Made by a program: the position numbers and the translations under genes
Origin: Clostridia bacterium
GTDB lineage: Bacteria > Bacillota > Clostridia > UBA1381 > UBA9506
DNA: 64,000 nucleotides
Assembly (NCBI GenBank): GCA_017416855.1
Contig: JAFQAZ010000011.1
Location: forward strand, 124,001 to 188,000
Direction of reading: 5' to 3'
Notes under the pieces: model-generated
Databases searched by the model: none
Told to the model about the DNA's origin: nothing
What the model saw: the letters and a program-made list of their open reading frames with translations, nothing else
Shown: positions 1-64,000 of the stretch, piece after piece
Numbering within the stretch: position 1 is the first letter of the stretch
Layout of the letters: each line of letters starts with the position of its first letter

Positions 1-78
1 TGAGCAGAGGGAGGAAGCCAAAACACCACCGGCAATAGCAAATGCCATGTTACCTCCGCCGATAAATCCAAGTTTCAT
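1..78 (-). CDS. proC: Pyrroline-5-carboxylate reductase, N-terminal fragment (cut by window edge)
   Basis: Only the first 26 codons lie in the window. They encode MKLGFIGGGNMAFAIAGG, the Rossmann-fold NAD(P)-binding start (GxGxMA pattern) that is highly characteristic of ProC, the enzyme that reduces 1-pyrroline-5-carboxylate to proline in the last step of proline synthesis. The rest of the gene continues to the left. The family assignment rests on this short motif alone; other small beta-hydroxyacid or F420-dependent reductases share a similar beginning but usually not the NMA triplet. Confidence 0.8.
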   Translation of the reverse strand, partial: MKLGFIGGGNMAFAIAGGVLASSLCS

Positions 79-120
79 TCAGTACCACGTAGCCTTTCTA
101 TATGTAAAGTATCAGCAAAC

Positions 121-153
121 AAGAGGCTGAAAAAGCTTAATTTTCAGCCTCTT
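121..153 (-). terminator. Hairpin overlapping the end of the Asp23/Gls24 gene
   Basis: An 11-bp perfect stem (GAGGCTGAAAA at 123-133, TTTTCAGCCTC at 141-151) has the Asp23/Gls24 stop codon in its loop. The U-rich tract after it on the minus strand is weak (CTTGTTTG), so it could be an attenuating or mRNA-protecting hairpin rather than an efficient terminator. Confidence 0.55.
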
Positions 154-526
154 CGTTAGCAGCATCTTTCTTTTTGCTTTCAGGAATAATACCTTCAACG
201 CAAACATCAACATGGGTTACAGTCAGATCAGTCATTGTTTCAATGTTACGTTTAATGTTTTCCTGCAATTCTGCTGCAACTTCCTGAATTTTTACGCCGT
301 AATCAACAACAATATGAACTTCAACCACAACGTTTTTTTCTACAGCTTCAATACGAACACTTTTGTTAGAGTTCTTTTTAACGATTTTTTCAACAATACC
401 GTCAGCCAGGGTGGTATAAAGAGCGGCGCCCTTTGTTTCTGCCACAGCCATAGCCGCAATAGACTGGATTACTTCGTCAGAAATGTTCACGGAACCGGTT
501 TCAATATAATTTGTATTTTCAGACAT
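137..526 (-). CDS. Asp23/Gls24 family envelope stress response protein
   Basis: The 129-residue product matches the Asp23/Gls24 family: an N-terminal stretch with ISDEVIQSIAAMAV, then an alternating charged and beta-rich core (VEVHIVVDYGVKIQEVAAEL) and a conserved DVCVEGI near the end. Members are cytoplasmic or membrane-associated proteins linked to cell-envelope homeostasis in Firmicutes; the molecular activity is not established. An AGGAGG ribosome binding site lies a few bases upstream of the ATG and a sigma-A-like promoter is present at 558-586. It appears monocistronic. Family membership is sure; cellular role is inference. Confidence 0.88.
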   Translation of the reverse strand: MSENTNYIETGSVNISDEVIQSIAAMAVAETKGAALYTTLADGIVEKIVKKNSNKSVRIEAVEKNVVVEVHIVVDYGVKIQEVAAELQENIKRNIETMTDLTVTHVDVCVEGIIPESKKKDAANEEAEN

Positions 527-557
527 AAGATTTACCTCCTATAATGTATATATACAT

Positions 558-586
558 AGTATAACACTTCCTAGATGAAAAATCAA
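558..586 (-). promoter_or_regulatory. Sigma-A-type promoter of the Asp23/Gls24 gene
   Basis: On the minus strand TTGATT and TATACT are separated by exactly 17 bp. A 14-bp palindrome ATGTATATATACAT (about 544-557) lies just downstream of the -10 box, in the expected 5' leader, and could be an operator. Confidence 0.6.
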
Positions 587-647
587 GAAGTTTACTTTGT
601 GTCTATGAGAATATTTACCATTTAGCGCAAAAATAATTAATATGTAT

Positions 648-679
648 AAAAAAACGGTGCAAGTTGCACCGCTTTTTTT
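648..679 (-). terminator. Intrinsic terminator of the 42-residue Asn/Gln peptide gene
   Basis: Stem CGGTGC/GCACCG (655-660 with 666-671) with a 5-base loop is flanked by seven A and seven T residues, so it can work in both directions. On the minus strand it follows the stop of the small peptide gene by a few bases, which supports that gene being expressed as its own short transcript. Confidence 0.8.
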
Positions 680-685
680 ATGTCA

Positions 686-814
686 TTAGTCGTTGTAGTT
701 GTTATTGTTTTTATTCTGCTGATTATTCTGATTTTTATTCTGTTGCTGATTGTTCTGGTTTTTGTTCTGCTGCTGATTGTTCTGATTGTTCTGGTTCTGA
801 TTTCTGTTATCCAT
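686..814 (-). CDS. 42-residue Asn/Gln-rich small protein
   Basis: The minus strand encodes a 42-residue peptide that starts MDNRNQNQ and ends NNNNYND. It holds 21 Asn and 13 Gln, so 34 of 42 residues are Asn or Gln. A nine-residue unit close to NQNNQQQNK recurs about three times. I believe it is real because an ideal AGGAGG lies 8 bases before the ATG (823-828) and a good intrinsic terminator follows the stop. There is no signal peptide, Cys or hydrophobic segment. Low-complexity Asn/Gln proteins occur in spore coats and as aggregation-prone proteins, but nothing here proves either. Function unknown. Confidence 0.72.
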   Translation of the reverse strand: MDNRNQNQNNQNNQQQNKNQNNQQQNKNQNNQQNKNNNNYND

Positions 815-918
815 TGTGATAACCTCCTGATTTTTTTTGTTTTGACGTTAAGTGGCCTTGATAAATCCTTTGCCAACAGTTATTCTAAACAAAAAATCAA
901 AAGATATACAATTTAAAT

Positions 919-1431
919 TTATTTTTTCTTTAAAAAACGAGAACCGACAAACTTCCAGGTGTATTTTATGCCGAAATACTTAACAGGGAGCATAACGATT
1001 GCGCTTACGATTCGTGAAGACAGTATCAGCATAATGGGATTCCCATATAAAAGGTGAAGCCAAAGAGTCGATAGACCTAAGTCAATGATAATTGTTTGCA
1101 GTATCAGACAAGGGAAGATGTGTCTGAAATCCTTTTTTTTATTAAATAAGAACAAACCGTAGGTCAAGGCATATAACGCTTCGTTTAAACCAAAGCCGGG
1201 GAAATAGGGGCCTTTAGGAAAAACCAACATTCCCAGTAAATCAGCAACAAAGCCAAAGATGGCACCAATCCAGGGACCGAATAACATAGCACAAAGAGAA
1301 GTTGGAACAAAACTGAAGCTGATTCTGAAAATTTGTGTCTCAACAGCGATAAATCTGGTTACCACAATGTGCAGTGCGAGCAAAAGGGCAATGGTTGCCA
1401 ACTTTCGTGTGGATAAAAAACGTTTTTGCAT
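919..1431 (-). CDS. folT: Folate ECF transporter S component (FolT-type)
   Basis: The 170-residue protein is a hydrophobic S component with about six membrane segments. It contains the pattern ISFSFVPTSLCAMLFGPW, then GAIFGFVADLLG and a later GFGLNEALYALTYGLF, typical of FolT/PdxU-like ECF substrate-binding subunits. It binds folates at the membrane and works with a shared EcfA-EcfA'-EcfT energising module encoded elsewhere. I start it at MQKRFLSTRK, with GAGGAAG upstream; a longer reading frame runs back to 1626 but would translate through the riboswitch. The THF riboswitch directly upstream is independent support for folate as the substrate. Confidence 0.9.
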   Translation of the reverse strand: MQKRFLSTRKLATIALLLALHIVVTRFIAVETQIFRISFSFVPTSLCAMLFGPWIGAIFGFVADLLGMLVFPKGPYFPGFGLNEALYALTYGLFLFNKKKDFRHIFPCLILQTIIIDLGLSTLWLHLLYGNPIMLILSSRIVSAIVMLPVKYFGIKYTWKFVGSRFLKKK

Positions 1432-1507
1432 AAAAATAACACTTCCTCTTTTATGGATATATTGCGGGCAAATTCGCCACAAAAAGGGAGGTGTTTCACG
1501 ATTTTGT

Positions 1508-1611
1508 GGCAGCGGAATGCAGTGATGATACCGCAAGTAATAGAAATTACTTTTCGTACAGTGGCAACTTCCCGTCCAACTGTCACTTAACGCATCAAAA
1601 CCTACTCTGCC
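1508..1611 (-). promoter_or_regulatory. Tetrahydrofolate (THF) riboswitch controlling folT
   Basis: Read on the minus strand, the segment contains the conserved THF-I blocks in order: GGCAGAGTAG, GCGTTAAGTG, GGACGGGAAGTTG, ACGAA, GCGGT and GCATTCCGCTGCC. The outer ends GGCAG (1607-1611) and CTGCC (1508-1512) pair to form P1. The element sits between a sigma-A-type promoter and folT, the usual THF riboswitch context in Firmicutes. Just after P1, GCCACAAAA can pair with TTTTGTGGC (about 1475-1510), sharing the last three bases of P1, so ligand-dependent switching between the two is plausible. There is no U tract after that hairpin, which favours translational control or another downstream mechanism. 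Confidence 0.88.
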
Positions 1612-1631
1612 TACTATTAAACTCAATACTC

Positions 1632-1660
1632 ATTATAATACATAAAAACTGTTTTGTCTA
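1632..1660 (-). promoter_or_regulatory. Sigma-A-type promoter of the THF riboswitch/folT transcript
   Basis: TAGACA and TATAAT are separated by 17 bp on the minus strand. The predicted start site falls about 14 bases before the first riboswitch base. Confidence 0.68.
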
Positions 1661-1740
1661 TGCTTTTTATGAAAATAATTATTTTTCAGGATAGTTAAAC
1701 AGATTATGCACAAAATAGTTAAAAAACTTGAAGGATGAAA

Positions 1741-2754
1741 ATGATGAATAAAAGAATAGGAAAACAAACAGTTACACTTGAACACCCGCCTGTGATTTTA
1801 GGAACAGGCACAGTGGCAGGAAAAAAAGAAGGGGAAGGACCCATTGGAAAATATTTTGATGTGATTGCAGATGATAACGTGCTGGGTGCCAAAACCTGGG
1901 AAAAGGCCGAGAGTGGGTTTGCGAGCCGTGCGGGACGAGAAGCATTTAAAAAATGCGGCATCGAAAAAGAAAAAATTGATTATATTTTCGGCGGCGATTT
2001 GCTGAATCAATGCACCGGAACCAGCTATGGCATCCGTGAATTCGGAATTCCGTTCATAGGATTATATGGCGCTTGTTCCACGATGGCACTGGGCCTTTCT
2101 GTTGCTGCGAGCTATATTGACGGAGGCTATGCCGATTATTGTGCTGCCATCACATCCAGTCATTTTTGTTCGGCGGAGAAACAATTCCGGTTTCCTCTGG
2201 AATATGGTGGACAACGACCGCCCAGTGCACAATGGACAGTTACAGGTTCTGCTTGTGCAGTTTTGGGAAAGAGGGGAGAAGGGCCGGTGATTGACTGCAT
2301 AACGAATGGAAAAATTGTTGATAAAGGCATAACGGATGCCAATAATATGGGTGCTGCTATGGCACCTGCTGCAGCTGATACACTATTGACACATTTTCAG
2401 GATACTGGACGAACTCCCGATGACTATGATTTAATTGTAACAGGCGATTTAGGGGCTATTGGTAAATCTGTCGTAATTGATTTCCTGAAAGAAGACGGAT
2501 TTGACCTTTCAAAAAACTACAACGACTGCGGGCTGATTATTTTTGACGGAGAGACACAGGATACTCATTCCGGCGGTAGCGGTTGTGCTTGTGCGGGGCT
2601 GACCTTTTGCGGCTACATCTATTCGTTGTTAAAAAAAGGACAGTTAAACAAGGTTTTATTAGTGGCTACAGGTGCTCTGCAAAGTGCTTTAGTGGTGCAA
2701 CAGGGAGAAAGCATGCCGGGAATTGCCCATGCAGTCAGTATTCAAAACTGCTGA
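1741..2754 (+). CDS. spoVAD: Stage V sporulation protein AD (SpoVAD)
   Basis: The roughly 337-residue protein has the SpoVAD signatures: a thiolase/KAS-III-like fold, GPIGKYFDVIADD near the N terminus, GLYGACSTMALGL in the middle and SGGSGCACAGLTFCGYIY near the end. SpoVAD binds dipicolinic acid and is required for Ca-DPA uptake into the forespore together with the SpoVAC/SpoVAE membrane channel. The length is that of the family. The start at 1741 has GAAGG six bases upstream; an in-frame ATG at 1735 abuts that site. Notably, spoVAC and spoVAEb are not adjacent: folT is divergent on the left and spoIIP is convergent on the right, with only four bases between the two stop codons. Confidence 0.93.
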   Translation: MMNKRIGKQTVTLEHPPVILGTGTVAGKKEGEGPIGKYFDVIADDNVLGAKTWEKAESGFASRAGREAFKKCGIEKEKIDYIFGGDLLNQCTGTSYGIREFGIPFIGLYGACSTMALGLSVAASYIDGGYADYCAAITSSHFCSAEKQFRFPLEYGGQRPPSAQWTVTGSACAVLGKRGEGPVIDCITNGKIVDKGITDANNMGAAMAPAAADTLLTHFQDTGRTPDDYDLIVTGDLGAIGKSVVIDFLKEDGFDLSKNYNDCGLIIFDGETQDTHSGGSGCACAGLTFCGYIYSLLKKGQLNKVLLVATGALQSALVVQQGESMPGIAHAVSIQNC

Positions 2755-2758
2755 TTCG

Positions 2759-3832
2759 TTATTGCAAAACGGCCGCAATTGCTGTTGCGAGTAATTCAGA
2801 AGTGTTTTTAGCCTCTTCGGCGGTGTTGGCGGCCGTTCCGATTTCAATAATCATTGAACCTTTGGTTACGTGCTGATTAAAACGCTCAGTACGGATGTTA
2901 ATGGACCGACATAGTCCCGGCTGCATTAGGTTCAATTGATGCTGTATTTTTACGGCAAAGGCAAGATTATGACGCCACTGAGGGTGATGCAGCCCCATAG
3001 AATCGGTGCCGATGACAAACATAATCTGTGCTGCTTTTGAGCCGTTTTTCAATGTTACGGTTGGTTTTACGAGTGTTCCGTCATCCCGTTTGATGTAGTC
3101 GCGGTGGATATCTAAAACCACCTCTATGGAGGGATGCTCTGCAACATTCCGTTCAATAACGGTTAATGCCTTTTTGTAGGATTGGTTATATGACGGATTA
3201 TCGTTTTGTGTCACATCGTGTATAACAGATATCCCTTGACTTTCCAATGCCTCGGCAATTTCTTTCCCAACGCCTACGACATTTAACTCCTGATTCTCAT
3301 TTCGTGCTCCTTCGCTTTCACAGTATGCCTCTGAGGTGTGGGTGTGCATAATCAACACCTTAGGGTTTTCATCGGGCTTTGCGAAGGAAAGGGGAGTGTT
3401 AAGCAACGCTTCAGCATCAACAGTTACTTTGGGTGTATTGATAAACGTGATGTTTTTTGCTGAAATATCAGATTCTACAATGCTTTGCTTTTCGCTTTCA
3501 TGTTTCTCAGCTTGCTTTTTTAATATGCCGCCATATTTGGCGGCATATTTTTTGCTCATTACATCAGAACCGCGAATGGACAAAACGGATTTTGCCAAAA
3601 AGTCATAGGGCGAGTAATGCAGTTCTCTTTTTTCAGTTTCTTCAAACAAAACAACAGACTGATGAATACACTTCAATAAGAAATCAGAATTCAGCGTAAT
3701 ATGATTGGCAATACGTTGCGTGAATACGAGCAACAATATGCTGAGGAAAACAAATATAATGAGCAGCTTTGGCTTTGCAGCCTGAACAGCAACTACATGA
3801 CTTTTAAACCTTTTATTTCTTCTTCTTCTCAC
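2759..3832 (-). CDS. spoIIP: Stage II sporulation protein P (SpoIIP)
   Basis: The 357-residue protein has one N-terminal membrane segment (about residues 22-40) followed by an extracytoplasmic amidase_3-like domain. Zinc-site motifs are visible: HTHTSEAY, VLDIHRD and SMIIEIGTAANT near the C terminus. SpoIIP is the N-acetylmuramoyl-L-alanine amidase/endopeptidase that works with SpoIID and SpoIIM to thin septal peptidoglycan during engulfment. It starts at GTG with GGAG eight bases upstream. The usual neighbour gpr is not in this window. It is convergent with spoVAD; no terminator fits between them. Confidence 0.93.
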   Translation of the reverse strand: MRRRRNKRFKSHVVAVQAAKPKLLIIFVFLSILLLVFTQRIANHITLNSDFLLKCIHQSVVLFEETEKRELHYSPYDFLAKSVLSIRGSDVMSKKYAAKYGGILKKQAEKHESEKQSIVESDISAKNITFINTPKVTVDAEALLNTPLSFAKPDENPKVLIMHTHTSEAYCESEGARNENQELNVVGVGKEIAEALESQGISVIHDVTQNDNPSYNQSYKKALTVIERNVAEHPSIEVVLDIHRDYIKRDDGTLVKPTVTLKNGSKAAQIMFVIGTDSMGLHHPQWRHNLAFAVKIQHQLNLMQPGLCRSINIRTERFNQHVTKGSMIIEIGTAANTAEEAKNTSELLATAIAAVLQ

Positions 3833-3925
3833 GGTTAAAACTCCTTCATTTGCATGTTTCTATTCTACTTTATTCGTCCAAGCTTATCTCTATGCTTAAA
3901 AGATGAAAAATCAGCTTTCATTTGC

Positions 3926-3954
3926 TTGACGGAATAGGCGAATTGTAGTAAAAT
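3926..3954 (+). promoter_or_regulatory. Sigma-A-type promoter of birA
   Basis: TTGACG and TAAAAT are separated by 17 bp and end about 30 bases before the birA start. Confidence 0.62.
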
Positions 3955-3985
3955 ATTATTATGTATGTTTTTGGAGGAGACATTG

Positions 3986-4789
3986 ATGATAAATCCTCAT
4001 TTAATTGAATTAAACATTAAAAACAATCTTTCTACTTGTTCCTTTTTTGATGGTGTTGAGTATCATAGTCTGTTAACATCGACAAGCGACCGGGCAAAAG
4101 AACTTGCACAAAGTGGCGCGCAGCAGGGAACAGTTGTACTTGCCGGAACACAAACAAAGGGCCGCGGTCGTTTAGGGCGTCGTTTTTATTCCCCTGAAGG
4201 CAACGGTGTATATATGAGCATTGTTTTGCGGCCGGGGGAAGGGCAAAATGATCCCGGCTTAATCACTGCCTGCGGTGCAGTTGCCGTATGGGAGGCTATT
4301 CATCAGATTACCGGTGTCAAAGTGGATATTAAATGGGTAAATGACCTGTACTATCGGAACAAAAAGCTGTGCGGTATTTTAGCCGAAGGTCAGTTTGATA
4401 GTTATGGGGCACTTTCATATGTGATTTTAGGCATTGGCATCAATATGAAAAGGCCTGAAGAAGGATATGCACCGGAAATTGATGATAAAACGATTGCTCT
4501 CAGCGAAATTAATCCAGGGATTTCCGTTGATTATTGCTCGTTATGTGCCAAAGTGATTGAGTGCTTTGGAAGAATTTACAATGAGTTGCCGAACACCGGT
4601 TTTCTATCAGTTTACCGCGATTATTCCTGTGTCTTAAACCAAGAGATTACATATGAAAAAGAAGGCGTTATACATCACGCCAAAGCGGTTGCTATTGATA
4701 ATAAAGCCCGGCTTGTGGTTATCACAGCAGGAGGGCAGGAAGAAACCCTGGGAAGCGGAGAAATTTCCCTTGTTAGAACTGTTTTGTAA
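3986..4789 (+). CDS. birA: Biotin--[acetyl-CoA-carboxylase] ligase, monofunctional
   Basis: The product carries the biotin protein ligase signatures TQTKGRGRLGRRFYSPEG, the substrate strand NGVYMSIVLRP, and KWVNDLYY with KKLCGILAE. It activates biotin as biotinyl-AMP and transfers it to the lysine of carboxyl carrier proteins. There is no N-terminal winged helix before the catalytic domain, so unlike E. coli or B. subtilis BirA it should not repress transcription itself. The C-terminal domain (SCVLNQEITYEKEGVIHHAKAV region) is present. I chose MINPHLIELN because GGAGGAGA lies directly before it; an ATG seven codons earlier sits inside that ribosome binding site. Confidence 0.92.
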   Translation: MINPHLIELNIKNNLSTCSFFDGVEYHSLLTSTSDRAKELAQSGAQQGTVVLAGTQTKGRGRLGRRFYSPEGNGVYMSIVLRPGEGQNDPGLITACGAVAVWEAIHQITGVKVDIKWVNDLYYRNKKLCGILAEGQFDSYGALSYVILGIGINMKRPEEGYAPEIDDKTIALSEINPGISVDYCSLCAKVIECFGRIYNELPNTGFLSVYRDYSCVLNQEITYEKEGVIHHAKAVAIDNKARLVVITAGGQEETLGSGEISLVRTVL

Positions 4790-4816
4790 AGTTTTTGTGA
4801 CGATTTTACGCAAGCG

Positions 4817-4845
4817 TTGAAATTTGCTTTGAATTAAAGTACAAT
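4817..4845 (+). promoter_or_regulatory. Sigma-A-type promoter of the DUF4340-MetH-like-recR run
   Basis: TTGAAA and TACAAT with a 17-bp spacer lie 38-66 bases before the DUF4340 gene. This promoter could drive the whole rightward run to lgt, because I find no terminator before 12.87 kb. Confidence 0.62.
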
Positions 4846-4882
4846 TAATGTAATATTGTTCATTTGAAAGGAAGAATACAAA

Positions 4883-6247
4883 ATGAAACCAATCAGAAAT
4901 ATTATAATTATAGTCGCCGTGATTGCACTGTTGAGCGGTGGTTTTTACTGGGTTTTGAATTTCGATCCTGAGGCAAATAAAGAGCCGGAAGCTACGCCTA
5001 CTTATGCGCCCTCTATTGTTGTTACAAAAATTGACCGGGATAGCATTCAAAAGGTGAGTATTCATAATGGTAGCGAATCGTATTATGTCAATAAGCACGG
5101 TAGTGACTGGCTTTTGAATGATAGAACGGACATTAAACTCAGCTCTTCCCGCATTTCCACTATGCTCTATGACTGTGCAACAGTCAGCGCAAAGGAAATA
5201 ATTGCTGAAGAGGCTGATGATTTATCTGTTTACGGTCTTGATCAGACAACTCGTAGTATTACTGTTGAATGCTCGGATGGAAGTGGTTATACAATTCGTA
5301 TAGGTAATGCAAGTATTGATAATTCTATTTGTTACCTGATGCTTGAAGGAACGAAAACCGTTTATGCTAAAACAGTATCCGGTTGTAACAGCTTGATTTT
5401 GCCGATGAATGAGCTTCTTGATAAAACAATTTATAGTGTTAGTTCTGAAAACTTGCATACCATCACCATCAAGCGCCCTGATACAGAAAATGTTCGTCTT
5501 GTGAACAAACTTGTGTCAGAAAAAGATGGTGAAAAGCTCTATGAGTGGAGAATGGAAGAGCCTTTGGTTAAGGTTGCAAATGATTACAATATCAACGAAC
5601 AAATGATAGAGAAAATTTCAATATTGTCAGCTGTGGATGTTATTCCCTTCCCGGATGGTTCAACAGATTACGGTTTTGCTAATCCTGCTGCTGTTTACAG
5701 CGTTAGCGAGCACGATTCAGATAAAGCCTATACAGTTACCGTTGGTAAAAAGACTGAGGATGGAAAAACCTATCTTAAGCTTGCCGGCAGTCAGACTGTT
5801 TATACCGTTGAAAGTGACTCTTTAAGTTTTCTTTCTCTGAGTTATCAGCAGCTGGTTGATTCTTTGGTTCACATTGAAAACATTGATGACATTGCTGAGA
5901 TTCATATTGACGGTCTGGGAAAATCCTATCATTTAACCATTAACGGTGCTGATGATACTGCAACTTATGCCATTAACGGAAAAACAGTAGAAGAGAAAAA
6001 ATTCAAGAAGGCCTATCAGACCGTAATTGGGTTTTCATTAAGTTCTTTCACTAAAACACCGACTAACGGTGCTCCTGAATTCACTGTTAAGTATACCAGA
6101 AAAGATGGCTCAAAAGTAACCGTTGAATGCATTCCTTATGATGACAGAAATTATGTTACAAAAGTCAATGGTGAAGGTAATTTGATTATTCGCAAAAAAC
6201 AAGTTGAAACTATGATTGAACAGTTGGATAAAACCATTGCAGAATAA
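4883..6247 (+). CDS. DUF4340 domain-containing membrane-anchored protein
   Basis: The 454-residue protein has one N-terminal membrane segment (residues about 7-25) and a long extracytoplasmic part made of repeated beta-rich units: KVSIHNGSESYYVNKHGSDW, then SITVECSDGSGYTIRIGN, later YTVTVGKKTEDGKTYLKL. The recurring pattern of a target strand, 'W' strand, DDLSVYGLDQ and GNASIDNSICYLML is that of DUF4340 proteins. In other bacteria these are often next to ABC-2/gliding-type transporters, but none is present here. A signal-anchored envelope role is likely; the function is unknown. AAAGGAAG precedes the ATG. Confidence 0.82.
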   Translation: MKPIRNIIIIVAVIALLSGGFYWVLNFDPEANKEPEATPTYAPSIVVTKIDRDSIQKVSIHNGSESYYVNKHGSDWLLNDRTDIKLSSSRISTMLYDCATVSAKEIIAEEADDLSVYGLDQTTRSITVECSDGSGYTIRIGNASIDNSICYLMLEGTKTVYAKTVSGCNSLILPMNELLDKTIYSVSSENLHTITIKRPDTENVRLVNKLVSEKDGEKLYEWRMEEPLVKVANDYNINEQMIEKISILSAVDVIPFPDGSTDYGFANPAAVYSVSEHDSDKAYTVTVGKKTEDGKTYLKLAGSQTVYTVESDSLSFLSLSYQQLVDSLVHIENIDDIAEIHIDGLGKSYHLTINGADDTATYAINGKTVEEKKFKKAYQTVIGFSLSSFTKTPTNGAPEFTVKYTRKDGSKVTVECIPYDDRNYVTKVNGEGNLIIRKKQVETMIEQLDKTIAE

Positions 6248-6268
6248 GAATTTACAGAGGTGTCTTAT

Positions 6269-7312
6269 ATGACAACATCACAGTTAAAAGAAATTTTAAA
6301 ATCTAACATTCTTACAGTATCTGTACCGGATGACGAGGTGTCAGATGCCTGGGAGGATTATGTGCAGGCAGGTGCCCATATTTTATTGGCACCCCCTTGC
6401 GTGATGGCTGACGATGACGAAGCCGATATGCTTGACCGCTTGTTTGAAGCGGCCGGTGACAATGCTTTTGTGGCCGGTCAGATTGCTGCACCAAATATTG
6501 AGGATTTTGATTACGAGAGCTATTATAATGACGTTTTAAACCGCGCCGGGTGGCTCTATGATATGGGCGCTTCCATGATTATGTTAACCGGCTTTTCAGA
6601 TATTCTTTCAGCTAAATGTGCTGTTTATGCCATTCGTGAAGCTGTGCAGGATTTTCCGATTTGTTTTGGCATTACCTTAAAAGATGACGGCCAGATGATT
6701 AAAAAGTCCTTGTCGCTTTTAATCACTATGCAGGCGCTGGATATCTGCGCATTTGGTTGCACCAATATGGATATTGAGGATTCTCTGGAGCTTTTGTCTG
6801 AGCTTCAATCCTTTACAACAGTTCCATTATTCGTTATGGCAGACCCGGGTAATTATTTAGAGCCTGAAATGTACAGTGATTACATTACATCATTTGTGAA
6901 TCATAAATGCGCCATGGTTGGGTTATTAAACAGCAGTCCGGCTTATACAGCAGCCGCATCGAAAGAATGTTGGCAGTTGGCACCGTTAAAGCCTGATTTT
7001 CCGATTTTAAATGCGGTTTGCTCACAAAACGAAAGCTTGTTTCTTGACTTTAACGGAAAAATCGTCAGCAAAAATAAACAGCTTCTTGAAATTACCACCG
7101 AAAAGCAGGAAGAAGTGGAACAGGCGCTGGCTGTGTTCAACAAACCGGGTTCTATGCCTGTTTGCTTCAGTATTAAGGATATTGATGTGCTGGAATATGC
7201 TATCAGTCATTATGCAGGCCGTCCCGCCGTTCGATCAGATGAATATGGCGAAATTACGGCCAAAGAATTTGGTGCTTTTATTTTATCTGAAAAAAAGGAA
7301 GATAGTAAATAA
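6269..7312 (+). CDS. Degenerate homocysteine S-methyltransferase/MetH-like protein of unknown function
   Basis: I recognise the fold of the homocysteine methyltransferase (MetH N-terminal) barrel. The stretch [14 protein letters not shown] matches the usual VAGSIGP strand, [17 protein letters not shown] aligns with the GVDLFIIETMSDL element, and [20 protein letters not shown] aligns with the GINCS zinc-ligand strand and its following helix. The Cys of that strand seems kept, but the GGCCGT zinc site is replaced by [10 protein letters not shown], and the N-terminal DGAMGT is missing. The C-terminal 90 residues ([20 protein letters not shown]) resemble part of the next MetH (pterin-binding) domain. 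It is probably not a working zinc methyltransferase. A GTG at 6260 lies inside AGAGG; the ATG at 6269 is better spaced. Confidence 0.6.
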
Positions 7313-7326
7313 AAGGGGAGAACAAT

Positions 7327-7923
7327 ATGTATGCAACACCCATTGCACGGTTAATTGAAGAATTTGCAAAAATGCCCGGTATAGGCAAACGAACTGCCGA
7401 GCGTTTGGCTTATTATGTTCTGAACCTGTCCAAGCAAGAGGTTGATGCCTTTGCCGATGCGCTGATTTGTGCCAAAGAAAAGATTACATTCTGCCCGGTT
7501 TGCCAGTGTCTGACGGAAACCGTTCCCTGTGCCATTTGCGGTGATGAAAGACGAGAGCAGGATGTTATTTGTGTGGTAGAAAAGCCTAAAGATGTGATAA
7601 AAATTGAAAAAACAAGAGAGTTCAAAGGCACCTATCATGTTCTCCACGGTGTCATTTCACCTATGGATGGTGTTGGTCCTGATGATATTCGTATTAAAGA
7701 ACTGCTGGCTCGCGTAACAACCGGTGATGTGCGCGAAGTCATTATGGCTACAAATCCCAACTTAGAAGGAGAAGCAACGGCCATGTATATTGCAAAACTT
7801 TTGAAGCCGTTCAACATTAAAACCACACGTTTAGCTCATGGCATTCCTGTTGGCGGAGATTTAGAATATGCAGATGAAGTAACCCTTACAAGAGCATTGG
7901 AGGGTCGCCATGAAATCGGTTGA
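7327..7923 (+). CDS. recR: Recombination protein RecR
   Basis: The 198-residue protein has the full RecR architecture: N-terminal helix-hairpin-helix ([17 protein letters not shown]), a four-Cys zinc finger ([18 protein letters not shown]), a Toprim domain ([17 protein letters not shown], then [20 protein letters not shown]), and the C-terminal [17 protein letters not shown]. RecR loads RecA with RecF/RecO in gap repair. The frequent partners dnaX and ybaB are not adjacent. AAGGGGAG precedes the ATG, and the end overlaps the next gene by 14 bases, suggesting translational coupling. Confidence 0.97.
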
Positions 7924-8593
7924 TATCAAGAACTTTGAATCAATTGAAAACTTGGGTGATGGTTATGCCATTATTCAGGGAGAAGATGAATTTCGTTATG
8001 GTACTGATGCTGTAAAGCTTTCTGACTTTGCAGTTATAAAACCCGGTGAAAAGGTAATGGATTTATGCACCGGAACCGGCATTGTTCCCATACTTTTACA
8101 TAAAAAAGAACCAAAAGCTCAGTATGTTGGTCTGGAGATTCAACCTCAGATGCAGGAAATGGCAATGAGAAGTGTAAAGCTAAATAACTTAACAGATAGG
8201 ATTGAGATAAAACTGGGTGATTTACGTAACATACGTCAGCTGTTTGATGCAGAAAGCTTTCAGGTGGTTACCTGCAACCCGCCCTATATGAAAAATGACA
8301 CCGGCAAGAAAAACCAAACAGAAAGTGTGACGATTGCCCGTCATGAAATTTGTTGTACATTAGAAGACTGTGTGGCTGCAGCGTCGTATTTATTGCCGAG
8401 CGGCGGACGTTTTTATATGGTGCACAGACCGGAACGGTTAGCTGATATTATGGCGACGATGCGAAAGTATAATGTAGAACCAAAACGATTAACCATTTAC
8501 GCTTCAGGTAAAAAACCGCCTAAGCTTCTGGTAATAGAAGGTCAAAAGAACAGAAACAGCGGCTTAATTGTCCGTTTGGATACAGGAGAATGA
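7910..8593 (+). CDS. trmN6: tRNA1(Val) (adenine(37)-N6)-methyltransferase family protein
   Basis: A class I SAM-dependent methyltransferase of 227 residues. The SAM-binding motif is [15 protein letters not shown], followed by [14 protein letters not shown], and the catalytic (N/D)PPY motif is [11 protein letters not shown], as in N6-adenine methyltransferases of the YfiC/YabB group. B. subtilis YabB likewise sits directly upstream of an rsmI-type gene, which matches the order here. It overlaps recR upstream and rsmI downstream. The specific tRNA substrate is inferred from the family. Confidence 0.87.
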
Positions 8594-8595
8594 CT

Positions 8596-9456
8596 ATGAG
8601 CGAGCAGACATTGGAAAAAGGCACACTTTATCTGGTGGCAACGCCGATCGGCAATTTAGAGGATATTACGCTTCGCGCCATCAGAACCCTAAGAGATGCT
8701 GATTTAATAGCTGCAGAAGACACACGGCGAACCGCAGCTTTATTAAACCACCTGGATATTAAAACCCCCTTAACCAGCTATTTTCAGCATAATGAAAAGA
8801 GTAAAGGTGAGTTTTTGATTGAAAAGCTTCGTGCCGGTGAAACCATTGCGCTGGTTTCAGATGCTGGTACACCGGCTATTTCTGACCCGGGGGAAGATTT
8901 AGTACGCCTTTGTGCAGAAGCAGGGATTCCGGTTGTTCCTGTTCCCGGAGCGACTGCGGCTATTTCGGCTCTGATCTGTTCCGGACTGCCCACCGGCCGT
9001 TTTTCCTTTGAAGGCTTTTTGAGTATGAGCAAAAAAAGCAGAAAAGAGCATCTTGCAAATATCAAGAATCATCCCTATACTATGATTTTTTACGAAGCAC
9101 CCCATAAGTTGACGAGAACTTTGCAGGATTTATATGATGTTTTAGGCGATCGCCGGATTGTACTGTGCCGCGAACTGACCAAGCGATATGAAGAATTTTT
9201 ACGTTTTACTTTATCTGAAGCGATTGCATACTATAAAGTTCGTGAGCCGAAAGGCGAGTATGTGCTGATTTTAGATGGTGCAACAGAAATTGAACCTGAA
9301 GAAAATGAATTAAATAATTTAACAATTTCAGAACATATTAAGCATTATACAGATATTGGCCTGGAACCCAAAGAGGCCCAGAAAGCCGTTGCGGCTGATC
9401 GTGGCATTACAAAAAGAGAGGTATATGCCGCTATGCTGGCTGAGAAAAATGATTAA
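8596..9456 (+). CDS. rsmI: 16S rRNA (cytidine(1402)-2'-O)-methyltransferase
   Basis: A tetrapyrrole-methylase-fold protein with TLYLVATPIGNLEDITLRAI at the N terminus, EDTRRTAALLNHL, LVSDAGTPAISDPGEDLV and PGATAAISALICSGLP. This is diagnostic of RsmI, which methylates the ribose of C1402 in the decoding centre of 16S rRNA. An ATG at 8590 overlaps the previous stop, but AGGAG is seven bases before the ATG at 8596, so I prefer that start. About 286 residues, the normal family length. Confidence 0.96.
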   Translation: MSEQTLEKGTLYLVATPIGNLEDITLRAIRTLRDADLIAAEDTRRTAALLNHLDIKTPLTSYFQHNEKSKGEFLIEKLRAGETIALVSDAGTPAISDPGEDLVRLCAEAGIPVVPVPGATAAISALICSGLPTGRFSFEGFLSMSKKSRKEHLANIKNHPYTMIFYEAPHKLTRTLQDLYDVLGDRRIVLCRELTKRYEEFLRFTLSEAIAYYKVREPKGEYVLILDGATEIEPEENELNNLTISEHIKHYTDIGLEPKEAQKAVAADRGITKREVYAAMLAEKND

Positions 9457-9480
9457 AGCACCTTTGAAAGGACGAATAAA

Positions 9481-10755
9481 ATGAGCGAAATTAAAACCTA
9501 TACCATAAAACCCGGCATCACATTGCATCATATTAACACAGATCAGTTTAAAACTGTTTCCGTTGGTCTGCATTTTCACCGTCAACTGAAAAAGAGTGAA
9601 GCTGCTTTAAATGCTTTATTGACTGATGTTATGCAGCGTGGTAACAGCAAGTTGAAGGATACAGCGGCCATCAGCCGCTATCTGCAGGCACTTTACGGTG
9701 CTTATTTTGATGCTGATGTTCGCCGCAAGGGAGAAGATCAGATTCTTTCTTATGTAATCAGCACCGTTTCTGATGAATATCTGCCTGAAGGGGAAGCTTG
9801 TGTTTTAAAGGCAGTATCTATGCTGTTTGATATGGTGCTTTCTCCCCAATTGGAAAACAATTCCTTCCGTGCTGACTATGTTGAACAGGAAAAGGTTAAC
9901 CTGATTAACGACATTGAAGCTCTTTTGAATGATAAACGTTCCTATGCCGTATGGCGTTTAGTTGAAAATATGTGTGAAGGTGATCCTTATAGCATTTATG
10001 AATTGGGTAGCGTGGAGGATGTAAAAGCGATTACACCCGAATTGCTGTATAAACAGTATCAGATGGTGCTTCACGAAAGTCCGATTGATATTTTTGTTAC
10101 CGGCAAGGCAGATATCGATGCCATCGTAGCTATGACAAAGGAACGTTTTAAGGATATTGTTCCCGCTGAAGCATCATATCCCAAAACAGCTTTGTACCAA
10201 CCCAGAAATGAAATGAAACAGGTTGAAGAAGTGTTTGACGTAACACAGGCAAAGCTTTCCATGGGCTTTTACACCGGTATTGCTCCGGATGATCCGAAGT
10301 ATAGCGCATTAATGGTGTTCAACAGTATTTTCGGCAGTGGTGCCCACTCCAAGCTTTTTAACAATGTGCGCGAAAAGCTGAGCCTTTGTTATTATGCATC
10401 TTCACGTCTTGAACGCTATAAAGGCATTATGCTGGTATCTTCCGGCATCGAAAGTCAGAACAAACAAAAAGCAGAGGATGAAATTCTCCTTCAGCTAACT
10501 GCCATAAAAAATGGTGATATCAGTGATTATGAATTTGATGTTTCGGTAAAAAGTATTATTAATTCCTTGCGCTCCCTGCGTGACAGTAATGGCTATCTGG
10601 CAGACTATTATCTCGGTCAGGTGGTCAGCGGCACCAATGTCAGCCTAGAAGAGCAGTGCCAATTAATCAGCTCTGTAACCAAAGAAGAGGTTGTAGCTGT
10701 CGCTCAGGACATTAAACCGGAAATGGTTTATTTTATGAAAGGACAAGAAGAATAA
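9481..10755 (+). CDS. M16 family peptidase homologue, YmfF-like (zinc-less partner)
   Basis: The 424-residue protein is a two-lobed M16 (pitrilysin/MPP) homologue. The HxxEH zinc motif is absent: the corresponding helix reads NALLTDVMQRGN. The C-terminal lobe keeps the R/Y substrate-site pattern in FNNVREKLSLCYYASS. In B. subtilis, ymfF and ymfH are adjacent and linked to the 5-aminopentanol modification of elongation factor P. It starts a one-base overlap (TAATG) with the next gene, which has the intact zinc site, so the two likely form a heterodimer, as in mitochondrial processing peptidase. AAAGGACG precedes the ATG. Confidence 0.85.
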   Translation: MSEIKTYTIKPGITLHHINTDQFKTVSVGLHFHRQLKKSEAALNALLTDVMQRGNSKLKDTAAISRYLQALYGAYFDADVRRKGEDQILSYVISTVSDEYLPEGEACVLKAVSMLFDMVLSPQLENNSFRADYVEQEKVNLINDIEALLNDKRSYAVWRLVENMCEGDPYSIYELGSVEDVKAITPELLYKQYQMVLHESPIDIFVTGKADIDAIVAMTKERFKDIVPAEASYPKTALYQPRNEMKQVEEVFDVTQAKLSMGFYTGIAPDDPKYSALMVFNSIFGSGAHSKLFNNVREKLSLCYYASSRLERYKGIMLVSSGIESQNKQKAEDEILLQLTAIKNGDISDYEFDVSVKSIINSLRSLRDSNGYLADYYLGQVVSGTNVSLEEQCQLISSVTKEEVVAVAQDIKPEMVYFMKGQEE

Positions 10756-12050
10756 TGAAATTTACAAAGCTTTATGAACCCACTCTGCGGGAAACTTTAT
10801 ATACAGCAACACACGAAAGCGGACTCAGGATTGCTATTATGCCTAAACAGGGCTACAGCAAGAGTTATGCAGTTTTTGGCACCCATTTCGGCTCTGTGGA
10901 TAACACCTTTATTCCGCCCTCTGCCAATGAGACGATGACTGTTCCTGACGGTGTTGCCCACTTTTTGGAACATAAAATGTTTGAACAACCTGATGGTTCC
11001 AATGTGTTTGAAAGCTATGCTCTCCACGGTGCCAACGCCAACGCTTACACAAGCTTCCATGTGACGGCGTATCTGTTTGAAAGCACACAGGATGTTATGG
11101 AAAATCTTGGAATTTTGCTTGATTTTGTTCAACAGCCTTACTTTACTGATGAGAATGTAGCAAAAGAGCAGGGCATTATTGGTCAGGAAATCGGTATGTA
11201 TGATGATGATCCCGGTTGGCAGCTGATGATGGGATTTTTAGGTGCCATGTATCATGAAAATCCTGTGAGAATTGATATTGCCGGTTCGGTTGAATCCATT
11301 TCAAAAATCACAAAAGAAACCTTGTATGATTGCTATCATACCTTTTATCATCTCTCCAATATGTGCCTCTTTATTATTGGCGATGTTAATCCGGAAGTAT
11401 TGGGGGACTGTATCGAACAGCACCTTGTTAAAACTGAAAAGCCGATGGGAGAAATCAAGCGTTTTTACGGCAAGGAGCCGAAAACAGTCAAGGCCAAAGA
11501 GGTCAGCAAAAAGTTGGATGTCAGCGTGCCGATGTTTATGCTTGGGTTTAAAGATCCCGATTGCGGTTATGATGGTAAAGAACTGCTTAAAAAGGATATT
11601 GAGCTTTCTATTATCAGTGAATTGCTGTTCGGCAAAACAAGTCCTATATATACAGAGCTTTATAACAACGGTTATATTTTAGGCGGTATGGATGCTGAAA
11701 CCGCCTGCGAAAAAGAATATGGTTATGTTGCCTTATCCGGTGATAGCCGCGACCCTGAAAAGGTGAGAGACGTTATTTTTAAAGGCCTTGCATCAGCACA
11801 GCAGGAAGGCTTGAACGAAGCAGATATTGAGCGTGTTCGTCGCGCTATGATTGGCCAGTATATTAAGCAGTTTAACAATTTAAATTCAGTTGCTCATCAA
11901 TATATGAGTCAGGTCTTTAACGGAATTGAGCTGTTTGATTTTTCTGAAGTGGTTAAAGACGTGACGGTTGCAAGCGTTAATGAGCGTCTGCGTTCATATT
12001 TTGATATCGACCGTTCTGTATTATCTGTCATCTGGCCGCAGAATAACTGA
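10755..12050 (+). CDS. M16 family zinc metallopeptidase, YmfH-like
   Basis: The 431-residue protein has the inverted zinc motif HFLEH (in DGVAHFLEHKMFEQPDG), the conserved NAYTSFHVTAYLF strand, and the downstream third-ligand Glu in GIIGQEIGMYDDDP. It is therefore the catalytic member of the pair with the preceding YmfF-like protein, whose zinc site is lost. In B. subtilis the pair is associated with EF-P modification and lies near other translation genes. No signal peptide is visible, so it should act in the cytosol. The substrate is unknown. Confidence 0.88.
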   Translation: MKFTKLYEPTLRETLYTATHESGLRIAIMPKQGYSKSYAVFGTHFGSVDNTFIPPSANETMTVPDGVAHFLEHKMFEQPDGSNVFESYALHGANANAYTSFHVTAYLFESTQDVMENLGILLDFVQQPYFTDENVAKEQGIIGQEIGMYDDDPGWQLMMGFLGAMYHENPVRIDIAGSVESISKITKETLYDCYHTFYHLSNMCLFIIGDVNPEVLGDCIEQHLVKTEKPMGEIKRFYGKEPKTVKAKEVSKKLDVSVPMFMLGFKDPDCGYDGKELLKKDIELSIISELLFGKTSPIYTELYNNGYILGGMDAETACEKEYGYVALSGDSRDPEKVRDVIFKGLASAQQEGLNEADIERVRRAMIGQYIKQFNNLNSVAHQYMSQVFNGIELFDFSEVVKDVTVASVNERLRSYFDIDRSVLSVIWPQNN

Positions 12051-12068
12051 CAACGAAGGAGCAGGCAT

Positions 12069-12863
12069 ATGAAAAACAAAATTGCTTTTCCCGGATTAGG
12101 TATTGGTCCCTTTACAGTATCTGAAAGCTTTTCATTTTTTGGATTCAACATTCATTTTTACGGTATTCTCATTGCTTTGGGAATTGTGCTGGCTTATCTG
12201 TTTAGCACAAAAAAGGCATTAAAGCGTGACATCAGTAGCGATACCTTGCTGGATGTCATTCTGTACGGCTTGCCCTCGGCGGTGATCTGCGCCCGCATTT
12301 ATTATGTTGTCTTCAGTTGGTCAGATTATAAAGATAATTTGCTTGATATTTTTAAAATTTGGGAGGGCGGTATTGCAATTTATGGTGCGGTTATAGGTGC
12401 CTGCATATCGACATTTATATATTGCAGAGTTAAAAAAATCAACTTTAAAAGGATTTTTGATATTGGCGCCTTTGGTCTTTTAATTGGTCAGATTATCGGC
12501 CGCTGGGGTAACTTTATCAACGCTGAAGCCTATGGTAGAGAAACCAGTTCCGCTCTGTTTCGTATGCAGCTTGTTAATCAGAATATAACAGTACATCCCA
12601 CGTTTTTATATGAATCTTTTTGGAATTTACTTGTGTTTCTCTTTTTGAATTGGTATGAGAAATATCAGAAGTTTGAAGGTGAAATTTTTTTGGTATATGT
12701 TACCGGCTATGGATTTGGTCGATTTTTTGTTGAAGGCTTGCGAACCGATAGTTTGTGGCTTGGTCCGGTGCGGATATCTCAGGTTGTGGCAGGAATTTGT
12801 GTTGTTACCGGTATCGTTCTGATTTTTCTTGGAAGAAAAAGAGCTAAAAGTGAAATTTTATAA
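12069..12863 (+). CDS. lgt: Prolipoprotein diacylglyceryl transferase
   Basis: The 264-residue polytopic membrane protein has the Lgt signature GRWGNFINAEAYG, with LWEGGIAIYGAVIGA-like KIWEGGIAIYGAVIGAC before it and HPTFLYESFWNL and GRFFVEGLRTDSLWLG after it. It transfers a diacylglyceryl group from phosphatidylglycerol to the lipobox Cys of prolipoproteins, such as the two lipoproteins encoded at 36.0-38.2 kb. Residues around the conserved His and Arg appear intact. It is the last gene of the rightward run and is followed by a strong terminator. Confidence 0.96.
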   Translation: MKNKIAFPGLGIGPFTVSESFSFFGFNIHFYGILIALGIVLAYLFSTKKALKRDISSDTLLDVILYGLPSAVICARIYYVVFSWSDYKDNLLDIFKIWEGGIAIYGAVIGACISTFIYCRVKKINFKRIFDIGAFGLLIGQIIGRWGNFINAEAYGRETSSALFRMQLVNQNITVHPTFLYESFWNLLVFLFLNWYEKYQKFEGEIFLVYVTGYGFGRFFVEGLRTDSLWLGPVRISQVVAGICVVTGIVLIFLGRKRAKSEIL

Positions 12864-12864
12864 T

Positions 12865-12901
12865 AAAAATAGCCGTTTTTCTCAAAAACGGCTATTTTTT
12901 T
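12865..12901 (+). terminator. Strong intrinsic terminator after lgt
   Basis: A 13-bp perfect stem (AATAGCCGTTTTT with AAAAACGGCTATT) has a CTC loop and ends in seven T residues. It closes the birA/DUF4340-to-lgt run. Confidence 0.9.
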
Positions 12902-12922
12902 GACGAAATTCCAAGTTTTTTA

Positions 12923-12952
12923 TTGCACATATCCACCACTTTGTGTTATAAT
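12923..12952 (+). promoter_or_regulatory. Sigma-A-type promoter of glnN
   Basis: TTGCAC and TATAAT are separated by 18 bp, about 60 bases before the glnN start. The leader between them and the ATG shows no obvious riboswitch or GlnR-type repeat that I could defend. Confidence 0.6.
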
Positions 12953-13011
12953 ATTAAATTGTAGTTTAGTAAATTTTTACTTATGATATTGTTACGACAA
13001 CGGAGGTCACT

Positions 13012-15126
13012 ATGTCTAACTGTGATTTACAAGCAATTTACGGTTGCCATGTTTTCAGCGAAGATGTTATGAGTCAGCGTCTGCCAAAGGAAACATTTGC
13101 TGAACTGAATAACACCATCGAAAAAGGTACGCCGCTCAGTTCTCAGGCTGCTGATGTAATTGCCGACGCTATGAAAGACTGGGCAATGGAGAAGGGTGCC
13201 ACTCATTACACCCATTGGTTTCAGCCTTTAAACGGATTTACCGCCGAGAAACACGATTCCTTTCTGGATTTTTCAAAAGATGGCATTCACGCCATTACCA
13301 AGTTTTCCGGCAAGGCGTTAATCAAGGGTGAACCGGATGCTTCCAGTTTTCCCTCAGGCGGTCTTCGTGCCACCTTTGAGGCTCGTGGTTATACTGCCTG
13401 GGATTGCACATCTCCAGCCTTTTTAAAAGAAGATTCCAGCGGGTTAACCTTGTGTATTCCCACTGCTTTTTGCTCTTACAATGGGGAAGCACTTGATAAA
13501 AAGACACCGCTTTTACGTTCCGTTGAAGCGTTATCCAAGCAGGTTATCCGCATTTTGCGTTTGTTTGGTGATGAAACCACAGAACACATTAATGTCAGCT
13601 GCGGCGCCGAGCAGGAATATTTCTTAGTCGATAAGAAAATGTGGAAAGAACGCCCTGACTTTGTGTTTACGGGTCGTTCCTTATTGGGAGCAAAACCGCC
13701 GAAGACACAAGAAATGGATGATCACTATTTTGGTACTTTAAAAGAGCGTGTATCTGCTTATATGAAAGAGCTTGATCTTGCTCTCTGGAAGGTTGGCGTG
13801 CCGGCTAAAACCAAGCATAACGAAGCGGCACCAGCACAGCACGAGCTGGCTCCTATTTTTGAAACAGTAAACATTGCCTGTGACCATAACCAGATTGCTA
13901 TGGAAATGATGAAAAAGATTGCCGATCATCATGGTATGGTTTGTTTGCTCCACGAAAAACCCTTTGCGGGCATTAATGGTTCCGGTAAGCATAATAACTG
14001 GTCCATCACCACACCGGGTGGCTTAAATTTATTGAATCCGGGCAAAACGCCGGGTGAAAATGCACAATTCCTGGTCTTTTTGTGTGCTGTTATCAGCGCG
14101 ATTGATAATCATGCGGCTTTAATCCGTGCCTCTGCCGCCAACGCCGGCAATGATTACCGGTTAGGTGCATTAGAAGCACCGCCGGCGATTATATCCATCT
14201 TTTTAGGTGATGAATTAACGGATATTTTAGAGCAGATTGAGAGCGGAGAAAAGCATCAGACAAAGTTTGGCGGCAAGTTAGACACTGGTGTTTCCAGCCT
14301 GCCGAATCTGCCCCTTGATACAACAGACAGAAACAGAACTTCGCCCTTTGCCTTTACCGGTAATAAATTCGAGTTCAGAATGGTTCCGTCTTCAGCCTCT
14401 ATCGCAGGCCCTAACACTGTTTTAAATACTGTTGTTGCAGATGCCTTAAGCGACATTGCTGACCGATTGGAAAATGCTAAGGATTTCGACAGCGAGCTGA
14501 ATAGATTACTGGCAGATATTATCAAAGAACATAAACGAGTGATCTTTAACGGCAATGGTTATGGAGCCGAGTGGGTGGCAGAAGCCAAGCGCAGAGGCTT
14601 ACCCAACATCAACAATTCTGTGGATTCTTATGAAGCGTTTATTTATCCTGAGTCTATCCGGTTGTTCGAAAAACACAACGTATACTCCGAAACGGAACTG
14701 CGTTCCCGTTATGAAATCAAAATGGAGAAGTATGCTAAAATCGTTGGTATCGAAGCTCAGACATTACTGCAGATGATTAACCGACAGATTATGCCAGCCT
14801 GCCTTTCTTATGCCGACAAAATTGCACAGAGTATTGTGAATATCAAGGCCACAGGCATTGGCTGTGACACCTTACCTGCAGAAGAAATTCTGCGAAAAGT
14901 AAGCTCTAATATCGCTTCATTAAATAAAGCAACCAAAAAGCTTGAAAGATCCATCGCCCGTTCAGAACAAATGAGCGAGGATTACATTAAATATGCAAAG
15001 TTCTCAAGAGATGCTTTGGTTGCTGATATGCAGGAAGTCAGAAAATATGCTGATGCATTAGAAACTGTTGTAGGAAAAGAGTTCTGGCCCATTCCTACAT
15101 ATAACGATCTGATTTACAGTGTATAA
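13012..15126 (+). CDS. glnN: Type III glutamine synthetase
   Basis: The 704-residue length and sequence identify the GSIII family rather than the about 450-residue GlnA. Key segments are SFPSGGLRATFEARGYTAWD near residue 115, CGAEQEYFLVDK with the metal-binding Glu residues, KHNEAAPAQHELAPIFE, GINGSGKHNNWS, and the arginine-containing NRTSPFAFTGNKFEFRM. It ligates ammonia and glutamate at ATP cost in the cytosol. GSIII is found in Clostridia, Bacteroides and cyanobacteria. CGGAGG precedes the ATG, and promoter and terminator show that it is transcribed alone. Confidence 0.97.
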   Translation: MSNCDLQAIYGCHVFSEDVMSQRLPKETFAELNNTIEKGTPLSSQAADVIADAMKDWAMEKGATHYTHWFQPLNGFTAEKHDSFLDFSKDGIHAITKFSGKALIKGEPDASSFPSGGLRATFEARGYTAWDCTSPAFLKEDSSGLTLCIPTAFCSYNGEALDKKTPLLRSVEALSKQVIRILRLFGDETTEHINVSCGAEQEYFLVDKKMWKERPDFVFTGRSLLGAKPPKTQEMDDHYFGTLKERVSAYMKELDLALWKVGVPAKTKHNEAAPAQHELAPIFETVNIACDHNQIAMEMMKKIADHHGMVCLLHEKPFAGINGSGKHNNWSITTPGGLNLLNPGKTPGENAQFLVFLCAVISAIDNHAALIRASAANAGNDYRLGALEAPPAIISIFLGDELTDILEQIESGEKHQTKFGGKLDTGVSSLPNLPLDTTDRNRTSPFAFTGNKFEFRMVPSSASIAGPNTVLNTVVADALSDIADRLENAKDFDSELNRLLADIIKEHKRVIFNGNGYGAEWVAEAKRRGLPNINNSVDSYEAFIYPESIRLFEKHNVYSETELRSRYEIKMEKYAKIVGIEAQTLLQMINRQIMPACLSYADKIAQSIVNIKATGIGCDTLPAEEILRKVSSNIASLNKATKKLERSIARSEQMSEDYIKYAKFSRDALVADMQEVRKYADALETVVGKEFWPIPTYNDLIYSV

Positions 15127-15128
15127 AC

Positions 15129-15161
15129 AAAAAAACAGGTTGCTCTGCAACCTGTTTTTTT
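15129..15161. terminator. Bidirectional terminator between glnN and tlyA
   Basis: An 11-bp stem (AAACAGGTTGC with GCAACCTGTTT) and 3-base loop are flanked by A and T runs on both sides, so it can end glnN from the left and tlyA from the right. Confidence 0.88.
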
Positions 15162-15164
15162 CAT

Positions 15165-15962
15165 TTAATCCAATGCGTTGTGTGCTTTTTTAACGATTTC
15201 ATCAGCAACGCTGATATCTACCGAAGTCTCTGCGTTTTTCTGCAGATAAATTAAATATTCAATGTTTCCCTCAGGACCTTTAATGGGAGAGTGGTCCAGT
15301 CCTAAAACGCCAAAGCCTTGTTCAGTTGCCAGTCCATATATCTTTTGAATGACTTCAAGATGCACAGCCGGGTCGCGAACAACGCCTTTTTTGCCGACCT
15401 TCTCACGACCGGCTTCAAACTGTGGCTTAATGAGAAAGACGGCCAAACCGTCATCTTTTAACATATTATAGGCAACAGGAATGACATGGTAGAGTGAAAT
15501 AAAGGAAACGTCAGCTGAGGCAAAGTCAATCTTTTCCGGAACCTGTTCTTCCGTGAGATATCGGATGTTGGTACGTTCTAAATTAATAACGCGCTCATCG
15601 TTGCGAAGCTTCCAGGCGAGCTGGCCATAACCGACATCAACAGAATAGACTTTTTGGGCACCATTCTGCAGCATTAAATCAGTAAAACCACCTGTCGAAG
15701 CACCGATATCCATACATACCTTATCATCAAAAGAAAGGTTAAAGACTTCTTTTGCTTTTTCTAATTTTAAACCGCCGCGACTCACATAAGGAAGGGTTTT
15801 GCCGCGTACCTCAACAAGCTGATCAGGGCCAATCATTGTGCCTGCTTTATCGCATTTTTGGTTGTCAACATAGACAATACCGGCCATAATAATGGCTTTG
15901 GCTTTCTCACGGCTTTCAGCAAGATTTTTTTCAGTTAAAGCAACATCCAGTCTTGTTTTCAA
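15165..15962 (-). CDS. tlyA: TlyA family rRNA (cytidine-2'-O)-methyltransferase
   Basis: The 265-residue protein starts with an S4 RNA-binding domain (RLDVALTEKNLAESREKAKA, then YVSRGGLKLEKA), followed by an FtsJ-like methyltransferase domain with the SAM motif CMDIGASTGGFTDLML and the conserved FIKPQFEAGR. TlyA enzymes add 2'-O-methyl groups to rRNA cytidines and are sometimes annotated hemolysin A. It starts at TTG with AGGAG seven bases upstream, 15 bases after nth, so the two share a transcript. In many Firmicutes tlyA lies in a dxs-tlyA-nadK-argR-recN cluster; here dxs is about 39 kb away. Confidence 0.92.
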   Translation of the reverse strand: MKTRLDVALTEKNLAESREKAKAIIMAGIVYVDNQKCDKAGTMIGPDQLVEVRGKTLPYVSRGGLKLEKAKEVFNLSFDDKVCMDIGASTGGFTDLMLQNGAQKVYSVDVGYGQLAWKLRNDERVINLERTNIRYLTEEQVPEKIDFASADVSFISLYHVIPVAYNMLKDDGLAVFLIKPQFEAGREKVGKKGVVRDPAVHLEVIQKIYGLATEQGFGVLGLDHSPIKGPEGNIEYLIYLQKNAETSVDISVADEIVKKAHNALD

Positions 15963-15977
15963 AGAAATTCTCCTAAC

Positions 15978-16613
15978 TTATTTGTTCTTTTTATAATAAT
16001 CACAAACATTCTGCAGGCCACAAAGACCGCATTTGGGCCCGCGGGCAGTACAAAGTGCACGGCCGTGATAAACAAGCTTATGACAAAAATCGCTTCCTGC
16101 TTCAAGTGGAATAATTTTTCGTAAATCCATCTCGATTTTAGTGGGGTCTTCGTTTTTCGTTAACCCCAAACGGTTGGTTATACGCTTGGCGTGGGTATCC
16201 ACAACAATGGCAGGTTGACCAAATATATCACCTAAAAGCAAATTGGCAGTTTTTCTGCCTACACCGGGTAGAGAAAGAAGCTCTTCCATAGTCTGTGGTA
16301 CAACACCGCCGAAATCAGATAACAGCTTCTGTGCGCAAGCAATTAAATTCCGTGCCTTATTATGATAAAACCCTGTGGATTTAATAGCCATTTCCATTTC
16401 TGTCATATCTGCTTCTGCAAATGCCTTAACTGTAGGGAATTTTGCAAATAGAGAAGGGGTAACCATATTCACCCGGGCATCAGTACATTGAGCAGCCAAT
16501 TGGGTAGCCACCAAAAGCTGAAAGGGATCTTTATAGTCCAACGAGCAGGTAGCATCAGCATATTCTGAATCAAAATATTCTTTAATTATCAAAACTTTTT
16601 CTTTTTTTGTCAT
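15978..16613 (-). CDS. nth: Endonuclease III
   Basis: The 211-residue protein has the helix-hairpin-helix LPGVGRKTANLLL with the catalytic Lys, VDTHAKRITNRLG with the catalytic Asp, and the C-terminal [4Fe-4S] loop CTARGPKCGLCGLQNVC in the exact Cx6Cx2Cx5C spacing. It is a DNA glycosylase/AP lyase that removes oxidised pyrimidines. It is followed by tlyA after 15 bases. A promoter with a 17-bp spacer lies directly upstream. Confidence 0.97.
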   Translation of the reverse strand: MTKKEKVLIIKEYFDSEYADATCSLDYKDPFQLLVATQLAAQCTDARVNMVTPSLFAKFPTVKAFAEADMTEMEMAIKSTGFYHNKARNLIACAQKLLSDFGGVVPQTMEELLSLPGVGRKTANLLLGDIFGQPAIVVDTHAKRITNRLGLTKNEDPTKIEMDLRKIIPLEAGSDFCHKLVYHGRALCTARGPKCGLCGLQNVCDYYKKNK

Positions 16614-16630
16614 ACAATATCACCAGAATT

Positions 16631-16659
16631 ATTATACAATAGTTAATAAAAAAGTGCAA
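16631..16659 (-). promoter_or_regulatory. Sigma-A-type promoter of nth-tlyA
   Basis: On the minus strand TTGCAC and TATAAT are separated by 17 bp, ending about 18 bases before the nth ATG. Confidence 0.65.
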
Positions 16660-16711
16660 TAGCAAGCAAAAAAATATATGATTTAGTTGTGTAACTTAGA
16701 TTTAGCAGTAA

Positions 16712-17596
16712 TTAGGCTTTCTTTTGGCTTTTTCTGAAATGCACAGGTGTAGAGCCTGTGTGTTTTTTAAAGACTTCAATAAAATAGCTGGTTGTTCCAA
16801 AACCAGTATCTGATGCAATTTTTGTTATGGTTTCATTCGTAGAAACCAAAAGTTTTTTAGCATGGCGTAACCTTATATCGATCAGATATTCGTTAAAGCT
16901 TTTTCCAATAAATTTGTTAAAAACTTTCGAAAAGTAATTATAACTCATAAAACACATGTCTGCTGCCTGTTTCATATTTACAGGGTTCGAATAGTTATTT
17001 TCCATATAATCAAGGACATTACAGAGATGTTGGGCAATATTTTCATCAATAGATGAAGAGAGTGCGTTTCCGTTTTTTTCGTATTCTCTTACTATATATA
17101 AAAAAATTTTAAAGATATTCAGCTTTACTGAAAGCTCAAATCCGTATTTTCTTTCTGTAAATTCATGCAGGATTTCTGCGAAAGCAGAGGGGAGATCAGT
17201 TTTATCTAGATTGTGACCGGAAAAAATTTTCTGCTGGGTCGAATGGCCAGACATAAAAAGAAGAAAATATTTTGCCTCTGCTATGCTTTGCTCGTTACCG
17301 TATAATAATTCGGGCAAAACTTTAACGACGATATAGCTGTTTTTCTCCGTTCCGCATGAATACACAGAGTGAATTTCATTTGAATTGATGACGATCATTT
17401 CTCCTTTTTTAAATGTGTATTTTATGCCGTTTAAATATGCTTCAAACATACCATCAGTACAGTATAAAATTTCGATATAGTCATGATAATGTGCACTAAC
17501 CATACAGTCTTTTCCGCAAATACACTCTAAATGGCTGTTAAACATATATGTAGAGAGAGAAATTTTCCGTTCTTCTTTATAAAATGTTTGATTCAT
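16712..17596 (-). CDS. AraC family transcriptional regulator
   Basis: The protein of about 294 residues has an N-terminal cupin-like sensor domain (AHYHDYIEILYCTDG, then KKGEMIVINSNEIHSV) and a C-terminal double helix-turn-helix of the AraC/XylS type (MKQAADMCFMSYNYFSKVFN, ITKIASDTGFGTTSYFIEVF, with the final HTGSTPVHFR). It is divergent from the lyxose isomerase-like and GH42 genes, so it very likely controls them in response to a sugar. I use the ATG at 17596, which has GGGTGA upstream, over a GTG four codons earlier. Confidence 0.9.
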   Translation of the reverse strand: MNQTFYKEERKISLSTYMFNSHLECICGKDCMVSAHYHDYIEILYCTDGMFEAYLNGIKYTFKKGEMIVINSNEIHSVYSCGTEKNSYIVVKVLPELLYGNEQSIAEAKYFLLFMSGHSTQQKIFSGHNLDKTDLPSAFAEILHEFTERKYGFELSVKLNIFKIFLYIVREYEKNGNALSSSIDENIAQHLCNVLDYMENNYSNPVNMKQAADMCFMSYNYFSKVFNKFIGKSFNEYLIDIRLRHAKKLLVSTNETITKIASDTGFGTTSYFIEVFKKHTGSTPVHFRKSQKKA

Positions 17597-17634
17597 ATTA
17601 TCACCCACAAGATAAAATAACGATATTTTTAAGT

Positions 17635-17648
17635 GATATTATTATATC
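17635..17648. promoter_or_regulatory. Candidate AraC operator in the divergent intergenic region
   Basis: The inverted repeat GATAT-TATT-ATATC is centred about 28 bases before a perfect TATAAT box (17668-17673). No -35 match exists 17 bp before that box, as expected for an activator-dependent promoter. The site is short and A+T-rich, so chance occurrence is possible. Confidence 0.35.
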
Positions 17649-17667
17649 ATATAGATAATCAAAATGG

Positions 17668-17673
17668 TATAAT
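17668..17673 (+). promoter_or_regulatory. -10 box of the lyxose isomerase-GH42 operon
   Basis: A consensus TATAAT lies 33 bases before the start codon; a recognisable -35 element is missing. Confidence 0.45.
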
Positions 17674-17706
17674 TTTTTTAAATAAGATAAAAAAGGAGAG
17701 AGGACT

Positions 17707-18252
17707 ATGTTAACAAAATCAGATTATGAAAAATACAGTAGTGAAGCAAAAGAATATTTGAAAAAGGCGGGAATTGCAATCACCAAAGAAGAAGAGGCCA
17801 GGATAGAAGTGGCTGAATATGAACTTGGCTGTATTGATAAAGTAGGTCTGGAGCTTGTTGTTTATGTCAACACAGAACGTTGCTGTGCCAAGGAACTGGT
17901 TTTGCTGCCTTACCAGACCTGCCCGGAACACAGACATCCTGAGATCAACGGGGAAATCGGAAAAGAGGAAACGTTCAGATGTCGATATGGTACAGTTTAT
18001 TTGTATGTCGAAGGAGAAGGCCCTGATGAAATAAAAGCTAAAAAACCAGAGGGTATGGAAGAATATTTTACATGCCGAAAGGAAATCATTTTAAATCCCG
18101 GCGAGCAATATACCATTATGCCCGATACTCTTCATTGGTTTCAGGCCGGTAGTGAAGGTGCTGTGGTATCAGAATTTTCAACTAAAAGTCGTGATGAGTA
18201 TGACATCTACACCGATCCAAGGATTGATGCCGCAGGAAAACGCAACGTATAA
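17707..18252 (+). CDS. D-lyxose ketol-isomerase family cupin
   Basis: The 181-residue protein is a cupin of the D-lyxose isomerase type. The metal ligands expected for the family are visible: His75 and His77 in CPEHRHPE, Glu87/Glu88 in GKEETFRCRYGTVYLY, and His143 in MPDTLHWFQ. The family interconverts D-lyxose and D-xylulose, and D-mannose and D-fructose, using Mn2+. It is 22-28 bases upstream of the GH42 gene and divergent from an AraC regulator, so it likely processes a sugar released or imported for that pathway. No kinase or transporter is adjacent. The exact substrate is not determined by sequence. Confidence 0.82.
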   Translation: MLTKSDYEKYSSEAKEYLKKAGIAITKEEEARIEVAEYELGCIDKVGLELVVYVNTERCCAKELVLLPYQTCPEHRHPEINGEIGKEETFRCRYGTVYLYVEGEGPDEIKAKKPEGMEEYFTCRKEIILNPGEQYTIMPDTLHWFQAGSEGAVVSEFSTKSRDEYDIYTDPRIDAAGKRNV

Positions 18253-18280
18253 AAAATAATAAAACTACAGGAGAATGAAT

Positions 18281-20332
18281 ATGAAATACTTTGATCATAT
18301 TATTTATGGAACGCAGTATTACAGAGCGCCAACACCTTTGGAGTCGGAATGGGAAGCTGATATTATAAAAATGGAGGAGCTTGGTATAGAAGCAATGCAG
18401 ATTCGCGTTCAATGGCGTCAGAATGAGCGCGGTGAGAACAATTACTACTTTGATGATGTTGACAAGCTCTTTGACCTGGCAGAAAAACACAACAAAAAGG
18501 TTGTGTTTAAGTTTCTTTTGGAAACGGCTCCACAGTATATATTTGATACATACGGCGGCACACGAATGAATCCTGATGGTACACCCATTGTACCCACCAG
18601 TCACGGCGCGTTTTATGTTGGCGGTTGGTTACCTTGCTTTGACAACGAAATGGTTGTTGAGCGCGCTAAAAAATTTGTCCGTGTGTTTACGGAGAGATAT
18701 CATAAGCGCTCGTCTCTTATCCTGTGGCATGTGTGGAACGAGCCTAGAACACGCCCTACAGGTGACTGTGCCTGCAAGCATTGCCAAAAGCGATGGAGAG
18801 AGCATCTTAAGGAACAGTATAAAACCATAGAGAATTTCAACGAATTTTTCGGTCTTGCTGAAACAGATTTTGAGTCAATACCATATTCAGGCGTGCCGCA
18901 CGGATACTGGGATTTTTATAACTACAGAAAATGGCGTGCGGGAGAAGCCTTGCACGATAAGCTTAAATTTGTATATGATGAAATCAGAGAGATCGATAAA
19001 ACAAGACCAATTATGAGCCATGTCGGGATTTGCTCCATTTTTCAAAACAGCTTTGATGATAACAGTGATGATTATACAGTATCGAAGGCCGTTGATTTTT
19101 ACGGAACGTCTTGCTTTATTACCAGCGCATTCCAAACGGAAGAAGAGGTCAAGCTGTATACACCTATGTTATGTGATTATTTAAGAGGGATTGATGAAAA
19201 CTTTTTTGTGCACGAGGTCTATGCTGACTGGGGCGCCTGGTACGATCCGGAACGGCCGGAGGTGCTTAGATATATGCTTTGGAGTATTATATCTCATGGT
19301 GCAAAAGGTCTTGTATACTGGCAAATGAGAGCCGAAAGACTTGGTTTAGAGAATAATCTTGCAGGGTTTGTCAACATGGATGGTACAGACAAACCGATTA
19401 CCAAAGTGGTAGGAGAGGTAGGTAAAATTCTTGCAGATAACAAGGAGCTGTTTGCAGCCAGCACACCTAAAAAAGCAGATATTGTATTTGTATATGACTT
19501 TGATTCTATGCTTATGTCGGCCGTTGAAGATCATGGCGATGAGCTGTTTGTGGCAGAAAAACATCCCAATGCGGTCAATTACTATAATACTGCTGTTCAC
19601 GGTATGTATAAACTGATGATGGAGGAAGGCTACCGTGTAGATTTTATAGACAGCCGTGACATCGAGAAAATTGCCGGTTATAAGGTTGCGTATGTTCCCT
19701 ATGGGGCAATGCTGGATGGAGCAACAGAAAAAACTCTTAAAAGCTTTGTAGAAAATGGTGGGACTTTACTCCTTGATGAAGGCTTCGGCTTAAGGCAGCA
19801 GAATACCTGGCTTACTAACCGTGTGCATTTTACAGATCTGATTGATGCCTGCTGGCATAACAGAGTCAGAGACTTTAAGAATAGAAACGAAGCCTTTACA
19901 CTAGAAGGAAAACGCGTTACCATTAAGCCTTACAGAACAGATTACGAGGTTAAAAATGCTGAAATTCTTGCAACCTTTAATGATGGTCTGCCAGCTATTT
20001 CAAAGGTGTCATTGGGGAAGGGAGCGATTATTCTCTTTGGAACCAGCATCGGTTATAGCTATAGCGAATTTGGCGAGGAAGGCTGGAAGAAATTTATTTC
20101 ACACCTTATTGGAAATGCTGATAAAATGAAAAGCTACGGCAAGGAGATCATTACAACTATAAATGAAACACCGGATGGTGAACTGTATTATCTATTCAAT
20201 ATAGGTAAAGATGATGCTTATATTGACTTTGTATTTGATCAGATAATCTTTGGTGCAGAATTCTCAGACAACAGTAAGTTCCTTATAAAAGCAGGAGATG
20301 TTGCATGTTTTTATGTTAAAAAACAGATTTAA
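18281..20332 (+). CDS. Glycoside hydrolase family 42 (beta-galactosidase-like)
   Basis: The protein of about 683 residues has an N-terminal (beta/alpha)8 barrel with the acid/base Glu in LWHVWNEP (about residue 154) followed by a Cys cluster GDCACKHCQKRW, and a likely nucleophile Glu in FFVHEVYADWGAW (about residue 312). A trimerisation/amidotransferase-like domain follows (VAYVPYGAMLDGATEKTLK, then ENGGTLLLDEGFG), and a small C-terminal beta domain. This is GH42 order. No signal peptide is present, so it acts on imported short beta-galactosides or arabinosides. The start at 18281 has AGGAG seven bases upstream; an ATG at 18275 is too close. Confidence 0.87.
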   Translation: MKYFDHIIYGTQYYRAPTPLESEWEADIIKMEELGIEAMQIRVQWRQNERGENNYYFDDVDKLFDLAEKHNKKVVFKFLLETAPQYIFDTYGGTRMNPDGTPIVPTSHGAFYVGGWLPCFDNEMVVERAKKFVRVFTERYHKRSSLILWHVWNEPRTRPTGDCACKHCQKRWREHLKEQYKTIENFNEFFGLAETDFESIPYSGVPHGYWDFYNYRKWRAGEALHDKLKFVYDEIREIDKTRPIMSHVGICSIFQNSFDDNSDDYTVSKAVDFYGTSCFITSAFQTEEEVKLYTPMLCDYLRGIDENFFVHEVYADWGAWYDPERPEVLRYMLWSIISHGAKGLVYWQMRAERLGLENNLAGFVNMDGTDKPITKVVGEVGKILADNKELFAASTPKKADIVFVYDFDSMLMSAVEDHGDELFVAEKHPNAVNYYNTAVHGMYKLMMEEGYRVDFIDSRDIEKIAGYKVAYVPYGAMLDGATEKTLKSFVENGGTLLLDEGFGLRQQNTWLTNRVHFTDLIDACWHNRVRDFKNRNEAFTLEGKRVTIKPYRTDYEVKNAEILATFNDGLPAISKVSLGKGAIILFGTSIGYSYSEFGEEGWKKFISHLIGNADKMKSYGKEIITTINETPDGELYYLFNIGKDDAYIDFVFDQIIFGAEFSDNSKFLIKAGDVACFYVKKQI

Positions 20333-20351
20333 ATAACGGTATAAAAATTGC

Positions 20352-20385
20352 AAAATAGTAACCAATTGGTTACTATTTTCTTTTA
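20352..20385 (+). terminator. Terminator after the GH42 gene (perfect palindrome)
   Basis: A 28-bp perfect palindrome (20352-20379) can form a 12-bp stem with an AATT loop, followed by CTTTT. It sits 20 bases after the GH42 stop. The short U tract is modest, but the palindrome is unlikely by chance. Confidence 0.75.
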
Positions 20386-20843
20386 TGATGATAGAAAATA
20401 AAGAAAATGAATAAGATATTTGCGACGAATCGACCTGATAGCAACAGAGAAGTCTGCAATGGCGAAACAAATACAATATAACAATCATTTTATAAATGGT
20501 AAATTGTATTGTTAAAACAATCAATTGAATCAGACAAAATAAAATTTTAAAAATATTTGTTCATCTTGTAATCGAACAGAAATTATCGAAATGAAGGAAT
20601 GTTCAAACGGGTTGCTGGAAAACGCGTAGAAACAGAATGATTTTTGTCCGCTCATACAAAAATGAATAAAATGGGTACGAAAAAGAAATTTGACAGAAAA
20701 AACTAATGTACGGTGAAAAAATAATTTTGACAAAAATCAAATGATAAATCTGACTTAAATTAAAAAAGCTTTATATTTTGCTTTGAATTAAATCCAAAAG
20801 ACCAATCATAAAGTTTATTTTCAAAATTTTCAGGGAGAAGGGC
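20386..20843. other. A+T-rich intergenic stretch without a supported gene
   Basis: About 460 bases with no ORF that has a ribosome binding site and credible composition. Two short segments look coding-like on the plus strand: one reads IRYLRRIDLIATEKSAMAKQ from about 20415, another reads CSSCNRTEIIEMKECSNG from about 20557 before an in-frame stop. They may be decayed remnants of a lost gene, but I cannot name a family. Confidence 0.35.
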
Positions 20844-20872
20844 TTGACAGAGTGCAATTCAGGTGCTATAAT
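20844..20872 (+). promoter_or_regulatory. Consensus sigma-A promoter of the tyrosine recombinase gene
   Basis: TTGACA and TATAAT, both full consensus, are separated by exactly 17 bp. This is the strongest-looking promoter in the window, which is unusual for a recombinase gene and suggests repression or leader control. Confidence 0.85.
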
Positions 20873-20883
20873 TGAAATATATC

Positions 20884-20915
20884 GAATTATACAAAATAAG
20901 AATTTTGTATAATTC
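20884..20915 (+). repeat. Perfect 14-bp inverted repeat in the recombinase leader
   Basis: GAATTATACAAAAT and ATTTTGTATAATTC are perfect inverted copies with a 4-base AAGA spacer. They begin about 12 bases after the -10 box and end a few bases before AGAGGAGGG. The element could be a 5' stem protecting the mRNA, an operator for autoregulation, or a recombinase-binding site; there is no U tract, so it is not an ordinary terminator. Confidence 0.75.
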
Positions 20916-20930
20916 AGAGGAGGGAAAATT

Positions 20931-21902
20931 ATGAAAAATTTGTATCAGGACGCACCGTACTTCGTCAGGGATTTTATCACATATATGGAAGCCATTCGCG
21001 GTAAATCCAAAAATACTGTTCAGGAATACTATTTTGATCTGCGCACCTTTCTTCGTTATATGAAAGTTTTACGATCACAAGCGTCTTTAGATGAATTTGA
21101 AAACATTGCTATTAATGATATTGATATTGATTTTATTAAAACCATTACGTTACACGATTTGTACGAGTTTCTATCGTACACATCTTCAGAACGGTTAAAC
21201 AACGCCAACTCACGTGCAAGAAAAGTTGCTGCGCTTCGTTCCTTCTTTAAATATCTTCATTCTAAAGAAAAGCTGATATCAGATAATCCTGCCCGCGATC
21301 TGGACTCTCCTAAGATTCCGAAATCTTTACCAAAGTATTTAACACTTTCAGAAAGTCGTGATTTGCTAAAAAGCATTGATGGAAACGATAAATTACGTGA
21401 TTATGCCATTATTACCTTGTTTTTAAACTGTGGTATGCGTTTATCTGAATTGGCAGGCATTAATTTACGCGATATAAAAGACGATAAACTGACAGTTATC
21501 GGTAAAGGTAACAAAGAACGCGTGATTTATTTGAATCAAGCCTGCATTAAAGCTGTCGATAGCTACATAAAAAATGAGCGCCCCGTGGAAGGTATTAAAG
21601 CCCCTCACGGTAACGCTCTTTTTATCAGCCGAAACAAGCAACGAATCAGTGTAAAAACCATACAGCATCTGGTAAAAAAACATTTAAAGGCTGCAGGTCT
21701 TGATGATACTAAATATTCAGTTCATAAACTAAGGCACACAGCTGCAACGCTGATGTATCAGCATGGACATGTGGATGTGCGTGTATTACAGGAAATTTTA
21801 GGACATACAAACCTTGCTACTACGCAGATTTACACACATTTAGACAGTCAACAGCTTCGGAATGCGGCCGACAGTAATCCTTTGGCTGATATGGATGAAT
21901 AA
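20931..21902 (+). CDS. Tyrosine recombinase (XerC/XerD family)
   Basis: The 323-residue protein has an N-terminal SAM-like core-binding domain (GKSKNTVQEYYFDLRTFLRY) and a catalytic domain with all active-site residues: Arg in CGMRLSELAGI, Lys in IGKGNKERVI, HxxR in HKLRHTAATLM, His in LGHTN and the Tyr nucleophile in TTQIYTHLD. Size and composition are those of chromosomal XerC/D or clostridial Xer homologues rather than phage integrases; there are no phage genes around. Role in chromosome dimer resolution is likely but the dif site is not proven. Its stop codon directly abuts that of the convergent xth gene. Confidence 0.88.
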   Translation: MKNLYQDAPYFVRDFITYMEAIRGKSKNTVQEYYFDLRTFLRYMKVLRSQASLDEFENIAINDIDIDFIKTITLHDLYEFLSYTSSERLNNANSRARKVAALRSFFKYLHSKEKLISDNPARDLDSPKIPKSLPKYLTLSESRDLLKSIDGNDKLRDYAIITLFLNCGMRLSELAGINLRDIKDDKLTVIGKGNKERVIYLNQACIKAVDSYIKNERPVEGIKAPHGNALFISRNKQRISVKTIQHLVKKHLKAAGLDDTKYSVHKLRHTAATLMYQHGHVDVRVLQEILGHTNLATTQIYTHLDSQQLRNAADSNPLADMDE

Positions 21903-22655
21903 CTATTTTAAAAGCAGACCAACCGGACAATGATCGCTGCCAAAAACGTCCGTATAAATTAGCGAATCTTCAATTTGGCTCTGCAAACTGTCAGAAACAA
22001 TAAAATAATCAATGCGCCAACCGGCATTTTTAGCTCTGGCTTGAAAACGGTAAGACCACCAACTATAAATTCCCTCCTTATCAGGATATAAATAACGGAA
22101 GGAATCCGTAAAACCAGAAGCCAGTAATTCAGTCATTTTGCCACGTTCTTCGTCCGAAAACCCTGCGTTTTTGCGGTTCGTTTTCGGATTTTTTAAATCT
22201 ATTTCATTGTGGGCTACATTTAAGTCACCGCATAAGATAACTGGCTTACGCGTAGCTAAATTCTTTAAAAATTCTCTGAAATCATTTTCCCATTCCATAC
22301 GGTAATCCAGGCGCTTTAAGCCATCCTGTGCATTAGGTGTATAGCAATTTACGAGGTAAAAATCATCAAATTCCAATGTAATAGTTCTGCCTTCGTGGCT
22401 ATGCTGTTCAATGCCAATATCATATTGTACAGATATAGGTTCAATTCTTGTAAAAACGGCTGTACCTGAATATCCTTTCTTTTCAGCACTGTTCCAGAAC
22501 TGTTTATAATCATCAAGAATAATTTCAGCCTGACCCTCCTGCATTTTCGTTTCCTGCACACAAAAAATATCTGCTTGTTCTTGTTTAAAAAAGTCTAAAA
22601 AGCCTTTTTCCAAGCAGGCACGAAGACCGTTTACATTCCAGGATATTAACTTCAT
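21903..22655 (-). CDS. xth: Exodeoxyribonuclease III
   Basis: A 250-residue endonuclease/exonuclease/phosphatase-fold protein. [27 protein letters not shown] (metal Glu), [29 protein letters not shown] and GSDHCPVGL are the standard motifs of ExoA/Xth. It cleaves DNA 5' of AP sites and removes 3' blocking groups. I start at the ATG with GGGGAG upstream; a TTG eight codons earlier overlaps the end of fmt. It is the last gene of the recX-priA-def-fmt-xth cluster. Confidence 0.95.
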
Positions 22656-22675
22656 ATTCCACTCTCCCCCGTCGT

Positions 22676-23608
22676 TCAACCTAACACAGAACCGATTGTA
22701 AAGTTGTTTCCCTTTACATAATCTTCAACCGTCATTTTGCGTTTGCCTTCCATTTGGATTTCGCTGATTTTCAAGACTCCAGAGCCACATTTTACTGTCA
22801 AGCTATTTCCCTTTACAGATAGTATTTCACCGTGTTCGCCTGTTAAGTTTTCTCCCTTTTCGGGAACTGCGGTAACAATTTTCATCAATTTACCTTCATA
22901 TAAGGTATGAGCATAAGGATAAGAATTCATGCCCCTGATGAGCCAGCATATCTCTTCTGCAGACTTTGAAAAATCAATCCTTGCCGTTTCTTTGTTGATC
23001 ATTGGAGCATAACAGGAGTCTTCGTCTACCTGCTTTTCAGGCTTTAATGTGCCGCTTTCCAATGCTCTGATTGTTTCCAGCAGCACTTCTCTACCCAATA
23101 CACTCAATTTATCGTGCAATGTTTCCCCGGTTTCGGTTTCAGTAATCTCTACCTCTTTTTTGATTAACATATCACCGGTATCAAGACCTACATCCATCTG
23201 CATAGTGGTAACACCGGTTTTGGTTTCGCCGTTAATAATACTCCATTGAATTGGTGCGGCGCCGCGGTATTTTGGAAGTAAAGATGCGTGAACATTAATA
23301 CAGCCGTACTTTGGTAAATCAAGGACGCGCTTTGGCAGAATTTTGCCGTAAGCTACAACAACAAAAAGATCTGCATTGATGGACTTTAAAGTATTAAAAC
23401 TGCCATCATCCTTCATTTTTTCAGGTTGAAAAACCGGGATATTATGTGAAATAGCGCATTCTTTTACCGGTGGTGGTGTCAGTTTATGCCCCCTGCCCTT
23501 CGGTTTATCTGCCTGGGTAACAACCAGGGCGATTTCGTGACCAGCTTCTATTAGTCCTTCAAGGCAAGGCACAGAAAAATCGGGGGTTCCCATAAATACA
23601 ATTTTCAA
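22676..23608 (-). CDS. fmt: Methionyl-tRNA formyltransferase
   Basis: The product of about 310 residues has [18 protein letters not shown], the formyl-folate site [37 protein letters not shown] with the catalytic Asn/His, and [13 protein letters not shown]. It formylates initiator Met-tRNA using 10-formyl-THF. The start is TTG with AGGAGG nine bases upstream; that ribosome binding site lies inside the last codons of def, indicating coupling. The gene pair def-fmt works in one pathway (addition and later removal of the formyl group). Confidence 0.96.
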
Positions 23609-23612
23609 TCTG

Positions 23613-24092
23613 TTATGCCTCCTCAACTACGTTTTCAGGATTTACATATTCAATGACCTTATCAGTATAGATTGTTCCGTTTAAATGGTCAATTTCGTGG
23701 CAAAAAGCTCGTGCCAGCAGACCTTCGCCTTCGTATTCAACGGTTTCTCCGTCTAGATTCAGACCACGGACAATGACCTTTTCAGGACGTTCTACAATTC
23801 CCCAGACACCGGGTACAGAGAGACAGCCTTCCATATCCTGAACAGCCCCCTTCTGATATACAACAACAGGGTTAATGAGTGTGATAGGGCCTTCGCCGAC
23901 GTCGATCACAATAATACGCTTTAAAATGCCAACCTGCGGTGCAGCAAGACCGACGCCATTCTTTTCCTGCATGGTTTCCAGCATATCAGCAGCCAGACTC
24001 TTGATTTTATCATCAATTTCCGTTATTTCACGGGATTTTTTCCGTAAACGGTCATCATCGTTCTCTACAATTAAAACATTTCTTAATGCCAT
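23613..24092 (-). CDS. def: Peptide deformylase
   Basis: All three family motifs are present in 159 residues: GVGLAAPQVG (motif I), EGCLSVPG (motif II, metal Cys) and CHEIDHLNG (motif III, HExxH metal site). It removes the formyl group from nascent proteins. It lies between priA and fmt, the common Firmicutes order. Confidence 0.97.
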   Translation of the reverse strand: MALRNVLIVENDDDRLRKKSREITEIDDKIKSLAADMLETMQEKNGVGLAAPQVGILKRIIVIDVGEGPITLINPVVVYQKGAVQDMEGCLSVPGVWGIVERPEKVIVRGLNLDGETVEYEGEGLLARAFCHEIDHLNGTIYTDKVIEYVNPENVVEEA

Positions 24093-24110
24093 TTTTATTC
24101 ATCCTTTCGG

Positions 24111-26354
24111 TTATAATATGTGCACGGGGTTATTCTCTACAGATACGTTTACAAACTGGCTTTCTTTAGTTTTGTAATGCTCACTAACACAATTTGAAAG
24201 TACGTTAATAATTGTATCATTTAATTTACATTTTATCAAGATACGCTTTCTGTATTTATTATTAATTTTATAAAAACTGCATGGACTTGGACCTAAAATT
24301 TCAATAGGGACTTTGCCCTGTAAGCTATTTTTTAGTCGTTCTGCCATCCTTTTAGCACAATTGGTTGCTGCTGCATCGTTAAAAGAGGAAAACATTACAG
24401 CCAGCAAATCACAGTACGGTGGGTACACAAGACTTTTGCGTAACAGAATTTCTTCGTTATAAAACGCCTCATAATCCTGCGATTGCGCCAAAGATAGAAC
24501 TGAATTATCCGGTGCATAGCTCTGAATAATAGCCCGTCCGGCGTGCGCTCCGCGGCCGGCACGACCGCAAACCTGAGTGATTAAATCAAAGGTTTTTTCA
24601 TTGGCACGGTAATCATCAAGATTCAGCATCATATCCGCCGCCAGCACACCAACAAGTGTTACATTTTCAAAATCAAGCCCTTTTGTAACCATTTGTGTCC
24701 CGATTAATATGTCTACCTTTTCCTTTTCGAACTGCTCTAAAATCTGCTGATGTGAGTTCTTGGCAGATACAGTATCCATATCCATTCTAAGAACTTTTGC
24801 ATCCGGAAATAATGTTTGCAGTTCTTCTTCTACTTTTTGTGTTCCTGTTCCGAAGTGCTTAATATACTGACTGCCGCAATCAGGACAGACTGTTACATTT
24901 CTCTGTGTATAGCCGCAATAATGACATGTTAAAAAGTCTTTGTTTTTGTGATATGTCATTGCAATATTGCACCGTGGACATTTCACTACATAGCCGCAAC
25001 TGCGGCAGGAAATGAATGTAGAAAAACCACGGCGGTTCAAGAATAGAATTGTTTGATGATTTTCGTTAAGATTTGTTTGAATTTCGTCAATCAACTGTCG
25101 CGAAAACAGCGAGCGGTTGCCGTTCATTAATTCCAGCCGCATATCCACAACAGAAACATTTGGGAGCATTGCCTTGCTGTTAGCGCGATTCTTTAAGGTG
25201 ATTAACTCATACTTACCGGAAAGCGCCTTATAATAGCTTTCAACAGATGGTGTTGCAGATGCTAACACAAGGGGCACGTTATGCTGTTTGGCTCGCACAG
25301 CCGCTATTTCTCTTGCGTGATAAGCCGGTGAATTCTGAGATTTATATGAATTTTCGTGTTCTTCATCAACGACAATCAGTCCCAGGTTGTGAATAGGCGC
25401 AAAAACAGCAGAACGAACGCCAATCACTACCCGGGCTTCTCCGCTCTTAATCCGTTTATATTCGTCATTTCTCTCGCCAAAGGAAAGATGTGAATGCAGA
25501 ACTGCTATTTGCCTGCCAAAACGGCCTGCAAACCGCTGAATCATCTGTGGGGTTAATGATATCTCAGGAACCAAAACAATGGCGTTTTTGCCTTGTTCCA
25601 GCACGGTATCAATACACTGAAGAAATACCTCGGTTTTACCACTACCTGTAACCCCGTGAAGTAAAAATACGCGAAAAACATCCAGCGAATCGGTAATTTT
25701 TTGAATGGCAGTTTGTTGCGCTTTGGTGGGAGGTAGTGGTTTTGTTTTTTTTATTTTATTATAATCAACCGGATTACGGAAAATTTCAATATCAACACTT
25801 TCGATAATGCCTTTTTTCTCAAGGCTTTTAATCGAGGCGACAGTACATCCCAGCAGCATTTGGATATCAGTATTTGCTAAAAAATCATTTTGCATTAACA
25901 GCTCAATGATTCTGGCTTGCACAGGTGCTTTATCTCTGGCGGTTTCCAGAGCATCGAAGGCCTCAGCATTGGAAATTGCCAGCGTGGAGCCTTTTAAAAT
26001 TTTATCGGATACTTTTTTTGCTGAAAGGCCTAAACCGTAAGGAACAACGGTTTTCAATGCCGCTAAATAGGTAGAAAAATAACGGCGTTTCATAAACTCA
26101 ATTAAAGCCAGCTGTTTTTCATCAAACAGAGGGGTTTCATCTAATATGTCAGAGATTTCCTTTAGATTTTCGACTTGCGATGAGGTTGGAAAACCCACAA
26201 CATAAGCTTCTGTCATCTGATTACCTTTTCCGAAAGGAACACTGACAGTTGTACCGATTTGTATTTTACCTTCCAGTTCTTTTGGAATGAGATAGTCAAA
26301 AAAACGATCTAGTGCTCTTGCGGATTTATTAATAATAACGGATGCAATTGACAT
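24111..26354 (-). CDS. priA: Primosomal protein N' (PriA helicase)
   Basis: The 747-residue protein has the N-terminal 3' DNA-binding domain (RALDRFFDYLIPKELEGK), Walker A in LHGVTGSGKTEVFLQ, DEEH in LIVVDEEHENSYK, the eight-Cys zinc region between FISCRSCGYVVKCPRC and VTVCPDCGSQYIKHFG, and helicase motifs V-VI (GTQMVTKGLDFENV, VCGRAGRGAHAGRA). PriA restarts collapsed replication forks. AGAGAGGAGTGAGAGT precedes the ATG. Confidence 0.97.
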   Translation of the reverse strand: MSIASVIINKSARALDRFFDYLIPKELEGKIQIGTTVSVPFGKGNQMTEAYVVGFPTSSQVENLKEISDILDETPLFDEKQLALIEFMKRRYFSTYLAALKTVVPYGLGLSAKKVSDKILKGSTLAISNAEAFDALETARDKAPVQARIIELLMQNDFLANTDIQMLLGCTVASIKSLEKKGIIESVDIEIFRNPVDYNKIKKTKPLPPTKAQQTAIQKITDSLDVFRVFLLHGVTGSGKTEVFLQCIDTVLEQGKNAIVLVPEISLTPQMIQRFAGRFGRQIAVLHSHLSFGERNDEYKRIKSGEARVVIGVRSAVFAPIHNLGLIVVDEEHENSYKSQNSPAYHAREIAAVRAKQHNVPLVLASATPSVESYYKALSGKYELITLKNRANSKAMLPNVSVVDMRLELMNGNRSLFSRQLIDEIQTNLNENHQTILFLNRRGFSTFISCRSCGYVVKCPRCNIAMTYHKNKDFLTCHYCGYTQRNVTVCPDCGSQYIKHFGTGTQKVEEELQTLFPDAKVLRMDMDTVSAKNSHQQILEQFEKEKVDILIGTQMVTKGLDFENVTLVGVLAADMMLNLDDYRANEKTFDLITQVCGRAGRGAHAGRAIIQSYAPDNSVLSLAQSQDYEAFYNEEILLRKSLVYPPYCDLLAVMFSSFNDAAATNCAKRMAERLKNSLQGKVPIEILGPSPCSFYKINNKYRKRILIKCKLNDTIINVLSNCVSEHYKTKESQFVNVSVENNPVHIL

Positions 26355-26398
26355 ACTCTCACTCCTCTCTTTTTTGTTTCATATGAAACGACTATATG

Positions 26399-27043
26399 CT
26401 AATCAATTGACCAGGTTTCATCGTCATTTGTTAATTCTTTCAAAGCTGAATTAATGATTTCGACAGAAAAGCCACGACTAAAGGCATAGCGTTTTGCCTT
26501 CATCAGATTGGGAAAGGAAAAGTCGCCTTTCAGTTTCTTTTCCAGCAGTCTGATAACTTGCTCTTTTTCCAAGTTTCCGGCATCTTCTTCAAATTCCTGC
26601 ATAATTTCTTCAATCAGGTCTTTACAGATGCCTTTTCCGGCTAAATCATATTTAATTTTTCTCAATCCGCTCTTTCCGGTTTGCACAGCGGATGCAATGT
26701 AACGACGGGCATATTCTGCATCGTTAATATAGCCATATTCTTTCAAAAATGAAGTCGTTACCGTAATGGTATGCTCGTCATACTCTCTTTCTTTTAACTT
26801 CCGGATTAAAGCTGATTCTGTATAAATGTGACGGTCCAGAAGCATTAATGCATACTGGCGGGCTTCTTGAACAAAAATTTCCTTCCGGATGTTCCCAAGT
26901 TCATCTTCGGTTAACTCCTGCCCTACTTTTAGCTTTAGTTTACGCAAATCAAAGTCATCAATACCAAAGGAAAATGCTCCGTCCAAAAATACAGAGCTTC
27001 TGTATTTATGCTTTTTCTGTGGTTCGATTTTCGTAATAATCAT
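26399..27043 (-). CDS. recX: Regulatory protein RecX
   Basis: The 214-residue protein shows the three-repeat helical RecX fold, with ALMLLDRHIYTESALIRKLKEREYDE and FLKEYGYINDAEYARRYI. RecX modulates RecA filaments. The N-terminal beta region (ITKIEPQKKHKYRSSVFLDG) is as in Firmicutes RecX. It begins right after the terminator of the oxidoreductase operon and heads the run to xth. Confidence 0.88.
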   Translation of the reverse strand: MIITKIEPQKKHKYRSSVFLDGAFSFGIDDFDLRKLKLKVGQELTEDELGNIRKEIFVQEARQYALMLLDRHIYTESALIRKLKEREYDEHTITVTTSFLKEYGYINDAEYARRYIASAVQTGKSGLRKIKYDLAGKGICKDLIEEIMQEFEEDAGNLEKEQVIRLLEKKLKGDFSFPNLMKAKRYAFSRGFSVEIINSALKELTNDDETWSID

Positions 27044-27060
27044 TCTATCTCCGCCTTTAG

Positions 27061-27107
27061 TTAAAAACGGACTGTACCGACCCGTTTCTACAGTCGGTAA
27101 CAGTCCG
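27061..27107 (-). terminator. Terminator after the 2-oxoacid oxidoreductase beta subunit gene
   Basis: On the minus strand CGGACTGT-T-ACCGAC pairs with GTCGGTACAGTCCG (one bulged base), followed by TTTTT. It ends the oxidoreductase operon 15 bases after the beta-subunit stop, before any gamma-subunit gene. Confidence 0.85.
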
Positions 27108-27123
27108 CAGAATGTAACTGAGC

Positions 27124-27861
27124 TTACATTTTATCGCAATAAACACCCAAGGGATAATGAGGAATCATATTGTCCTGTAACCACTTCAGAGCTTCTTCAG
27201 GAGATAAGCCCCAGTTGGTGGGACATGTGGATAACACTTCAATTAAAGAGAATCCCTTCTTTTCAACCTGACAGGTAAAAGCCTTTTTAATGGCTTTTTT
27301 AGCCTGATTGATGTGCTTAACAGAGTCCACAGCAACACGTTCAATGTAAGCCGGACCGTCCAATGTTGACAGCATTTCACTTACACGAATGGGATTACCC
27401 TGTGTTTCCGGATTTCTGCCATAAGGTGAAGTCTGAGTTACTTGACCGGGTAAAGTGGTAGGAGCCATCTGACCGCCGGTCATACCATAAATGGCGTTGT
27501 TAATAAAGATGATGGTAATGTTTTCACCACGGGCAGCAGCATGAACAGTTTCAGCAGTACCAATAGCTGCCAAGTCACCGTCACCCTGATAAGTGAACAC
27601 AACATTATCTAAATTTGTGCGCTTGATACCGGTAGCAACAGCCGGTGCACGGCCATGAGCTGCTTCAACCATATCGCAGTTAAAATAATCATACGCAAAA
27701 ACAGAGCAACCAACCGGCGCAACACCAATGGTTTTACCTTCGATGCCTAGTTCATCAATAACCTCAGCAACTAAACGGTGTACAATACCGTGGGTGCATC
27801 CGGGACAATAATGCAGGGGCACATCACATAGTGCGTGGGGTTTTTTAAATACCTGTTTCAT
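27124..27861 (-). CDS. 2-oxoacid:ferredoxin oxidoreductase, beta (TPP-binding) subunit
   Basis: The 245-residue protein has YCPGCTHGIVHRLVAEV, the TPP/Mg motif YQGDGDLAAIGTAETVHAAA and NNAIYGMTGGQMAPTT. This is the beta subunit of the VOR/KOR group (3-methyl-2-oxobutanoate or 2-oxoglutarate:ferredoxin oxidoreductase). It decarboxylates the 2-oxoacid at TPP and passes electrons to ferredoxin. It overlaps the alpha gene by one base (TAATG). Whether the substrate is 2-oxoisovalerate or 2-oxoglutarate cannot be settled by sequence alone. Confidence 0.92.
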   Translation of the reverse strand: MKQVFKKPHALCDVPLHYCPGCTHGIVHRLVAEVIDELGIEGKTIGVAPVGCSVFAYDYFNCDMVEAAHGRAPAVATGIKRTNLDNVVFTYQGDGDLAAIGTAETVHAAARGENITIIFINNAIYGMTGGQMAPTTLPGQVTQTSPYGRNPETQGNPIRVSEMLSTLDGPAYIERVAVDSVKHINQAKKAIKKAFTCQVEKKGFSLIEVLSTCPTNWGLSPEEALKWLQDNMIPHYPLGVYCDKM

Positions 27862-28925
27862 TATTTGATACCTCCCACGATTTCTTTCATTTTGTTGACA
27901 ATTTCTTCCGGATATGGAATATTACCGCCGGTACGACCATAAAATTCAACCGGAATTCTGGATTCAACAGCCAATTTAACATCATCAATCATCTGACCCA
28001 AGCTCATTTCAACACTTAAAATAGCTTTTACCTGACCGACATACTGCTTGTATGCTTCCTTCGGGAAGGGCCATAATGTGATGGGACGAACAAGACCAAC
28101 CTTAATGCCCTGCTCGCGCAGTTCATCAATGGCGTTCTTTGCAATACGGGCTGTGGAGCCATATGCCGTAATCATATATTCAGCATCATCCATTAAATAG
28201 GTTTCAGCCTTAGCTTCAGTTGCTTCAATATGTTCATATTTTTTGCTTCGTTCCAGCACAATTTTCTCCAGAACATCCGGCTGGATATATAAGGAGTTAA
28301 CAACATTGTGCTCACGCTGCATACCGGTACCGTTGGTTGCCCAGGTTTTTTCGGGCAGTTTTCTGCCTTCGGGCAATTCAAAGGTAACAGGTTCCATCAT
28401 CTGACCCAGCATACCATCACCCATAATCATAACAGGCATTCTGTAATAATCAGCCAGATCAAATGCTTCTGCAGTCAGATTAATAATTTCCTGAACGGAA
28501 CTGGGCGCTAAAACAATCATTTTATAATCGCCGTGCCCCAGACCCTTTGTTGCCTGATAATAGTCAGACTGTGCCGGCTGGATACCGCCTAAGCCCGGGC
28601 CCGCACGTACAATGTTAACCACCACTGCGGGCAGATCTGCACCAGCAATATAAGAAATTGCCTCAGCTTTTAAGCTGATACCCGGACTGGAGGATGATGT
28701 CATTACTCTCACACCGGCAGCTGCTGCACCATACACCATATTACAAGCGGAAATTTCACTTTCTGCCTGCAGGAAAACGCCACCGATTTTCGGCATACGC
28801 TTTGCCATATAAGCGGAGATTTCAGTCTGCGGTGTAATAGGATAACCGAAGAAATGCTTGCAACCGGACAGAATCGCAGCTTCGGCAATGGCTTCGTTAC
28901 CCTTTAACAATACCTTTTCAGCCAT
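27861..28925 (-). CDS. 2-oxoacid:ferredoxin oxidoreductase, alpha subunit (VorB-like)
   Basis: The 354-residue protein has KGNEAIAEAAILSGCKHFFGYPITPQTEI, then SEISACNMVYGAAAAGVRVMTSSSSPGISL, and later VGLVRPITLWPFPKE: the pyruvate-flavodoxin/ferredoxin oxidoreductase N-terminal and transketolase C-terminal-like domains. Similar proteins are annotated as VorB. It lies between the ferredoxin subunit and beta subunit genes. AAGGAG precedes the ATG. Confidence 0.92.
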   Translation of the reverse strand: MAEKVLLKGNEAIAEAAILSGCKHFFGYPITPQTEISAYMAKRMPKIGGVFLQAESEISACNMVYGAAAAGVRVMTSSSSPGISLKAEAISYIAGADLPAVVVNIVRAGPGLGGIQPAQSDYYQATKGLGHGDYKMIVLAPSSVQEIINLTAEAFDLADYYRMPVMIMGDGMLGQMMEPVTFELPEGRKLPEKTWATNGTGMQREHNVVNSLYIQPDVLEKIVLERSKKYEHIEATEAKAETYLMDDAEYMITAYGSTARIAKNAIDELREQGIKVGLVRPITLWPFPKEAYKQYVGQVKAILSVEMSLGQMIDDVKLAVESRIPVEFYGRTGGNIPYPEEIVNKMKEIVGGIK

Positions 28926-28973
28926 ATTTTTTACACTCCTTGTGATACACTCCGGCTTATTGCCGGAATATGT

Positions 28974-29177
28974 TTATTTGAAAACTTCAATGACACAATC
29001 AGGACAAATTGTTGCACACATTGCACAACCGATGCATTTATCCTGCTCTGTCACTTCAACAGGGCGAAAGCCCTTAACATTCATTCTGTCTGCTACTTTA
29101 ATAATCTTGTTAGGGCAAGCAGTAACACACAGATAACAGCCTTTACATTTTTCTTCAAAAAAGACTACCTTTGCCAT
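28974..29177 (-). CDS. 4Fe-4S ferredoxin (delta) subunit of the 2-oxoacid oxidoreductase
   Basis: The 67-residue protein has two CxxCxxCxxxC(P) clusters: CKGCYLCVTACPNK and CIGCAMCATICPDC, for two [4Fe-4S] clusters. It carries electrons from the alpha/beta catalytic unit. I start at MAKVVFFEEKC, with GGAG six bases upstream; a longer frame adds 17 unlikely residues. Confidence 0.92.
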   Translation of the reverse strand: MAKVVFFEEKCKGCYLCVTACPNKIIKVADRMNVKGFRPVEVTEQDKCIGCAMCATICPDCVIEVFK

Positions 29178-29237
29178 GTTTCTCTCCATTTCCGCCTCTC
29201 TTTTACAGACAGGCAAATTTATTTGCATAAGAGTTGC

Positions 29238-29900
29238 TTAAAAACGCAAACCCATAAAACGCTTAATTGAAAAGACCTTCTCTTGATACTCACTAGGTAA
29301 ATCCTTTACAAGCTCTTCCATAACGGAAATGTATTTGCAGGGAATACCGGTTAACCGGGATGCTTCTTCTGTAATGGTTTGTCCCTTTACAGTTTCGTCA
29401 ATCGTCGTTAAATCTGCAAGATTAGAACTATTAACAAGACCTGAGACCTTCAATCTGCTGACTGTTTCAATGTTCTCAATCATTTCATGAATGGCTGGAG
29501 CATTTGCCGTCATAGGCCTGAACACATTAATAACAAACAGTAATTCAGGTTTTTCGGCCTCAAAATAGCGGTTATAACGGCCGAGTGCTATTGCGCCGTC
29601 ATCATCTCCGCCTACATCAAACACAACAGCAGCATCTTTATCATCAAACACCCGATGCACTTCAGAAGGTAAGGACGGCACATCCACATTGCTGCTTGCA
29701 TAAGGGGATGCAATAACCGAAAGGCCCATTTTTTCCAATTTCTGCTTAACATCATTGGTTCTGAAATAAGGATTTACAATGTCTAAGTCAACAATGTAAA
29801 CCTTTTTATAGGACTGACGGAGACGGAGTGCATAATTAATTGCAAATTCAGTTTTACCACTGCCGTAGTGACCGACAATAATATGAATTCTTGATTCCAT
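29238..29900 (-). CDS. P-loop ATPase linked to the oxidoreductase operon
   Basis: The 220-residue protein starts with a Walker A P-loop GHYGSGKTEFAINYAL, followed by VYIVDLDIVNPYFRTND, the switch/Walker B VVFDVGGDDDGAIALGRY, and GLVNSSNLAD. It belongs to the SIMIBI class (MinD/Mrp/CobQ-like). It is the first gene of the operon that encodes the ferredoxin, alpha and beta subunits, so a role in cluster or cofactor delivery or in enzyme maturation is possible, but that is inference. There are no Cys residues for an Mrp-type cluster. Confidence 0.72.
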   Translation of the reverse strand: MESRIHIIVGHYGSGKTEFAINYALRLRQSYKKVYIVDLDIVNPYFRTNDVKQKLEKMGLSVIASPYASSNVDVPSLPSEVHRVFDDKDAAVVFDVGGDDDGAIALGRYNRYFEAEKPELLFVINVFRPMTANAPAIHEMIENIETVSRLKVSGLVNSSNLADLTTIDETVKGQTITEEASRLTGIPCKYISVMEELVKDLPSEYQEKVFSIKRFMGLRF

Positions 29901-29940
29901 AAGGCACTCCTCATCTAATAACTAACAGATTAATATCAAC

Positions 29941-29969
29941 ATTATATCATACTTCGCTGCATTTGTACA
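29941..29969 (-). promoter_or_regulatory. Promoter of the P-loop ATPase/oxidoreductase operon
   Basis: TGTACA (4 of 6 at -35) and TATAAT (full consensus) have a 17-bp spacer on the minus strand, 41 bases before the ATPase ATG. Confidence 0.5.
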
Positions 29970-30017
29970 GTAAAAAGTTCAAAAAAATCAGTAATATCGT
30001 CATTTTTTTAAGAAAAT

Positions 30018-30128
30018 TTAAAAACCTTTCATTCCCAGAACAATCGAAAGAATCACGGTTGCAAACATTGCAAGTGCACAAATGGATGCAATAATCCTTA
30101 CCATCATTCCTTTACTCTTCTTCGGCAT
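30018..30128 (-). CDS. 36-residue single-span membrane peptide
   Basis: The minus strand encodes a peptide starting MPKKSKGMMVRIIAS, with one hydrophobic helix (about residues 10-32) and a short positive N terminus, ending GMKGF. GAGG lies seven bases before the ATG. The size, a basic N terminus and an ALAMFATVILS-type helix recall the DUF4044/Prli42 group of small Firmicutes membrane proteins, but the match is by pattern only. Function unknown; topology is most likely N-terminus inside. Confidence 0.6.
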   Translation of the reverse strand: MPKKSKGMMVRIIASICALAMFATVILSIVLGMKGF

Positions 30129-30259
30129 AGTTTCGCCTCACTTATATTTGATAAAATAATCGTACCATAAAAATATTACAAAAGTATGAAAAAATTTTTT
30201 ATGTGTATAACAAACATAACAAAAATACATACTACAAAAAAAGAGAAAGGATGAAAGTC

Positions 30260-30952
30260 ATGCTGATAACGTTAATCAGAACGCTCTTGTTATACATAGT
30301 CGTTGTTATTTCTCTTCGACTGATGGGTAAACGGCAAATCGGGCAATTACAGCCCTCCGAGCTGGTGATTGCTATGATGCTTTCAGAACTGGCATCTATT
30401 CCTATGGAGAGCCTTGGAAAACCGCTTTTGGCAGGGGTTATCCCTATTTTTACATTGGTTGTAGCAGAGATAACCTTCTCCTTCTTAACATTAAAAAGCA
30501 GAACTCTCAGAAAAATAATCTCCGGCTCCCCTACAGTTCTTATTGAAAAAGGACAAATACTGGAAAAAGAATTGGAACGGCTTCGGTATAACATCGATGA
30601 TTTATTGGAAGAACTGCGAACGAATGGATATTCGAATATTAATGATATAGAATATGCTATTATTGAATCAAACGGTAACTTAAGTGTTATACCAAAATCA
30701 AATAAACGTCCCGTAACACCTGATGACTTACAACTGCCTCTGGCATACGAGGGATTACCACAACTGTTAATCACCGATGGTGTCATAAACGAAAGGGTTT
30801 TATCGTCTGCCGGCCTCTCGGTTAACTGGTTAATTGATAAACTGCAGGAGTACGGTATTTACGATATTTCAACCGTTTTTATAGCCTCGATTGATTCCGG
30901 AGGTAAGCTATACTTACAAACGAAACAAAGTAAAAAGAAGGACAAAAAATGA
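30260..30952 (+). CDS. DUF421 domain-containing membrane protein (YetF/YkjA-like)
   Basis: The 230-residue protein has three N-terminal membrane segments containing SLRLMGKRQIGQLQPSELVI, the DUF421 hallmark, followed by a cytoplasmic alpha/beta domain (GSPTVLIEKGQIL, LRYNIDDLLEELRTNGYSNI). Members such as B. subtilis YetF occur in spore-forming bacteria; molecular role unknown. AAAGG lies nine bases before the ATG used here; an ATG at 30251 is adjacent to that site. The gene overlaps the next by four bases. Confidence 0.88.
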   Translation: MLITLIRTLLLYIVVVISLRLMGKRQIGQLQPSELVIAMMLSELASIPMESLGKPLLAGVIPIFTLVVAEITFSFLTLKSRTLRKIISGSPTVLIEKGQILEKELERLRYNIDDLLEELRTNGYSNINDIEYAIIESNGNLSVIPKSNKRPVTPDDLQLPLAYEGLPQLLITDGVINERVLSSAGLSVNWLIDKLQEYGIYDISTVFIASIDSGGKLYLQTKQSKKKDKK

Positions 30953-31353
30953 AAGGTTTTATCTGTGCGATTATCATTTTGGCGCTTTTATTTACCGGAG
31001 CATTTATTTATGTTCATAAGCTTGAAGAATTGGTCAGCAGTTTAGAAGATCACATTCAAAAAATTGAAGATAGTGCCAGAGACGATCACTGGGAGCAATG
31101 CATGACAGAAATTGACCGAACCATAGAACATTGGAATGAGATACAAATTAGATTAAAAGCATTTATCGAGCACCGTGAGCTTGATGAAATCCATCGTCGA
31201 ATTGTTGAAGTTAAAAGCTATGCTGAATTTTCAGATAAAGAAAATCTATTGGTATCGATCGAAATGCTTAAAACATTGGTTGGTCACATTCCAGAAAATG
31301 AAAAACTGACTTTAGAGAACATTCTATACACAAAAATACATCGGATAACATAG
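30949..31353 (+). CDS. DUF4363 family protein
   Basis: The 134-residue protein has an N-terminal membrane segment or uncleaved signal (FICAIIILALLFTGAFIYV) followed by helical repeats (EDHIQKIEDSARDDHWEQC, IDRTIEHWNEIQIRLKAFIEH). It is of the DUF4363 type, commonly encoded next to DUF421. The start codon overlaps the DUF421 stop as ATGA, so the two products are made together and may interact. Confidence 0.8.
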   Translation: MKGFICAIIILALLFTGAFIYVHKLEELVSSLEDHIQKIEDSARDDHWEQCMTEIDRTIEHWNEIQIRLKAFIEHRELDEIHRRIVEVKSYAEFSDKENLLVSIEMLKTLVGHIPENEKLTLENILYTKIHRIT

Positions 31354-31364
31354 TATATTATGTA

Positions 31365-31394
31365 CCCGAAAGAAGCTAAACTTCTTTCGTTTAT
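31365..31394 (+). terminator. Terminator after the DUF421-DUF4363 pair
   Basis: The 9-bp stem CGAAAGAAG/CTTCTTTCG has a 5-base loop and is followed by TTTATATA. The tract is short. Confidence 0.6.
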
Positions 31395-31453
31395 ATAAAA
31401 TGGAGGTCGCAGCCTTTTGCGACCTCCACAGATATGCACAAGGATGTGATGGT

Positions 31454-31603
31454 ATGACGAATATAAACTGCCTGAAGCATTGTAAGTTCCAGACGGACGG
31501 TAAATGCTGTTGTGACAATATCATATTGGTGATACAGGACATCGGCTCTTCTGATGATCCTGAATGCCCATATTTTGTTTCTACTGACAAAAGTGTCAGA
31601 GAC
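31454..31603 (+). CDS. Cys-rich small protein, DUF1540-like
   Basis: A short protein of about 50 residues starting MTNINCLKHCKFQTDGKCCCDN and ending near DDPECPYF, with seven Cys residues. The INCxxxCxFxxxGxC...CxYF layout is like DUF1540 or the small Cys-rich clostridial proteins sometimes mislabelled hydroxymyristoyl-ACP dehydratase. AAGGA lies about nine bases upstream. A longer frame back to 31400 is less likely to be used. It may bind a metal; function unknown. Confidence 0.6.
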
Positions 31604-31604
31604 T

Positions 31605-31638
31605 AAAAACCTTGCAATCTAGTGATTACAAGGTTTTA
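31605..31638. terminator. Bidirectional terminator between the Cys-rich gene and rlmH
   Basis: Stem AAAACCTTG/CAAGGTTTT with an inner extension and a TAGT-type loop ends both the rightward Cys-rich gene and the leftward rlmH. Confidence 0.75.
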
Positions 31639-31639
31639 G

Positions 31640-32122
31640 TTATTTATGGTAGCTTTCGTTTGCATTGATTTTGAAAGTACGATAGAGTTGTTCTAATAGA
31701 ATCACACGCATCAATTGATGTGGAAAGGTCATTTTAGAGAAAGAAAGCTTAAAATCACTTCTCTTTTTAACCGCATCAGATAAGCCGTTCGAGCCGCCGA
31801 TTATCAGTACAAGTCGCCCAGCGCCCAGTTGCGCAATGTTCTGCATTTTATCAGCAAATTCTTCTGAAGATAAGCTCTTTCCTTCGACACATAATGACAC
31901 AACATAATCTCTTGGACCAATATAAGAAAGTAACCGTTCCCCTTCTCTATCCATAGCCTGTAAAATCTGCGCCTGTGTGGCCTGATCACCAACAGCTTCA
32001 TCCTTCAGTTCTGTTATGTGGAGTTTACAAAATCTTGATAACCGTTTAGAATATTCATCGCAGGCCATCGTCAGATATTTTTCTTTTAGCTTTCCGACAC
32101 AAAGCAATTCAATCTGCATCAT
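31640..32122 (-). CDS. rlmH: 23S rRNA (pseudouridine(1915)-N3)-methyltransferase RlmH
   Basis: The 160-residue SPOUT protein starts MQIELLCVGKLKEKY and has LVLIIGGSNGLSDAV and the C-terminal LLEQLYRTFKINANESYHK, diagnostic of RlmH. It methylates pseudouridine 1915 in helix 69 of 23S rRNA. It follows walJ by 11 bases, as in other Firmicutes. Confidence 0.96.
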   Translation of the reverse strand: MMQIELLCVGKLKEKYLTMACDEYSKRLSRFCKLHITELKDEAVGDQATQAQILQAMDREGERLLSYIGPRDYVVSLCVEGKSLSSEEFADKMQNIAQLGAGRLVLIIGGSNGLSDAVKKRSDFKLSFSKMTFPHQLMRVILLEQLYRTFKINANESYHK

Positions 32123-32133
32123 AACACCTCAAT

Positions 32134-32895
32134 TCAGGCAATCCAATACTTAGGTAATACATTCAGTATAACATTTTTTTCATTCAGTTCATGAAGAATT
32201 GCAGAAACGGTTTGATAAGCAAGCTCAGGGCGGTTGTTTTCTGAAGACAAGTGACCAAGCCATATTGTTTCGGTACCTGTTTTTGCTAAATCAGCACATA
32301 AACGGCCGCACAGTTCGTTTGATAAGTGACCCTGTTCACCAGCTATTCTTCTTTTTAAATAAAAGGGATAAGGCCCATTTTTCAGCATATCAGTATCGTG
32401 GTTAGCCTCAATGATAATTGATTTACTGCCTTTCAGCGCTTCAAAAAGACTGTCAGTAATCATTCCCAAGTCTGTTGCGATAGTAAATTTATCATCAGAA
32501 GTTTCAAAACTGTACCCTACGGGTTCTGCTGCATCATGTGGAATGGGAAAAGAAGATACGGTCATCTTGCCGAATTCCATACTCTGTTCTGCCAGTCGTT
32601 TGTTTTGCTCGTTAAAACGACCTAACGATTCACCGATTGCATCCCAGGTTTTCTCTGTAGCGTAGACAGGAATATCATATTTTCTGGACAGGATTCCAAC
32701 ACCAGCAATGTGGTCTCTATGCTCGTGAGTAATCAGAATGCCGGAAAGCTCATGGGGATCAACCCCGATCCGACGCATACATTCGGTGATATATTTACCA
32801 CCGGCACCGCAATCCACTAACAGATGTGTATGATCGTCTGTCACGAATGTACAGTTACCGGAGGAACTACTTAAAAAAGACTGAAACTTAATCAC
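32134..32895 (-). CDS. walJ: MBL fold metallohydrolase, WalJ/YycJ family
   Basis: The 253-residue metallo-beta-lactamase-fold protein has SSGNCTFVTDDHTHLLVDCGAG, the metal motif THEHRDHIAGV, IPHDAAEPVGYSF, and later GHLSNELCGRL and GHLSSENNRPELA, as in YycJ/WalJ, a 5' exonuclease-like protein associated in Bacillus with the WalRK genes. Here walRK is absent; the gene is paired with rlmH. The GTG start at 32895 has GAGGTG six bases upstream; an earlier GTG overlaps that site. Confidence 0.9.
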   Translation of the reverse strand: MIKFQSFLSSSSGNCTFVTDDHTHLLVDCGAGGKYITECMRRIGVDPHELSGILITHEHRDHIAGVGILSRKYDIPVYATEKTWDAIGESLGRFNEQNKRLAEQSMEFGKMTVSSFPIPHDAAEPVGYSFETSDDKFTIATDLGMITDSLFEALKGSKSIIIEANHDTDMLKNGPYPFYLKRRIAGEQGHLSNELCGRLCADLAKTGTETIWLGHLSSENNRPELAYQTVSAILHELNEKNVILNVLPKYWIA

Positions 32896-32928
32896 TAAAA
32901 ACACCTCGAGCTCATTTTTACCAAGTAC

Positions 32929-32957
32929 ATTATATAATATTTTTGATTAAATCTCAA
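32929..32957 (-). promoter_or_regulatory. Sigma-A-type promoter of walJ-rlmH
   Basis: TTGAGA and TATAAT are separated by 17 bp on the minus strand, directly after the S-layer gene terminator. Confidence 0.68.
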
Positions 32958-32965
32958 GTAAAAGC

Positions 32966-32999
32966 GTAAAAAAGAACCCGACACTTTTGTGTCGGGTTC
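32966..32999 (-). terminator. Terminator of the S-layer protein gene
   Basis: An 11-bp perfect stem GAACCCGACAC/GTGTCGGGTTC with a 4-base loop ends in TTTTTT on the minus strand, 15 bases after the stop. Confidence 0.92.
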
Positions 33000-33014
33000 A
33001 ATGTAAGCTGTAGC

Positions 33015-35915
33015 TTATTTCTGACGATATACAACAATCAATCTTGCAGAAGAACCGCTACGATAAACAAAGATACGTTCTGCAGCAGCGTTAGGACTTG
33101 CATTTTCACCAGTAACATATGGAGTCATCTGGTCAAGTGTGAGTGTTGTATTCACAATGGTGGGAGAACCAGCTTTCATTGTTACTTCAACAACCTTGGT
33201 GGTGCTGGAAGTAGACATTTGCTGTAAACGGTTTTCCTGACCTAACAGAATTTCATCCCACTGATTAGGATTGGCTTCTATTTCTGTTGCGTTGGTATAA
33301 TCAAGCGCAACACGTAAAGTATTATTGATGTAGCTGTAAAGAGTACCGGCCATAACAGACATAGTGGCTTTTTCCTGAGTGTTATAATCACCTTCGCGAT
33401 ATAACAGCACTTCACTGTTGTCACCGTTTATTTTGGTGTAGCTGGTGGTTGCATGATGCGCACCCAGTTTAACATAATCTGTGCCGGCTAAAATTTCATT
33501 ACCTTTAGCAACGATTTCAAGATTTTCGATGATACCGTCTGTATCAGCTACTAAACGTATAACGTCACCAATTGCTACCTGGCTATAGAAGGTTGTTCCT
33601 TCATCTTTATATGTTTTTTCAGGGCCGTTATAGCCCTGGACTGTAATGGTGTTATAACCTTCAATCTGCGGCATACCTGTAACAATTACCGGCAGGCTGT
33701 TCAGCCAATCGTTTGTAGTTGCGCTTACATCTACATCGTCAATGTTGTAAACAAGTAATACGGCCGGTGTACCGGTAGAGTTTTTATCTACGAAAACAAC
33801 GCGGTAATACTCATTGAGCTGTAAGCCAGAATTGGTACCAGACTTTAAGTCATAGTCTGTGATGGCACGCTGAGTCTGATCGGAAATATACAGAACCTTT
33901 GTGCTACTGGTTAAGGTATAAATGTTTGCCAAGGAAGTGTACTGTGTGGTACATTTAATACCCTGGGGATAGGTCATCGAATCCAGAATGGAGGTATCTA
34001 CACGTAAATCAGCTTCTGTAGCGTTATCCTTACCAACTAAAATAGAATCAATTTTACCGTCGTTAGTGAGGGTGTACTTAATCGGCTGATGAACTTCGTT
34101 TGCACCTGCACCGAATGTTTTGGAGCTTTCGGTATAAACATAGCGTTGTGCAGCTGTTTTCAATACATCTTCAATTGCTGCAAAATCAGTTGCAACTTTG
34201 TAATTAACATTGTTGATTTTTACTGTATCAGCTAAGGGATATGTGGTAAAGGATTTTAAGGTTGTAGTCTTTAAGTCAATCAATTCAGCGCGGATGTCAG
34301 CACTGATACCACTACCAACATTCTTAATCTGAGTTAAATATGCATAATTGTAAGAAACAGCAGTTGCTTTGAATTCATACTTGGCAATTTTGTTAAAGGA
34401 ATCAAGGTAAACCTTTAAGTTAGCGCCGACAACAACATCAGCACCAAAGGACACACCGGGAGCAAATTTATATTCTTTAGAGTTAATGGTAACTTTGCCT
34501 TCGTCGCGGGTCATACCTGAAACACGGCCTTCAAAAGCAGCAGGTCCGATTAACACTTCAATGTTGTTGCCGGATAAGTCTTCAGAAATTGAAAGCACCT
34601 GATCTTTGGCGATAGATGAGAAGGATACATTACTACCGTTTTTGGTGATGGTAACAGTCTTACTGCGATCTTCTTCATCCAAAACTTTCTGAACGATTTT
34701 GCTGCCGTCATCCAAGAAGACTGTTTTGGTGGAAGAATTCGTAGAGGTTACAATATAATTGCTGTAAACAGTAAAGAAAATAACATCTACACTACTGCTG
34801 TCGCCGCCGGTTGCCATTAAACGAATGCTACCGGCACTGCTGGCATTTGCAGTTACCAGATCAGAAAAGGTAGTACCACCGGGAGCAAGACTGCCGTTAT
34901 ACAGAATCTTTGCACCGGAAGCAATTTTTAATGTTTCAAAATCACCCTTTTCATCTGTATAAGTCATCTCGTTGTTTGTAACGGGCTGAATGACAGATGC
35001 CATATCCACAACCACTTCATAGTTTCTATTTCTCTGAAGCGTCATACTGGAAAGGGGCTGAATTTCAAGACCCATCTGCTCTGTGTAATAAGCGGTAACC
35101 ATTTTACCTAAATAAGAACGAAGAGATTCTTTATCAGGTAAAGCAGAAGCATCATAGGTAACAACTGCACCGCTATTCAGCAGAATTCTTACCTGATATT
35201 TAGTCATAACAACAGGAGCTGCTTCGAGACTTGCACCATAAACAGAAACAACCTGACCTTTGATTTCTGCCATCTGATTGGGTTCAACAATCGTAGCATC
35301 ATTAGTGATTTCACTCAGTTTAATGGCCAGCATATTGTCCATCAGCTTAGCAATGGTACCACGTTTAGCGGGCTCAGAATATACACCGTCAGTAATGTTT
35401 TTAATGAAACCATAGCTTGCGGCTACCTTTCTGTAACCTTCAGGATAGCCGCCATTCTTCATAGCAGCTTCGCCAAATTTGTCATACTTAGCGCAAACAG
35501 CCATCTTCAAAGCCTGATCATATGTAACATTCTCATCAGGTTTAAAGGTTCCATCATCAAAACCGTTAATGATTTTTAAATCATACGCAATTTTAATAAC
35601 GCCTGCAGCCCAATGCTCGGAAGAAACATCCGGGAAGCCTGTAGAAACGGAAGAATCCTGAGCTAAATTGCCCATACCAATTGCATAAATGACCATTTTA
35701 GCAAATTCAGCACGGGTAATGGTTGCTTCGGGTTTAAAGGTTCCATCTTCATAACCATTGATGATACCACGGGCTACCAGACTCTGAACAGCATCATAAT
35801 ACTGGTAATTCGTCGGTACATCAGAAAAATCTGCCGCGAATGTTGCAGGAACAGCCAAGGTAAAAACCATAGCAAATGCCAGCAAAAGCGACAACAGTTT
35901 CTTTGCTTTTTTCAT
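33015..35915 (-). CDS. S-layer homology domain-containing surface protein
   Basis: The 966-residue protein has a signal peptide (MKKAKKLLSLLLAFAMVFTL, cleavage near TFAA) and three SLH modules: one starting FSDVPTNYQYYDAV with ITRAEFAKMV, one with FPDVSSEHWAAGV and FDDGTFKPDENVTY, and a more diverged third around residues 165-205. SLH modules attach proteins to the secondary cell-wall polymer. The remaining 750 residues are Ser/Thr-rich beta-type sequence with no recognisable enzyme domain, as in S-layer or outer surface proteins. Its own strong promoter, GGAGGG site and terminator suggest high expression. Confidence 0.9.
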   Translation of the reverse strand: MKKAKKLLSLLLAFAMVFTLAVPATFAADFSDVPTNYQYYDAVQSLVARGIINGYEDGTFKPEATITRAEFAKMVIYAIGMGNLAQDSSVSTGFPDVSSEHWAAGVIKIAYDLKIINGFDDGTFKPDENVTYDQALKMAVCAKYDKFGEAAMKNGGYPEGYRKVAASYGFIKNITDGVYSEPAKRGTIAKLMDNMLAIKLSEITNDATIVEPNQMAEIKGQVVSVYGASLEAAPVVMTKYQVRILLNSGAVVTYDASALPDKESLRSYLGKMVTAYYTEQMGLEIQPLSSMTLQRNRNYEVVVDMASVIQPVTNNEMTYTDEKGDFETLKIASGAKILYNGSLAPGGTTFSDLVTANASSAGSIRLMATGGDSSSVDVIFFTVYSNYIVTSTNSSTKTVFLDDGSKIVQKVLDEEDRSKTVTITKNGSNVSFSSIAKDQVLSISEDLSGNNIEVLIGPAAFEGRVSGMTRDEGKVTINSKEYKFAPGVSFGADVVVGANLKVYLDSFNKIAKYEFKATAVSYNYAYLTQIKNVGSGISADIRAELIDLKTTTLKSFTTYPLADTVKINNVNYKVATDFAAIEDVLKTAAQRYVYTESSKTFGAGANEVHQPIKYTLTNDGKIDSILVGKDNATEADLRVDTSILDSMTYPQGIKCTTQYTSLANIYTLTSSTKVLYISDQTQRAITDYDLKSGTNSGLQLNEYYRVVFVDKNSTGTPAVLLVYNIDDVDVSATTNDWLNSLPVIVTGMPQIEGYNTITVQGYNGPEKTYKDEGTTFYSQVAIGDVIRLVADTDGIIENLEIVAKGNEILAGTDYVKLGAHHATTSYTKINGDNSEVLLYREGDYNTQEKATMSVMAGTLYSYINNTLRVALDYTNATEIEANPNQWDEILLGQENRLQQMSTSSTTKVVEVTMKAGSPTIVNTTLTLDQMTPYVTGENASPNAAAERIFVYRSGSSARLIVVYRQK

Positions 35916-35961
35916 TGTTTTTCCCTCCGTAAAAGAAATTTAAATAAATAAACCTAAATAT

Positions 35962-35990
35962 ATTATATCATCACTTAATGTAAAGGTCAA
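35962..35990 (-). promoter_or_regulatory. Strong sigma-A promoter of the S-layer gene
   Basis: TTGACC and TATAAT with a 17-bp spacer on the minus strand, giving a leader of about 40 bases that ends in GGAGGG. Confidence 0.78.
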
Positions 35991-36027
35991 TTACTAAATA
36001 TTTACTTTTTTGTTACATTGAACCGAC

Positions 36028-37635
36028 TCAGTTTTGTGATATAAACCAGTTTTCTATACCATAAAAAATATCTGTATTTGAAGGTGTTATATCACCTTTT
36101 ATGCGTTGGTCAAAAATCAGGATTCTGTTTTCGAAGTACAGACCGGCTATTTGTGTTTCGTTTTTCAGAACTTCGCAAAGTTCATAGAACAATTTTTGTT
36201 TAATTGATGGAGATTCCTGATATACTAAGGCATTTAAGGCCTGGTCAATCTTTTCGTTTGAAATACCACAAACATTTTGATCTGTTTTCAGTAAAAAAGA
36301 TAAATCATAATTTGCTGAAAATGATGTTTCACCAATAAACAAATGAAAGGAGCCTTCATTTATTCTGGTTTGATAGTCATCAAAGGAAACTGCGTCTACA
36401 TACGTTTTAATACCCGCATCATTAAGATATTTGCTTACAGCTTCAGCGGTTTTCAGCTTTGGAGCATTGTTTGCATTCACCAGGATACTTATACTCAAAT
36501 CAGCTTTTTCACCGTAAATGGTTTTGTCAAGTAAGCCGTCACCATCAGTATCATGCCAACCATCATCAACTAATAACTGATTTGCAAGCTCTTTGTTAAA
36601 AATGGGATCTGGTAACTGGTTATTATACCAGAAAGAATGTTTGGTAAAAGGCAAATCGGTTATCGTAGCGTATTGCACGGAAGACTGTTGCAGAACATCT
36701 TCACGGTTAATGGCATAAGAAATAGCCTGCCTGGTTTTAGGAGACAATAGAGCTATATGCTGGTTATTGATTCCCAAAAAAGTGAACCGACCTCCTGATA
36801 TCTCTGTGGATGTAAGGCTCCGCTTCGGTGTGTAACTGGATGGATCCATCACATCTGATGGTAACAAATCAATCTGAAAATTCTCCAGCATAGAAACAGC
36901 GGTGGCGCTGTCTTTCACAAAAGTAACAGAAATTTCAGAAATGTGCGGCGAAAACGGTTTGTAATAATTTTCATTTTTTGATAAATACAGCTCTTTGTTT
37001 ATTTTATAGCTCTGTACCTTATATCGACCTGTACCATTGGGGACATATTGATCCCAATTACCTGATAAATCGTCAGCAGACAAAATGGGAAAATCAAGCA
37101 GGGATATAAAATTTACAATTGGCTGGTTCAGGGTGATAAACAGGGAATTTCCTGAATAGCTGTGGGAAGCAATGCCGGCCAGTTTGTTTTTATAAATCCC
37201 TTCTCCATTCAGAATTAAAGACAAAGATGCATCTACATCACGAGCGGATAACGAGGCGCCGTTGTGGAACTTTATACCCTGTTTGATTACAAACTCATAG
37301 TTGATACCATCCGGAGAGATAACATATCGGTCGCAGAGCACCGGTTCTGCAAAATCGTTGGGCGATACCTGAAACAGACCATCAAAAATCAATTTCAAAA
37401 CATATAGATTATTCTGATTCTTCACAAGAAGGGGATTCAGATTTTGAATTCCAACAAATGAAAGGCGTAATATACCGCCGTCCTCCGGTACTTCGTGCGC
37501 GTTTTCGTATTCTGATAATTCACCAGCTGACTCATTATTTTCCAAAGTCGGATTCGCACTACAGGCAGATATAAAAATAAAAAGAGCGGATAAAAGCAAC
37601 ACAAAAAATTTTTTAGAAACAAAAACTTTTTTCAT
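36028..37635 (-). CDS. ABC transporter substrate-binding lipoprotein, family 5
   Basis: The 535-residue protein has a lipoprotein signal with lipobox ISAC (Cys about residue 25) followed by a Ser/Asn/Glu-rich linker, then an SBP_bac_5 fold: GGILRLSFVGIQNLNPLLVK, the conserved YEFVIKQGIKFHNGASLSARD and AISYAINREDVLQQS. Such proteins bind oligopeptides, nickel or sugars. No permease or ATPase gene is next to it, so it either serves a transporter encoded elsewhere or acts as a sensor or chaperone. It is the third gene after proS and is 21 bases after the Zn-motif lipoprotein gene. Confidence 0.88.
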   Translation of the reverse strand: MKKVFVSKKFFVLLLSALFIFISACSANPTLENNESAGELSEYENAHEVPEDGGILRLSFVGIQNLNPLLVKNQNNLYVLKLIFDGLFQVSPNDFAEPVLCDRYVISPDGINYEFVIKQGIKFHNGASLSARDVDASLSLILNGEGIYKNKLAGIASHSYSGNSLFITLNQPIVNFISLLDFPILSADDLSGNWDQYVPNGTGRYKVQSYKINKELYLSKNENYYKPFSPHISEISVTFVKDSATAVSMLENFQIDLLPSDVMDPSSYTPKRSLTSTEISGGRFTFLGINNQHIALLSPKTRQAISYAINREDVLQQSSVQYATITDLPFTKHSFWYNNQLPDPIFNKELANQLLVDDGWHDTDGDGLLDKTIYGEKADLSISILVNANNAPKLKTAEAVSKYLNDAGIKTYVDAVSFDDYQTRINEGSFHLFIGETSFSANYDLSFLLKTDQNVCGISNEKIDQALNALVYQESPSIKQKLFYELCEVLKNETQIAGLYFENRILIFDQRIKGDITPSNTDIFYGIENWFISQN

Positions 37636-37656
37636 ACTCTATTCGCTCCTTTAATA

Positions 37657-38154
37657 TTATTCATCGTTTTCTACATATCCCTTATATTGAGGCGGATTGC
37701 AAACCGGACACTGACGGAGCATCACCTGCTCTACCACTGACCAGGAAATCTGTTGAAATTCTTTTCCTTCAAGACTTTTGCAACCGTCCAGATGATACAG
37801 CGTATCCATAGCCCAGAAAACAGAAGGTGCATTATCTGCTGTTACCACTGTCTTATTACTGGAAGGTGCATGGGTTACAATCGGATCAGGCTCTTGTTTT
37901 ACTTCAGTTGAAGTTTTTTCAGGAGTCTTTGCAACCGGTTCAGAACTCTTTTCGTTCTGGGTTTTCTTATCTGCAACCTGTGTCTTATCATCGGACGTCG
38001 GTTCGACAGACTTCTCTGCTGCAGTTTCTTTTTCCGGAGCATTAGTTGTCTCAGTTTGCTCTGTTGATACATTATCAGTTTCTACCTGTTTACTGCAGGA
38101 AACATTTACCAGAGCCAAAAGGGAGATTAACAACACAATCAACAACTTTTTCAT
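37657..38154 (-). CDS. Lipoprotein with C-terminal Cys/His (Ada-like) metal motif
   Basis: A 165-residue lipoprotein. The signal is MKKLLIVLLISLLALVNVSC with the acylated Cys at about 20. A long Thr/Glu/Lys-rich linker (residues 21-100) follows, then a C-terminal 55-residue module: VFWAMDTLYHLDGCKSLEG and VEQVMLRQCPVCNPPQY. The H-x-x-x-C...CxxC pattern is like the short metal-binding motif found at the C terminus of some surface nucleases (related to Ada-type zinc motifs). Two bases separate it from proS; its ribosome binding site lies within proS. Function unknown. Confidence 0.75.
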   Translation of the reverse strand: MKKLLIVLLISLLALVNVSCSKQVETDNVSTEQTETTNAPEKETAAEKSVEPTSDDKTQVADKKTQNEKSSEPVAKTPEKTSTEVKQEPDPIVTHAPSSNKTVVTADNAPSVFWAMDTLYHLDGCKSLEGKEFQQISWSVVEQVMLRQCPVCNPPQYKGYVENDE

Positions 38155-38156
38155 TT

Positions 38157-39878
38157 TCAGTCTTTCCTTTCGAAGGCAAGTTCATCAGCAATCCATGCAC
38201 AAGCATCGGCAATAGCCTGATCTGCAGAAATTTCATGAACTTCCTGTGATTTTCTCAGCTTATATTCAACCATATTTTCAGAAGCTTTTTTACCAACGGT
38301 AATTCTGACGGGAATACCAATTAAATCGGCATCTTTAAATTTAACACCGGGACGTTCATCACGGTCGTCCATCAGAACTTCAATACCTTGATCGCGTAAA
38401 TCGTTATAAATCTTTTCAGCCAGAGCTGCCTGCTCTTCGTTTGCCATATTTACAGGTACAACAATCACCTGATAGGGTGCTGCGCTTACAGGCCAAATGA
38501 TACCGTTCTCGTCTGAATACTGTTCAATAACAGCGGCCAAGGTACGGTTTACACCAATACCATAGCAACCCATAATAGAGGTCTGAGCTTTTCCGTTTTC
38601 ATCAAGATATGTACAGTCAAGTGCTTCTGTATATTTCTTACCAAGCTTGAAGATATGGCCAACTTCAACACCACGGGTTGTATCAACAGGTTTGCCGCAT
38701 TTCGGGCAAGCATCTCCCGGTTCAATGGTACGCAGATCAGCAACAACTTCAGGTGTAAAGTCTTTTGCATTTACATTTATAAAGTGATAGTCACTTTCAT
38801 TAGCACCAACAATGTAGTTGCTCATTAAAGCCACTTCTTTATCACAGTAAACCGGGATGTTTAAGCCAACAGGACCTGCAAAGCCAACACGAGCACCGGT
38901 AACTTCTGTAACAACATTAGCTTCAGCCATTGCTAAATCCTGCTCGTTAATGCCAAGAAGGTTAGCAAGCTTGGTTTCATTCACTTCACGGTCACCGCGA
39001 ACCATAACAGCTACCGGCTTCTCTCCAGCCATATAAATCAGGGTTTTAGCAAAGTGTTTGCTGTCTGTGCCTAAAAATTCAACCAATTCTTCGATGGTGC
39101 CGGCATTGGGGGTATAAATCTTTTCCATCGCTTTAGGTTCTTCCTGAGCCATTGCTTCAGGTACACATTCTGCCTTTTCGTCATTGGCTGCATATCCACA
39201 ATGAGGGCAGAAAGCCACAACAGCTTCACCTGTTTCGGATTTAACCATAAATTCCTGAGAACCGGAACCGCCCATGGCACCGCTATCGGCATCAACCACA
39301 ATATAGTCAAGTCCTAAGCGGTCAAATACACGGCAATATGCCTTATACATATTCTGATATGAAACATCAAGACCTGCTTCGTCGCGGTCAAAGCTGTATG
39401 CATCCTTCATAATAAATTCGCGGGAACGCATCACACCGAAACGGGGGCGACGTTCATCGCGGTACTTCGTCTGAATCTGATACAACGTCAGCGGTAACTG
39501 ACGGTAAGAAGATACTTCACCTTTAACAGTTTGAGTGAAAATTTCTTCGTGAGTGGGGCCTAAACAGAAGTCGCGGCTGTTTCTGTCACGAAGACGGAAC
39601 ATTTCAGGACCAAACACTTCCCAACGACCGGATTCCTGATAGTATTCAGCAGGCAACAAAGCAGACATTAAAAGCTCCTGAGCACCGGCAGCATCCATCT
39701 CCTCACGAATAATTTGCTCAACCTTGTGCAAGGAACGGAGACCGAGGGGCAGGAAGGAATACACACCTGCAGCCAGCTTACGCATAATACCTGCGCGAAG
39801 CATCAGCTGATGACTTGTAATTTCTGCTTCAGCCGGTGTTTCTCGAAGAGTTTTAAGCAGCATTTTCGATAATTTCAT
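38157..39878 (-). CDS. proS: Prolyl-tRNA synthetase
   Basis: The 573-residue class II synthetase is of the bacterial type with an inserted editing domain between motifs 2 and 3. Motif 1 region is [35 protein letters not shown]-like motif [18 protein letters not shown], motif 2 [20 protein letters not shown], and motif 3 [17 protein letters not shown] are all present. It charges tRNA(Pro). Its upstream leader has a strong promoter but no T-box that I could recognise. Two lipoprotein genes follow it closely. Confidence 0.97.
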
Positions 39879-39980
39879 TATCTATCATCCTTTCATCAAC
39901 ATGTCTTTGAATTGCTTTCAAATACACGCTTATCTACAGTAGAATCTAGTGACTGTTAGCTACAATACACCTAATTATAT

Positions 39981-40009
39981 ATAATACCGCGAAAATGCTT
40001 TTGTGTCAA
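39981..40009 (-). promoter_or_regulatory. Sigma-A promoter of proS
   Basis: Consensus TTGACA and TATTAT with a 17-bp spacer on the minus strand; the leader to the proS ATG is about 95 bases. It is back-to-back with the amidohydrolase promoter: the two TTGACA boxes are 17 bp apart. Confidence 0.75.
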
Positions 40010-40026
40010 CACTTTTACCAAATTTA

Positions 40027-40055
40027 TTGACAAATTTATTAAATTCCGTTACAAT
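40027..40055 (+). promoter_or_regulatory. Sigma-A promoter of the amidohydrolase-MATE pair
   Basis: Consensus TTGACA and TACAAT separated by 17 bp, ending 52 bases before the start codon. Confidence 0.75.
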
Positions 40056-40107
40056 AATATAGATGTATTTTTACCTGTATTTCGCAAAATATTAAGGAGT
40101 GTTTCTT

Positions 40108-41274
40108 ATGATCCTGATAAAAAATGCAAACGTCATTACTATGGAAGGTCAGAACTATCCAAATGGCTATATTATCATTGACAATAACTGTATAAAAAGT
40201 GTAGGCAATATGACAGAACTCCCCTGCTCTGTTGAGAATTTTGACGAAGCGTTTGACGCTGAAGGCGCCATGGCTCTCCCCGGCTTTATTGATGCCCATT
40301 GTCACATCGGTATGTGGGAGGAAGGAGCCGGCAGCGAAGGCTCTGATGGAAATGAAGCCACAACCCCTGTCACCCCTGAACTCCGCGCCATTGATTCTGT
40401 TAACCCTGCGGATATGTCTTTTTCCGAAGCTTTGGCAAGCGGTGTCACAACCGTTGTAACCGGTCCCGGCAGTGCCAACGTGATTGGCGGACAGTTTGCC
40501 GCGTTAAAAACTGCCGGACGCTGGGTTGATGAAATGATTATTAAAGAACCTATTGCTGTTAAGGCCGCTTTGGGTGAAAATCCCAAAAAAGTGTATGGCG
40601 GCAAAAAAGAATCCCCAGCCACTCGTATGGCTTCAGCAGCAGTTCTGCGCAAAGCACTGTTCAGCGCAAAAGAATATGCCTTGAAATGGGATGCTTACCA
40701 TAACGGGGAACGAAAAGACCGACCCGAATTTGACTTTAAAATGGAAACGTTGGCACAGGTTATCCGTGGTATTCTTCCTTTAAAAGTTCATATACACCGC
40801 GCAGATGACATTGCAACCGCTATTCGTATTGCTGACGAATTCGGTATTAAAATTACTTTAGAGCATTGCACAGAAGGTCATTTAATTCTGCCGTTATTGA
40901 AGGAAAAGAATTTGCCGATCATTTTGGGCCCTACCTTAGGCTCGCGCAGCAAGCCGGAACTGAAAAATATGAGCTTTGACATTTACAAGGCCTTTGAAGA
41001 TGCCGACATTCCCTTCTCTATTATGACAGATCATCCTGAAATCCCCATTGACAGGTTATATCTTTGCGCCGCGCTTGCTCACCAAAGCGGTATCAAAAAA
41101 GAAACTGCACTAGCTGCTATTACCATTAATGCAGCAAAGCATGTTGGCTTAGAAAACCGCATAGGTAGTTTAGCTTCCGGTAAAGATGCAGATATTGTTA
41201 TCATGAGCGGCGAACTGTTCACTTTAAATGCTAAGGTGAAAGCGGTATTTTTGAATGGACAACAAATGATATAA
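40108..41274 (+). CDS. Amidohydrolase family protein (imidazolonepropionase-like)
   Basis: The 388-residue metal-dependent hydrolase has LPGFIDAHCHIG with the two metal His residues, SGVTTVVTGPGSANV, KVHIHRADDIATAI, ITLEHCTEGHL, and MTDHPEIP with the catalytic Asp; the C terminus has IGSLASGKDADIVIM, as in cytosolic amidohydrolases. Related clostridial proteins are annotated as imidazolonepropionase-like. The substrate is unknown. A GTG at 40099 overlaps AAGGAG, so the ATG at 40108 is the likely start. It is probably co-transcribed with the MATE exporter 20 bases on. Confidence 0.85.
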   Translation: MILIKNANVITMEGQNYPNGYIIIDNNCIKSVGNMTELPCSVENFDEAFDAEGAMALPGFIDAHCHIGMWEEGAGSEGSDGNEATTPVTPELRAIDSVNPADMSFSEALASGVTTVVTGPGSANVIGGQFAALKTAGRWVDEMIIKEPIAVKAALGENPKKVYGGKKESPATRMASAAVLRKALFSAKEYALKWDAYHNGERKDRPEFDFKMETLAQVIRGILPLKVHIHRADDIATAIRIADEFGIKITLEHCTEGHLILPLLKEKNLPIILGPTLGSRSKPELKNMSFDIYKAFEDADIPFSIMTDHPEIPIDRLYLCAALAHQSGIKKETALAAITINAAKHVGLENRIGSLASGKDADIVIMSGELFTLNAKVKAVFLNGQQMI

Positions 41275-41294
41275 AACCAAGAAAGGAATAACAA

Positions 41295-42650
41295 ATGTCA
41301 AATCAAAATTCAATCCAGGAAAATAAAATGGGCGTTATGCCTGTCAATACATTATTACTGTCCATGTCCCTTCCTATGATGATATCTATGCTGGTACAGG
41401 CATTATATAACATTGTAGACAGTGTTTTCGTTTCCCGCATCAGCGAAGATGCGCTCACAGCCGTTTCTCTTGCGTTTCCGGTGCAGAACCTGATGATTGC
41501 AGCCGCAACCGGAACCGGCGTTGGAATCAATGCTCTTCTATCCCGCAGTTTAGGCGAAAAGAACTATAAAAATGCAAATGCTGCGGCTCGAAATGGTATT
41601 TTTGTATTTTTTATAACATATCTATTATTTGCTATTTTCGGCTTAACTGCTTCAAAGCTCTTTTTTACCTCGCAAACAGATAACCCCTATATTCTCTCTT
41701 CCGGTGCTGACTACTTGTTTATTGTTTGTACATTCGGAATTGGGCTATTCGGTCAGATTGTTTTTGAGCGGTTACTGCAATCCACCGGCAAAGCATTGTA
41801 TAGTATGATTACACAGTCTGTTGGTGCTATTGTGAATATTATCTTAGACCCGATTATGATATTTGGTTTATTCGGATGCCCTCGTTTGGAGGTCGCCGGT
41901 GCGGCCATCGCAACTGTTATCGGTCAGTTTTGTGCTTTGCTTCTAGGACTTTATTTCAATCTGAAATTAAATAAAGAGATTTCTATCAGCTTTAAAGGTT
42001 TTAAACCTTCTGGAAAAATTATTAAGCGCATATATAGCGTTGGCGCACCATCCATTATTATGCAATCCATTGCCTCTGTTATGACGTTCGGCCTGAACCA
42101 GATTTTACTGGCCTTTTCATCAACAGCAACAGCTGTTTTTGGCGTATATTTTAAACTGCAGAGCTTTATCTTTATGCCGGTATTCGGATTAAATAACGGT
42201 ATGGTTCCCATTATAGCGTATAATTTTGGTGCAAAAAAACGTGAACGAATGGTTAAAACAATGAAGCTCAGCATTCTCTACGCAATGTCAATTATGTTGT
42301 TCGGCATGCTGATACTGCAGATTTTTCCAAAGCAGCTATTACTCTTTTTTGATGCATCTGAGGCTATGATTTCCATTGGTACTGTTGCCTTACGGCTTAT
42401 CAGTCTGAGCTTCTTGTTCGCTGGGTTCTGCATTATCTCCACTTCGGTCTTTCAGGCGGTGGGTAATGGACTCTGGGGTATGATTATCTCCATTGTCAGA
42501 CAGCTTTTTGTGCTGCTGCCTGTTGCCTATCTTTTATCTAAAACAGGTAATCTCAATCTGGTATGGCTGGCTTTCCCTATTGCAGAATGTTTCTCCTTGG
42601 TGCTTTGTTTGTTCTACCTGCGAAAGCTATACAAAACAGTGTTGTCATAA
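41295..42650 (+). CDS. MATE family efflux transporter
   Basis: The 451-residue protein has about 12 membrane segments and the MATE patterns LLLSMSLPMMISMLVQALYN, DSVFVSRISEDALTAVSLAFP, and GLNNGMVPIIAYNFGAKK in the second half. MATE proteins export cationic compounds or drugs with Na+ or H+. It is downstream of the amidohydrolase in the same orientation and followed by a terminator. Substrate unknown. Confidence 0.92.
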   Translation: MSNQNSIQENKMGVMPVNTLLLSMSLPMMISMLVQALYNIVDSVFVSRISEDALTAVSLAFPVQNLMIAAATGTGVGINALLSRSLGEKNYKNANAAARNGIFVFFITYLLFAIFGLTASKLFFTSQTDNPYILSSGADYLFIVCTFGIGLFGQIVFERLLQSTGKALYSMITQSVGAIVNIILDPIMIFGLFGCPRLEVAGAAIATVIGQFCALLLGLYFNLKLNKEISISFKGFKPSGKIIKRIYSVGAPSIIMQSIASVMTFGLNQILLAFSSTATAVFGVYFKLQSFIFMPVFGLNNGMVPIIAYNFGAKKRERMVKTMKLSILYAMSIMLFGMLILQIFPKQLLLFFDASEAMISIGTVALRLISLSFLFAGFCIISTSVFQAVGNGLWGMIISIVRQLFVLLPVAYLLSKTGNLNLVWLAFPIAECFSLVLCLFYLRKLYKTVLS

Positions 42651-42669
42651 TAACGCATAAACAGACTAA

Positions 42670-42726
42670 ATTTTCAGCTTTTGTCGAAAAGTCATCAGCC
42701 TTTCGACAAAAGCTTTTATTTTTTTA
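42670..42726 (+). terminator. Intrinsic terminator after the MATE gene
   Basis: A 14-bp stem (AGCTTTTGTCGAAA with TTTCGACAAAAGCT) is followed by TTTATTTTTTT. It separates the MATE transcript from the sporulation operon. Confidence 0.88.
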
Positions 42727-42729
42727 CGA

Positions 42730-42754
42730 AGGAATTTTTTATGCGCCATCGAAT
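42730..42754 (+). promoter_or_regulatory. Sigma-H-like promoter of the spoIIA operon
   Basis: AGGAATT followed after 13 bp by CGAAT matches the sigma-H pattern RWAGGAXXT-14-HGAAT within one base of spacing, and it lies 53 bases before spoIIAA. In B. subtilis and several clostridia spoIIA is transcribed by sigma-H at the onset of sporulation. No sigma-A match of similar quality is present. Confidence 0.6.
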
Positions 42755-42807
42755 AAGATTAGGACTTTAACAAATGCAGTCATAAAAGACACAAAGGAGG
42801 CATAATT

Positions 42808-43152
42808 TTGGAAATTGAATTAAACATCCACAGAAACACTCTGGTCATTCGTCTGTCGGGTGAACTGGACCATCATGTAGCCAAGCAGGTTCGTCTGATG
42901 ATTGAGCGAACCCTGCCCGGCAGAAACATCAAAAATCTCATCTTTGATTTTTCGGATCTGACCTTTATGGACAGCTCAGGTATTGGCATGATTATCGGAC
43001 GCTATAAGCTGATGAAATCCATTGGGGGGAATGTAGCATTGGTCTGCAAAAATTTGCAGCTTAAGCGCTTGGTCGAAATGTCCGGCTTAACTAAGCTGAT
43101 TACAATGTATACTGATGTAAATCACGCGATAAGTGAGGTGACAACCGCATGA
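42808..43152 (+). CDS. spoIIAA: Anti-sigma-F factor antagonist SpoIIAA
   Basis: The 114-residue STAS-domain protein has the phosphorylation-site region FMDSSGIGMIIGRYKLM, with Ser in DSSG as the residue phosphorylated by SpoIIAB. When dephosphorylated by SpoIIE it frees sigma F in the forespore. It starts at TTG with AAAGGAGG seven bases upstream and overlaps spoIIAB by four bases. Confidence 0.96.
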   Translation: MEIELNIHRNTLVIRLSGELDHHVAKQVRLMIERTLPGRNIKNLIFDFSDLTFMDSSGIGMIIGRYKLMKSIGGNVALVCKNLQLKRLVEMSGLTKLITMYTDVNHAISEVTTA

Positions 43153-43586
43153 AACCCGAGAATAAAATGACCCTTTCTTTCTTGAGTAAATCATCCAATG
43201 AGGCATTTGCAAGAGCGGCTGTTGCGGCTTTTGTTGCACAGCTTGACCCAACCTTGGAAGAAATTAATGATATTAAGACAGCCGTTTCTGAAGCAGTCAC
43301 CAATGCCATTGTTCACGGCTACGGCTCTTCTGACGGAATTGTAACCATCATCGGTTTGTTGTTTGATGACCATTCAATTAAAGTTTCCATCAGTGATACA
43401 GGCAAAGGCATTAAAGATATTGAAAAGGCCCGTCAACCCCTCTATTCTGATTCAGAAGATATTGATAGAGCCGGTATGGGTTTTACCGTTATGGAAGCTT
43501 TTATGGATACAGTAAACATCATCTCTGACGTTGGCGAAGGGACAACGGTTGAACTGATAAAAACGCTCCAGAAGCATTATAACTAA
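43149..43586 (+). CDS. spoIIAB: Anti-sigma-F factor SpoIIAB
   Basis: The 145-residue GHKL kinase has the N box AVSEAVTNAIVHGYG, the G1 box DTGKGI and the G2 box RAGMGFTVMEAFMD. It binds and inhibits sigma F and phosphorylates SpoIIAA. It is the middle gene of the operon and starts in overlap with spoIIAA. Confidence 0.97.
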   Translation: MKPENKMTLSFLSKSSNEAFARAAVAAFVAQLDPTLEEINDIKTAVSEAVTNAIVHGYGSSDGIVTIIGLLFDDHSIKVSISDTGKGIKDIEKARQPLYSDSEDIDRAGMGFTVMEAFMDTVNIISDVGEGTTVELIKTLQKHYN

Positions 43587-43597
43587 GGAGGTCAGCC

Positions 43598-44287
43598 ATG
43601 CCGACCTCGAATACATTCAAACATACTGAACATAGCGACCGGAACCGATTGGTTGAGCAAAACCTGGGCCTAGTGCATATGATTGCCAACCGATTTAAGA
43701 ACCGTGGCCTTGAAGCTGATGATTTGCAGCAAATTGCAACGGTAGGACTCATTAAAGCTATTGATCGTTTTAATCCGTCCTTTGGCGTGCAATTATCAAC
43801 TTATGCAGTTCCCGTCATCATTGGCGAAATTAAACGATATCTGCGGGATAACACAGCAGTTAAAATCAGTCGCTCATACAAAATGCTCAGCAATAAAGCA
43901 GCAGAAGCAAATAAAATGTTATCTGAACAGCTTGGCAGAGAGCCTTGCCTTTCAGAAATAGCGGTATATTTAGAATCCTCTCCAGAAGAACTGAGCATCG
44001 CACTTTCAGCGACCAGGCAACCGTTGTCGTTGGATGAAAAACAAGGCGATTCAGAGCTAACACTCTCAGACCAAATTGCCGATAGTAAAGAATCCCTTCA
44101 GATAGAAGACCGGCTGACGGTTTGTCAGTTGATTGAATCGTTGCCCGAGCGCGAACAAAAAATCATCCGCTGGCGGTACATAGATGAACTTAAGCAATCC
44201 GCTATTGCGGAGCGGTTAGGCATTTCGCAGGTGCAGGTTTCGCGACTTGAGAAAAATATTCTGCAAAAATTACGAGTTCAGCTATAA
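43598..44287 (+). CDS. sigF: RNA polymerase sporulation sigma factor SigF
   Basis: The 229-residue sigma-70 family protein has region 2 (NLGLVHMIANRFKNRGLEADDLQQIATVG, then FGVQLSTYAVPVIIGEIKRYLRDN), region 3 (LSEQLGREPCLSEIAVYLE) and region 4 (LPEREQKIIRWRYIDELKQ, ERLGISQVQVSRLEKNIL). Its position after spoIIAA-spoIIAB identifies it as sigma F, the first forespore-specific factor. AAGGAGG precedes the ATG. Confidence 0.97.
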   Translation: MPTSNTFKHTEHSDRNRLVEQNLGLVHMIANRFKNRGLEADDLQQIATVGLIKAIDRFNPSFGVQLSTYAVPVIIGEIKRYLRDNTAVKISRSYKMLSNKAAEANKMLSEQLGREPCLSEIAVYLESSPEELSIALSATRQPLSLDEKQGDSELTLSDQIADSKESLQIEDRLTVCQLIESLPEREQKIIRWRYIDELKQSAIAERLGISQVQVSRLEKNILQKLRVQL

Positions 44288-44334
44288 AAAAGAGGCTGTA
44301 GCAAAATATTTATTTTGCTACAGCCTCATAATTT
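44286..44334. terminator. Bidirectional terminator between sigF and mazG
   Basis: A 17-bp perfect stem (GAGGCTGTAGCAAAATA with its complement at 44311-44327) with a two-base centre. The minus-strand side has a six-T tract, so it is a good end for the long leftward cluster; the plus side has a shorter T-rich tract for sigF. Confidence 0.9.
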
Positions 44335-45131
44335 TATTTCTTTTTTGCTTCGTCCCACAAGGCATCCATTTCCGCAAGGCTCATATCTTCTAATCGCTTC
44401 CCTGCTTCATTTGCTGCTTTTTCCACATAGGAAAAACGGTTAATGAATTTTCTGATGGTCTTTCCTAACGCTTCTTCTGCAGAACACTTAAAGAAGCGGG
44501 ATACATTGACTGCTGAAAACAGAACATCACCCAGTTCTTCGCTGATTGTATCCTTATCGCCGGTTGCAACAGCCTCTTTCAGTTCCCGGGTTTCTTCCTG
44601 CAGTTTTTCCAGTGCGCCGGAAACCTCCGGCCAGTCAAAACCAACCTTGGCAGCCTTTGACTGTACCTTTTCAGCACGGATCAAGGCAGGCAGATAAGCA
44701 CAAACACTCTCCATACTTTCAGTATAGCTTTTCTGCCCCTTCTCCTTTTGTTTGTTCTTTTCCCAAGTATCAAGGACAGCCTCAGGAGTATCCGCTTTGT
44801 CATCACCAAATATGTGGGTATGACGGGAAATCATTTTGTGGCAAACATGGTACAGAACATCGTCAATTGAAAATGTTCCTTCCTCTTTACCGATTTGTGA
44901 GTGGAATACCACCTGCAGCAAAATGTCACCCAATTCGTCTGCGAAGGCATCCTTGTCACCGGCATCCAGGGATTCAATGGCCTCGTAAGCCTCCTCCACC
45001 AGATTCATTTTAATGGTTTCGTGGGTTTGTACGCGATCCCAAGGGCAACCATCTTCTGCGCGGAGCTTTCTTATAATCTCTAATAACTCTTGAAAACTGT
45101 ACTGTTTTTTTTCTGTGGTCATTTTATTCAA
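44334..45131 (-). CDS. mazG: Nucleoside triphosphate pyrophosphohydrolase MazG
   Basis: The 265-residue protein contains two MazG domains, with LRAEDGCPWDRVQTHETIKMNLVEEAYEA, ADELGDILLQVVFHSQIG in the first and ISEELGDVLFSAVNVSRF in the second; the EExxE/ExxD metal sites are visible. It hydrolyses NTPs to NMP and PPi and helps clean damaged nucleotides. It is next to a spoVB-like gene, as in the yabM-yabN pair of B. subtilis. Confidence 0.96.
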   Translation of the reverse strand: MNKMTTEKKQYSFQELLEIIRKLRAEDGCPWDRVQTHETIKMNLVEEAYEAIESLDAGDKDAFADELGDILLQVVFHSQIGKEEGTFSIDDVLYHVCHKMISRHTHIFGDDKADTPEAVLDTWEKNKQKEKGQKSYTESMESVCAYLPALIRAEKVQSKAAKVGFDWPEVSGALEKLQEETRELKEAVATGDKDTISEELGDVLFSAVNVSRFFKCSAEEALGKTIRKFINRFSYVEKAANEAGKRLEDMSLAEMDALWDEAKKK

Positions 45132-45144
45132 CTCTTTTCTGATT

Positions 45145-46887
45145 TTATGACAATAAATGAAATTTATTTAATAACTTGGCTATTTTTTCACCTTTCGGGA
45201 GCATTAAAACGTCATCGTGTTTTATTAGTCTGAGCACAAAAACCATAATGGCATAAACGATGACTGCAAAAAGCACTGAAAAACCCAAGGCAATAATCAC
45301 TTTAAATCGTAGTGCAGATGCCAATGGAGTTACAGGAACGGTTTGTGGCATAAAGTTTAAGGAAAGATTCATAGGCGCGATGCCCAGTACGCCGGCAGAT
45401 ACCTGATAGGCACCAAAGGCGGCTATCCCCATAATAGCGCTGGCAATAATCGGTTTCAGTATAAAACCGGTAAAGGATAAGTCTGATTTCATAATCTTCT
45501 TTACGCTTACAATATTTAAAGTGGCAATCACAAAATAGCACAATAACGTGCTGACGGGAGCACCACCAATATTTATGGACGGAATAGCAATTAAAGTAAA
45601 ATTCGTAATAATTTTAACCACACCGCCAATAGCCATGTTCCGAACAGGAATCATCACCTTTCCGGCACCCTGTAGCATGGCAGTTGAAACAGATACCAAG
45701 CTGACAAACACAACGGCTAATCCTAAAATGTGCAGCATGGAGGCTGACCGGGCATTGTTATAGACAGCGGTTAAAATCGGTTCCGAAAGCACTGACAGGC
45801 CGATAGCACAAGGCAGAGCGAACAGCACTGTGATACGAAGAGTTGATTCGGATAATTTTTTAACCTCGCCCATATTCTTTACGGCAAAGGCTGACGAAAT
45901 AAACGGCACAACACTCATAGAAAGGGACATAATGATTGTGGGTGGCAGGTTAAACATAGGAATAGCATAGCCGGAATACGCTCCGTAGAGCACTTCTGCC
46001 GGCTTGTTCTGCATCGCCTGACCGATGATAACTTCAGAGGATGACCGTCCGAAGAATTCCGTTAAAGTGTTGAACATTTCCTGAGAAACGATAATGGTCT
46101 GCAACCGTTGACGAATCATAACCATATCAATAATATTGGTTAAGGATGTAACAGCTGCCCCAATGGTGATGGGAATGGCAAGCTTTGCCAGGTCAACAAA
46201 GATATTTTTTGTGCTTCTCGTGCCTGCCTGCAATAAAGCACTTGCCGGAAACTGATTTTTCCGTTTTAACACATATGTAATTGCCATAATAACAAGTGCA
46301 AAAAATGTGCCGGCCGTAACGCCTAATACGGCACCGGATGAAGCATTGGCGACACCGGTGGGCATTAAAAGATATGCCAGAAGCAAACCGATCACCAGTT
46401 TGCCCAAAGCCTCTACAACTTCTGAAAGTGCTGTGGGAACCATATCTGAAAAGCCCTGAAAATATCCGCGGAAGGCAGAAAGCAACGCTACAAAGAAAAT
46501 GGCAGGTGCAATAGCTAAAATGCTCAGGTATGAATCGGGAGAATCCACAATTCCCACAAACATCTTGGCACCCAAAAACAGTACCAAAGCGCCCGCTAAG
46601 CCAATCAATGCAAGGAGAGACAATGCGGCCTTGAAAATCTTATTAACTTCAGTATAGTTCTTTTTAGCGAGGCTGGCAGACACCATTTTAGAAACTGCAA
46701 CCGGAAGACCTGCCGTTGCAATGACAAACATACAGGCATACAAAAAATATGCCGTGTTAAAAATGGCCATGCCTTCTTCATGAATAATGTTTGCCAGAGG
46801 TATTTTAAATACGGCACCAATCACTTTAACCAGTAAATTGGCAATAACAAGAATAAAGGCACCTGTTAAATAGGATTGTTTTTTCAA
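45145..46887 (-). CDS. SpoVB/MurJ-like polysaccharide flippase (MOP superfamily)
   Basis: The 580-residue protein has 14 or so hydrophobic segments and starts KKQSYLTGAFILVIANLLVKV in the style of SpoVB; VAVSKMVSASLAKKNY and AFRGYFQGFSDMVPTALSEV are family motifs. SpoVB in B. subtilis is a lipid-II or precursor flippase-like protein needed for spore cortex synthesis. A TTG start with GGGAGG eight bases upstream (46887) is preferred to an ATG ten codons earlier that has no ribosome binding site. It lies next to mazG, as in B. subtilis. Confidence 0.85.
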   Translation of the reverse strand: MKKQSYLTGAFILVIANLLVKVIGAVFKIPLANIIHEEGMAIFNTAYFLYACMFVIATAGLPVAVSKMVSASLAKKNYTEVNKIFKAALSLLALIGLAGALVLFLGAKMFVGIVDSPDSYLSILAIAPAIFFVALLSAFRGYFQGFSDMVPTALSEVVEALGKLVIGLLLAYLLMPTGVANASSGAVLGVTAGTFFALVIMAITYVLKRKNQFPASALLQAGTRSTKNIFVDLAKLAIPITIGAAVTSLTNIIDMVMIRQRLQTIIVSQEMFNTLTEFFGRSSSEVIIGQAMQNKPAEVLYGAYSGYAIPMFNLPPTIIMSLSMSVVPFISSAFAVKNMGEVKKLSESTLRITVLFALPCAIGLSVLSEPILTAVYNNARSASMLHILGLAVVFVSLVSVSTAMLQGAGKVMIPVRNMAIGGVVKIITNFTLIAIPSINIGGAPVSTLLCYFVIATLNIVSVKKIMKSDLSFTGFILKPIIASAIMGIAAFGAYQVSAGVLGIAPMNLSLNFMPQTVPVTPLASALRFKVIIALGFSVLFAVIVYAIMVFVLRLIKHDDVLMLPKGEKIAKLLNKFHLLS

Positions 46888-46950
46888 ATTGATATCCTCC
46901 CTGTCGGTTTTGTCCATACTGTATTGTATTTGAAAAGGGTTCTGTTTATA

Positions 46951-48315
46951 CTATTTGCCAAGACAAAACCGGGAAAAAATTTCTTCTACAATTTCATCAG
47001 AAACAGTTTGACCGGTAATGGTTCCTAGCGACTCTATGGCCACACGCATATCAACAGATAATAAATCTGCAGGTAATCCCATTTTTAAAGTTAATAATGC
47101 ATTTTTCAAGGCCGACAGGGCTTCCTGTACAGCCTGCTTATGACGCATATTGATAACTGTTTCTTCTTGCTTTTGAATGATACTGCCCAGAGAAAACATT
47201 TCTTCAATTGTTTTCTGTAGTCCCTCAAGCCCTGCACCGGTTTTTGCTGAAATCGAAACGGTGGTCGAGGCTTTAATTTTATCTGATAACTCAGCTTTTT
47301 GCTCTAAATCCATTTTATTTAAAACGAAAACCGTATTTTTGTCCTGAATTAAAGATAGTATTTCTTCATCTTCAGCCTCAAAGGGTCGGCTCATATCAAT
47401 GACAAAGAACACAAGATCAGCCTTTTGAACATATTCTTTCGCTTTTTGAATGCCCATTTCTTCAATCTGCTCAGCATCGGAACGAATACCGGCTGTATCA
47501 AACAAATTCAATCGCAAATCCCCTAAACGAATGTGTTCTTCTATCACATCACGGGTTGTTCCCGCCTGCTGCGTCACCAAAGCACGGTCGGTGCCTGAAA
47601 GCGCATTCAAAAGGGATGATTTGCCAACATTTGGTTTCCCAACAATGACAGTATTAATGCCTTCACGAATCAATCGTCCCTGCTCTGCTTTGTTTTTCAT
47701 AGCGGTCAGCCCGTCAATCAATTCAGACAGTTCTTTCATAATCTCATCGTTTGCTGCTTCGTCAACACCTTCATCCGGAAAATCAGCCATAGCATCCAGA
47801 TGAGCAGCTAAGCCAAGGATTTTGTGGCGCATATCTTCAATGGGCACAGAAAGCTTGCCCTGTAACTGATTGACAGAAAGGTTGGCTGCTGTATCAGTTT
47901 CTGCCTGAATTAAATCAATGACGGCTTCAGCCTGAGATAAATCCAGTTTGCCATTTAAGAAGGCACGTTTGGTAAATTCACCACGTCCGGCTAACACAGC
48001 ACCGTTTTCTAAAACGGCAGATAAAACCTTGCGGGTAACAAGCTGGCCGCCGTGACAACTGATTTCAACAACATCTTCGCCTGTATAGGAATGCGGAGAG
48101 CGCATCACAGATGCAAGCACTTCATCTAAAACTTTATCATTATGAACAATTTTGCCGAAAGCAATGGTATAACCGGGACATTTAGCTAATGGCTTTTTTC
48201 CGGAAAAAACACGGTCGCAAACAGAAATAGCCTCCGGGCCGCTGACGCGGATTACCGCGATACCGCCTTCGCCAGGTGGTGTTGCCACAGCTGCTATGGT
48301 TGTCATTTCGTTCAT
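46951..48315 (-). CDS. mnmE: tRNA uridine-5-carboxymethylaminomethyl(34) synthesis GTPase MnmE
   Basis: The 454-residue protein has the N-terminal folate-binding domain (TIAAVATPPGEGGIAVIRVSG), the GTPase domain with G1 VIVGKPNVGKSSLLNAL, AGTTRDVIEE, DTAGIR and NKMD, and the C-terminal CLGK motif. MnmE with MnmG modifies U34 of several tRNAs; mnmG is not in the window, whereas it is often adjacent. A GTG three codons earlier overlaps GAGGAG; the ATG at 48315 is well spaced. Confidence 0.96.
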   Translation of the reverse strand: MNEMTTIAAVATPPGEGGIAVIRVSGPEAISVCDRVFSGKKPLAKCPGYTIAFGKIVHNDKVLDEVLASVMRSPHSYTGEDVVEISCHGGQLVTRKVLSAVLENGAVLAGRGEFTKRAFLNGKLDLSQAEAVIDLIQAETDTAANLSVNQLQGKLSVPIEDMRHKILGLAAHLDAMADFPDEGVDEAANDEIMKELSELIDGLTAMKNKAEQGRLIREGINTVIVGKPNVGKSSLLNALSGTDRALVTQQAGTTRDVIEEHIRLGDLRLNLFDTAGIRSDAEQIEEMGIQKAKEYVQKADLVFFVIDMSRPFEAEDEEILSLIQDKNTVFVLNKMDLEQKAELSDKIKASTTVSISAKTGAGLEGLQKTIEEMFSLGSIIQKQEETVINMRHKQAVQEALSALKNALLTLKMGLPADLLSVDMRVAIESLGTITGQTVSDEIVEEIFSRFCLGK

Positions 48316-48329
48316 TGCTTTCACTCCTC

Positions 48330-48839
48330 TTACAGGTTCAATTGCTGATAGTCTTCTAAAATATAAGAAAGTGCATCTAAAAATTCAGCTACAGCAGGAA
48401 TTTTAATTAAGACACTGAAGGCGTGTCGCACTTCTTTGATAAATTCAGGATCCAGACAGCCTTTTGCTTCCGGATGGGTCAAAGGACAAAAATTAGCTCT
48501 GGGATCCTTAATAATCTGCAGAGTGGAACCTTTACGGTACAAGCCAATTAAGGGGAAAATCCGACAGGAAAGCGGACGTTCCTCCCTCTTGCAAGGACCG
48601 TGGCACACAAGCAGTTCTACCGGTTTGCCAGACACTTCGAAATCCGTAGATAAAACGGAAAAATTCTCTTTCCCGGAAAAGAGCCTTGCTTCACCGGGAA
48701 AGAGATACATACCACTTTCGTCGTCACCCTGACAGCACAGTTTGCCACACATTTCGCCACAATCAAAGGGAATGGGCGTCAGATTGTCAAACCGCTTATA
48801 AATTTCTTTGTATAGTTCACTTATATGGAGTTTGCTCAT
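48330..48839 (-). CDS. Cys-rich YkgJ-like metal-binding domain protein
   Basis: The 169-residue protein has PFDCGEMCGKLCCQGDDES near residue 27 (CxxxCxxxCC), then CHGPCKREERPLSCRIFPL and FCPLTHPEAKGC. The RPLSCRxFP pattern and the Cys clusters fit the putative zinc- or iron-chelating YkgJ family (PF03692). The start overlaps the gatB stop (ATGA). It is between gatB and mnmE; its function is unknown, but a redox or metal role for a translation or tRNA modification enzyme is a possible guess. Confidence 0.62.
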   Translation of the reverse strand: MSKLHISELYKEIYKRFDNLTPIPFDCGEMCGKLCCQGDDESGMYLFPGEARLFSGKENFSVLSTDFEVSGKPVELLVCHGPCKREERPLSCRIFPLIGLYRKGSTLQIIKDPRANFCPLTHPEAKGCLDPEFIKEVRHAFSVLIKIPAVAEFLDALSYILEDYQQLNL

Positions 48840-50269
48840 GCTTTATCTAATGCTTCCTTTAACATCTGGTTAATAACCTGCGGGTTAGCCTTACCCTTCG
48901 ATACACGCATAATCTGACCCATCAAGAAGCCTAAAGCTCTGTCTTTACCAGCTTTATAATCCACAATTGACTGCGGATTCTGCGCAAGAACCTCCTGCAC
49001 CATAGCCATGAGTGCACCTTCATCAGAAACCTGAGAAAGACCAAGTCGTTCCACAATTTTTTCGGGTTCTTCCGGCTGAGCAAACATTTCAGCCAGTACT
49101 TTTTTAGCAGCACTGTTGCTGATGGTGCCCTTTTCAATCAGGTCAATGAGAGCTTTCAGCTGTGCAGGTGCGAAGGGAATATCCCCTGCTTCCAGTTCTT
49201 TATCATTGATAAACTTGGCAATATCACCCATCATCCAGTTGCTGACAGCTTTGGGTGATGCACCCAAGCTTACGGTTTCGTCAAAATAATCAGCTGTCTT
49301 TTTGGAAGAAGTCAGTAAAAATGCATCATATTCCGGCAGACCGAATTCAGAAATATAACGGCTCTTTCTCTGTTCAGGCAGTTCAGGAATGGTGCTTCTG
49401 ATTTCTTCGATCCACTCATCAGAGATAATCATAGGCAGAAGGTCAGGTTCAGGGAAATAGCGGTAATCCTGAGCATCTTCTTTGGTTCTCATCACAATGC
49501 TTTCGCCCTTCACATCATCCCAACGGCGGGTTTCCTGATTGATTATGCCACCGTTTGAGAGAACCTCTGTCTGGCGTTTCTGTTCATATTCCATAGAACG
49601 GACAGCAGCACGGAAGGAGTTAATGTTCTTCATTTCGCAACGAGTACCAAACTCTTTCTGTCCTTCGGGGCGGAGAGAAAGGTTAACATCGCAACGGAGA
49701 GAACCTTCCTGCATTTTACAGTCAGAAACTTCTGTATACTCCAAAATGGTTTTTAAAGTTTCCAGGAACACGTGGGCCTCTTCTGGAGAACGCAGATCCG
49801 GCTCGGAAACAATTTCAATCAGGGGCACACCACAACGGTTATAGTCCGCTATGGAGCAGTTAGCATAATCATCGTGCACCAGTTTGCCGGCATCCTCTTC
49901 AATGTGGATACGGGTGATGCCAATTCTTTTAGTTTCACCGTTTACCACAATGTCAACATAACCGTTCTGGCACAAAGGCAAATCAAACTGAGAAATCTGA
50001 TAAGCCTTGGGCAGGTCAGGATAGAAATAATTCTTTCTGTCCTGCTTGCTGTACTGGGTAATAGAGCAATTCATAGCAAGACCGGCTTTAATAGCAAAAT
50101 CCACTACCCGTTTATTCAGCACCGGTAATGTACCGGGCATGCCGGAACAAATGGGACAGGTATGTGTGTTTGGCTCACCACCGAATTCATTGATGCATCC
50201 GCAATATATTTTTGTGTTGGTCTTTAATTCAGCATGAACCTCAAGACCAATGACAGTTTCGTAATTCAT
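48836..50269 (-). CDS. gatB: Asp-tRNA(Asn)/Glu-tRNA(Gln) amidotransferase subunit B
   Basis: The 477-residue protein has YETVIGLEVHAELKTNTKIYC, NRCGVPLIEIVSEPDLRSP, DCKMQEGSLRCDVNLSLRP and the C-terminal YqeY-like tail (VDYKAGKDRALGFLMGQIMRVSKGKANP). It phosphorylates the misacylated tRNA and channels ammonia from GatA. AGGAGG precedes the ATG. Confidence 0.97.
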   Translation of the reverse strand: MNYETVIGLEVHAELKTNTKIYCGCINEFGGEPNTHTCPICSGMPGTLPVLNKRVVDFAIKAGLAMNCSITQYSKQDRKNYFYPDLPKAYQISQFDLPLCQNGYVDIVVNGETKRIGITRIHIEEDAGKLVHDDYANCSIADYNRCGVPLIEIVSEPDLRSPEEAHVFLETLKTILEYTEVSDCKMQEGSLRCDVNLSLRPEGQKEFGTRCEMKNINSFRAAVRSMEYEQKRQTEVLSNGGIINQETRRWDDVKGESIVMRTKEDAQDYRYFPEPDLLPMIISDEWIEEIRSTIPELPEQRKSRYISEFGLPEYDAFLLTSSKKTADYFDETVSLGASPKAVSNWMMGDIAKFINDKELEAGDIPFAPAQLKALIDLIEKGTISNSAAKKVLAEMFAQPEEPEKIVERLGLSQVSDEGALMAMVQEVLAQNPQSIVDYKAGKDRALGFLMGQIMRVSKGKANPQVINQMLKEALDKA

Positions 50270-50284
50270 TTTCGTCCTCCTATC

Positions 50285-51733
50285 TTACAATGCCGGTTTG
50301 ATTTTGGTAATGGTCTTTTCAAGTGCGTAAGCTGCATTTAAAATAGCGGCTTCACCAAAGGGTTTACCGATAATCTGCAAACCGATGGGCAGACCATTTT
50401 CATCATAACCGCAAGGCAACACAACAGCCGGCAAGCCACCGATATTAACTGAAACGGTACAAATATCTGCCATATACATCTGCAGAGGATCATCGGTCTT
50501 TTCACCAAAACCAAAGGCTGTGGTAGGTGTTGTCGGTGTTACCAGTACATCATATTTTTCAAAGGCCTTATCGAAATCCTGCATAATCATGGTTCTGACC
50601 TGCTGTGCCTTTTTGTAATAAGCATCATAATAACCGGAAGAAAGCGCATAGGTACCAATCATAATTCTGCGTTTTACTTCAGCGCCAAAGCCCTCGCTTC
50701 TTGTTTGAGCATACAAGTCAACTAAATCTTCAAATTTTTCTGCACGGAAGCCGTATTTCACACCATCAAAACGCGCCAGATTGGAGCTTGCTTCAGCAGA
50801 AGAAATCATATAGTAAGCAGGCAGAGCATATTCGTTTAAGGGCAGGTGCATTTCTTCATAGCTGGCACCCATTGCTTTAAAGGATTCCAGCGCTGCTAAA
50901 ACAGCTTTTTGTACCGGTGCACTGATACCTTCGCCCATATATTCAGCAGGCATACCGATTTTTAATCCCTTCACATCACCGGTTAGTGCTTTTTCAAAGG
51001 AGGCATATTCACGGTTTACGCTTGTGGAGTCCATAGGATCATAGCCAACAATCTGGTCATAAATTAAAGCACAGTCCTGTACATCTTTCGCTAAAGGTCC
51101 AATCTGGTCTAAGGAAGAAGCGAAAGCAACAAGACCAAAACGTGAAACCGTTCCATAAGTGGGCTTCATACCAACACAACCACAAAGTGATGCCGGCTGA
51201 CGGATGGAACCACCGGTATCGGAACCCAGTGTAAAGGTTGCTTCATCCGCAGCAACGCAGGCAGCAGAGCCGCCGGAAGAACCACCGGGTACTTTTGATA
51301 AATCGTAAGGATTTTTTGTCTTTTTAAAGTAAGAGGTTTCTGTGGATGAACCCATTGCAAATTCATCCATGTTTACCTTACCCAGCAGAACTGTGTCAGC
51401 ATCCTTTAGTTTTTTTGCCACAGTGCTGTCATAAGGCGGACGGAAATTATACAGCATTTTAGAAGAACAGGTGGTAAGTACATCTTTTGTACAAAGATTG
51501 TCCTTTAACGCCACAGGCACGCCGGCTAAAGCGCCAACTTCCTCCCCTGCTGCTATCTTTTTATCAATTGCCTCAGCAGACTGCATTGCTTCTTCCTGCA
51601 AAACAGTTACATAGCTTTCAACCTTATCTTCAACTTTTTCAATTCTGTCTAAATACGCTTTGGTAATTTCAACAGAAGAGAGTTCTTTATTTTTAATTCT
51701 GTCACGTATTTCATGTGCAGTTAATGTATGCAT
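50285..51733 (-). CDS. gatA: Asp-tRNA(Asn)/Glu-tRNA(Gln) amidotransferase subunit A
   Basis: The 482-residue amidase-signature protein has the catalytic Ser-cisSer-Lys elements in [14 protein letters not shown] and [19 protein letters not shown] with [16 protein letters not shown]. It releases ammonia from glutamine for GatB. AAGGAG lies seven bases before this ATG, and a TTG two codons earlier is unlikely. Confidence 0.97.
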
Positions 51734-51752
51734 AATCAAGCTCCTTTACGAG

Positions 51753-52040
51753 TTATTCAACAACTTTGGGTACGGTATAACCACCGTCTTCTTTTGACGG
51801 TGCATTCTGAAGCATTGCCTCTCTGTCATAAGAAGGCGTTACCACGTCCTCACGGAAAGCGTTGTGCATAGGAATGGCGTGTGCCGTGGGTACAACACCT
51901 TCGGTATCAAGCTCATTCAGCTTATTGGCAAAACCGATGATGCTCTCCATATCCTTAGCAAGTGCCTCAGCCTCAGCATCTGTAAATTTAAGACGTGCAA
52001 GCTTGGCAACGTGCAAAACTTCTTCTTTTGAAATGTTCAT
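51753..52040 (-). CDS. gatC: Asp-tRNA(Asn)/Glu-tRNA(Gln) amidotransferase subunit C
   Basis: The 95-residue protein has KEEVLHVAKLARLKFTDAE, FANKLNELDTEGVVPTAHA and FREDVVTPSYDREAMLQNAP, the standard GatC segments; it holds GatA and GatB together. GGAG is eight bases upstream of MNISKEEV. An ATG seven codons earlier would include the ribosome binding site. The GatCAB presence fits an organism that makes Gln-tRNA(Gln) indirectly; no glnS is seen in the window. Confidence 0.96.
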   Translation of the reverse strand: MNISKEEVLHVAKLARLKFTDAEAEALAKDMESIIGFANKLNELDTEGVVPTAHAIPMHNAFREDVVTPSYDREAMLQNAPSKEDGGYTVPKVVE

Positions 52041-52065
52041 CTCTTTCGCTCCTATCTCCATATAT

Positions 52066-52734
52066 TTATGAATTTAATTGTTTGATTAACGCAATAAACT
52101 CATCTTTGCTATCTACCAAATATTCTGCGCCGGCCTCTTGCAGCTGTTCCTTTGTCCTGAAACCCCACAGAACACCAATGGCAGTCATTCCGGCATTAAG
52201 ACCGGTTTTAATATCCACATCACTATCGCCCACAAAGGCTATTTCAGAAGGTGCAAGACCCAATTCATGGGCTATCGCTAACGGACCTTCAGGGTCGGGT
52301 TTGCGCGGGATTCCCACACGCTCACCATAAACACAGGGAATGGAAAATTCCGAGAACCAGCATTTTGCTAATTCCTTCACCGGTTCATCCGGCTTGTTGG
52401 ATAGAATTGCAATCTGAATATTTGCGTCTTTTAAATATTGCATCATCTCCGCCACTCCATCATAGGGCTTTGTTTTAATGCTTGAATGCTCGTTGTAGTA
52501 TGTTTTATAAAAGGCAAGGCAAGCCTCCAACTGATCTTCATTTTCTCTTACATCTTCCGGAAGGCAATTCTTTACATAGTTTTTAGCACCGCTTCCTACA
52601 GCCTGCATATGATAAAACAAATCACTGTGTTCAGGGAAGCCGAAGTGACGCAGCATATAATTCATAGAATCGGACAAATCATCAATGGTGTTTAATATTG
52701 TGCCGTCAAGATCAAAAATAACGCCTTTAATCAA
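52066..52734 (-). CDS. HAD family phosphatase, phosphoglycolate phosphatase-like
   Basis: The 222-residue HAD-IA protein has motif I VIFDLDGTILNTIDDL, motif II IAILSNKPD, the Lys region and motif IV FVGDSDVDIKTGLNAG, with a helical cap (residues about 15-90). The pattern is that of Gph/PpaX-type enzymes that hydrolyse phosphoglycolate or pyrophosphate. The start is TTG. It lies immediately upstream of gatC. Confidence 0.88.
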   Translation of the reverse strand: MIKGVIFDLDGTILNTIDDLSDSMNYMLRHFGFPEHSDLFYHMQAVGSGAKNYVKNCLPEDVRENEDQLEACLAFYKTYYNEHSSIKTKPYDGVAEMMQYLKDANIQIAILSNKPDEPVKELAKCWFSEFSIPCVYGERVGIPRKPDPEGPLAIAHELGLAPSEIAFVGDSDVDIKTGLNAGMTAIGVLWGFRTKEQLQEAGAEYLVDSKDEFIALIKQLNS

Positions 52735-52745
52735 TGCTCTGCCCC

Positions 52746-53570
52746 CTACTTCACATCTTCGAAAATGGCTTCTTCTTTTTCCTCAGCAGGCAGTTGTGAA
52801 ATCATGTGCTTGTTCATAACATGCCATACATAATAGCTAACGGTAAAACCGGACCAGGCAATCAGGAAGAAAACCATTAAAATAAGCCAAACAATCGGTA
52901 AATTCCAGAGCAATAAAACGTGTACAGCGCCAACGATCAGCAGAATGAACAGATTCTGCGGTAATTTGGCAAGTGCAAAAATGAGAGAGTTTCTCATAAT
53001 GTCCTTTAATTTCATATCAAAGGTAACAACCATAGGATATGTATAAAAACCGGAGCAGATTAAAATTAAACCAATAATCGCACCCAAGGTTAACACCAGT
53101 ACTCTTGGTAATCCGCAGCGCAGATAAAAGAAGAATGCTGTCAGGAATAAATAGGTCATCACCGTGCCTATAACGCTGAGGGCAAGACCCTGTTTCCAGT
53201 TCTTTTTAGAGTGTTCAAAAAAATCAGATGCCATAAAAGCGTGCTCCTGGCGAACCCAGTTTCTCAAAACATAGCTATAGCCTGCTGTAAATGGACCCAT
53301 CAGCATAAAGGGAACAAACGGCCATATGGGGAAAACAACATGTTCAGCATCAAAAATCAAATCAATTGTGGCTTCAAAATCGACCAAATAAGGAAACAGG
53401 AAAAATATAAATGCTGCAATAAAAATAATGTTTGCCAAAACATATAAAAGATTTAATTTCACCAGATTCCAAAAACGACGGCCTAAAATATCAAAATAAT
53501 TTCTTTTGGCCGCTTCCTCTTTACTGATGCCTTTACCCGGCTTTGAAAAGTTTCCTCCAAAAATACCCAT
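52746..53570 (-). CDS. DUF624 (YesL-like) membrane protein
   Basis: The 274-residue protein has five or six membrane segments after RNYFDILGRRFWNLVKLNLLY, with GPFTAGYSYVLRNWVRQEHA and DFFEHSKKNWKQG, as in YesL/DUF624. Members are usually found with carbohydrate ABC transporters, but here the gene is between a U32 peptidase gene and a HAD gene. Function unknown. GGAGG precedes the ATG. Confidence 0.8.
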   Translation of the reverse strand: MGIFGGNFSKPGKGISKEEAAKRNYFDILGRRFWNLVKLNLLYVLANIIFIAAFIFFLFPYLVDFEATIDLIFDAEHVVFPIWPFVPFMLMGPFTAGYSYVLRNWVRQEHAFMASDFFEHSKKNWKQGLALSVIGTVMTYLFLTAFFFYLRCGLPRVLVLTLGAIIGLILICSGFYTYPMVVTFDMKLKDIMRNSLIFALAKLPQNLFILLIVGAVHVLLLWNLPIVWLILMVFFLIAWSGFTVSYYVWHVMNKHMISQLPAEEKEEAIFEDVK

Positions 53571-53590
53571 TGTAATTCCTCCGTAATTTA

Positions 53591-54820
53591 TTATAATTCT
53601 CTCTTTTTTCTAAGTAATGATAAAATCGGTAATTCTCTGCCCAAAGGCAATCGAAGAACCTGACGAGGGTGTGGAGCAACCGAAACGGGATTGCCACCTT
53701 CGTCTCGCATATTATTTACAGTAAAAGCAAAGCTTTTTTCAAAGGGAACCACCGTTTCCAGTTCTTCACCTTCAAAAAAGCGGTTGCGCTGCTCCACCAG
53801 CACATCCCCTGTTGCCTGATCGTAGCCAACCACCACAGCGGCCACATCATAATTCCGGACGTAAGCGCTGGTTTCGTAGTTCTGCGCTGAGTCATCAGGC
53901 TTACCAAGATAAAATCCCGTTGTGTAATGGCGGTTACTTACCTTAGAAAGCTCTTCCAGCCAGTCAGGATCTGTCTGATAGGTTTTGGGATTGTCTAAAT
54001 ACCTGTCAATAGCTTCGCGATAAGCCTTCACCACGGTTGCCACATAATATTCTGTTTTAACGCGCCCTTCAAGCTTTAAACTGTTAATGCCGCTTTCTAT
54101 AATCTGAGGGATATACTCAATCATACAAAGGTCTTTTGAGTTAAAAATGAAAGTGCCACGTTCGTTTTCATACACAGGATAATATTCCCCTGGGCGTTGT
54201 TCTTCCATCAGGCTATAATTCCACCGGCAGGGATGAGCACAATTTCCCTGATTGGAGTCACGGCCGGTCATATAACCGGATAATAAACATCTGCCGGAAT
54301 AAGAAATACACATTGCTCCGTGAACAAAAGCTTCGATTTCTAAATCCTCGGGAATCTGCTGACGGATCTCCTTAATTTCATCAAAGGAAAGCTCGCGGGC
54401 GCACACCACGCGGGTTGCACCCAGCTTATGCCAGGCTTTAAAGCTCTGACTGTTTGTGTTGTTTGCCTGGGTGCTGATATGAAGCGGCACATTAGGTGCC
54501 AATTCTTTTGCCATAGTAAATACGCCTAAATCAGACACAATCAGACCATCAGGTGATAATGCTGAAAGCTCCTCAAGATAAGCCGGCAGCACTTCCATAT
54601 CACAGTTGTGAGGGATAATATTAACTGCTATATATAATTTTTTGTTTTTGGCTAATGTCAGCTCGCGGGCACGTTTTAAATCGTCTGATGAGAAGTTTTT
54701 CGCCGCACTGCGCATGGAAAAAGCTTCGCCGCCTGCGTAAACGGCATCGGCGCCAAAGGCAATAGCAGTTTTCAGACGCTCTAAGTTACCCGCAGGAGCC
54801 AGTAATTCGGTTTTTTTCAC
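53591..54820 (-). CDS. U32 family peptidase (tRNA 5-hydroxyuridine modification, TrhP/YrrO-like)
   Basis: The 409-residue protein has TELLAPAGNLERLKTAIAFGADAVYAGG, FVHGAMCISYSGRCLLSGYMTGRDSN, GNCAHPCRW and LKLEGRVKTEYYVATVVKAYR. The four-Cys cluster and length fit the TrhP group, which takes part in forming 5-hydroxyuridine at tRNA position 34, rather than a secreted collagenase. I use the GTG at 54820 with AGGAG seven bases upstream; a longer frame back to 54919 runs into dxs. The TrhP role is inferred from the family. Confidence 0.85.
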   Translation of the reverse strand: MKKTELLAPAGNLERLKTAIAFGADAVYAGGEAFSMRSAAKNFSSDDLKRARELTLAKNKKLYIAVNIIPHNCDMEVLPAYLEELSALSPDGLIVSDLGVFTMAKELAPNVPLHISTQANNTNSQSFKAWHKLGATRVVCARELSFDEIKEIRQQIPEDLEIEAFVHGAMCISYSGRCLLSGYMTGRDSNQGNCAHPCRWNYSLMEEQRPGEYYPVYENERGTFIFNSKDLCMIEYIPQIIESGINSLKLEGRVKTEYYVATVVKAYREAIDRYLDNPKTYQTDPDWLEELSKVSNRHYTTGFYLGKPDDSAQNYETSAYVRNYDVAAVVVGYDQATGDVLVEQRNRFFEGEELETVVPFEKSFAFTVNNMRDEGGNPVSVAPHPRQVLRLPLGRELPILSLLRKKREL

Positions 54821-54821
54821 A

Positions 54822-56675
54822 TTAATTCTCCTGTAAACATTGTATAATTTCTTCTGCAACGGTATCACAATCCAGACCGCACAGCTTGTATAACAGCGGT
54901 CTTGCACCATGAGGCACAATACCGTTTTTGTGTGCTTTTATAAGAACGGGAACATTTTCCATTACAAAAGCCGATATTTTTTCGCCGATACCACCACTCT
55001 GCACCCCATCTTCTAAGGTGACACATAAGCGGTGTTTACTGATGGCTTTCCTGATAAACACTTCATCCAACGGCCACAGGGTTCGCATATTGACTACAGA
55101 TGCAGATACACCTTGCATGGAAAGCTTTTCTGTTGCCTCCATAGCTGTCTTGAGCATATGGCCGGCCGAGAATATACAAACATCATTTCCATCAGAAACA
55201 ACATCATATTTGCCGTACTGGAAGGCAGAACCTTCATATTCAGCAACCTGACCACCACGTGGATAGCGGATGGCAATCGGCCCCTTATGCTCGTTTACAG
55301 CGTAACAAAGCATATCTCCTAGTTCTGTAAAGTTCGCAGGCGACAGCACAGAGATATTCGGCATCTGTGACAGAATGGCAAGGTCATAAATTCCCTGATG
55401 AGTTTCACCGTCTTTACCAACAAGACCTGCCCGGTCAATGCACAGAACCATATCGAGATTCTGTAGGCAAACATCATGTAAAATCTGGTCATAAGCGCGT
55501 TGCATAAAGGATGAGTATAAAGCCACCACCGGCTTTAATCCACGCTTGGAAAGACCGGAGGCAAAGGTTATGGCGTGTTGCTCAGCAATGCCAACATCAA
55601 AGCAACGGTCAGGAAAACGCTCTTTAAACTTTGACAGGCCTGTTCCATCCTGCATAGCGGCTGTCACAGCACAAAGCTTACTATTTTGTTCAGCAAGCTC
55701 AGTTATGACTTTACCGAAGCGGGCTGAATATGTTTCGCCTCCGGAACTGCTTGCTCCGGTTTCTATTTCAAAAGCGCCAACACCATGAAAAGCCGATGGC
55801 TTGTCCTCTGCGAATTTATAGCCCTTCCCTTTTTTTGTGATAATATGTATCAACACTGGTCCTTGAATGTTTTTGGCGCGCTCTATCAAGCGACAAAGCA
55901 AGGTCAGATCGTGACCATCTATAGGGCCAAGATAGGTAAATCCCAAATCTTCAAAAACGGTACTGGACATAAACAAATGGCGGACGTTATCTTTAACATG
56001 CTTCATCACCCGCAAGGTTGGTTTGCCCATGCCGGGTATTTTTTCAAATCCGTGCTCTAAGCCTGATTTAAACCTGGAATAAGAATTGTTTGTTCGTAAT
56101 TTAGTTAAATAACGGGATAAACCGCCAACGTTTTTCGATATTGACATCGCATTATCGTTTAAAATAACAATGAAATTCTTTTTATAGTCACCGGCATCAT
56201 TTAATGCCTCAAAGGCCATACCGCCGGTTAAAGCACCATCGCCGATAACAGCAACGGCACGTCTGTTTTCGCCAAGCAGATTTGACGCTTTGGTCATCCC
56301 TAAAGCCGCTGAGACAGAGGTCGATGAATGTCCTGTGTTATAAGCATCATATTCACTCTCAGAAGTTTTCGGGAAACCACTCAAACCACCAAACTGACGC
56401 AACGTTGAAAACTGTTCTCTGCGACCGGTTAACAGTTTGTGAACATAGGTCTGATGCCCCACATCCCAAACTACGCTGTCTGTTGGCATATCCAATGTTT
56501 TAAACAGTGCTAGGGTCAGTTCTACAACGCCTAAATTAGACGCCAGATGCCCACCTGTCTTAGAAACAGATTCTATCAGAAATGAACGTATTTCTTCAGC
56601 CAAAACAGTAAGTTCTTCCATATTTAGTTTTTTTACATCTTCAGGGACTCTGATACTGTCTAAAAACTGATACAT
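54822..56675 (-). CDS. dxs: 1-deoxy-D-xylulose-5-phosphate synthase
   Basis: The protein of about 617 residues has GGHLASNLGVVELTLAL, VWDVGHQTYVHKLLTGR, the TPP motif AVIGDGALTGGMAFEALNDAG, and the C-terminal transketolase half with GIAEQHAITFASGLS and IAIRYPRGG. It makes DXP for isoprenoid, thiamine and pyridoxal pathways. In-frame GTG and ATG at 56684 and 56678 are alternative starts. It is first in the leftward cluster that runs to mazG. Confidence 0.96.
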   Translation of the reverse strand: MYQFLDSIRVPEDVKKLNMEELTVLAEEIRSFLIESVSKTGGHLASNLGVVELTLALFKTLDMPTDSVVWDVGHQTYVHKLLTGRREQFSTLRQFGGLSGFPKTSESEYDAYNTGHSSTSVSAALGMTKASNLLGENRRAVAVIGDGALTGGMAFEALNDAGDYKKNFIVILNDNAMSISKNVGGLSRYLTKLRTNNSYSRFKSGLEHGFEKIPGMGKPTLRVMKHVKDNVRHLFMSSTVFEDLGFTYLGPIDGHDLTLLCRLIERAKNIQGPVLIHIITKKGKGYKFAEDKPSAFHGVGAFEIETGASSSGGETYSARFGKVITELAEQNSKLCAVTAAMQDGTGLSKFKERFPDRCFDVGIAEQHAITFASGLSKRGLKPVVALYSSFMQRAYDQILHDVCLQNLDMVLCIDRAGLVGKDGETHQGIYDLAILSQMPNISVLSPANFTELGDMLCYAVNEHKGPIAIRYPRGGQVAEYEGSAFQYGKYDVVSDGNDVCIFSAGHMLKTAMEATEKLSMQGVSASVVNMRTLWPLDEVFIRKAISKHRLCVTLEDGVQSGGIGEKISAFVMENVPVLIKAHKNGIVPHGARPLLYKLCGLDCDTVAEEIIQCLQEN

Positions 56676-56741
56676 CATCTTCACTCATTACTTATCATTA
56701 AAATTAGTTGAACGATTTTATAAAAAAACCTATACTAATAT

Positions 56742-56770
56742 ATCATAACACATTTTTGTCTTTTGGTAAA
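56742..56770 (-). promoter_or_regulatory. Probable sigma-A promoter of the dxs-mazG cluster
   Basis: TTTACC (4 of 6) and TATGAT (5 of 6) have a 17-bp spacer on the minus strand, about 65 bases before dxs. Confidence 0.48.
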
Positions 56771-56779
56771 GAGAAAAAC

Positions 56780-57157
56780 CTATTTTTCCTCATCTTTTTT
56801 TAATTTTTTATCCTTTTTTAAAATTTCAAAGAGACCCATCGCGAATAAAAAGATACCAAACAGTCTTCTCAGGAGTTTTCCGTGCAAAACTACAGCCAAT
56901 AGCGAACCGCCGACGGCACCAAAAACACCAAATAGAATGATCGGCCAGGCAAGTTTAAAGTTCACATTTTTATTCTTGATATGAATCCATAATGATGCTA
57001 TGGCTGTAGGGATAAAGTATAAGAGATTTACGCCTTGCGCACTGTGTTGTTCTACTTGAAGAAATATAGCAAGGGCCGGAATTAAAATGGTACCGCCGCC
57101 AATGCCCATACCGCTGATCACACCGGATAGTAAGCCGGATATAATTGCCGGAATCAT
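56780..57157 (-). CDS. TSUP family half-size membrane protein (second of pair)
   Basis: The 125-residue protein has about four membrane segments and starts MIPAIISGLLSGVISGMGIGGGT, the TauE/SafE (sulfite exporter) pattern. Full-size TSUP proteins are about 250 residues with an internal repeat; this is one half only. AAGGATGGTAGG precedes the ATG, which overlaps the stop of the other half as ATGA. The last 12 residues are Lys-rich. The pair probably assembles into one transporter; the anion or sulfur substrate is unknown. Confidence 0.78.
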   Translation of the reverse strand: MIPAIISGLLSGVISGMGIGGGTILIPALAIFLQVEQHSAQGVNLLYFIPTAIASLWIHIKNKNVNFKLAWPIILFGVFGAVGGSLLAVVLHGKLLRRLFGIFLFAMGLFEILKKDKKLKKDEEK

Positions 57158-57525
57158 CCTACCACCATCCTTACGGCAGCAACCAGCATACAAACGCCAA
57201 AAATTTTGCGGATTGCATTACCTGATAATTTTTTCAGAAGTTTAGCGCCAATAAAGCCACCCACCACGCCACCTGATGAAACCTTAAGAGCCAAAAGATA
57301 GTCAAGCTGACCGTTGCGACCATAAAAGAACAGGCTGACAACGGTAAAACAAAGAATAATTAAAATAGCAGTAGCGTGGGATGTATGCTCATCCTGGTCT
57401 AAAAACTCCTCTAAAAACGGTACAATAACAGTGCCGCCGCCACTGCCAAACAATCCGTTTAAAAATCCGGCTGTCAGGCCGCCGACGACGGCAATCATTT
57501 TTTTATTACGAAAAATTCCTTTCAT
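57154..57525 (-). CDS. TSUP family half-size membrane protein (first of pair)
   Basis: The 123-residue protein has MIAVVGGLTAGFLNGLFGSGGGTVIVPF with the TauE/SafE Gly-rich motif, then HATAILIILCFTVVSLFFY and VVGGFIGAKLLKKLSGNAI. It is the other half-size TSUP. It overlaps the next gene by four bases and follows smc by 50 bases. The order is N-half then C-half, like an internal repeat split into two cistrons. Confidence 0.78.
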   Translation of the reverse strand: MKGIFRNKKMIAVVGGLTAGFLNGLFGSGGGTVIVPFLEEFLDQDEHTSHATAILIILCFTVVSLFFYGRNGQLDYLLALKVSSGGVVGGFIGAKLLKKLSGNAIRKIFGVCMLVAAVRMVVG

Positions 57526-57575
57526 TCATACCACTCCATTCAAGAATAGTATGAGCAAAATGCTGAAAAAATAAA

Positions 57576-60500
57576 CTATTTTGCTTCAATTTCCTCTAAA
57601 TTCAGCTCCAGGAGTTTAGAAACGCCTTTTTCCTGCATGGTAACACCGTAAATTACATCGGCACATTCCATTGTACCACGACGGTGTGTAACCAGAATGA
57701 ACTGGGTGCGACGGCTGAATCGTTTAATAAAATCCGCATACCTGTAAACATTGTTTTCATCCAATGCCGCTTCGATTTCGTCTAAGAAACAGAAGGGTGT
57801 GGGCTTGATTTTAAGAATGGCAAATAACAAAGCAATAGCTGAAAGGGCGCGCTCACCACCGGAAAGTAACGACAAGCTCTGGAGTTTTTTGCCGGGAGGT
57901 TGCACATTGATTTCAATGCCACATTCCAAAATGTCGGTCTCGTCTTCTAAGCGTAAATCAGCATTACCGCCACCAAAAAGCTCTGTAAAGGTCGTTTTAA
58001 AATTCTGATTAATTTTATCAAACTGTTCTTTGAACTGACGCTTCATAATCGACTGCATCTCTTCAATAATCTTAATCAGGTCGCGTTTTGCCTTCTGCAA
58101 ATCATCGCGCTGTGTGTTCAGGAACTGATAGCGTTCACTCACAGCAGACAGTTCTTCAATAGCGTCTACATTTACATTGCCCAGCTCACGGATTTTACTG
58201 CGTAAGCTACTTACCTGCTTGCTCATAGCGGAATCAGAGCCTAAGTCCTGACGAAGAGCTTCTGCTTCTGAAAAGGTTATTTCATATTCGTCCCACAGGC
58301 GTGTTACGGCAGCTTCTGCCTCATTTTCAAGCTTTTCTTTCTGTGCTTCCAAACGTCCGACTTCGGTTTTTAGACTATACACCGTTTCTCTTGCGTCGTT
58401 ACTGTTTCCCTGCAAGCTGCGCAACCTCTGTTCAACAGTTTGTCTCTCTTCAGTAATAGATGCAATTGTTTTGCGATGTTGTTTGATTTCGTTAGAAAGG
58501 ACAATAGTATTTTTTTCTTTTTCATCAATGGAATTGTTATGCTCCTGATTGGTAGCAATAATTTCTTCCATTTCTTTTGCGCGCAACGAAATATGAGTGT
58601 CAGCCTGGGCAATTTCTTGAGCTAAAGATTCCATTTTCTCGCGACTCTGCTCCATTTCGCGTTCTTTAGCTGTTTGCTCAAAAGTCTTTTCTAAAACACT
58701 ATCGCTGATTCGCTGCTTTTTAACAGCTACGGTTTCATAGGTTTCTTCCAAAGCGTTTACTTCAGCACGTTTTTCTGCAATCGTCTGCTCTGCTTCAGCA
58801 AGCAAACGGGCGGCCTCTTCTCTTTGTCCTGCCAGACCTTTTCTTTCTTCCTCGACAGATGAAATGCTCTGCTTCAGATCGTTGATGGCAGCGGCGAGAG
58901 TGGATAACAGCACACCGTGATGTTCCTTATCACGTTCCAGCACAAGGAGAACTTCCTTGTTCTCACGGTAAACATCACCATATTTTTCCTGTTCCTGAGC
59001 TGCATCCAGATAGGCACTTTCAAGGGATTTCAGCTCTCGTTCCAGACCCTCACATTTATTTTCAAGGCTTTTTAATTCCTTCTGCAGTTCTTTAATCTCC
59101 TGCTCGCGACTTAAAAGCTGATTGCCTTTTTGTTGTGAGCCACCGGCAATGGAACCGCCGGGATAAAAACTTTCGCCTTCTAATGTTACAATACGAAGTG
59201 TTTGTTTATATTTTTTGCTGATGGCGATGGCCTGATCAATATGTTCCACTACAACGGTTTTGCCTAGCAAATTCTGGATAATACCGGTATATTTTGCATC
59301 GTAGGAAACAAGCTGTGCTGCAATGCCGATATACCCCGGCTCGTGCTCTAAACGGCTTGCATCCATCAGGGAACCGGAAACAGCTGAAATCGGCATAAAA
59401 GTTGCTCTGCCGGCACCAAGATGCTTTAAACATTCAATGGATTTTTTTGCATCGGTTTCAGTGTCAACAACAATGTTCTGCAAAGCACCGCCAATGGCAA
59501 CACCAATAGCGGTTGCGTAGGAAGAATCGACCTGAAAAAGCTTTGAAACAGGTCCGTGAATCCCTACTGATTTGAGCATACCGCTTTCGTGCTGCTTCAT
59601 AATCTCTTTAACACTCTTATAATATCCTTCAAAATTCTGTTCCATCTCAGTTAACAAATGTAACCGGGTTTTCTTCTGATTCAGTTGAATTTCAAATGAT
59701 GTTAATTCAGCACGTTTTTTTTCAATTTTTTCCTGAAGAGCCAGTTCTGCCTCGCGGGCTTCGCGGGTTTGCTCCTCCAATTCTTTAACAAAAGCAAGCT
59801 TTCGTTCATATTCGGCATCTAAATTGCCGGCACGCTCCTGCTGTGCTGTCAGGTCGCCCTCCCGTTCTGAGAGTTCAAGCTCCAAAGACCGGCGTCGACT
59901 TTGAATATTCTGCTCCAGCAATTCCAAGTTTGAAGATTTGATTTTGCTTTCAGATACGCGCTCAAAGGCTTCAGTAATTTCCTTTTTAAGCGCTTCAATC
60001 TGATCGGAGTGAACATCGGCGTCTTCATCAAAATTGGTTAATTGTTCCGTTAATGCATCTTTTTCTTTTTTGATTTCTTCCAATTCAACCGTCAGTTTTT
60101 CCAAAAGTGACTGCTCGTCACGGACAGATTGTTCCAAGGCTTGTTTACCAGCTGTTAAATCACGCTTTTCCTGCTCAATTCGTTCAATCAGGCGTAAATT
60201 ACCCTCTATGGTGCTTTTTAAAACTTCAATTTCACGCTGACTGATACCAATGTTTTCTTCAGCAGATTTTAATGCACCATCTGTTTCAGCCATGGCACGA
60301 TCCAACTCTTCAAAACGAGTATAGCACTGCTCCTGCTCGGAATCAGCAACAGTCAGTTCAGCTTCCTTCTTGGTAAGTTGTTCACGAACAGCCTGTAGCT
60401 TTTCCTCTAAAGTACTACCCTGTGTACGGCTCCGTTCAACAGTGTTTAAAGCCAAGTTCACTTCAAACAAGCGCAACTGATCACGCAGATTCAGGTATTT

Positions 60501-61139
60501 TTTTGCTTTCTCAGCCTGCTGCTCCAATGGGCCGATTTGCGATTCGAGTTCTGTAATAATATCGGCTACACGGTCTAAATTTTCGTCCGTATGTTTTAAT
60601 TTTCGTTCCGCTTCTTCCTTGCGGTAGCGATATTTTGAAATACCGGCTGCTTCTTCAAAAATCTCACGTCTGTCCTCCGATTTATTGGATAAAATTTCAT
60701 CAATTTTACCCTGGCCGACCATGGAATAACCGTCACGGCCAAGGCCGGTATCCATAAAAATCTCATGAATATCTTTCAGACGACAAGGTGTATCATTAAT
60801 TAAATATTGACTTTCGCCAGAAGCAAAAACCTTTCTTGTTACAGAAATATCGTCAAAATCCATATTGAAATGGCGGTCGTGATTATCCAGTTTCAGTGTT
60901 ACCTCTGCAAAACCAAGGCGTTTGCGGGTTTGCGTCCCGTTAAAAATAACATCCTCCATTTTGCTGCCGCGAAGCGTTTTAGCACTCTGCTCACCCAATA
61001 CCCAACGGACAGCATCAGAAATATTACTCTTACCGCTACCGTTCGGGCCGACGATTGCCGTAATACCTTCGCTGAAGCTTAATTCAATTGTATCTGCAAA
61101 GGACTTAAATCCTTGCATTTTCAATCCTTTTAAATGCAT
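57576..61139 (-). CDS. smc: Chromosome segregation protein SMC
   Basis: The 1187-residue SMC has Walker A in AIVGPNGSGKSNISDAVRWVLGEQ, a long coiled coil (about 170-500), a hinge (about 510-660, with GPVSKLFQVDSSYATAIGVAIG), a second coiled coil, and the C-terminal head with signature LSLLSGGERALSAIALLFAI and Walker B FCFLDEIEAALDE. It organises and segregates the chromosome with ScpA/ScpB. A TTG four codons earlier is a possible start; the ATG at 61139 is conventional. In B. subtilis smc is followed by ftsY, which is absent here. Confidence 0.97.
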   Translation of the reverse strand: MHLKGLKMQGFKSFADTIELSFSEGITAIVGPNGSGKSNISDAVRWVLGEQSAKTLRGSKMEDVIFNGTQTRKRLGFAEVTLKLDNHDRHFNMDFDDISVTRKVFASGESQYLINDTPCRLKDIHEIFMDTGLGRDGYSMVGQGKIDEILSNKSEDRREIFEEAAGISKYRYRKEEAERKLKHTDENLDRVADIITELESQIGPLEQQAEKAKKYLNLRDQLRLFEVNLALNTVERSRTQGSTLEEKLQAVREQLTKKEAELTVADSEQEQCYTRFEELDRAMAETDGALKSAEENIGISQREIEVLKSTIEGNLRLIERIEQEKRDLTAGKQALEQSVRDEQSLLEKLTVELEEIKKEKDALTEQLTNFDEDADVHSDQIEALKKEITEAFERVSESKIKSSNLELLEQNIQSRRRSLELELSEREGDLTAQQERAGNLDAEYERKLAFVKELEEQTREAREAELALQEKIEKKRAELTSFEIQLNQKKTRLHLLTEMEQNFEGYYKSVKEIMKQHESGMLKSVGIHGPVSKLFQVDSSYATAIGVAIGGALQNIVVDTETDAKKSIECLKHLGAGRATFMPISAVSGSLMDASRLEHEPGYIGIAAQLVSYDAKYTGIIQNLLGKTVVVEHIDQAIAISKKYKQTLRIVTLEGESFYPGGSIAGGSQQKGNQLLSREQEIKELQKELKSLENKCEGLERELKSLESAYLDAAQEQEKYGDVYRENKEVLLVLERDKEHHGVLLSTLAAAINDLKQSISSVEEERKGLAGQREEAARLLAEAEQTIAEKRAEVNALEETYETVAVKKQRISDSVLEKTFEQTAKEREMEQSREKMESLAQEIAQADTHISLRAKEMEEIIATNQEHNNSIDEKEKNTIVLSNEIKQHRKTIASITEERQTVEQRLRSLQGNSNDARETVYSLKTEVGRLEAQKEKLENEAEAAVTRLWDEYEITFSEAEALRQDLGSDSAMSKQVSSLRSKIRELGNVNVDAIEELSAVSERYQFLNTQRDDLQKAKRDLIKIIEEMQSIMKRQFKEQFDKINQNFKTTFTELFGGGNADLRLEDETDILECGIEINVQPPGKKLQSLSLLSGGERALSAIALLFAILKIKPTPFCFLDEIEAALDENNVYRYADFIKRFSRRTQFILVTHRRGTMECADVIYGVTMQEKGVSKLLELNLEEIEAK

Positions 61140-61177
61140 AAGTTGTACCAAACCTTTCTATGGGCCGTACTGTAAAA

Positions 61178-62179
61178 TCAAATACCGTTCAGTATAAATT
61201 CCATATCAGGAACAGATTCATCCTGAATAATATCTATCTTATGTAAACCAAATTCTTCCTGCAACCGAATAATATTTCTTCGCTTTTGTCCGCATAGGAC
61301 GGAAACAAATCTGGGATGTACACGGACAGAAACTTTATCTGATGTAATGGAAGCCATTTTCATACAAATTGAATTGTAACATACCTCACTTAAAACTAAC
61401 TCTCCGAAAGCTGGGTGAAAGGGCCCGGCTACCAGATCTTCTGTCTTCATATCTAAAAGTCCCATTCTGATGACTTCAATATTCCGTTCTGTATAAAACC
61501 TATATAACCGGCTGCACTGCCAAACGGCCTCTTCAACAGAAAGAGGTGTATATTGTCCGTTTTTATACAGTTCATCCAGGCCGGTATCCCGTATGACTAA
61601 TGTGGGATAGATTCTAACGCAATCCGGCGAGAGCTTTGCAAATTCTTCAGCCGTCATCATTGCCTTTTCAAAACTATCTCCGGGGAGGCCAATCATCATC
61701 TGCAACCCAAGACCAATACCGCTTTCCCGTATGGCTTGTGCGGCTCTTTTTGTCTGTTCTGCAGAATGACCGCGACGGTTAAAAGCAAGCACATCATCAT
61801 CCATTGACTGCGCACCTAGTTCAACAGTTGTTACACCAAAGGATAACAAACGCTTCAGCACTGTTTCGTTAATATAATCCGGACGTGTTGAAAGCCGTAT
61901 GCCGTCCACCTTCCCTGCCAGTTTTGCTTTGTGAGCCAATGATAATAATGCCTCTTGTTTGGGTGCAGGAATGCCGGTAAAACTGCCACCAAAGAAACCA
62001 ATTTCAAGAACATCGCCGGGTTGCTTGCGTGAGATGCCTTCTTCAATAATTAATGCGGCCCGCTCCGGTGTCATTTCTTCACGAAGACCGGTAATTTTCT
62101 TCTGGTCACAAAACAGACAATCACAGGGGCAACCCCAGTGCGGAACAAAAATCGGAATCGTTTTATGTTTAACGGCCAC
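61178..62179 (-). CDS. Radical SAM protein, Elp3-like
   Basis: The protein of about 333 residues has the cluster motif HWGCPCDCLFCDQ (CxxxCxxC), IGFFGGSFTG, LSTRPDYINETVL and QMMIGLPGDSFEKAM. It is like the radical SAM domain of the Elp3/HemN-related group but lacks an acetyltransferase domain. Similar genes are often between rnc and smc in Clostridia. The function is unknown; a tRNA or other RNA modification is possible. The GTG at 62179 has AGGTGAG upstream; another GTG is at 62188. The start overlaps rnc. Confidence 0.85.
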   Translation of the reverse strand: MAVKHKTIPIFVPHWGCPCDCLFCDQKKITGLREEMTPERAALIIEEGISRKQPGDVLEIGFFGGSFTGIPAPKQEALLSLAHKAKLAGKVDGIRLSTRPDYINETVLKRLLSFGVTTVELGAQSMDDDVLAFNRRGHSAEQTKRAAQAIRESGIGLGLQMMIGLPGDSFEKAMMTAEEFAKLSPDCVRIYPTLVIRDTGLDELYKNGQYTPLSVEEAVWQCSRLYRFYTERNIEVIRMGLLDMKTEDLVAGPFHPAFGELVLSEVCYNSICMKMASITSDKVSVRVHPRFVSVLCGQKRRNIIRLQEEFGLHKIDIIQDESVPDMEFILNGI

Positions 62180-62870
62180 TGCTCTCACCTAACTTTGTTA
62201 GTGCATCCTTGGCCGCCATTTGTTCGGCATTTTTCTTGCTCTTGCCTTCACCTTGTCCCATTACCTGACCATCAATTCTCACCTGAACAAAAAATGATTT
62301 GCTGTGGTCAGGGCCGGATTCGCCAATTACATCATAATGAATTTCAACGGCACCGCCTGCTTGTACACATTCCTGCAGCGCAGTTTTATAATCACTTACA
62401 GTTTTTCCCTTAACAGCATCCTGAATGGTTTCGTATAACTGACCCAGCAGCCATTCTCTCACCACATCAATGCCACCATCTAAATAAATAGCAGCAATCA
62501 ACGCTTCATACGCATCAGCCAAAATGGAGACTCTTGTGCGGCCACCGGTGAGCTCTTCGCCTTTTCCTAAAATCAGAAAATTTCCCATTTCAATATTGGT
62601 GGCACAGGCCCACAGTGACCGCTCACACACGATGGTTGCGCGGGCTTTCGTTAAGTCCCCCTCAGGTAAATTCTGATAATTTTCAAATAAAAACTTGCTG
62701 ACAATAAGGCTCAACACAGAATCGCCCAAAAACTCAAGACGTTCGTTGAATAAAATGTGTTTTCCGCGATTTTCGTTTGCATAAGAGCTATGCGTGAGTG
62801 CTGTTTGTAATAAATCCGGCTGATTGAACTTGTAGCCGATAATTTCCTGAAATGCTTTTAAATGATTCAT
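62169..62870 (-). CDS. rnc: Ribonuclease III
   Basis: The 233-residue protein has the catalytic signature FNERLEFLGDSVLSLIVS, then LADAYEALIAAIYLDGG with the second metal Glu, and a C-terminal double-stranded RNA-binding domain (TALQECVQAGGAVEIHYDV, AEQMAAKDALTKLG). It processes rRNA precursors and other duplex RNA. ATG at 62876 abuts GAGGA; the ATG at 62870 is better spaced. It is preceded by the acpP terminator. Confidence 0.97.
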   Translation of the reverse strand: MNHLKAFQEIIGYKFNQPDLLQTALTHSSYANENRGKHILFNERLEFLGDSVLSLIVSKFLFENYQNLPEGDLTKARATIVCERSLWACATNIEMGNFLILGKGEELTGGRTRVSILADAYEALIAAIYLDGGIDVVREWLLGQLYETIQDAVKGKTVSDYKTALQECVQAGGAVEIHYDVIGESGPDHSKSFFVQVRIDGQVMGQGEGKSKKNAEQMAAKDALTKLGESSGR

Positions 62871-62947
62871 GTTCATTCCTCTTTTATAGCCAATCCGTCA
62901 TTAAAATGCAGAAAAATTCTGAGCTTTAATGGTGTATTGGCATAATG

Positions 62948-62980
62948 TTTTAAAAGCCCCGCGATTGGCGGGGCTTTTAA
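62948..62980 (-). terminator. Terminator after acpP
   Basis: The 11-bp stem AAAAGCCCCGC/GCGGGGCTTTT with a 5-base loop has T-rich ends on both strands and follows the acpP stop by a few bases. Confidence 0.88.
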
Positions 62981-62982
62981 TG

Positions 62983-63210
62983 TTAGCAATTTGCTTTAAT
63001 GTACTCAACAATATCTCCAACAGTTTTGATACCGTCAGCCTCACCATCGGCAATCTCCATATCAAACTCCTCTTCAAACGCCATAATTAGCTCAACAACG
63101 TCTAAGGAGTCTGCACCCAAATCGTCCACCAATGATGTGTTCATTGTAATGGAATCTTCATCTACTCCTAATTGTGTTGCAATGATTTCTTTAACTGTTT
63201 CAAACTCCAT
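62983..63210 (-). CDS. acpP: Acyl carrier protein
   Basis: The 75-residue acidic protein has the phosphopantetheine site [21 protein letters not shown], with Ser as the attachment residue. It carries acyl chains in fatty acid and phospholipid synthesis. GGAGGTG precedes MEFETVKEI. It lies downstream of plsX, the acyl-ACP:phosphate acyltransferase that uses it; fabD and fabG, which often lie between, are absent. Confidence 0.97.
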
Positions 63211-63292
63211 GATTTTCACCTCCATAGAATGTCGACAAACTGTCGTTACCAAATTCCTTTATGATGAATTGCAAAGCAATTATCACACAAAA

Positions 63293-64000
63293 CTACTCAT
63301 CATCTTCAGTTTCAGCCGCTTCTTTCTGCATAGTTGCCACAATGGACTTGATTTTTTCGTTAATTCCTGCTGAAAGATAAGCACTTGTTGCTGAAACGGC
63401 ATTTTTGATTGTTTTAGCATCTGAACTGCCATGTGCTTTAAAAACAACACCGTCAATACCAAGAAATGGTGCTCCTCCATATTCTGAGTAATCCATTTTG
63501 CCTTTAATAACCTTAAGACCAGGTTTTAATACAGCTGCGGCAAGCTTAGTGCCCAAATTCTTATAAAAGGCTTGTTTTAACATTGAAAACAATGTACCGG
63601 CTGTACCTTCGATTAATTTAATGACAACATTACCGGTAAAACCATCACAAACAATAACATCAGCGCCACCGGATAACACTTCGCGGGATTCGATATTACC
63701 AATAAAATTCAGCTTTTCTTCATTTTTTAACAAAGCATAGGTTTCTTTTGTTAAGGCATTCCCCTTTGCTTCTTCCACACCAATATTCAAAAGAGCTACA
63801 CGAGGATTTTTAATGCCTAAAATATGCTCAGCATAAATAGAACCCATATGTGCAAACTGAACTAGCTGAAATGGTTTACAATCGGCATTGGCACCAACAT
63901 CTAAAATAACACCCGGAGAATCCGTAACATTTGGCATCAGCGTCGTTAATGCCGGGCGCTTAATCCCCTTAATGCGACCTAGCACACGAAAAGCGCCTGC
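63293..64000 (-). CDS. plsX: Phosphate acyltransferase PlsX, C-terminal part (cut by window edge)
   Basis: The reading frame is open to the right edge, so the N-terminal third lies outside. The visible 235 residues include AFRVLGRIKGIKRPALTTL, GVILDVGANADCKP, GADVIVCDGFTGNVVIKLIEG and EYGGAPFLGIDGVVFKAHGS, which are diagnostic of PlsX. It makes acyl-phosphate from acyl-ACP for PlsY. The C-terminal tail KEAAETEDDE is acidic. Confidence 0.96.
   Translation of the reverse strand, partial: AGAFRVLGRIKGIKRPALTTLMPNVTDSPGVILDVGANADCKPFQLVQFAHMGSIYAEHILGIKNPRVALLNIGVEEAKGNALTKETYALLKNEEKLNFIGNIESREVLSGGADVIVCDGFTGNVVIKLIEGTAGTLFSMLKQAFYKNLGTKLAAAVLKPGLKVIKGKMDYSEYGGAPFLGIDGVVFKAHGSSDAKTIKNAVSATSAYLSAGINEKIKSIVATMQKEAAETEDDE

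Follow-up and report, generated by a model that had tools for sequence, protein, structure and literature searches.

The 42-residue peptide encoded near the start of the window (the whole stretch of clostridial DNA analysed here, 64,000 nucleotides long) is made up largely of asparagine and glutamine, and is on balance probably a forespore-expressed reserve of amino acids and nitrogen in the spore core, similar to the gamma-type SASPs. Judged from its sequence and from those of its relatives, the open reading frame is a real gene, and many spore-forming bacteria have counterparts of it. Forespore expression of the family, as predicted from its promoters, is well supported, and we infer from there a reserve function, accumulation in the core and later degradation of the peptide.

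Read on the minus strand from 814 to 686, the gene translates to MDNRNQNQNNQNNQQQNKNQNNQQQNKNQNNQQNKNNNNYND, in which 21 Asn and 13 Gln make up 34 of the 42 residues. Translation thus confirmed the original prediction of an Asn/Gln gene of this size and position and supplied the strand, which had been left unstated; the plus strand across the same positions gives a Leu/Val-rich translation. The nine-residue repeat unit that had been proposed was also borne out, as a 27-base period with 2.7 copies and 86% matches. Codon use is mixed (11 AAC, 10 AAT, 12 CAG and 1 CAA), and the gene is therefore not a plain DNA repeat. The only other 12-codon run of Asn/Gln/Lys/His type in the genome of the window lies at G000:C2:143575-143609. 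Table 1 lists the features of the locus.

Table 1. Features of the peptide locus in the window.
Feature	Position	Strand	Basis
42-aa Asn/Gln peptide gene	686..814	-	ORF translation; frame intact in the syntenic copies of relatives
AGGAGG ribosome-binding site, 8 bases before ATG	823..828	-	sequence inspection
Intrinsic terminator, hairpin and T tract	648..678	-	terminator scan, folding; readable on + strand too
-35-like TGTATA of putative forespore (SigF/SigG-type) promoter	905..910	-	matrix score, register in relatives
-10-like TAGAATA, 17 bases past the -35-like element	881..887	-	promoter matrix
ECF transporter S component, co-oriented, upstream of peptide gene	919..1431	-	PF12822
THF riboswitch of ECF gene	1508..1611	-	RF01831, 81.3 bits
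Asp23-family gene, downstream of peptide gene	137..526	-	PF03780
spoVAD, divergent	1735..2754	+	PF07451

Three relatives (G003, G004 and G009) carry a peptide of 40-53 residues and the same make-up before the Asp23-family gene, with a ribosome site and an intact frame, and in a fourth (G008) an intact frame follows the same ECF gene. The check for frame conservation in close relatives, suggested along with the original prediction, therefore came out in favour of the gene. The stretches examined before the Asp23-family gene in G002 and G006 held no such peptide. Since the peptide is of low complexity, a protein-level search yielded little (matches in 2 of 61 genomes), and the family search used a DNA pattern that joins a ribosome site to an ATG and codons for the amide residues. 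This pattern demands GGAGG in every member, so that the strength of the ribosome site adds nothing independent in favour of the family. It matched 12 of the 95 genomes of an order sample, with 0/95 for the reversed control; the strict form hit 14 of 391 genomes in a class sample and a looser form 10 of 20 in a family sample. Across 84,980 species at least 118 stretches match, some unrelated proteins included, and those among the matches listed come mostly from Clostridia, with some from Bacilli and some unrelated proteins of other phyla. Natribacillus halophilus (L083), Ruminococcus sp. FMBCY1 (L173) and Emergencia timonensis (L146) are examples of carriers in culture. Because 377 of the 391 class genomes gave no hit, the peptide, as detected, is not a universal clostridial reserve. 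All 14 peptide-bearing class genomes have SpoVAD, compared with 282 of 391 overall; the chance of this would be 0.72^14, or about 1%, for independent genomes, an assumption that does not hold here. Neither Pfam nor NCBIfam holds a model for the pure Asn/Gln peptides scanned, and a literature search, with most subscription journals outside its coverage, brought up no paper recognised as describing them.

The family was defined from 103 pattern loci, of which 78 were kept; the 25 dropped comprised 4 duplicates, 7 removed by hand (other phyla, or the wanted frame missing) and 14 with long or Asn/Gln-poor proteins. The members have a median length of 37 residues and consist of 52% N, 20% Q, 10% K, 4% S, 3% R and 3% E, with about 2% hydrophobic residues, a median charge of +3 and extreme hydrophilicity, and this composition is a conserved property of the family. 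Per residue, the members contain 1.9 nitrogens in the median, and their median N/C ratio of 0.43 exceeds that of the one gamma-SASP (0.385) and the one alpha/beta-SASP from the window's genome (0.29) with which it was compared. Chains of this kind are expected to stay soluble, to lack a fold and to be readily digested. The cleavage site of GPR is of the EFASE type, and even a loose motif form of it occurs in 0 of the 78 members. Cysteine is found in 14 of the 78, each time within the last four residues, and a sub-group (L066, L078, L079, L093, L102, L108 and others) has Cys-Arg or Cys-Lys as its final two residues. The loci L058, L110, L117, L131 and L169 encode long membrane proteins that are Asn/Gln-rich at the N terminus (MDNQNNQNNQRPNNNKNQQ...) and may resemble FtsH.

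The forespore assignment comes from the regions upstream of these genes, where inspection by eye found a recurrent TG[CTA]ATA - 17 bases - [CTA]A.A.TA. Genes for alpha/beta-type SASPs (PF00269), present in 82 of the 95 order genomes and in all 12 peptide carriers, served as a reference. Their upstream regions were obtained for 14 of 30 loci; ten with the same layout, chosen by a SigF/SigG consensus, trained a matrix that was not tuned on the peptides, and four misfits were left out. After removal of two members with short upstream regions, 49 of 76 peptide genes scored above the threshold and 27 below, as against 22 above among 171 other genes of the same loci (Mann-Whitney p=2e-14), and the matrix also separated the peptide genes from shuffles. 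With one representative per cluster of upstream similarity, about 16 of 32 passed (p=9e-6). In a held-out set of 31 loci (38, less 5 under the same rules and 2 for short upstream regions) 16 passed and 15 fell below, somewhat fewer passing than in the first set. A forespore model that was loosened after the data had been seen fitted 57 of 76 genes and 2.7% of shuffles, while a SigA model stayed at chance level over the peptide upstream regions. In C. difficile the SigF and SigG promoters are described as very alike, which leaves no choice between the two factors here, and SASP genes and spoVA are reported to require SigG (PMC3789822, PMC7438776).

The window copy taken by itself has a modest promoter: its -10-like element has two to three mismatches to CATACTA/CAAAATA, and 3 of 60 shuffles of its own upstream region equal TGTATA-17-TAGAATA. 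It carries weight because the same register is kept in four genus relatives. One SASP gene of the same genome has a promoter of the same layout, TGCATA-17-CAAAATA. Neighbouring genes vary among loci: the nearest neighbours, 99 of 131 of which were scanned, include a Mur ligase in 12 cases and sporulation families in 7 (SpoIVB 3, SpoVAEB 2, SpoVAD 1, SpoIIIAA 1), so that no single partner is conserved. The peptide gene follows a SpoVAEB gene of the same strand at L066 and L094, at distances of 57 and 62 bases, and at L087 it comes 61 bases after an ORF that itself follows spoVAD; the promoter scores of these three loci rank within the lowest four, which fits co-transcription with spoVA. Other peptide loci flank spoIVB (3) or spoIIIAA (1).

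A gamma-SASP-like role for the clostridial peptides is suggested mainly by a series of loci in the Bacilli. The gamma-SASP gene of Bacillus sp. JCM 19034 has a short-chain dehydrogenase gene on one side and a DUF402 gene on the other, and at what appears to be the same locus Natribacillus halophilus (class Bacilli) encodes a pure Asn/Gln 59-mer. The downstream DUF402 neighbour is 63% identical between the two, a gene further upstream shares 53% identity with one in the vicinity of the JCM 19034 gamma-SASP, and promoter and ribosome site align; the dehydrogenase gene is not adjacent in Natribacillus. PF04259 has no match in the Natribacillus genome, while JCM 19034 and two Lysinibacillus genomes match. 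Two Geomicrobium carry at the matching place an Asn/Gln-rich 51-mer with one EFGSET stretch, scoring 24.4 and 22.8 bits against SASP_gamma, below the cut-off of 28.4; the DUF402 neighbour was confirmed in one of them (L156) and not in the fragment of the other (L138). Behind the same dehydrogenase, Salsuginibacillus encodes a 44-mer that contains AEFGQEQ, a placement read from the upstream side. We read this series as gamma-SASPs that would have been losing their protease sites and becoming pure amide peptides, with those of Geomicrobium and Salsuginibacillus as intermediates. The window copy and the clostridial copies seen lie outside the dehydrogenase/DUF402 locus, and their link to gamma-SASPs is meant as likeness in role, with no descent implied. 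As a separate observation, Lysinibacillus (L072, L090, L096, L101, L136, L164) has a conserved peptide of 49-51 residues, MGNNKHKNNKTQDNKKQQNQNQNAN..., with an Asn/Gln-rich N terminus and an EEFAEE- or EEFGEE-like stretch. The one copy scanned has no Pfam or NCBIfam match, and the two genomes searched have their PF04259 matches elsewhere; it is possibly another SASP-like family.

Gamma-type SASPs (SspE type; PF04259) share with the Asn/Gln peptides a small size, a low-complexity sequence rich in Gln and Asn (48% in the JCM 19034 protein), and a forespore-type promoter, the last at family level by the matrix and weakly in the window copy alone. In B. subtilis they are hypothesised to be an amino-acid reservoir, and Clostridia are reported to lack them (PMC8452069); Pfam detected none in the 95 order genomes, and it is mainly in Clostridia that the Asn/Gln peptides are found. 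The latter differ in having no PF04259 match (window peptide and pure peptides scanned), no GPR-like site, half the length and a far higher Asn/Gln share. As they would work in a like way but lack two defining features, they are best described as a variant of the gamma-SASPs and not as a member. Minor SASPs of Bacillus (SspK, SspN, SspO and others) are also tiny, forespore-specific proteins, from which the Asn/Gln peptides differ by the lack of a Pfam or NCBIfam match. Alpha/beta-type SASPs share the promoter layout, TG[CTA]ATA-17-CAAAATA in the same order, but are unrelated in sequence and entirely different in composition, and the window peptide has neither their DNA-binding fold nor a PF00269 match. 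The alpha/beta-SASP of the window's genome at L205:415-670 (G000:C2) matches PF00269 over positions 1-49 only and ends in an unusual tail, which may reflect truncation, a frameshift or real variation.

As a reserve, the peptide would be made in the forespore, presumably unfolded, and would accumulate in the spore core, where it would keep amide nitrogen and amino acids in densely packed form. After germination its breakdown would feed protein and nucleotide synthesis during outgrowth. Because all 78 members are devoid of a GPR-like site, the known release route of gamma-SASPs would be inapplicable, and release would require a peptidase other than GPR. The same forespore expression is equally compatible with a matrix or protectant of the core, in which unfolded chains rich in amides would turn the dehydrated interior into a crowded, gelled or vitrified state and so protect macromolecules; since both roles predict the same expression, sequence does not separate them. 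The hydrophilicity and positive charge of the chains suit such a matrix, and the Asn-rich repeats of GerG from Clostridioides difficile gel in vitro (PMC5241399). These repeats are, however, described as dispensable for GerG function in the same source, and the positional link to gamma-SASPs in the Bacilli points to a reserve, which makes a matrix role unlikely.

The original prediction had drawn from the nearby sporulation genes the hypothesis of a spore-coat or envelope role. Its link to sporulation stands, by way of the forespore-type promoters and SpoVAD, whereas the coat or envelope part is not supported. Coat genes are mother-cell genes under SigE or SigK (PMC3789822; also established knowledge), and at the same stringency the SigE model fitted 5 of 76 peptide genes (4.1% of shuffles) and the SigK model 8 of 76 (13.2% of shuffles), both at chance level, in contrast to the 57 of 76 for the forespore model. 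Together with SpoVAD in every peptide-bearing class genome, the forespore-type promoters point to the spore core as the place of the peptide. GerG, a spore protein with Asn-rich repeats, is under SigE control, and its repeats are also rich in Met, Pro, Gly and Ser, with about 30% Asn (PMC5241399); the promoter prediction gives the Asn/Gln family no such control. A mother-cell product of the coat or envelope, which the C-terminal cysteines could cross-link, is thus very improbable. Equally little weight can be given to the idea that the peptide assembles in a prion- or amyloid-like form that serves regulation or structure; the amide content and the nine-residue period of the window peptide would suit it, but the regular lysines and few hydrophobic residues suggest a soluble chain.

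In the window, the minus strand reads THF riboswitch, ECF S component, peptide gene, terminator and Asp23-family gene, with spoVAD and spoIIP beyond. spoVAD stands directly before spoIIP, which is on the opposite strand at 2759-3832, and within the window no spoVAE-type gene lies behind spoVAD. The peptide gene had been called isolated, which needs qualification, as the co-oriented ECF gene stops about 105 bases before its start. The perfect AGGAGG that had been reported eight bases before the ATG is present, and strong expression of the gene is plausibly predicted. Its own intrinsic terminator, also claimed, is real as a hairpin (-17.7 kcal/mol, z -5.7, with 0 of 200 shuffles as good) and may be shared with the ECF gene. 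The Asp23-family gene has its own sigma-70-type promoter-like site at 586-558. Because the terminator scan found no terminator between the ECF and peptide genes, a transcript of the ECF gene possibly reads into the peptide gene. The gene order is the same in genus relatives, and the peptide might be a small protein of vegetative cells, encoded on the folate-transporter transcript and expressed by read-through from the riboswitch-controlled gene; we give this little credence, since at other loci the peptide gene is differently flanked and has a forespore-type promoter of its own.

Although the frame is very short and of low complexity, a non-coding artefact or chance ORF is rejected: frame, start, ribosome site and composition are conserved across genera, the reversed control stayed empty, and of the window's 1063 stop-to-stop segments only that of the peptide has a 30-residue stretch with at least 50% Asn/Gln, which none of 50 first-order Markov copies of the window produced.

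A broader reading, which we offer tentatively and which may well not hold, is that Clostridia do have the gamma-SASP function, exerted by a widespread class of hidden, pure Asn/Gln forespore peptides that are unlocked by a peptidase independent of GPR, and that gamma-SASPs of the Bacilli became peptides of this kind by losing their protease sites. The class would be hidden from homology search because composition, not sequence, would be what is selected. These peptides would thus represent a class of proteins kept by composition and promoter and missed by annotation. If the reserve function is true, the family would be a concrete candidate for the missing spore reserve of Clostridia, and one that is present in cultured species.
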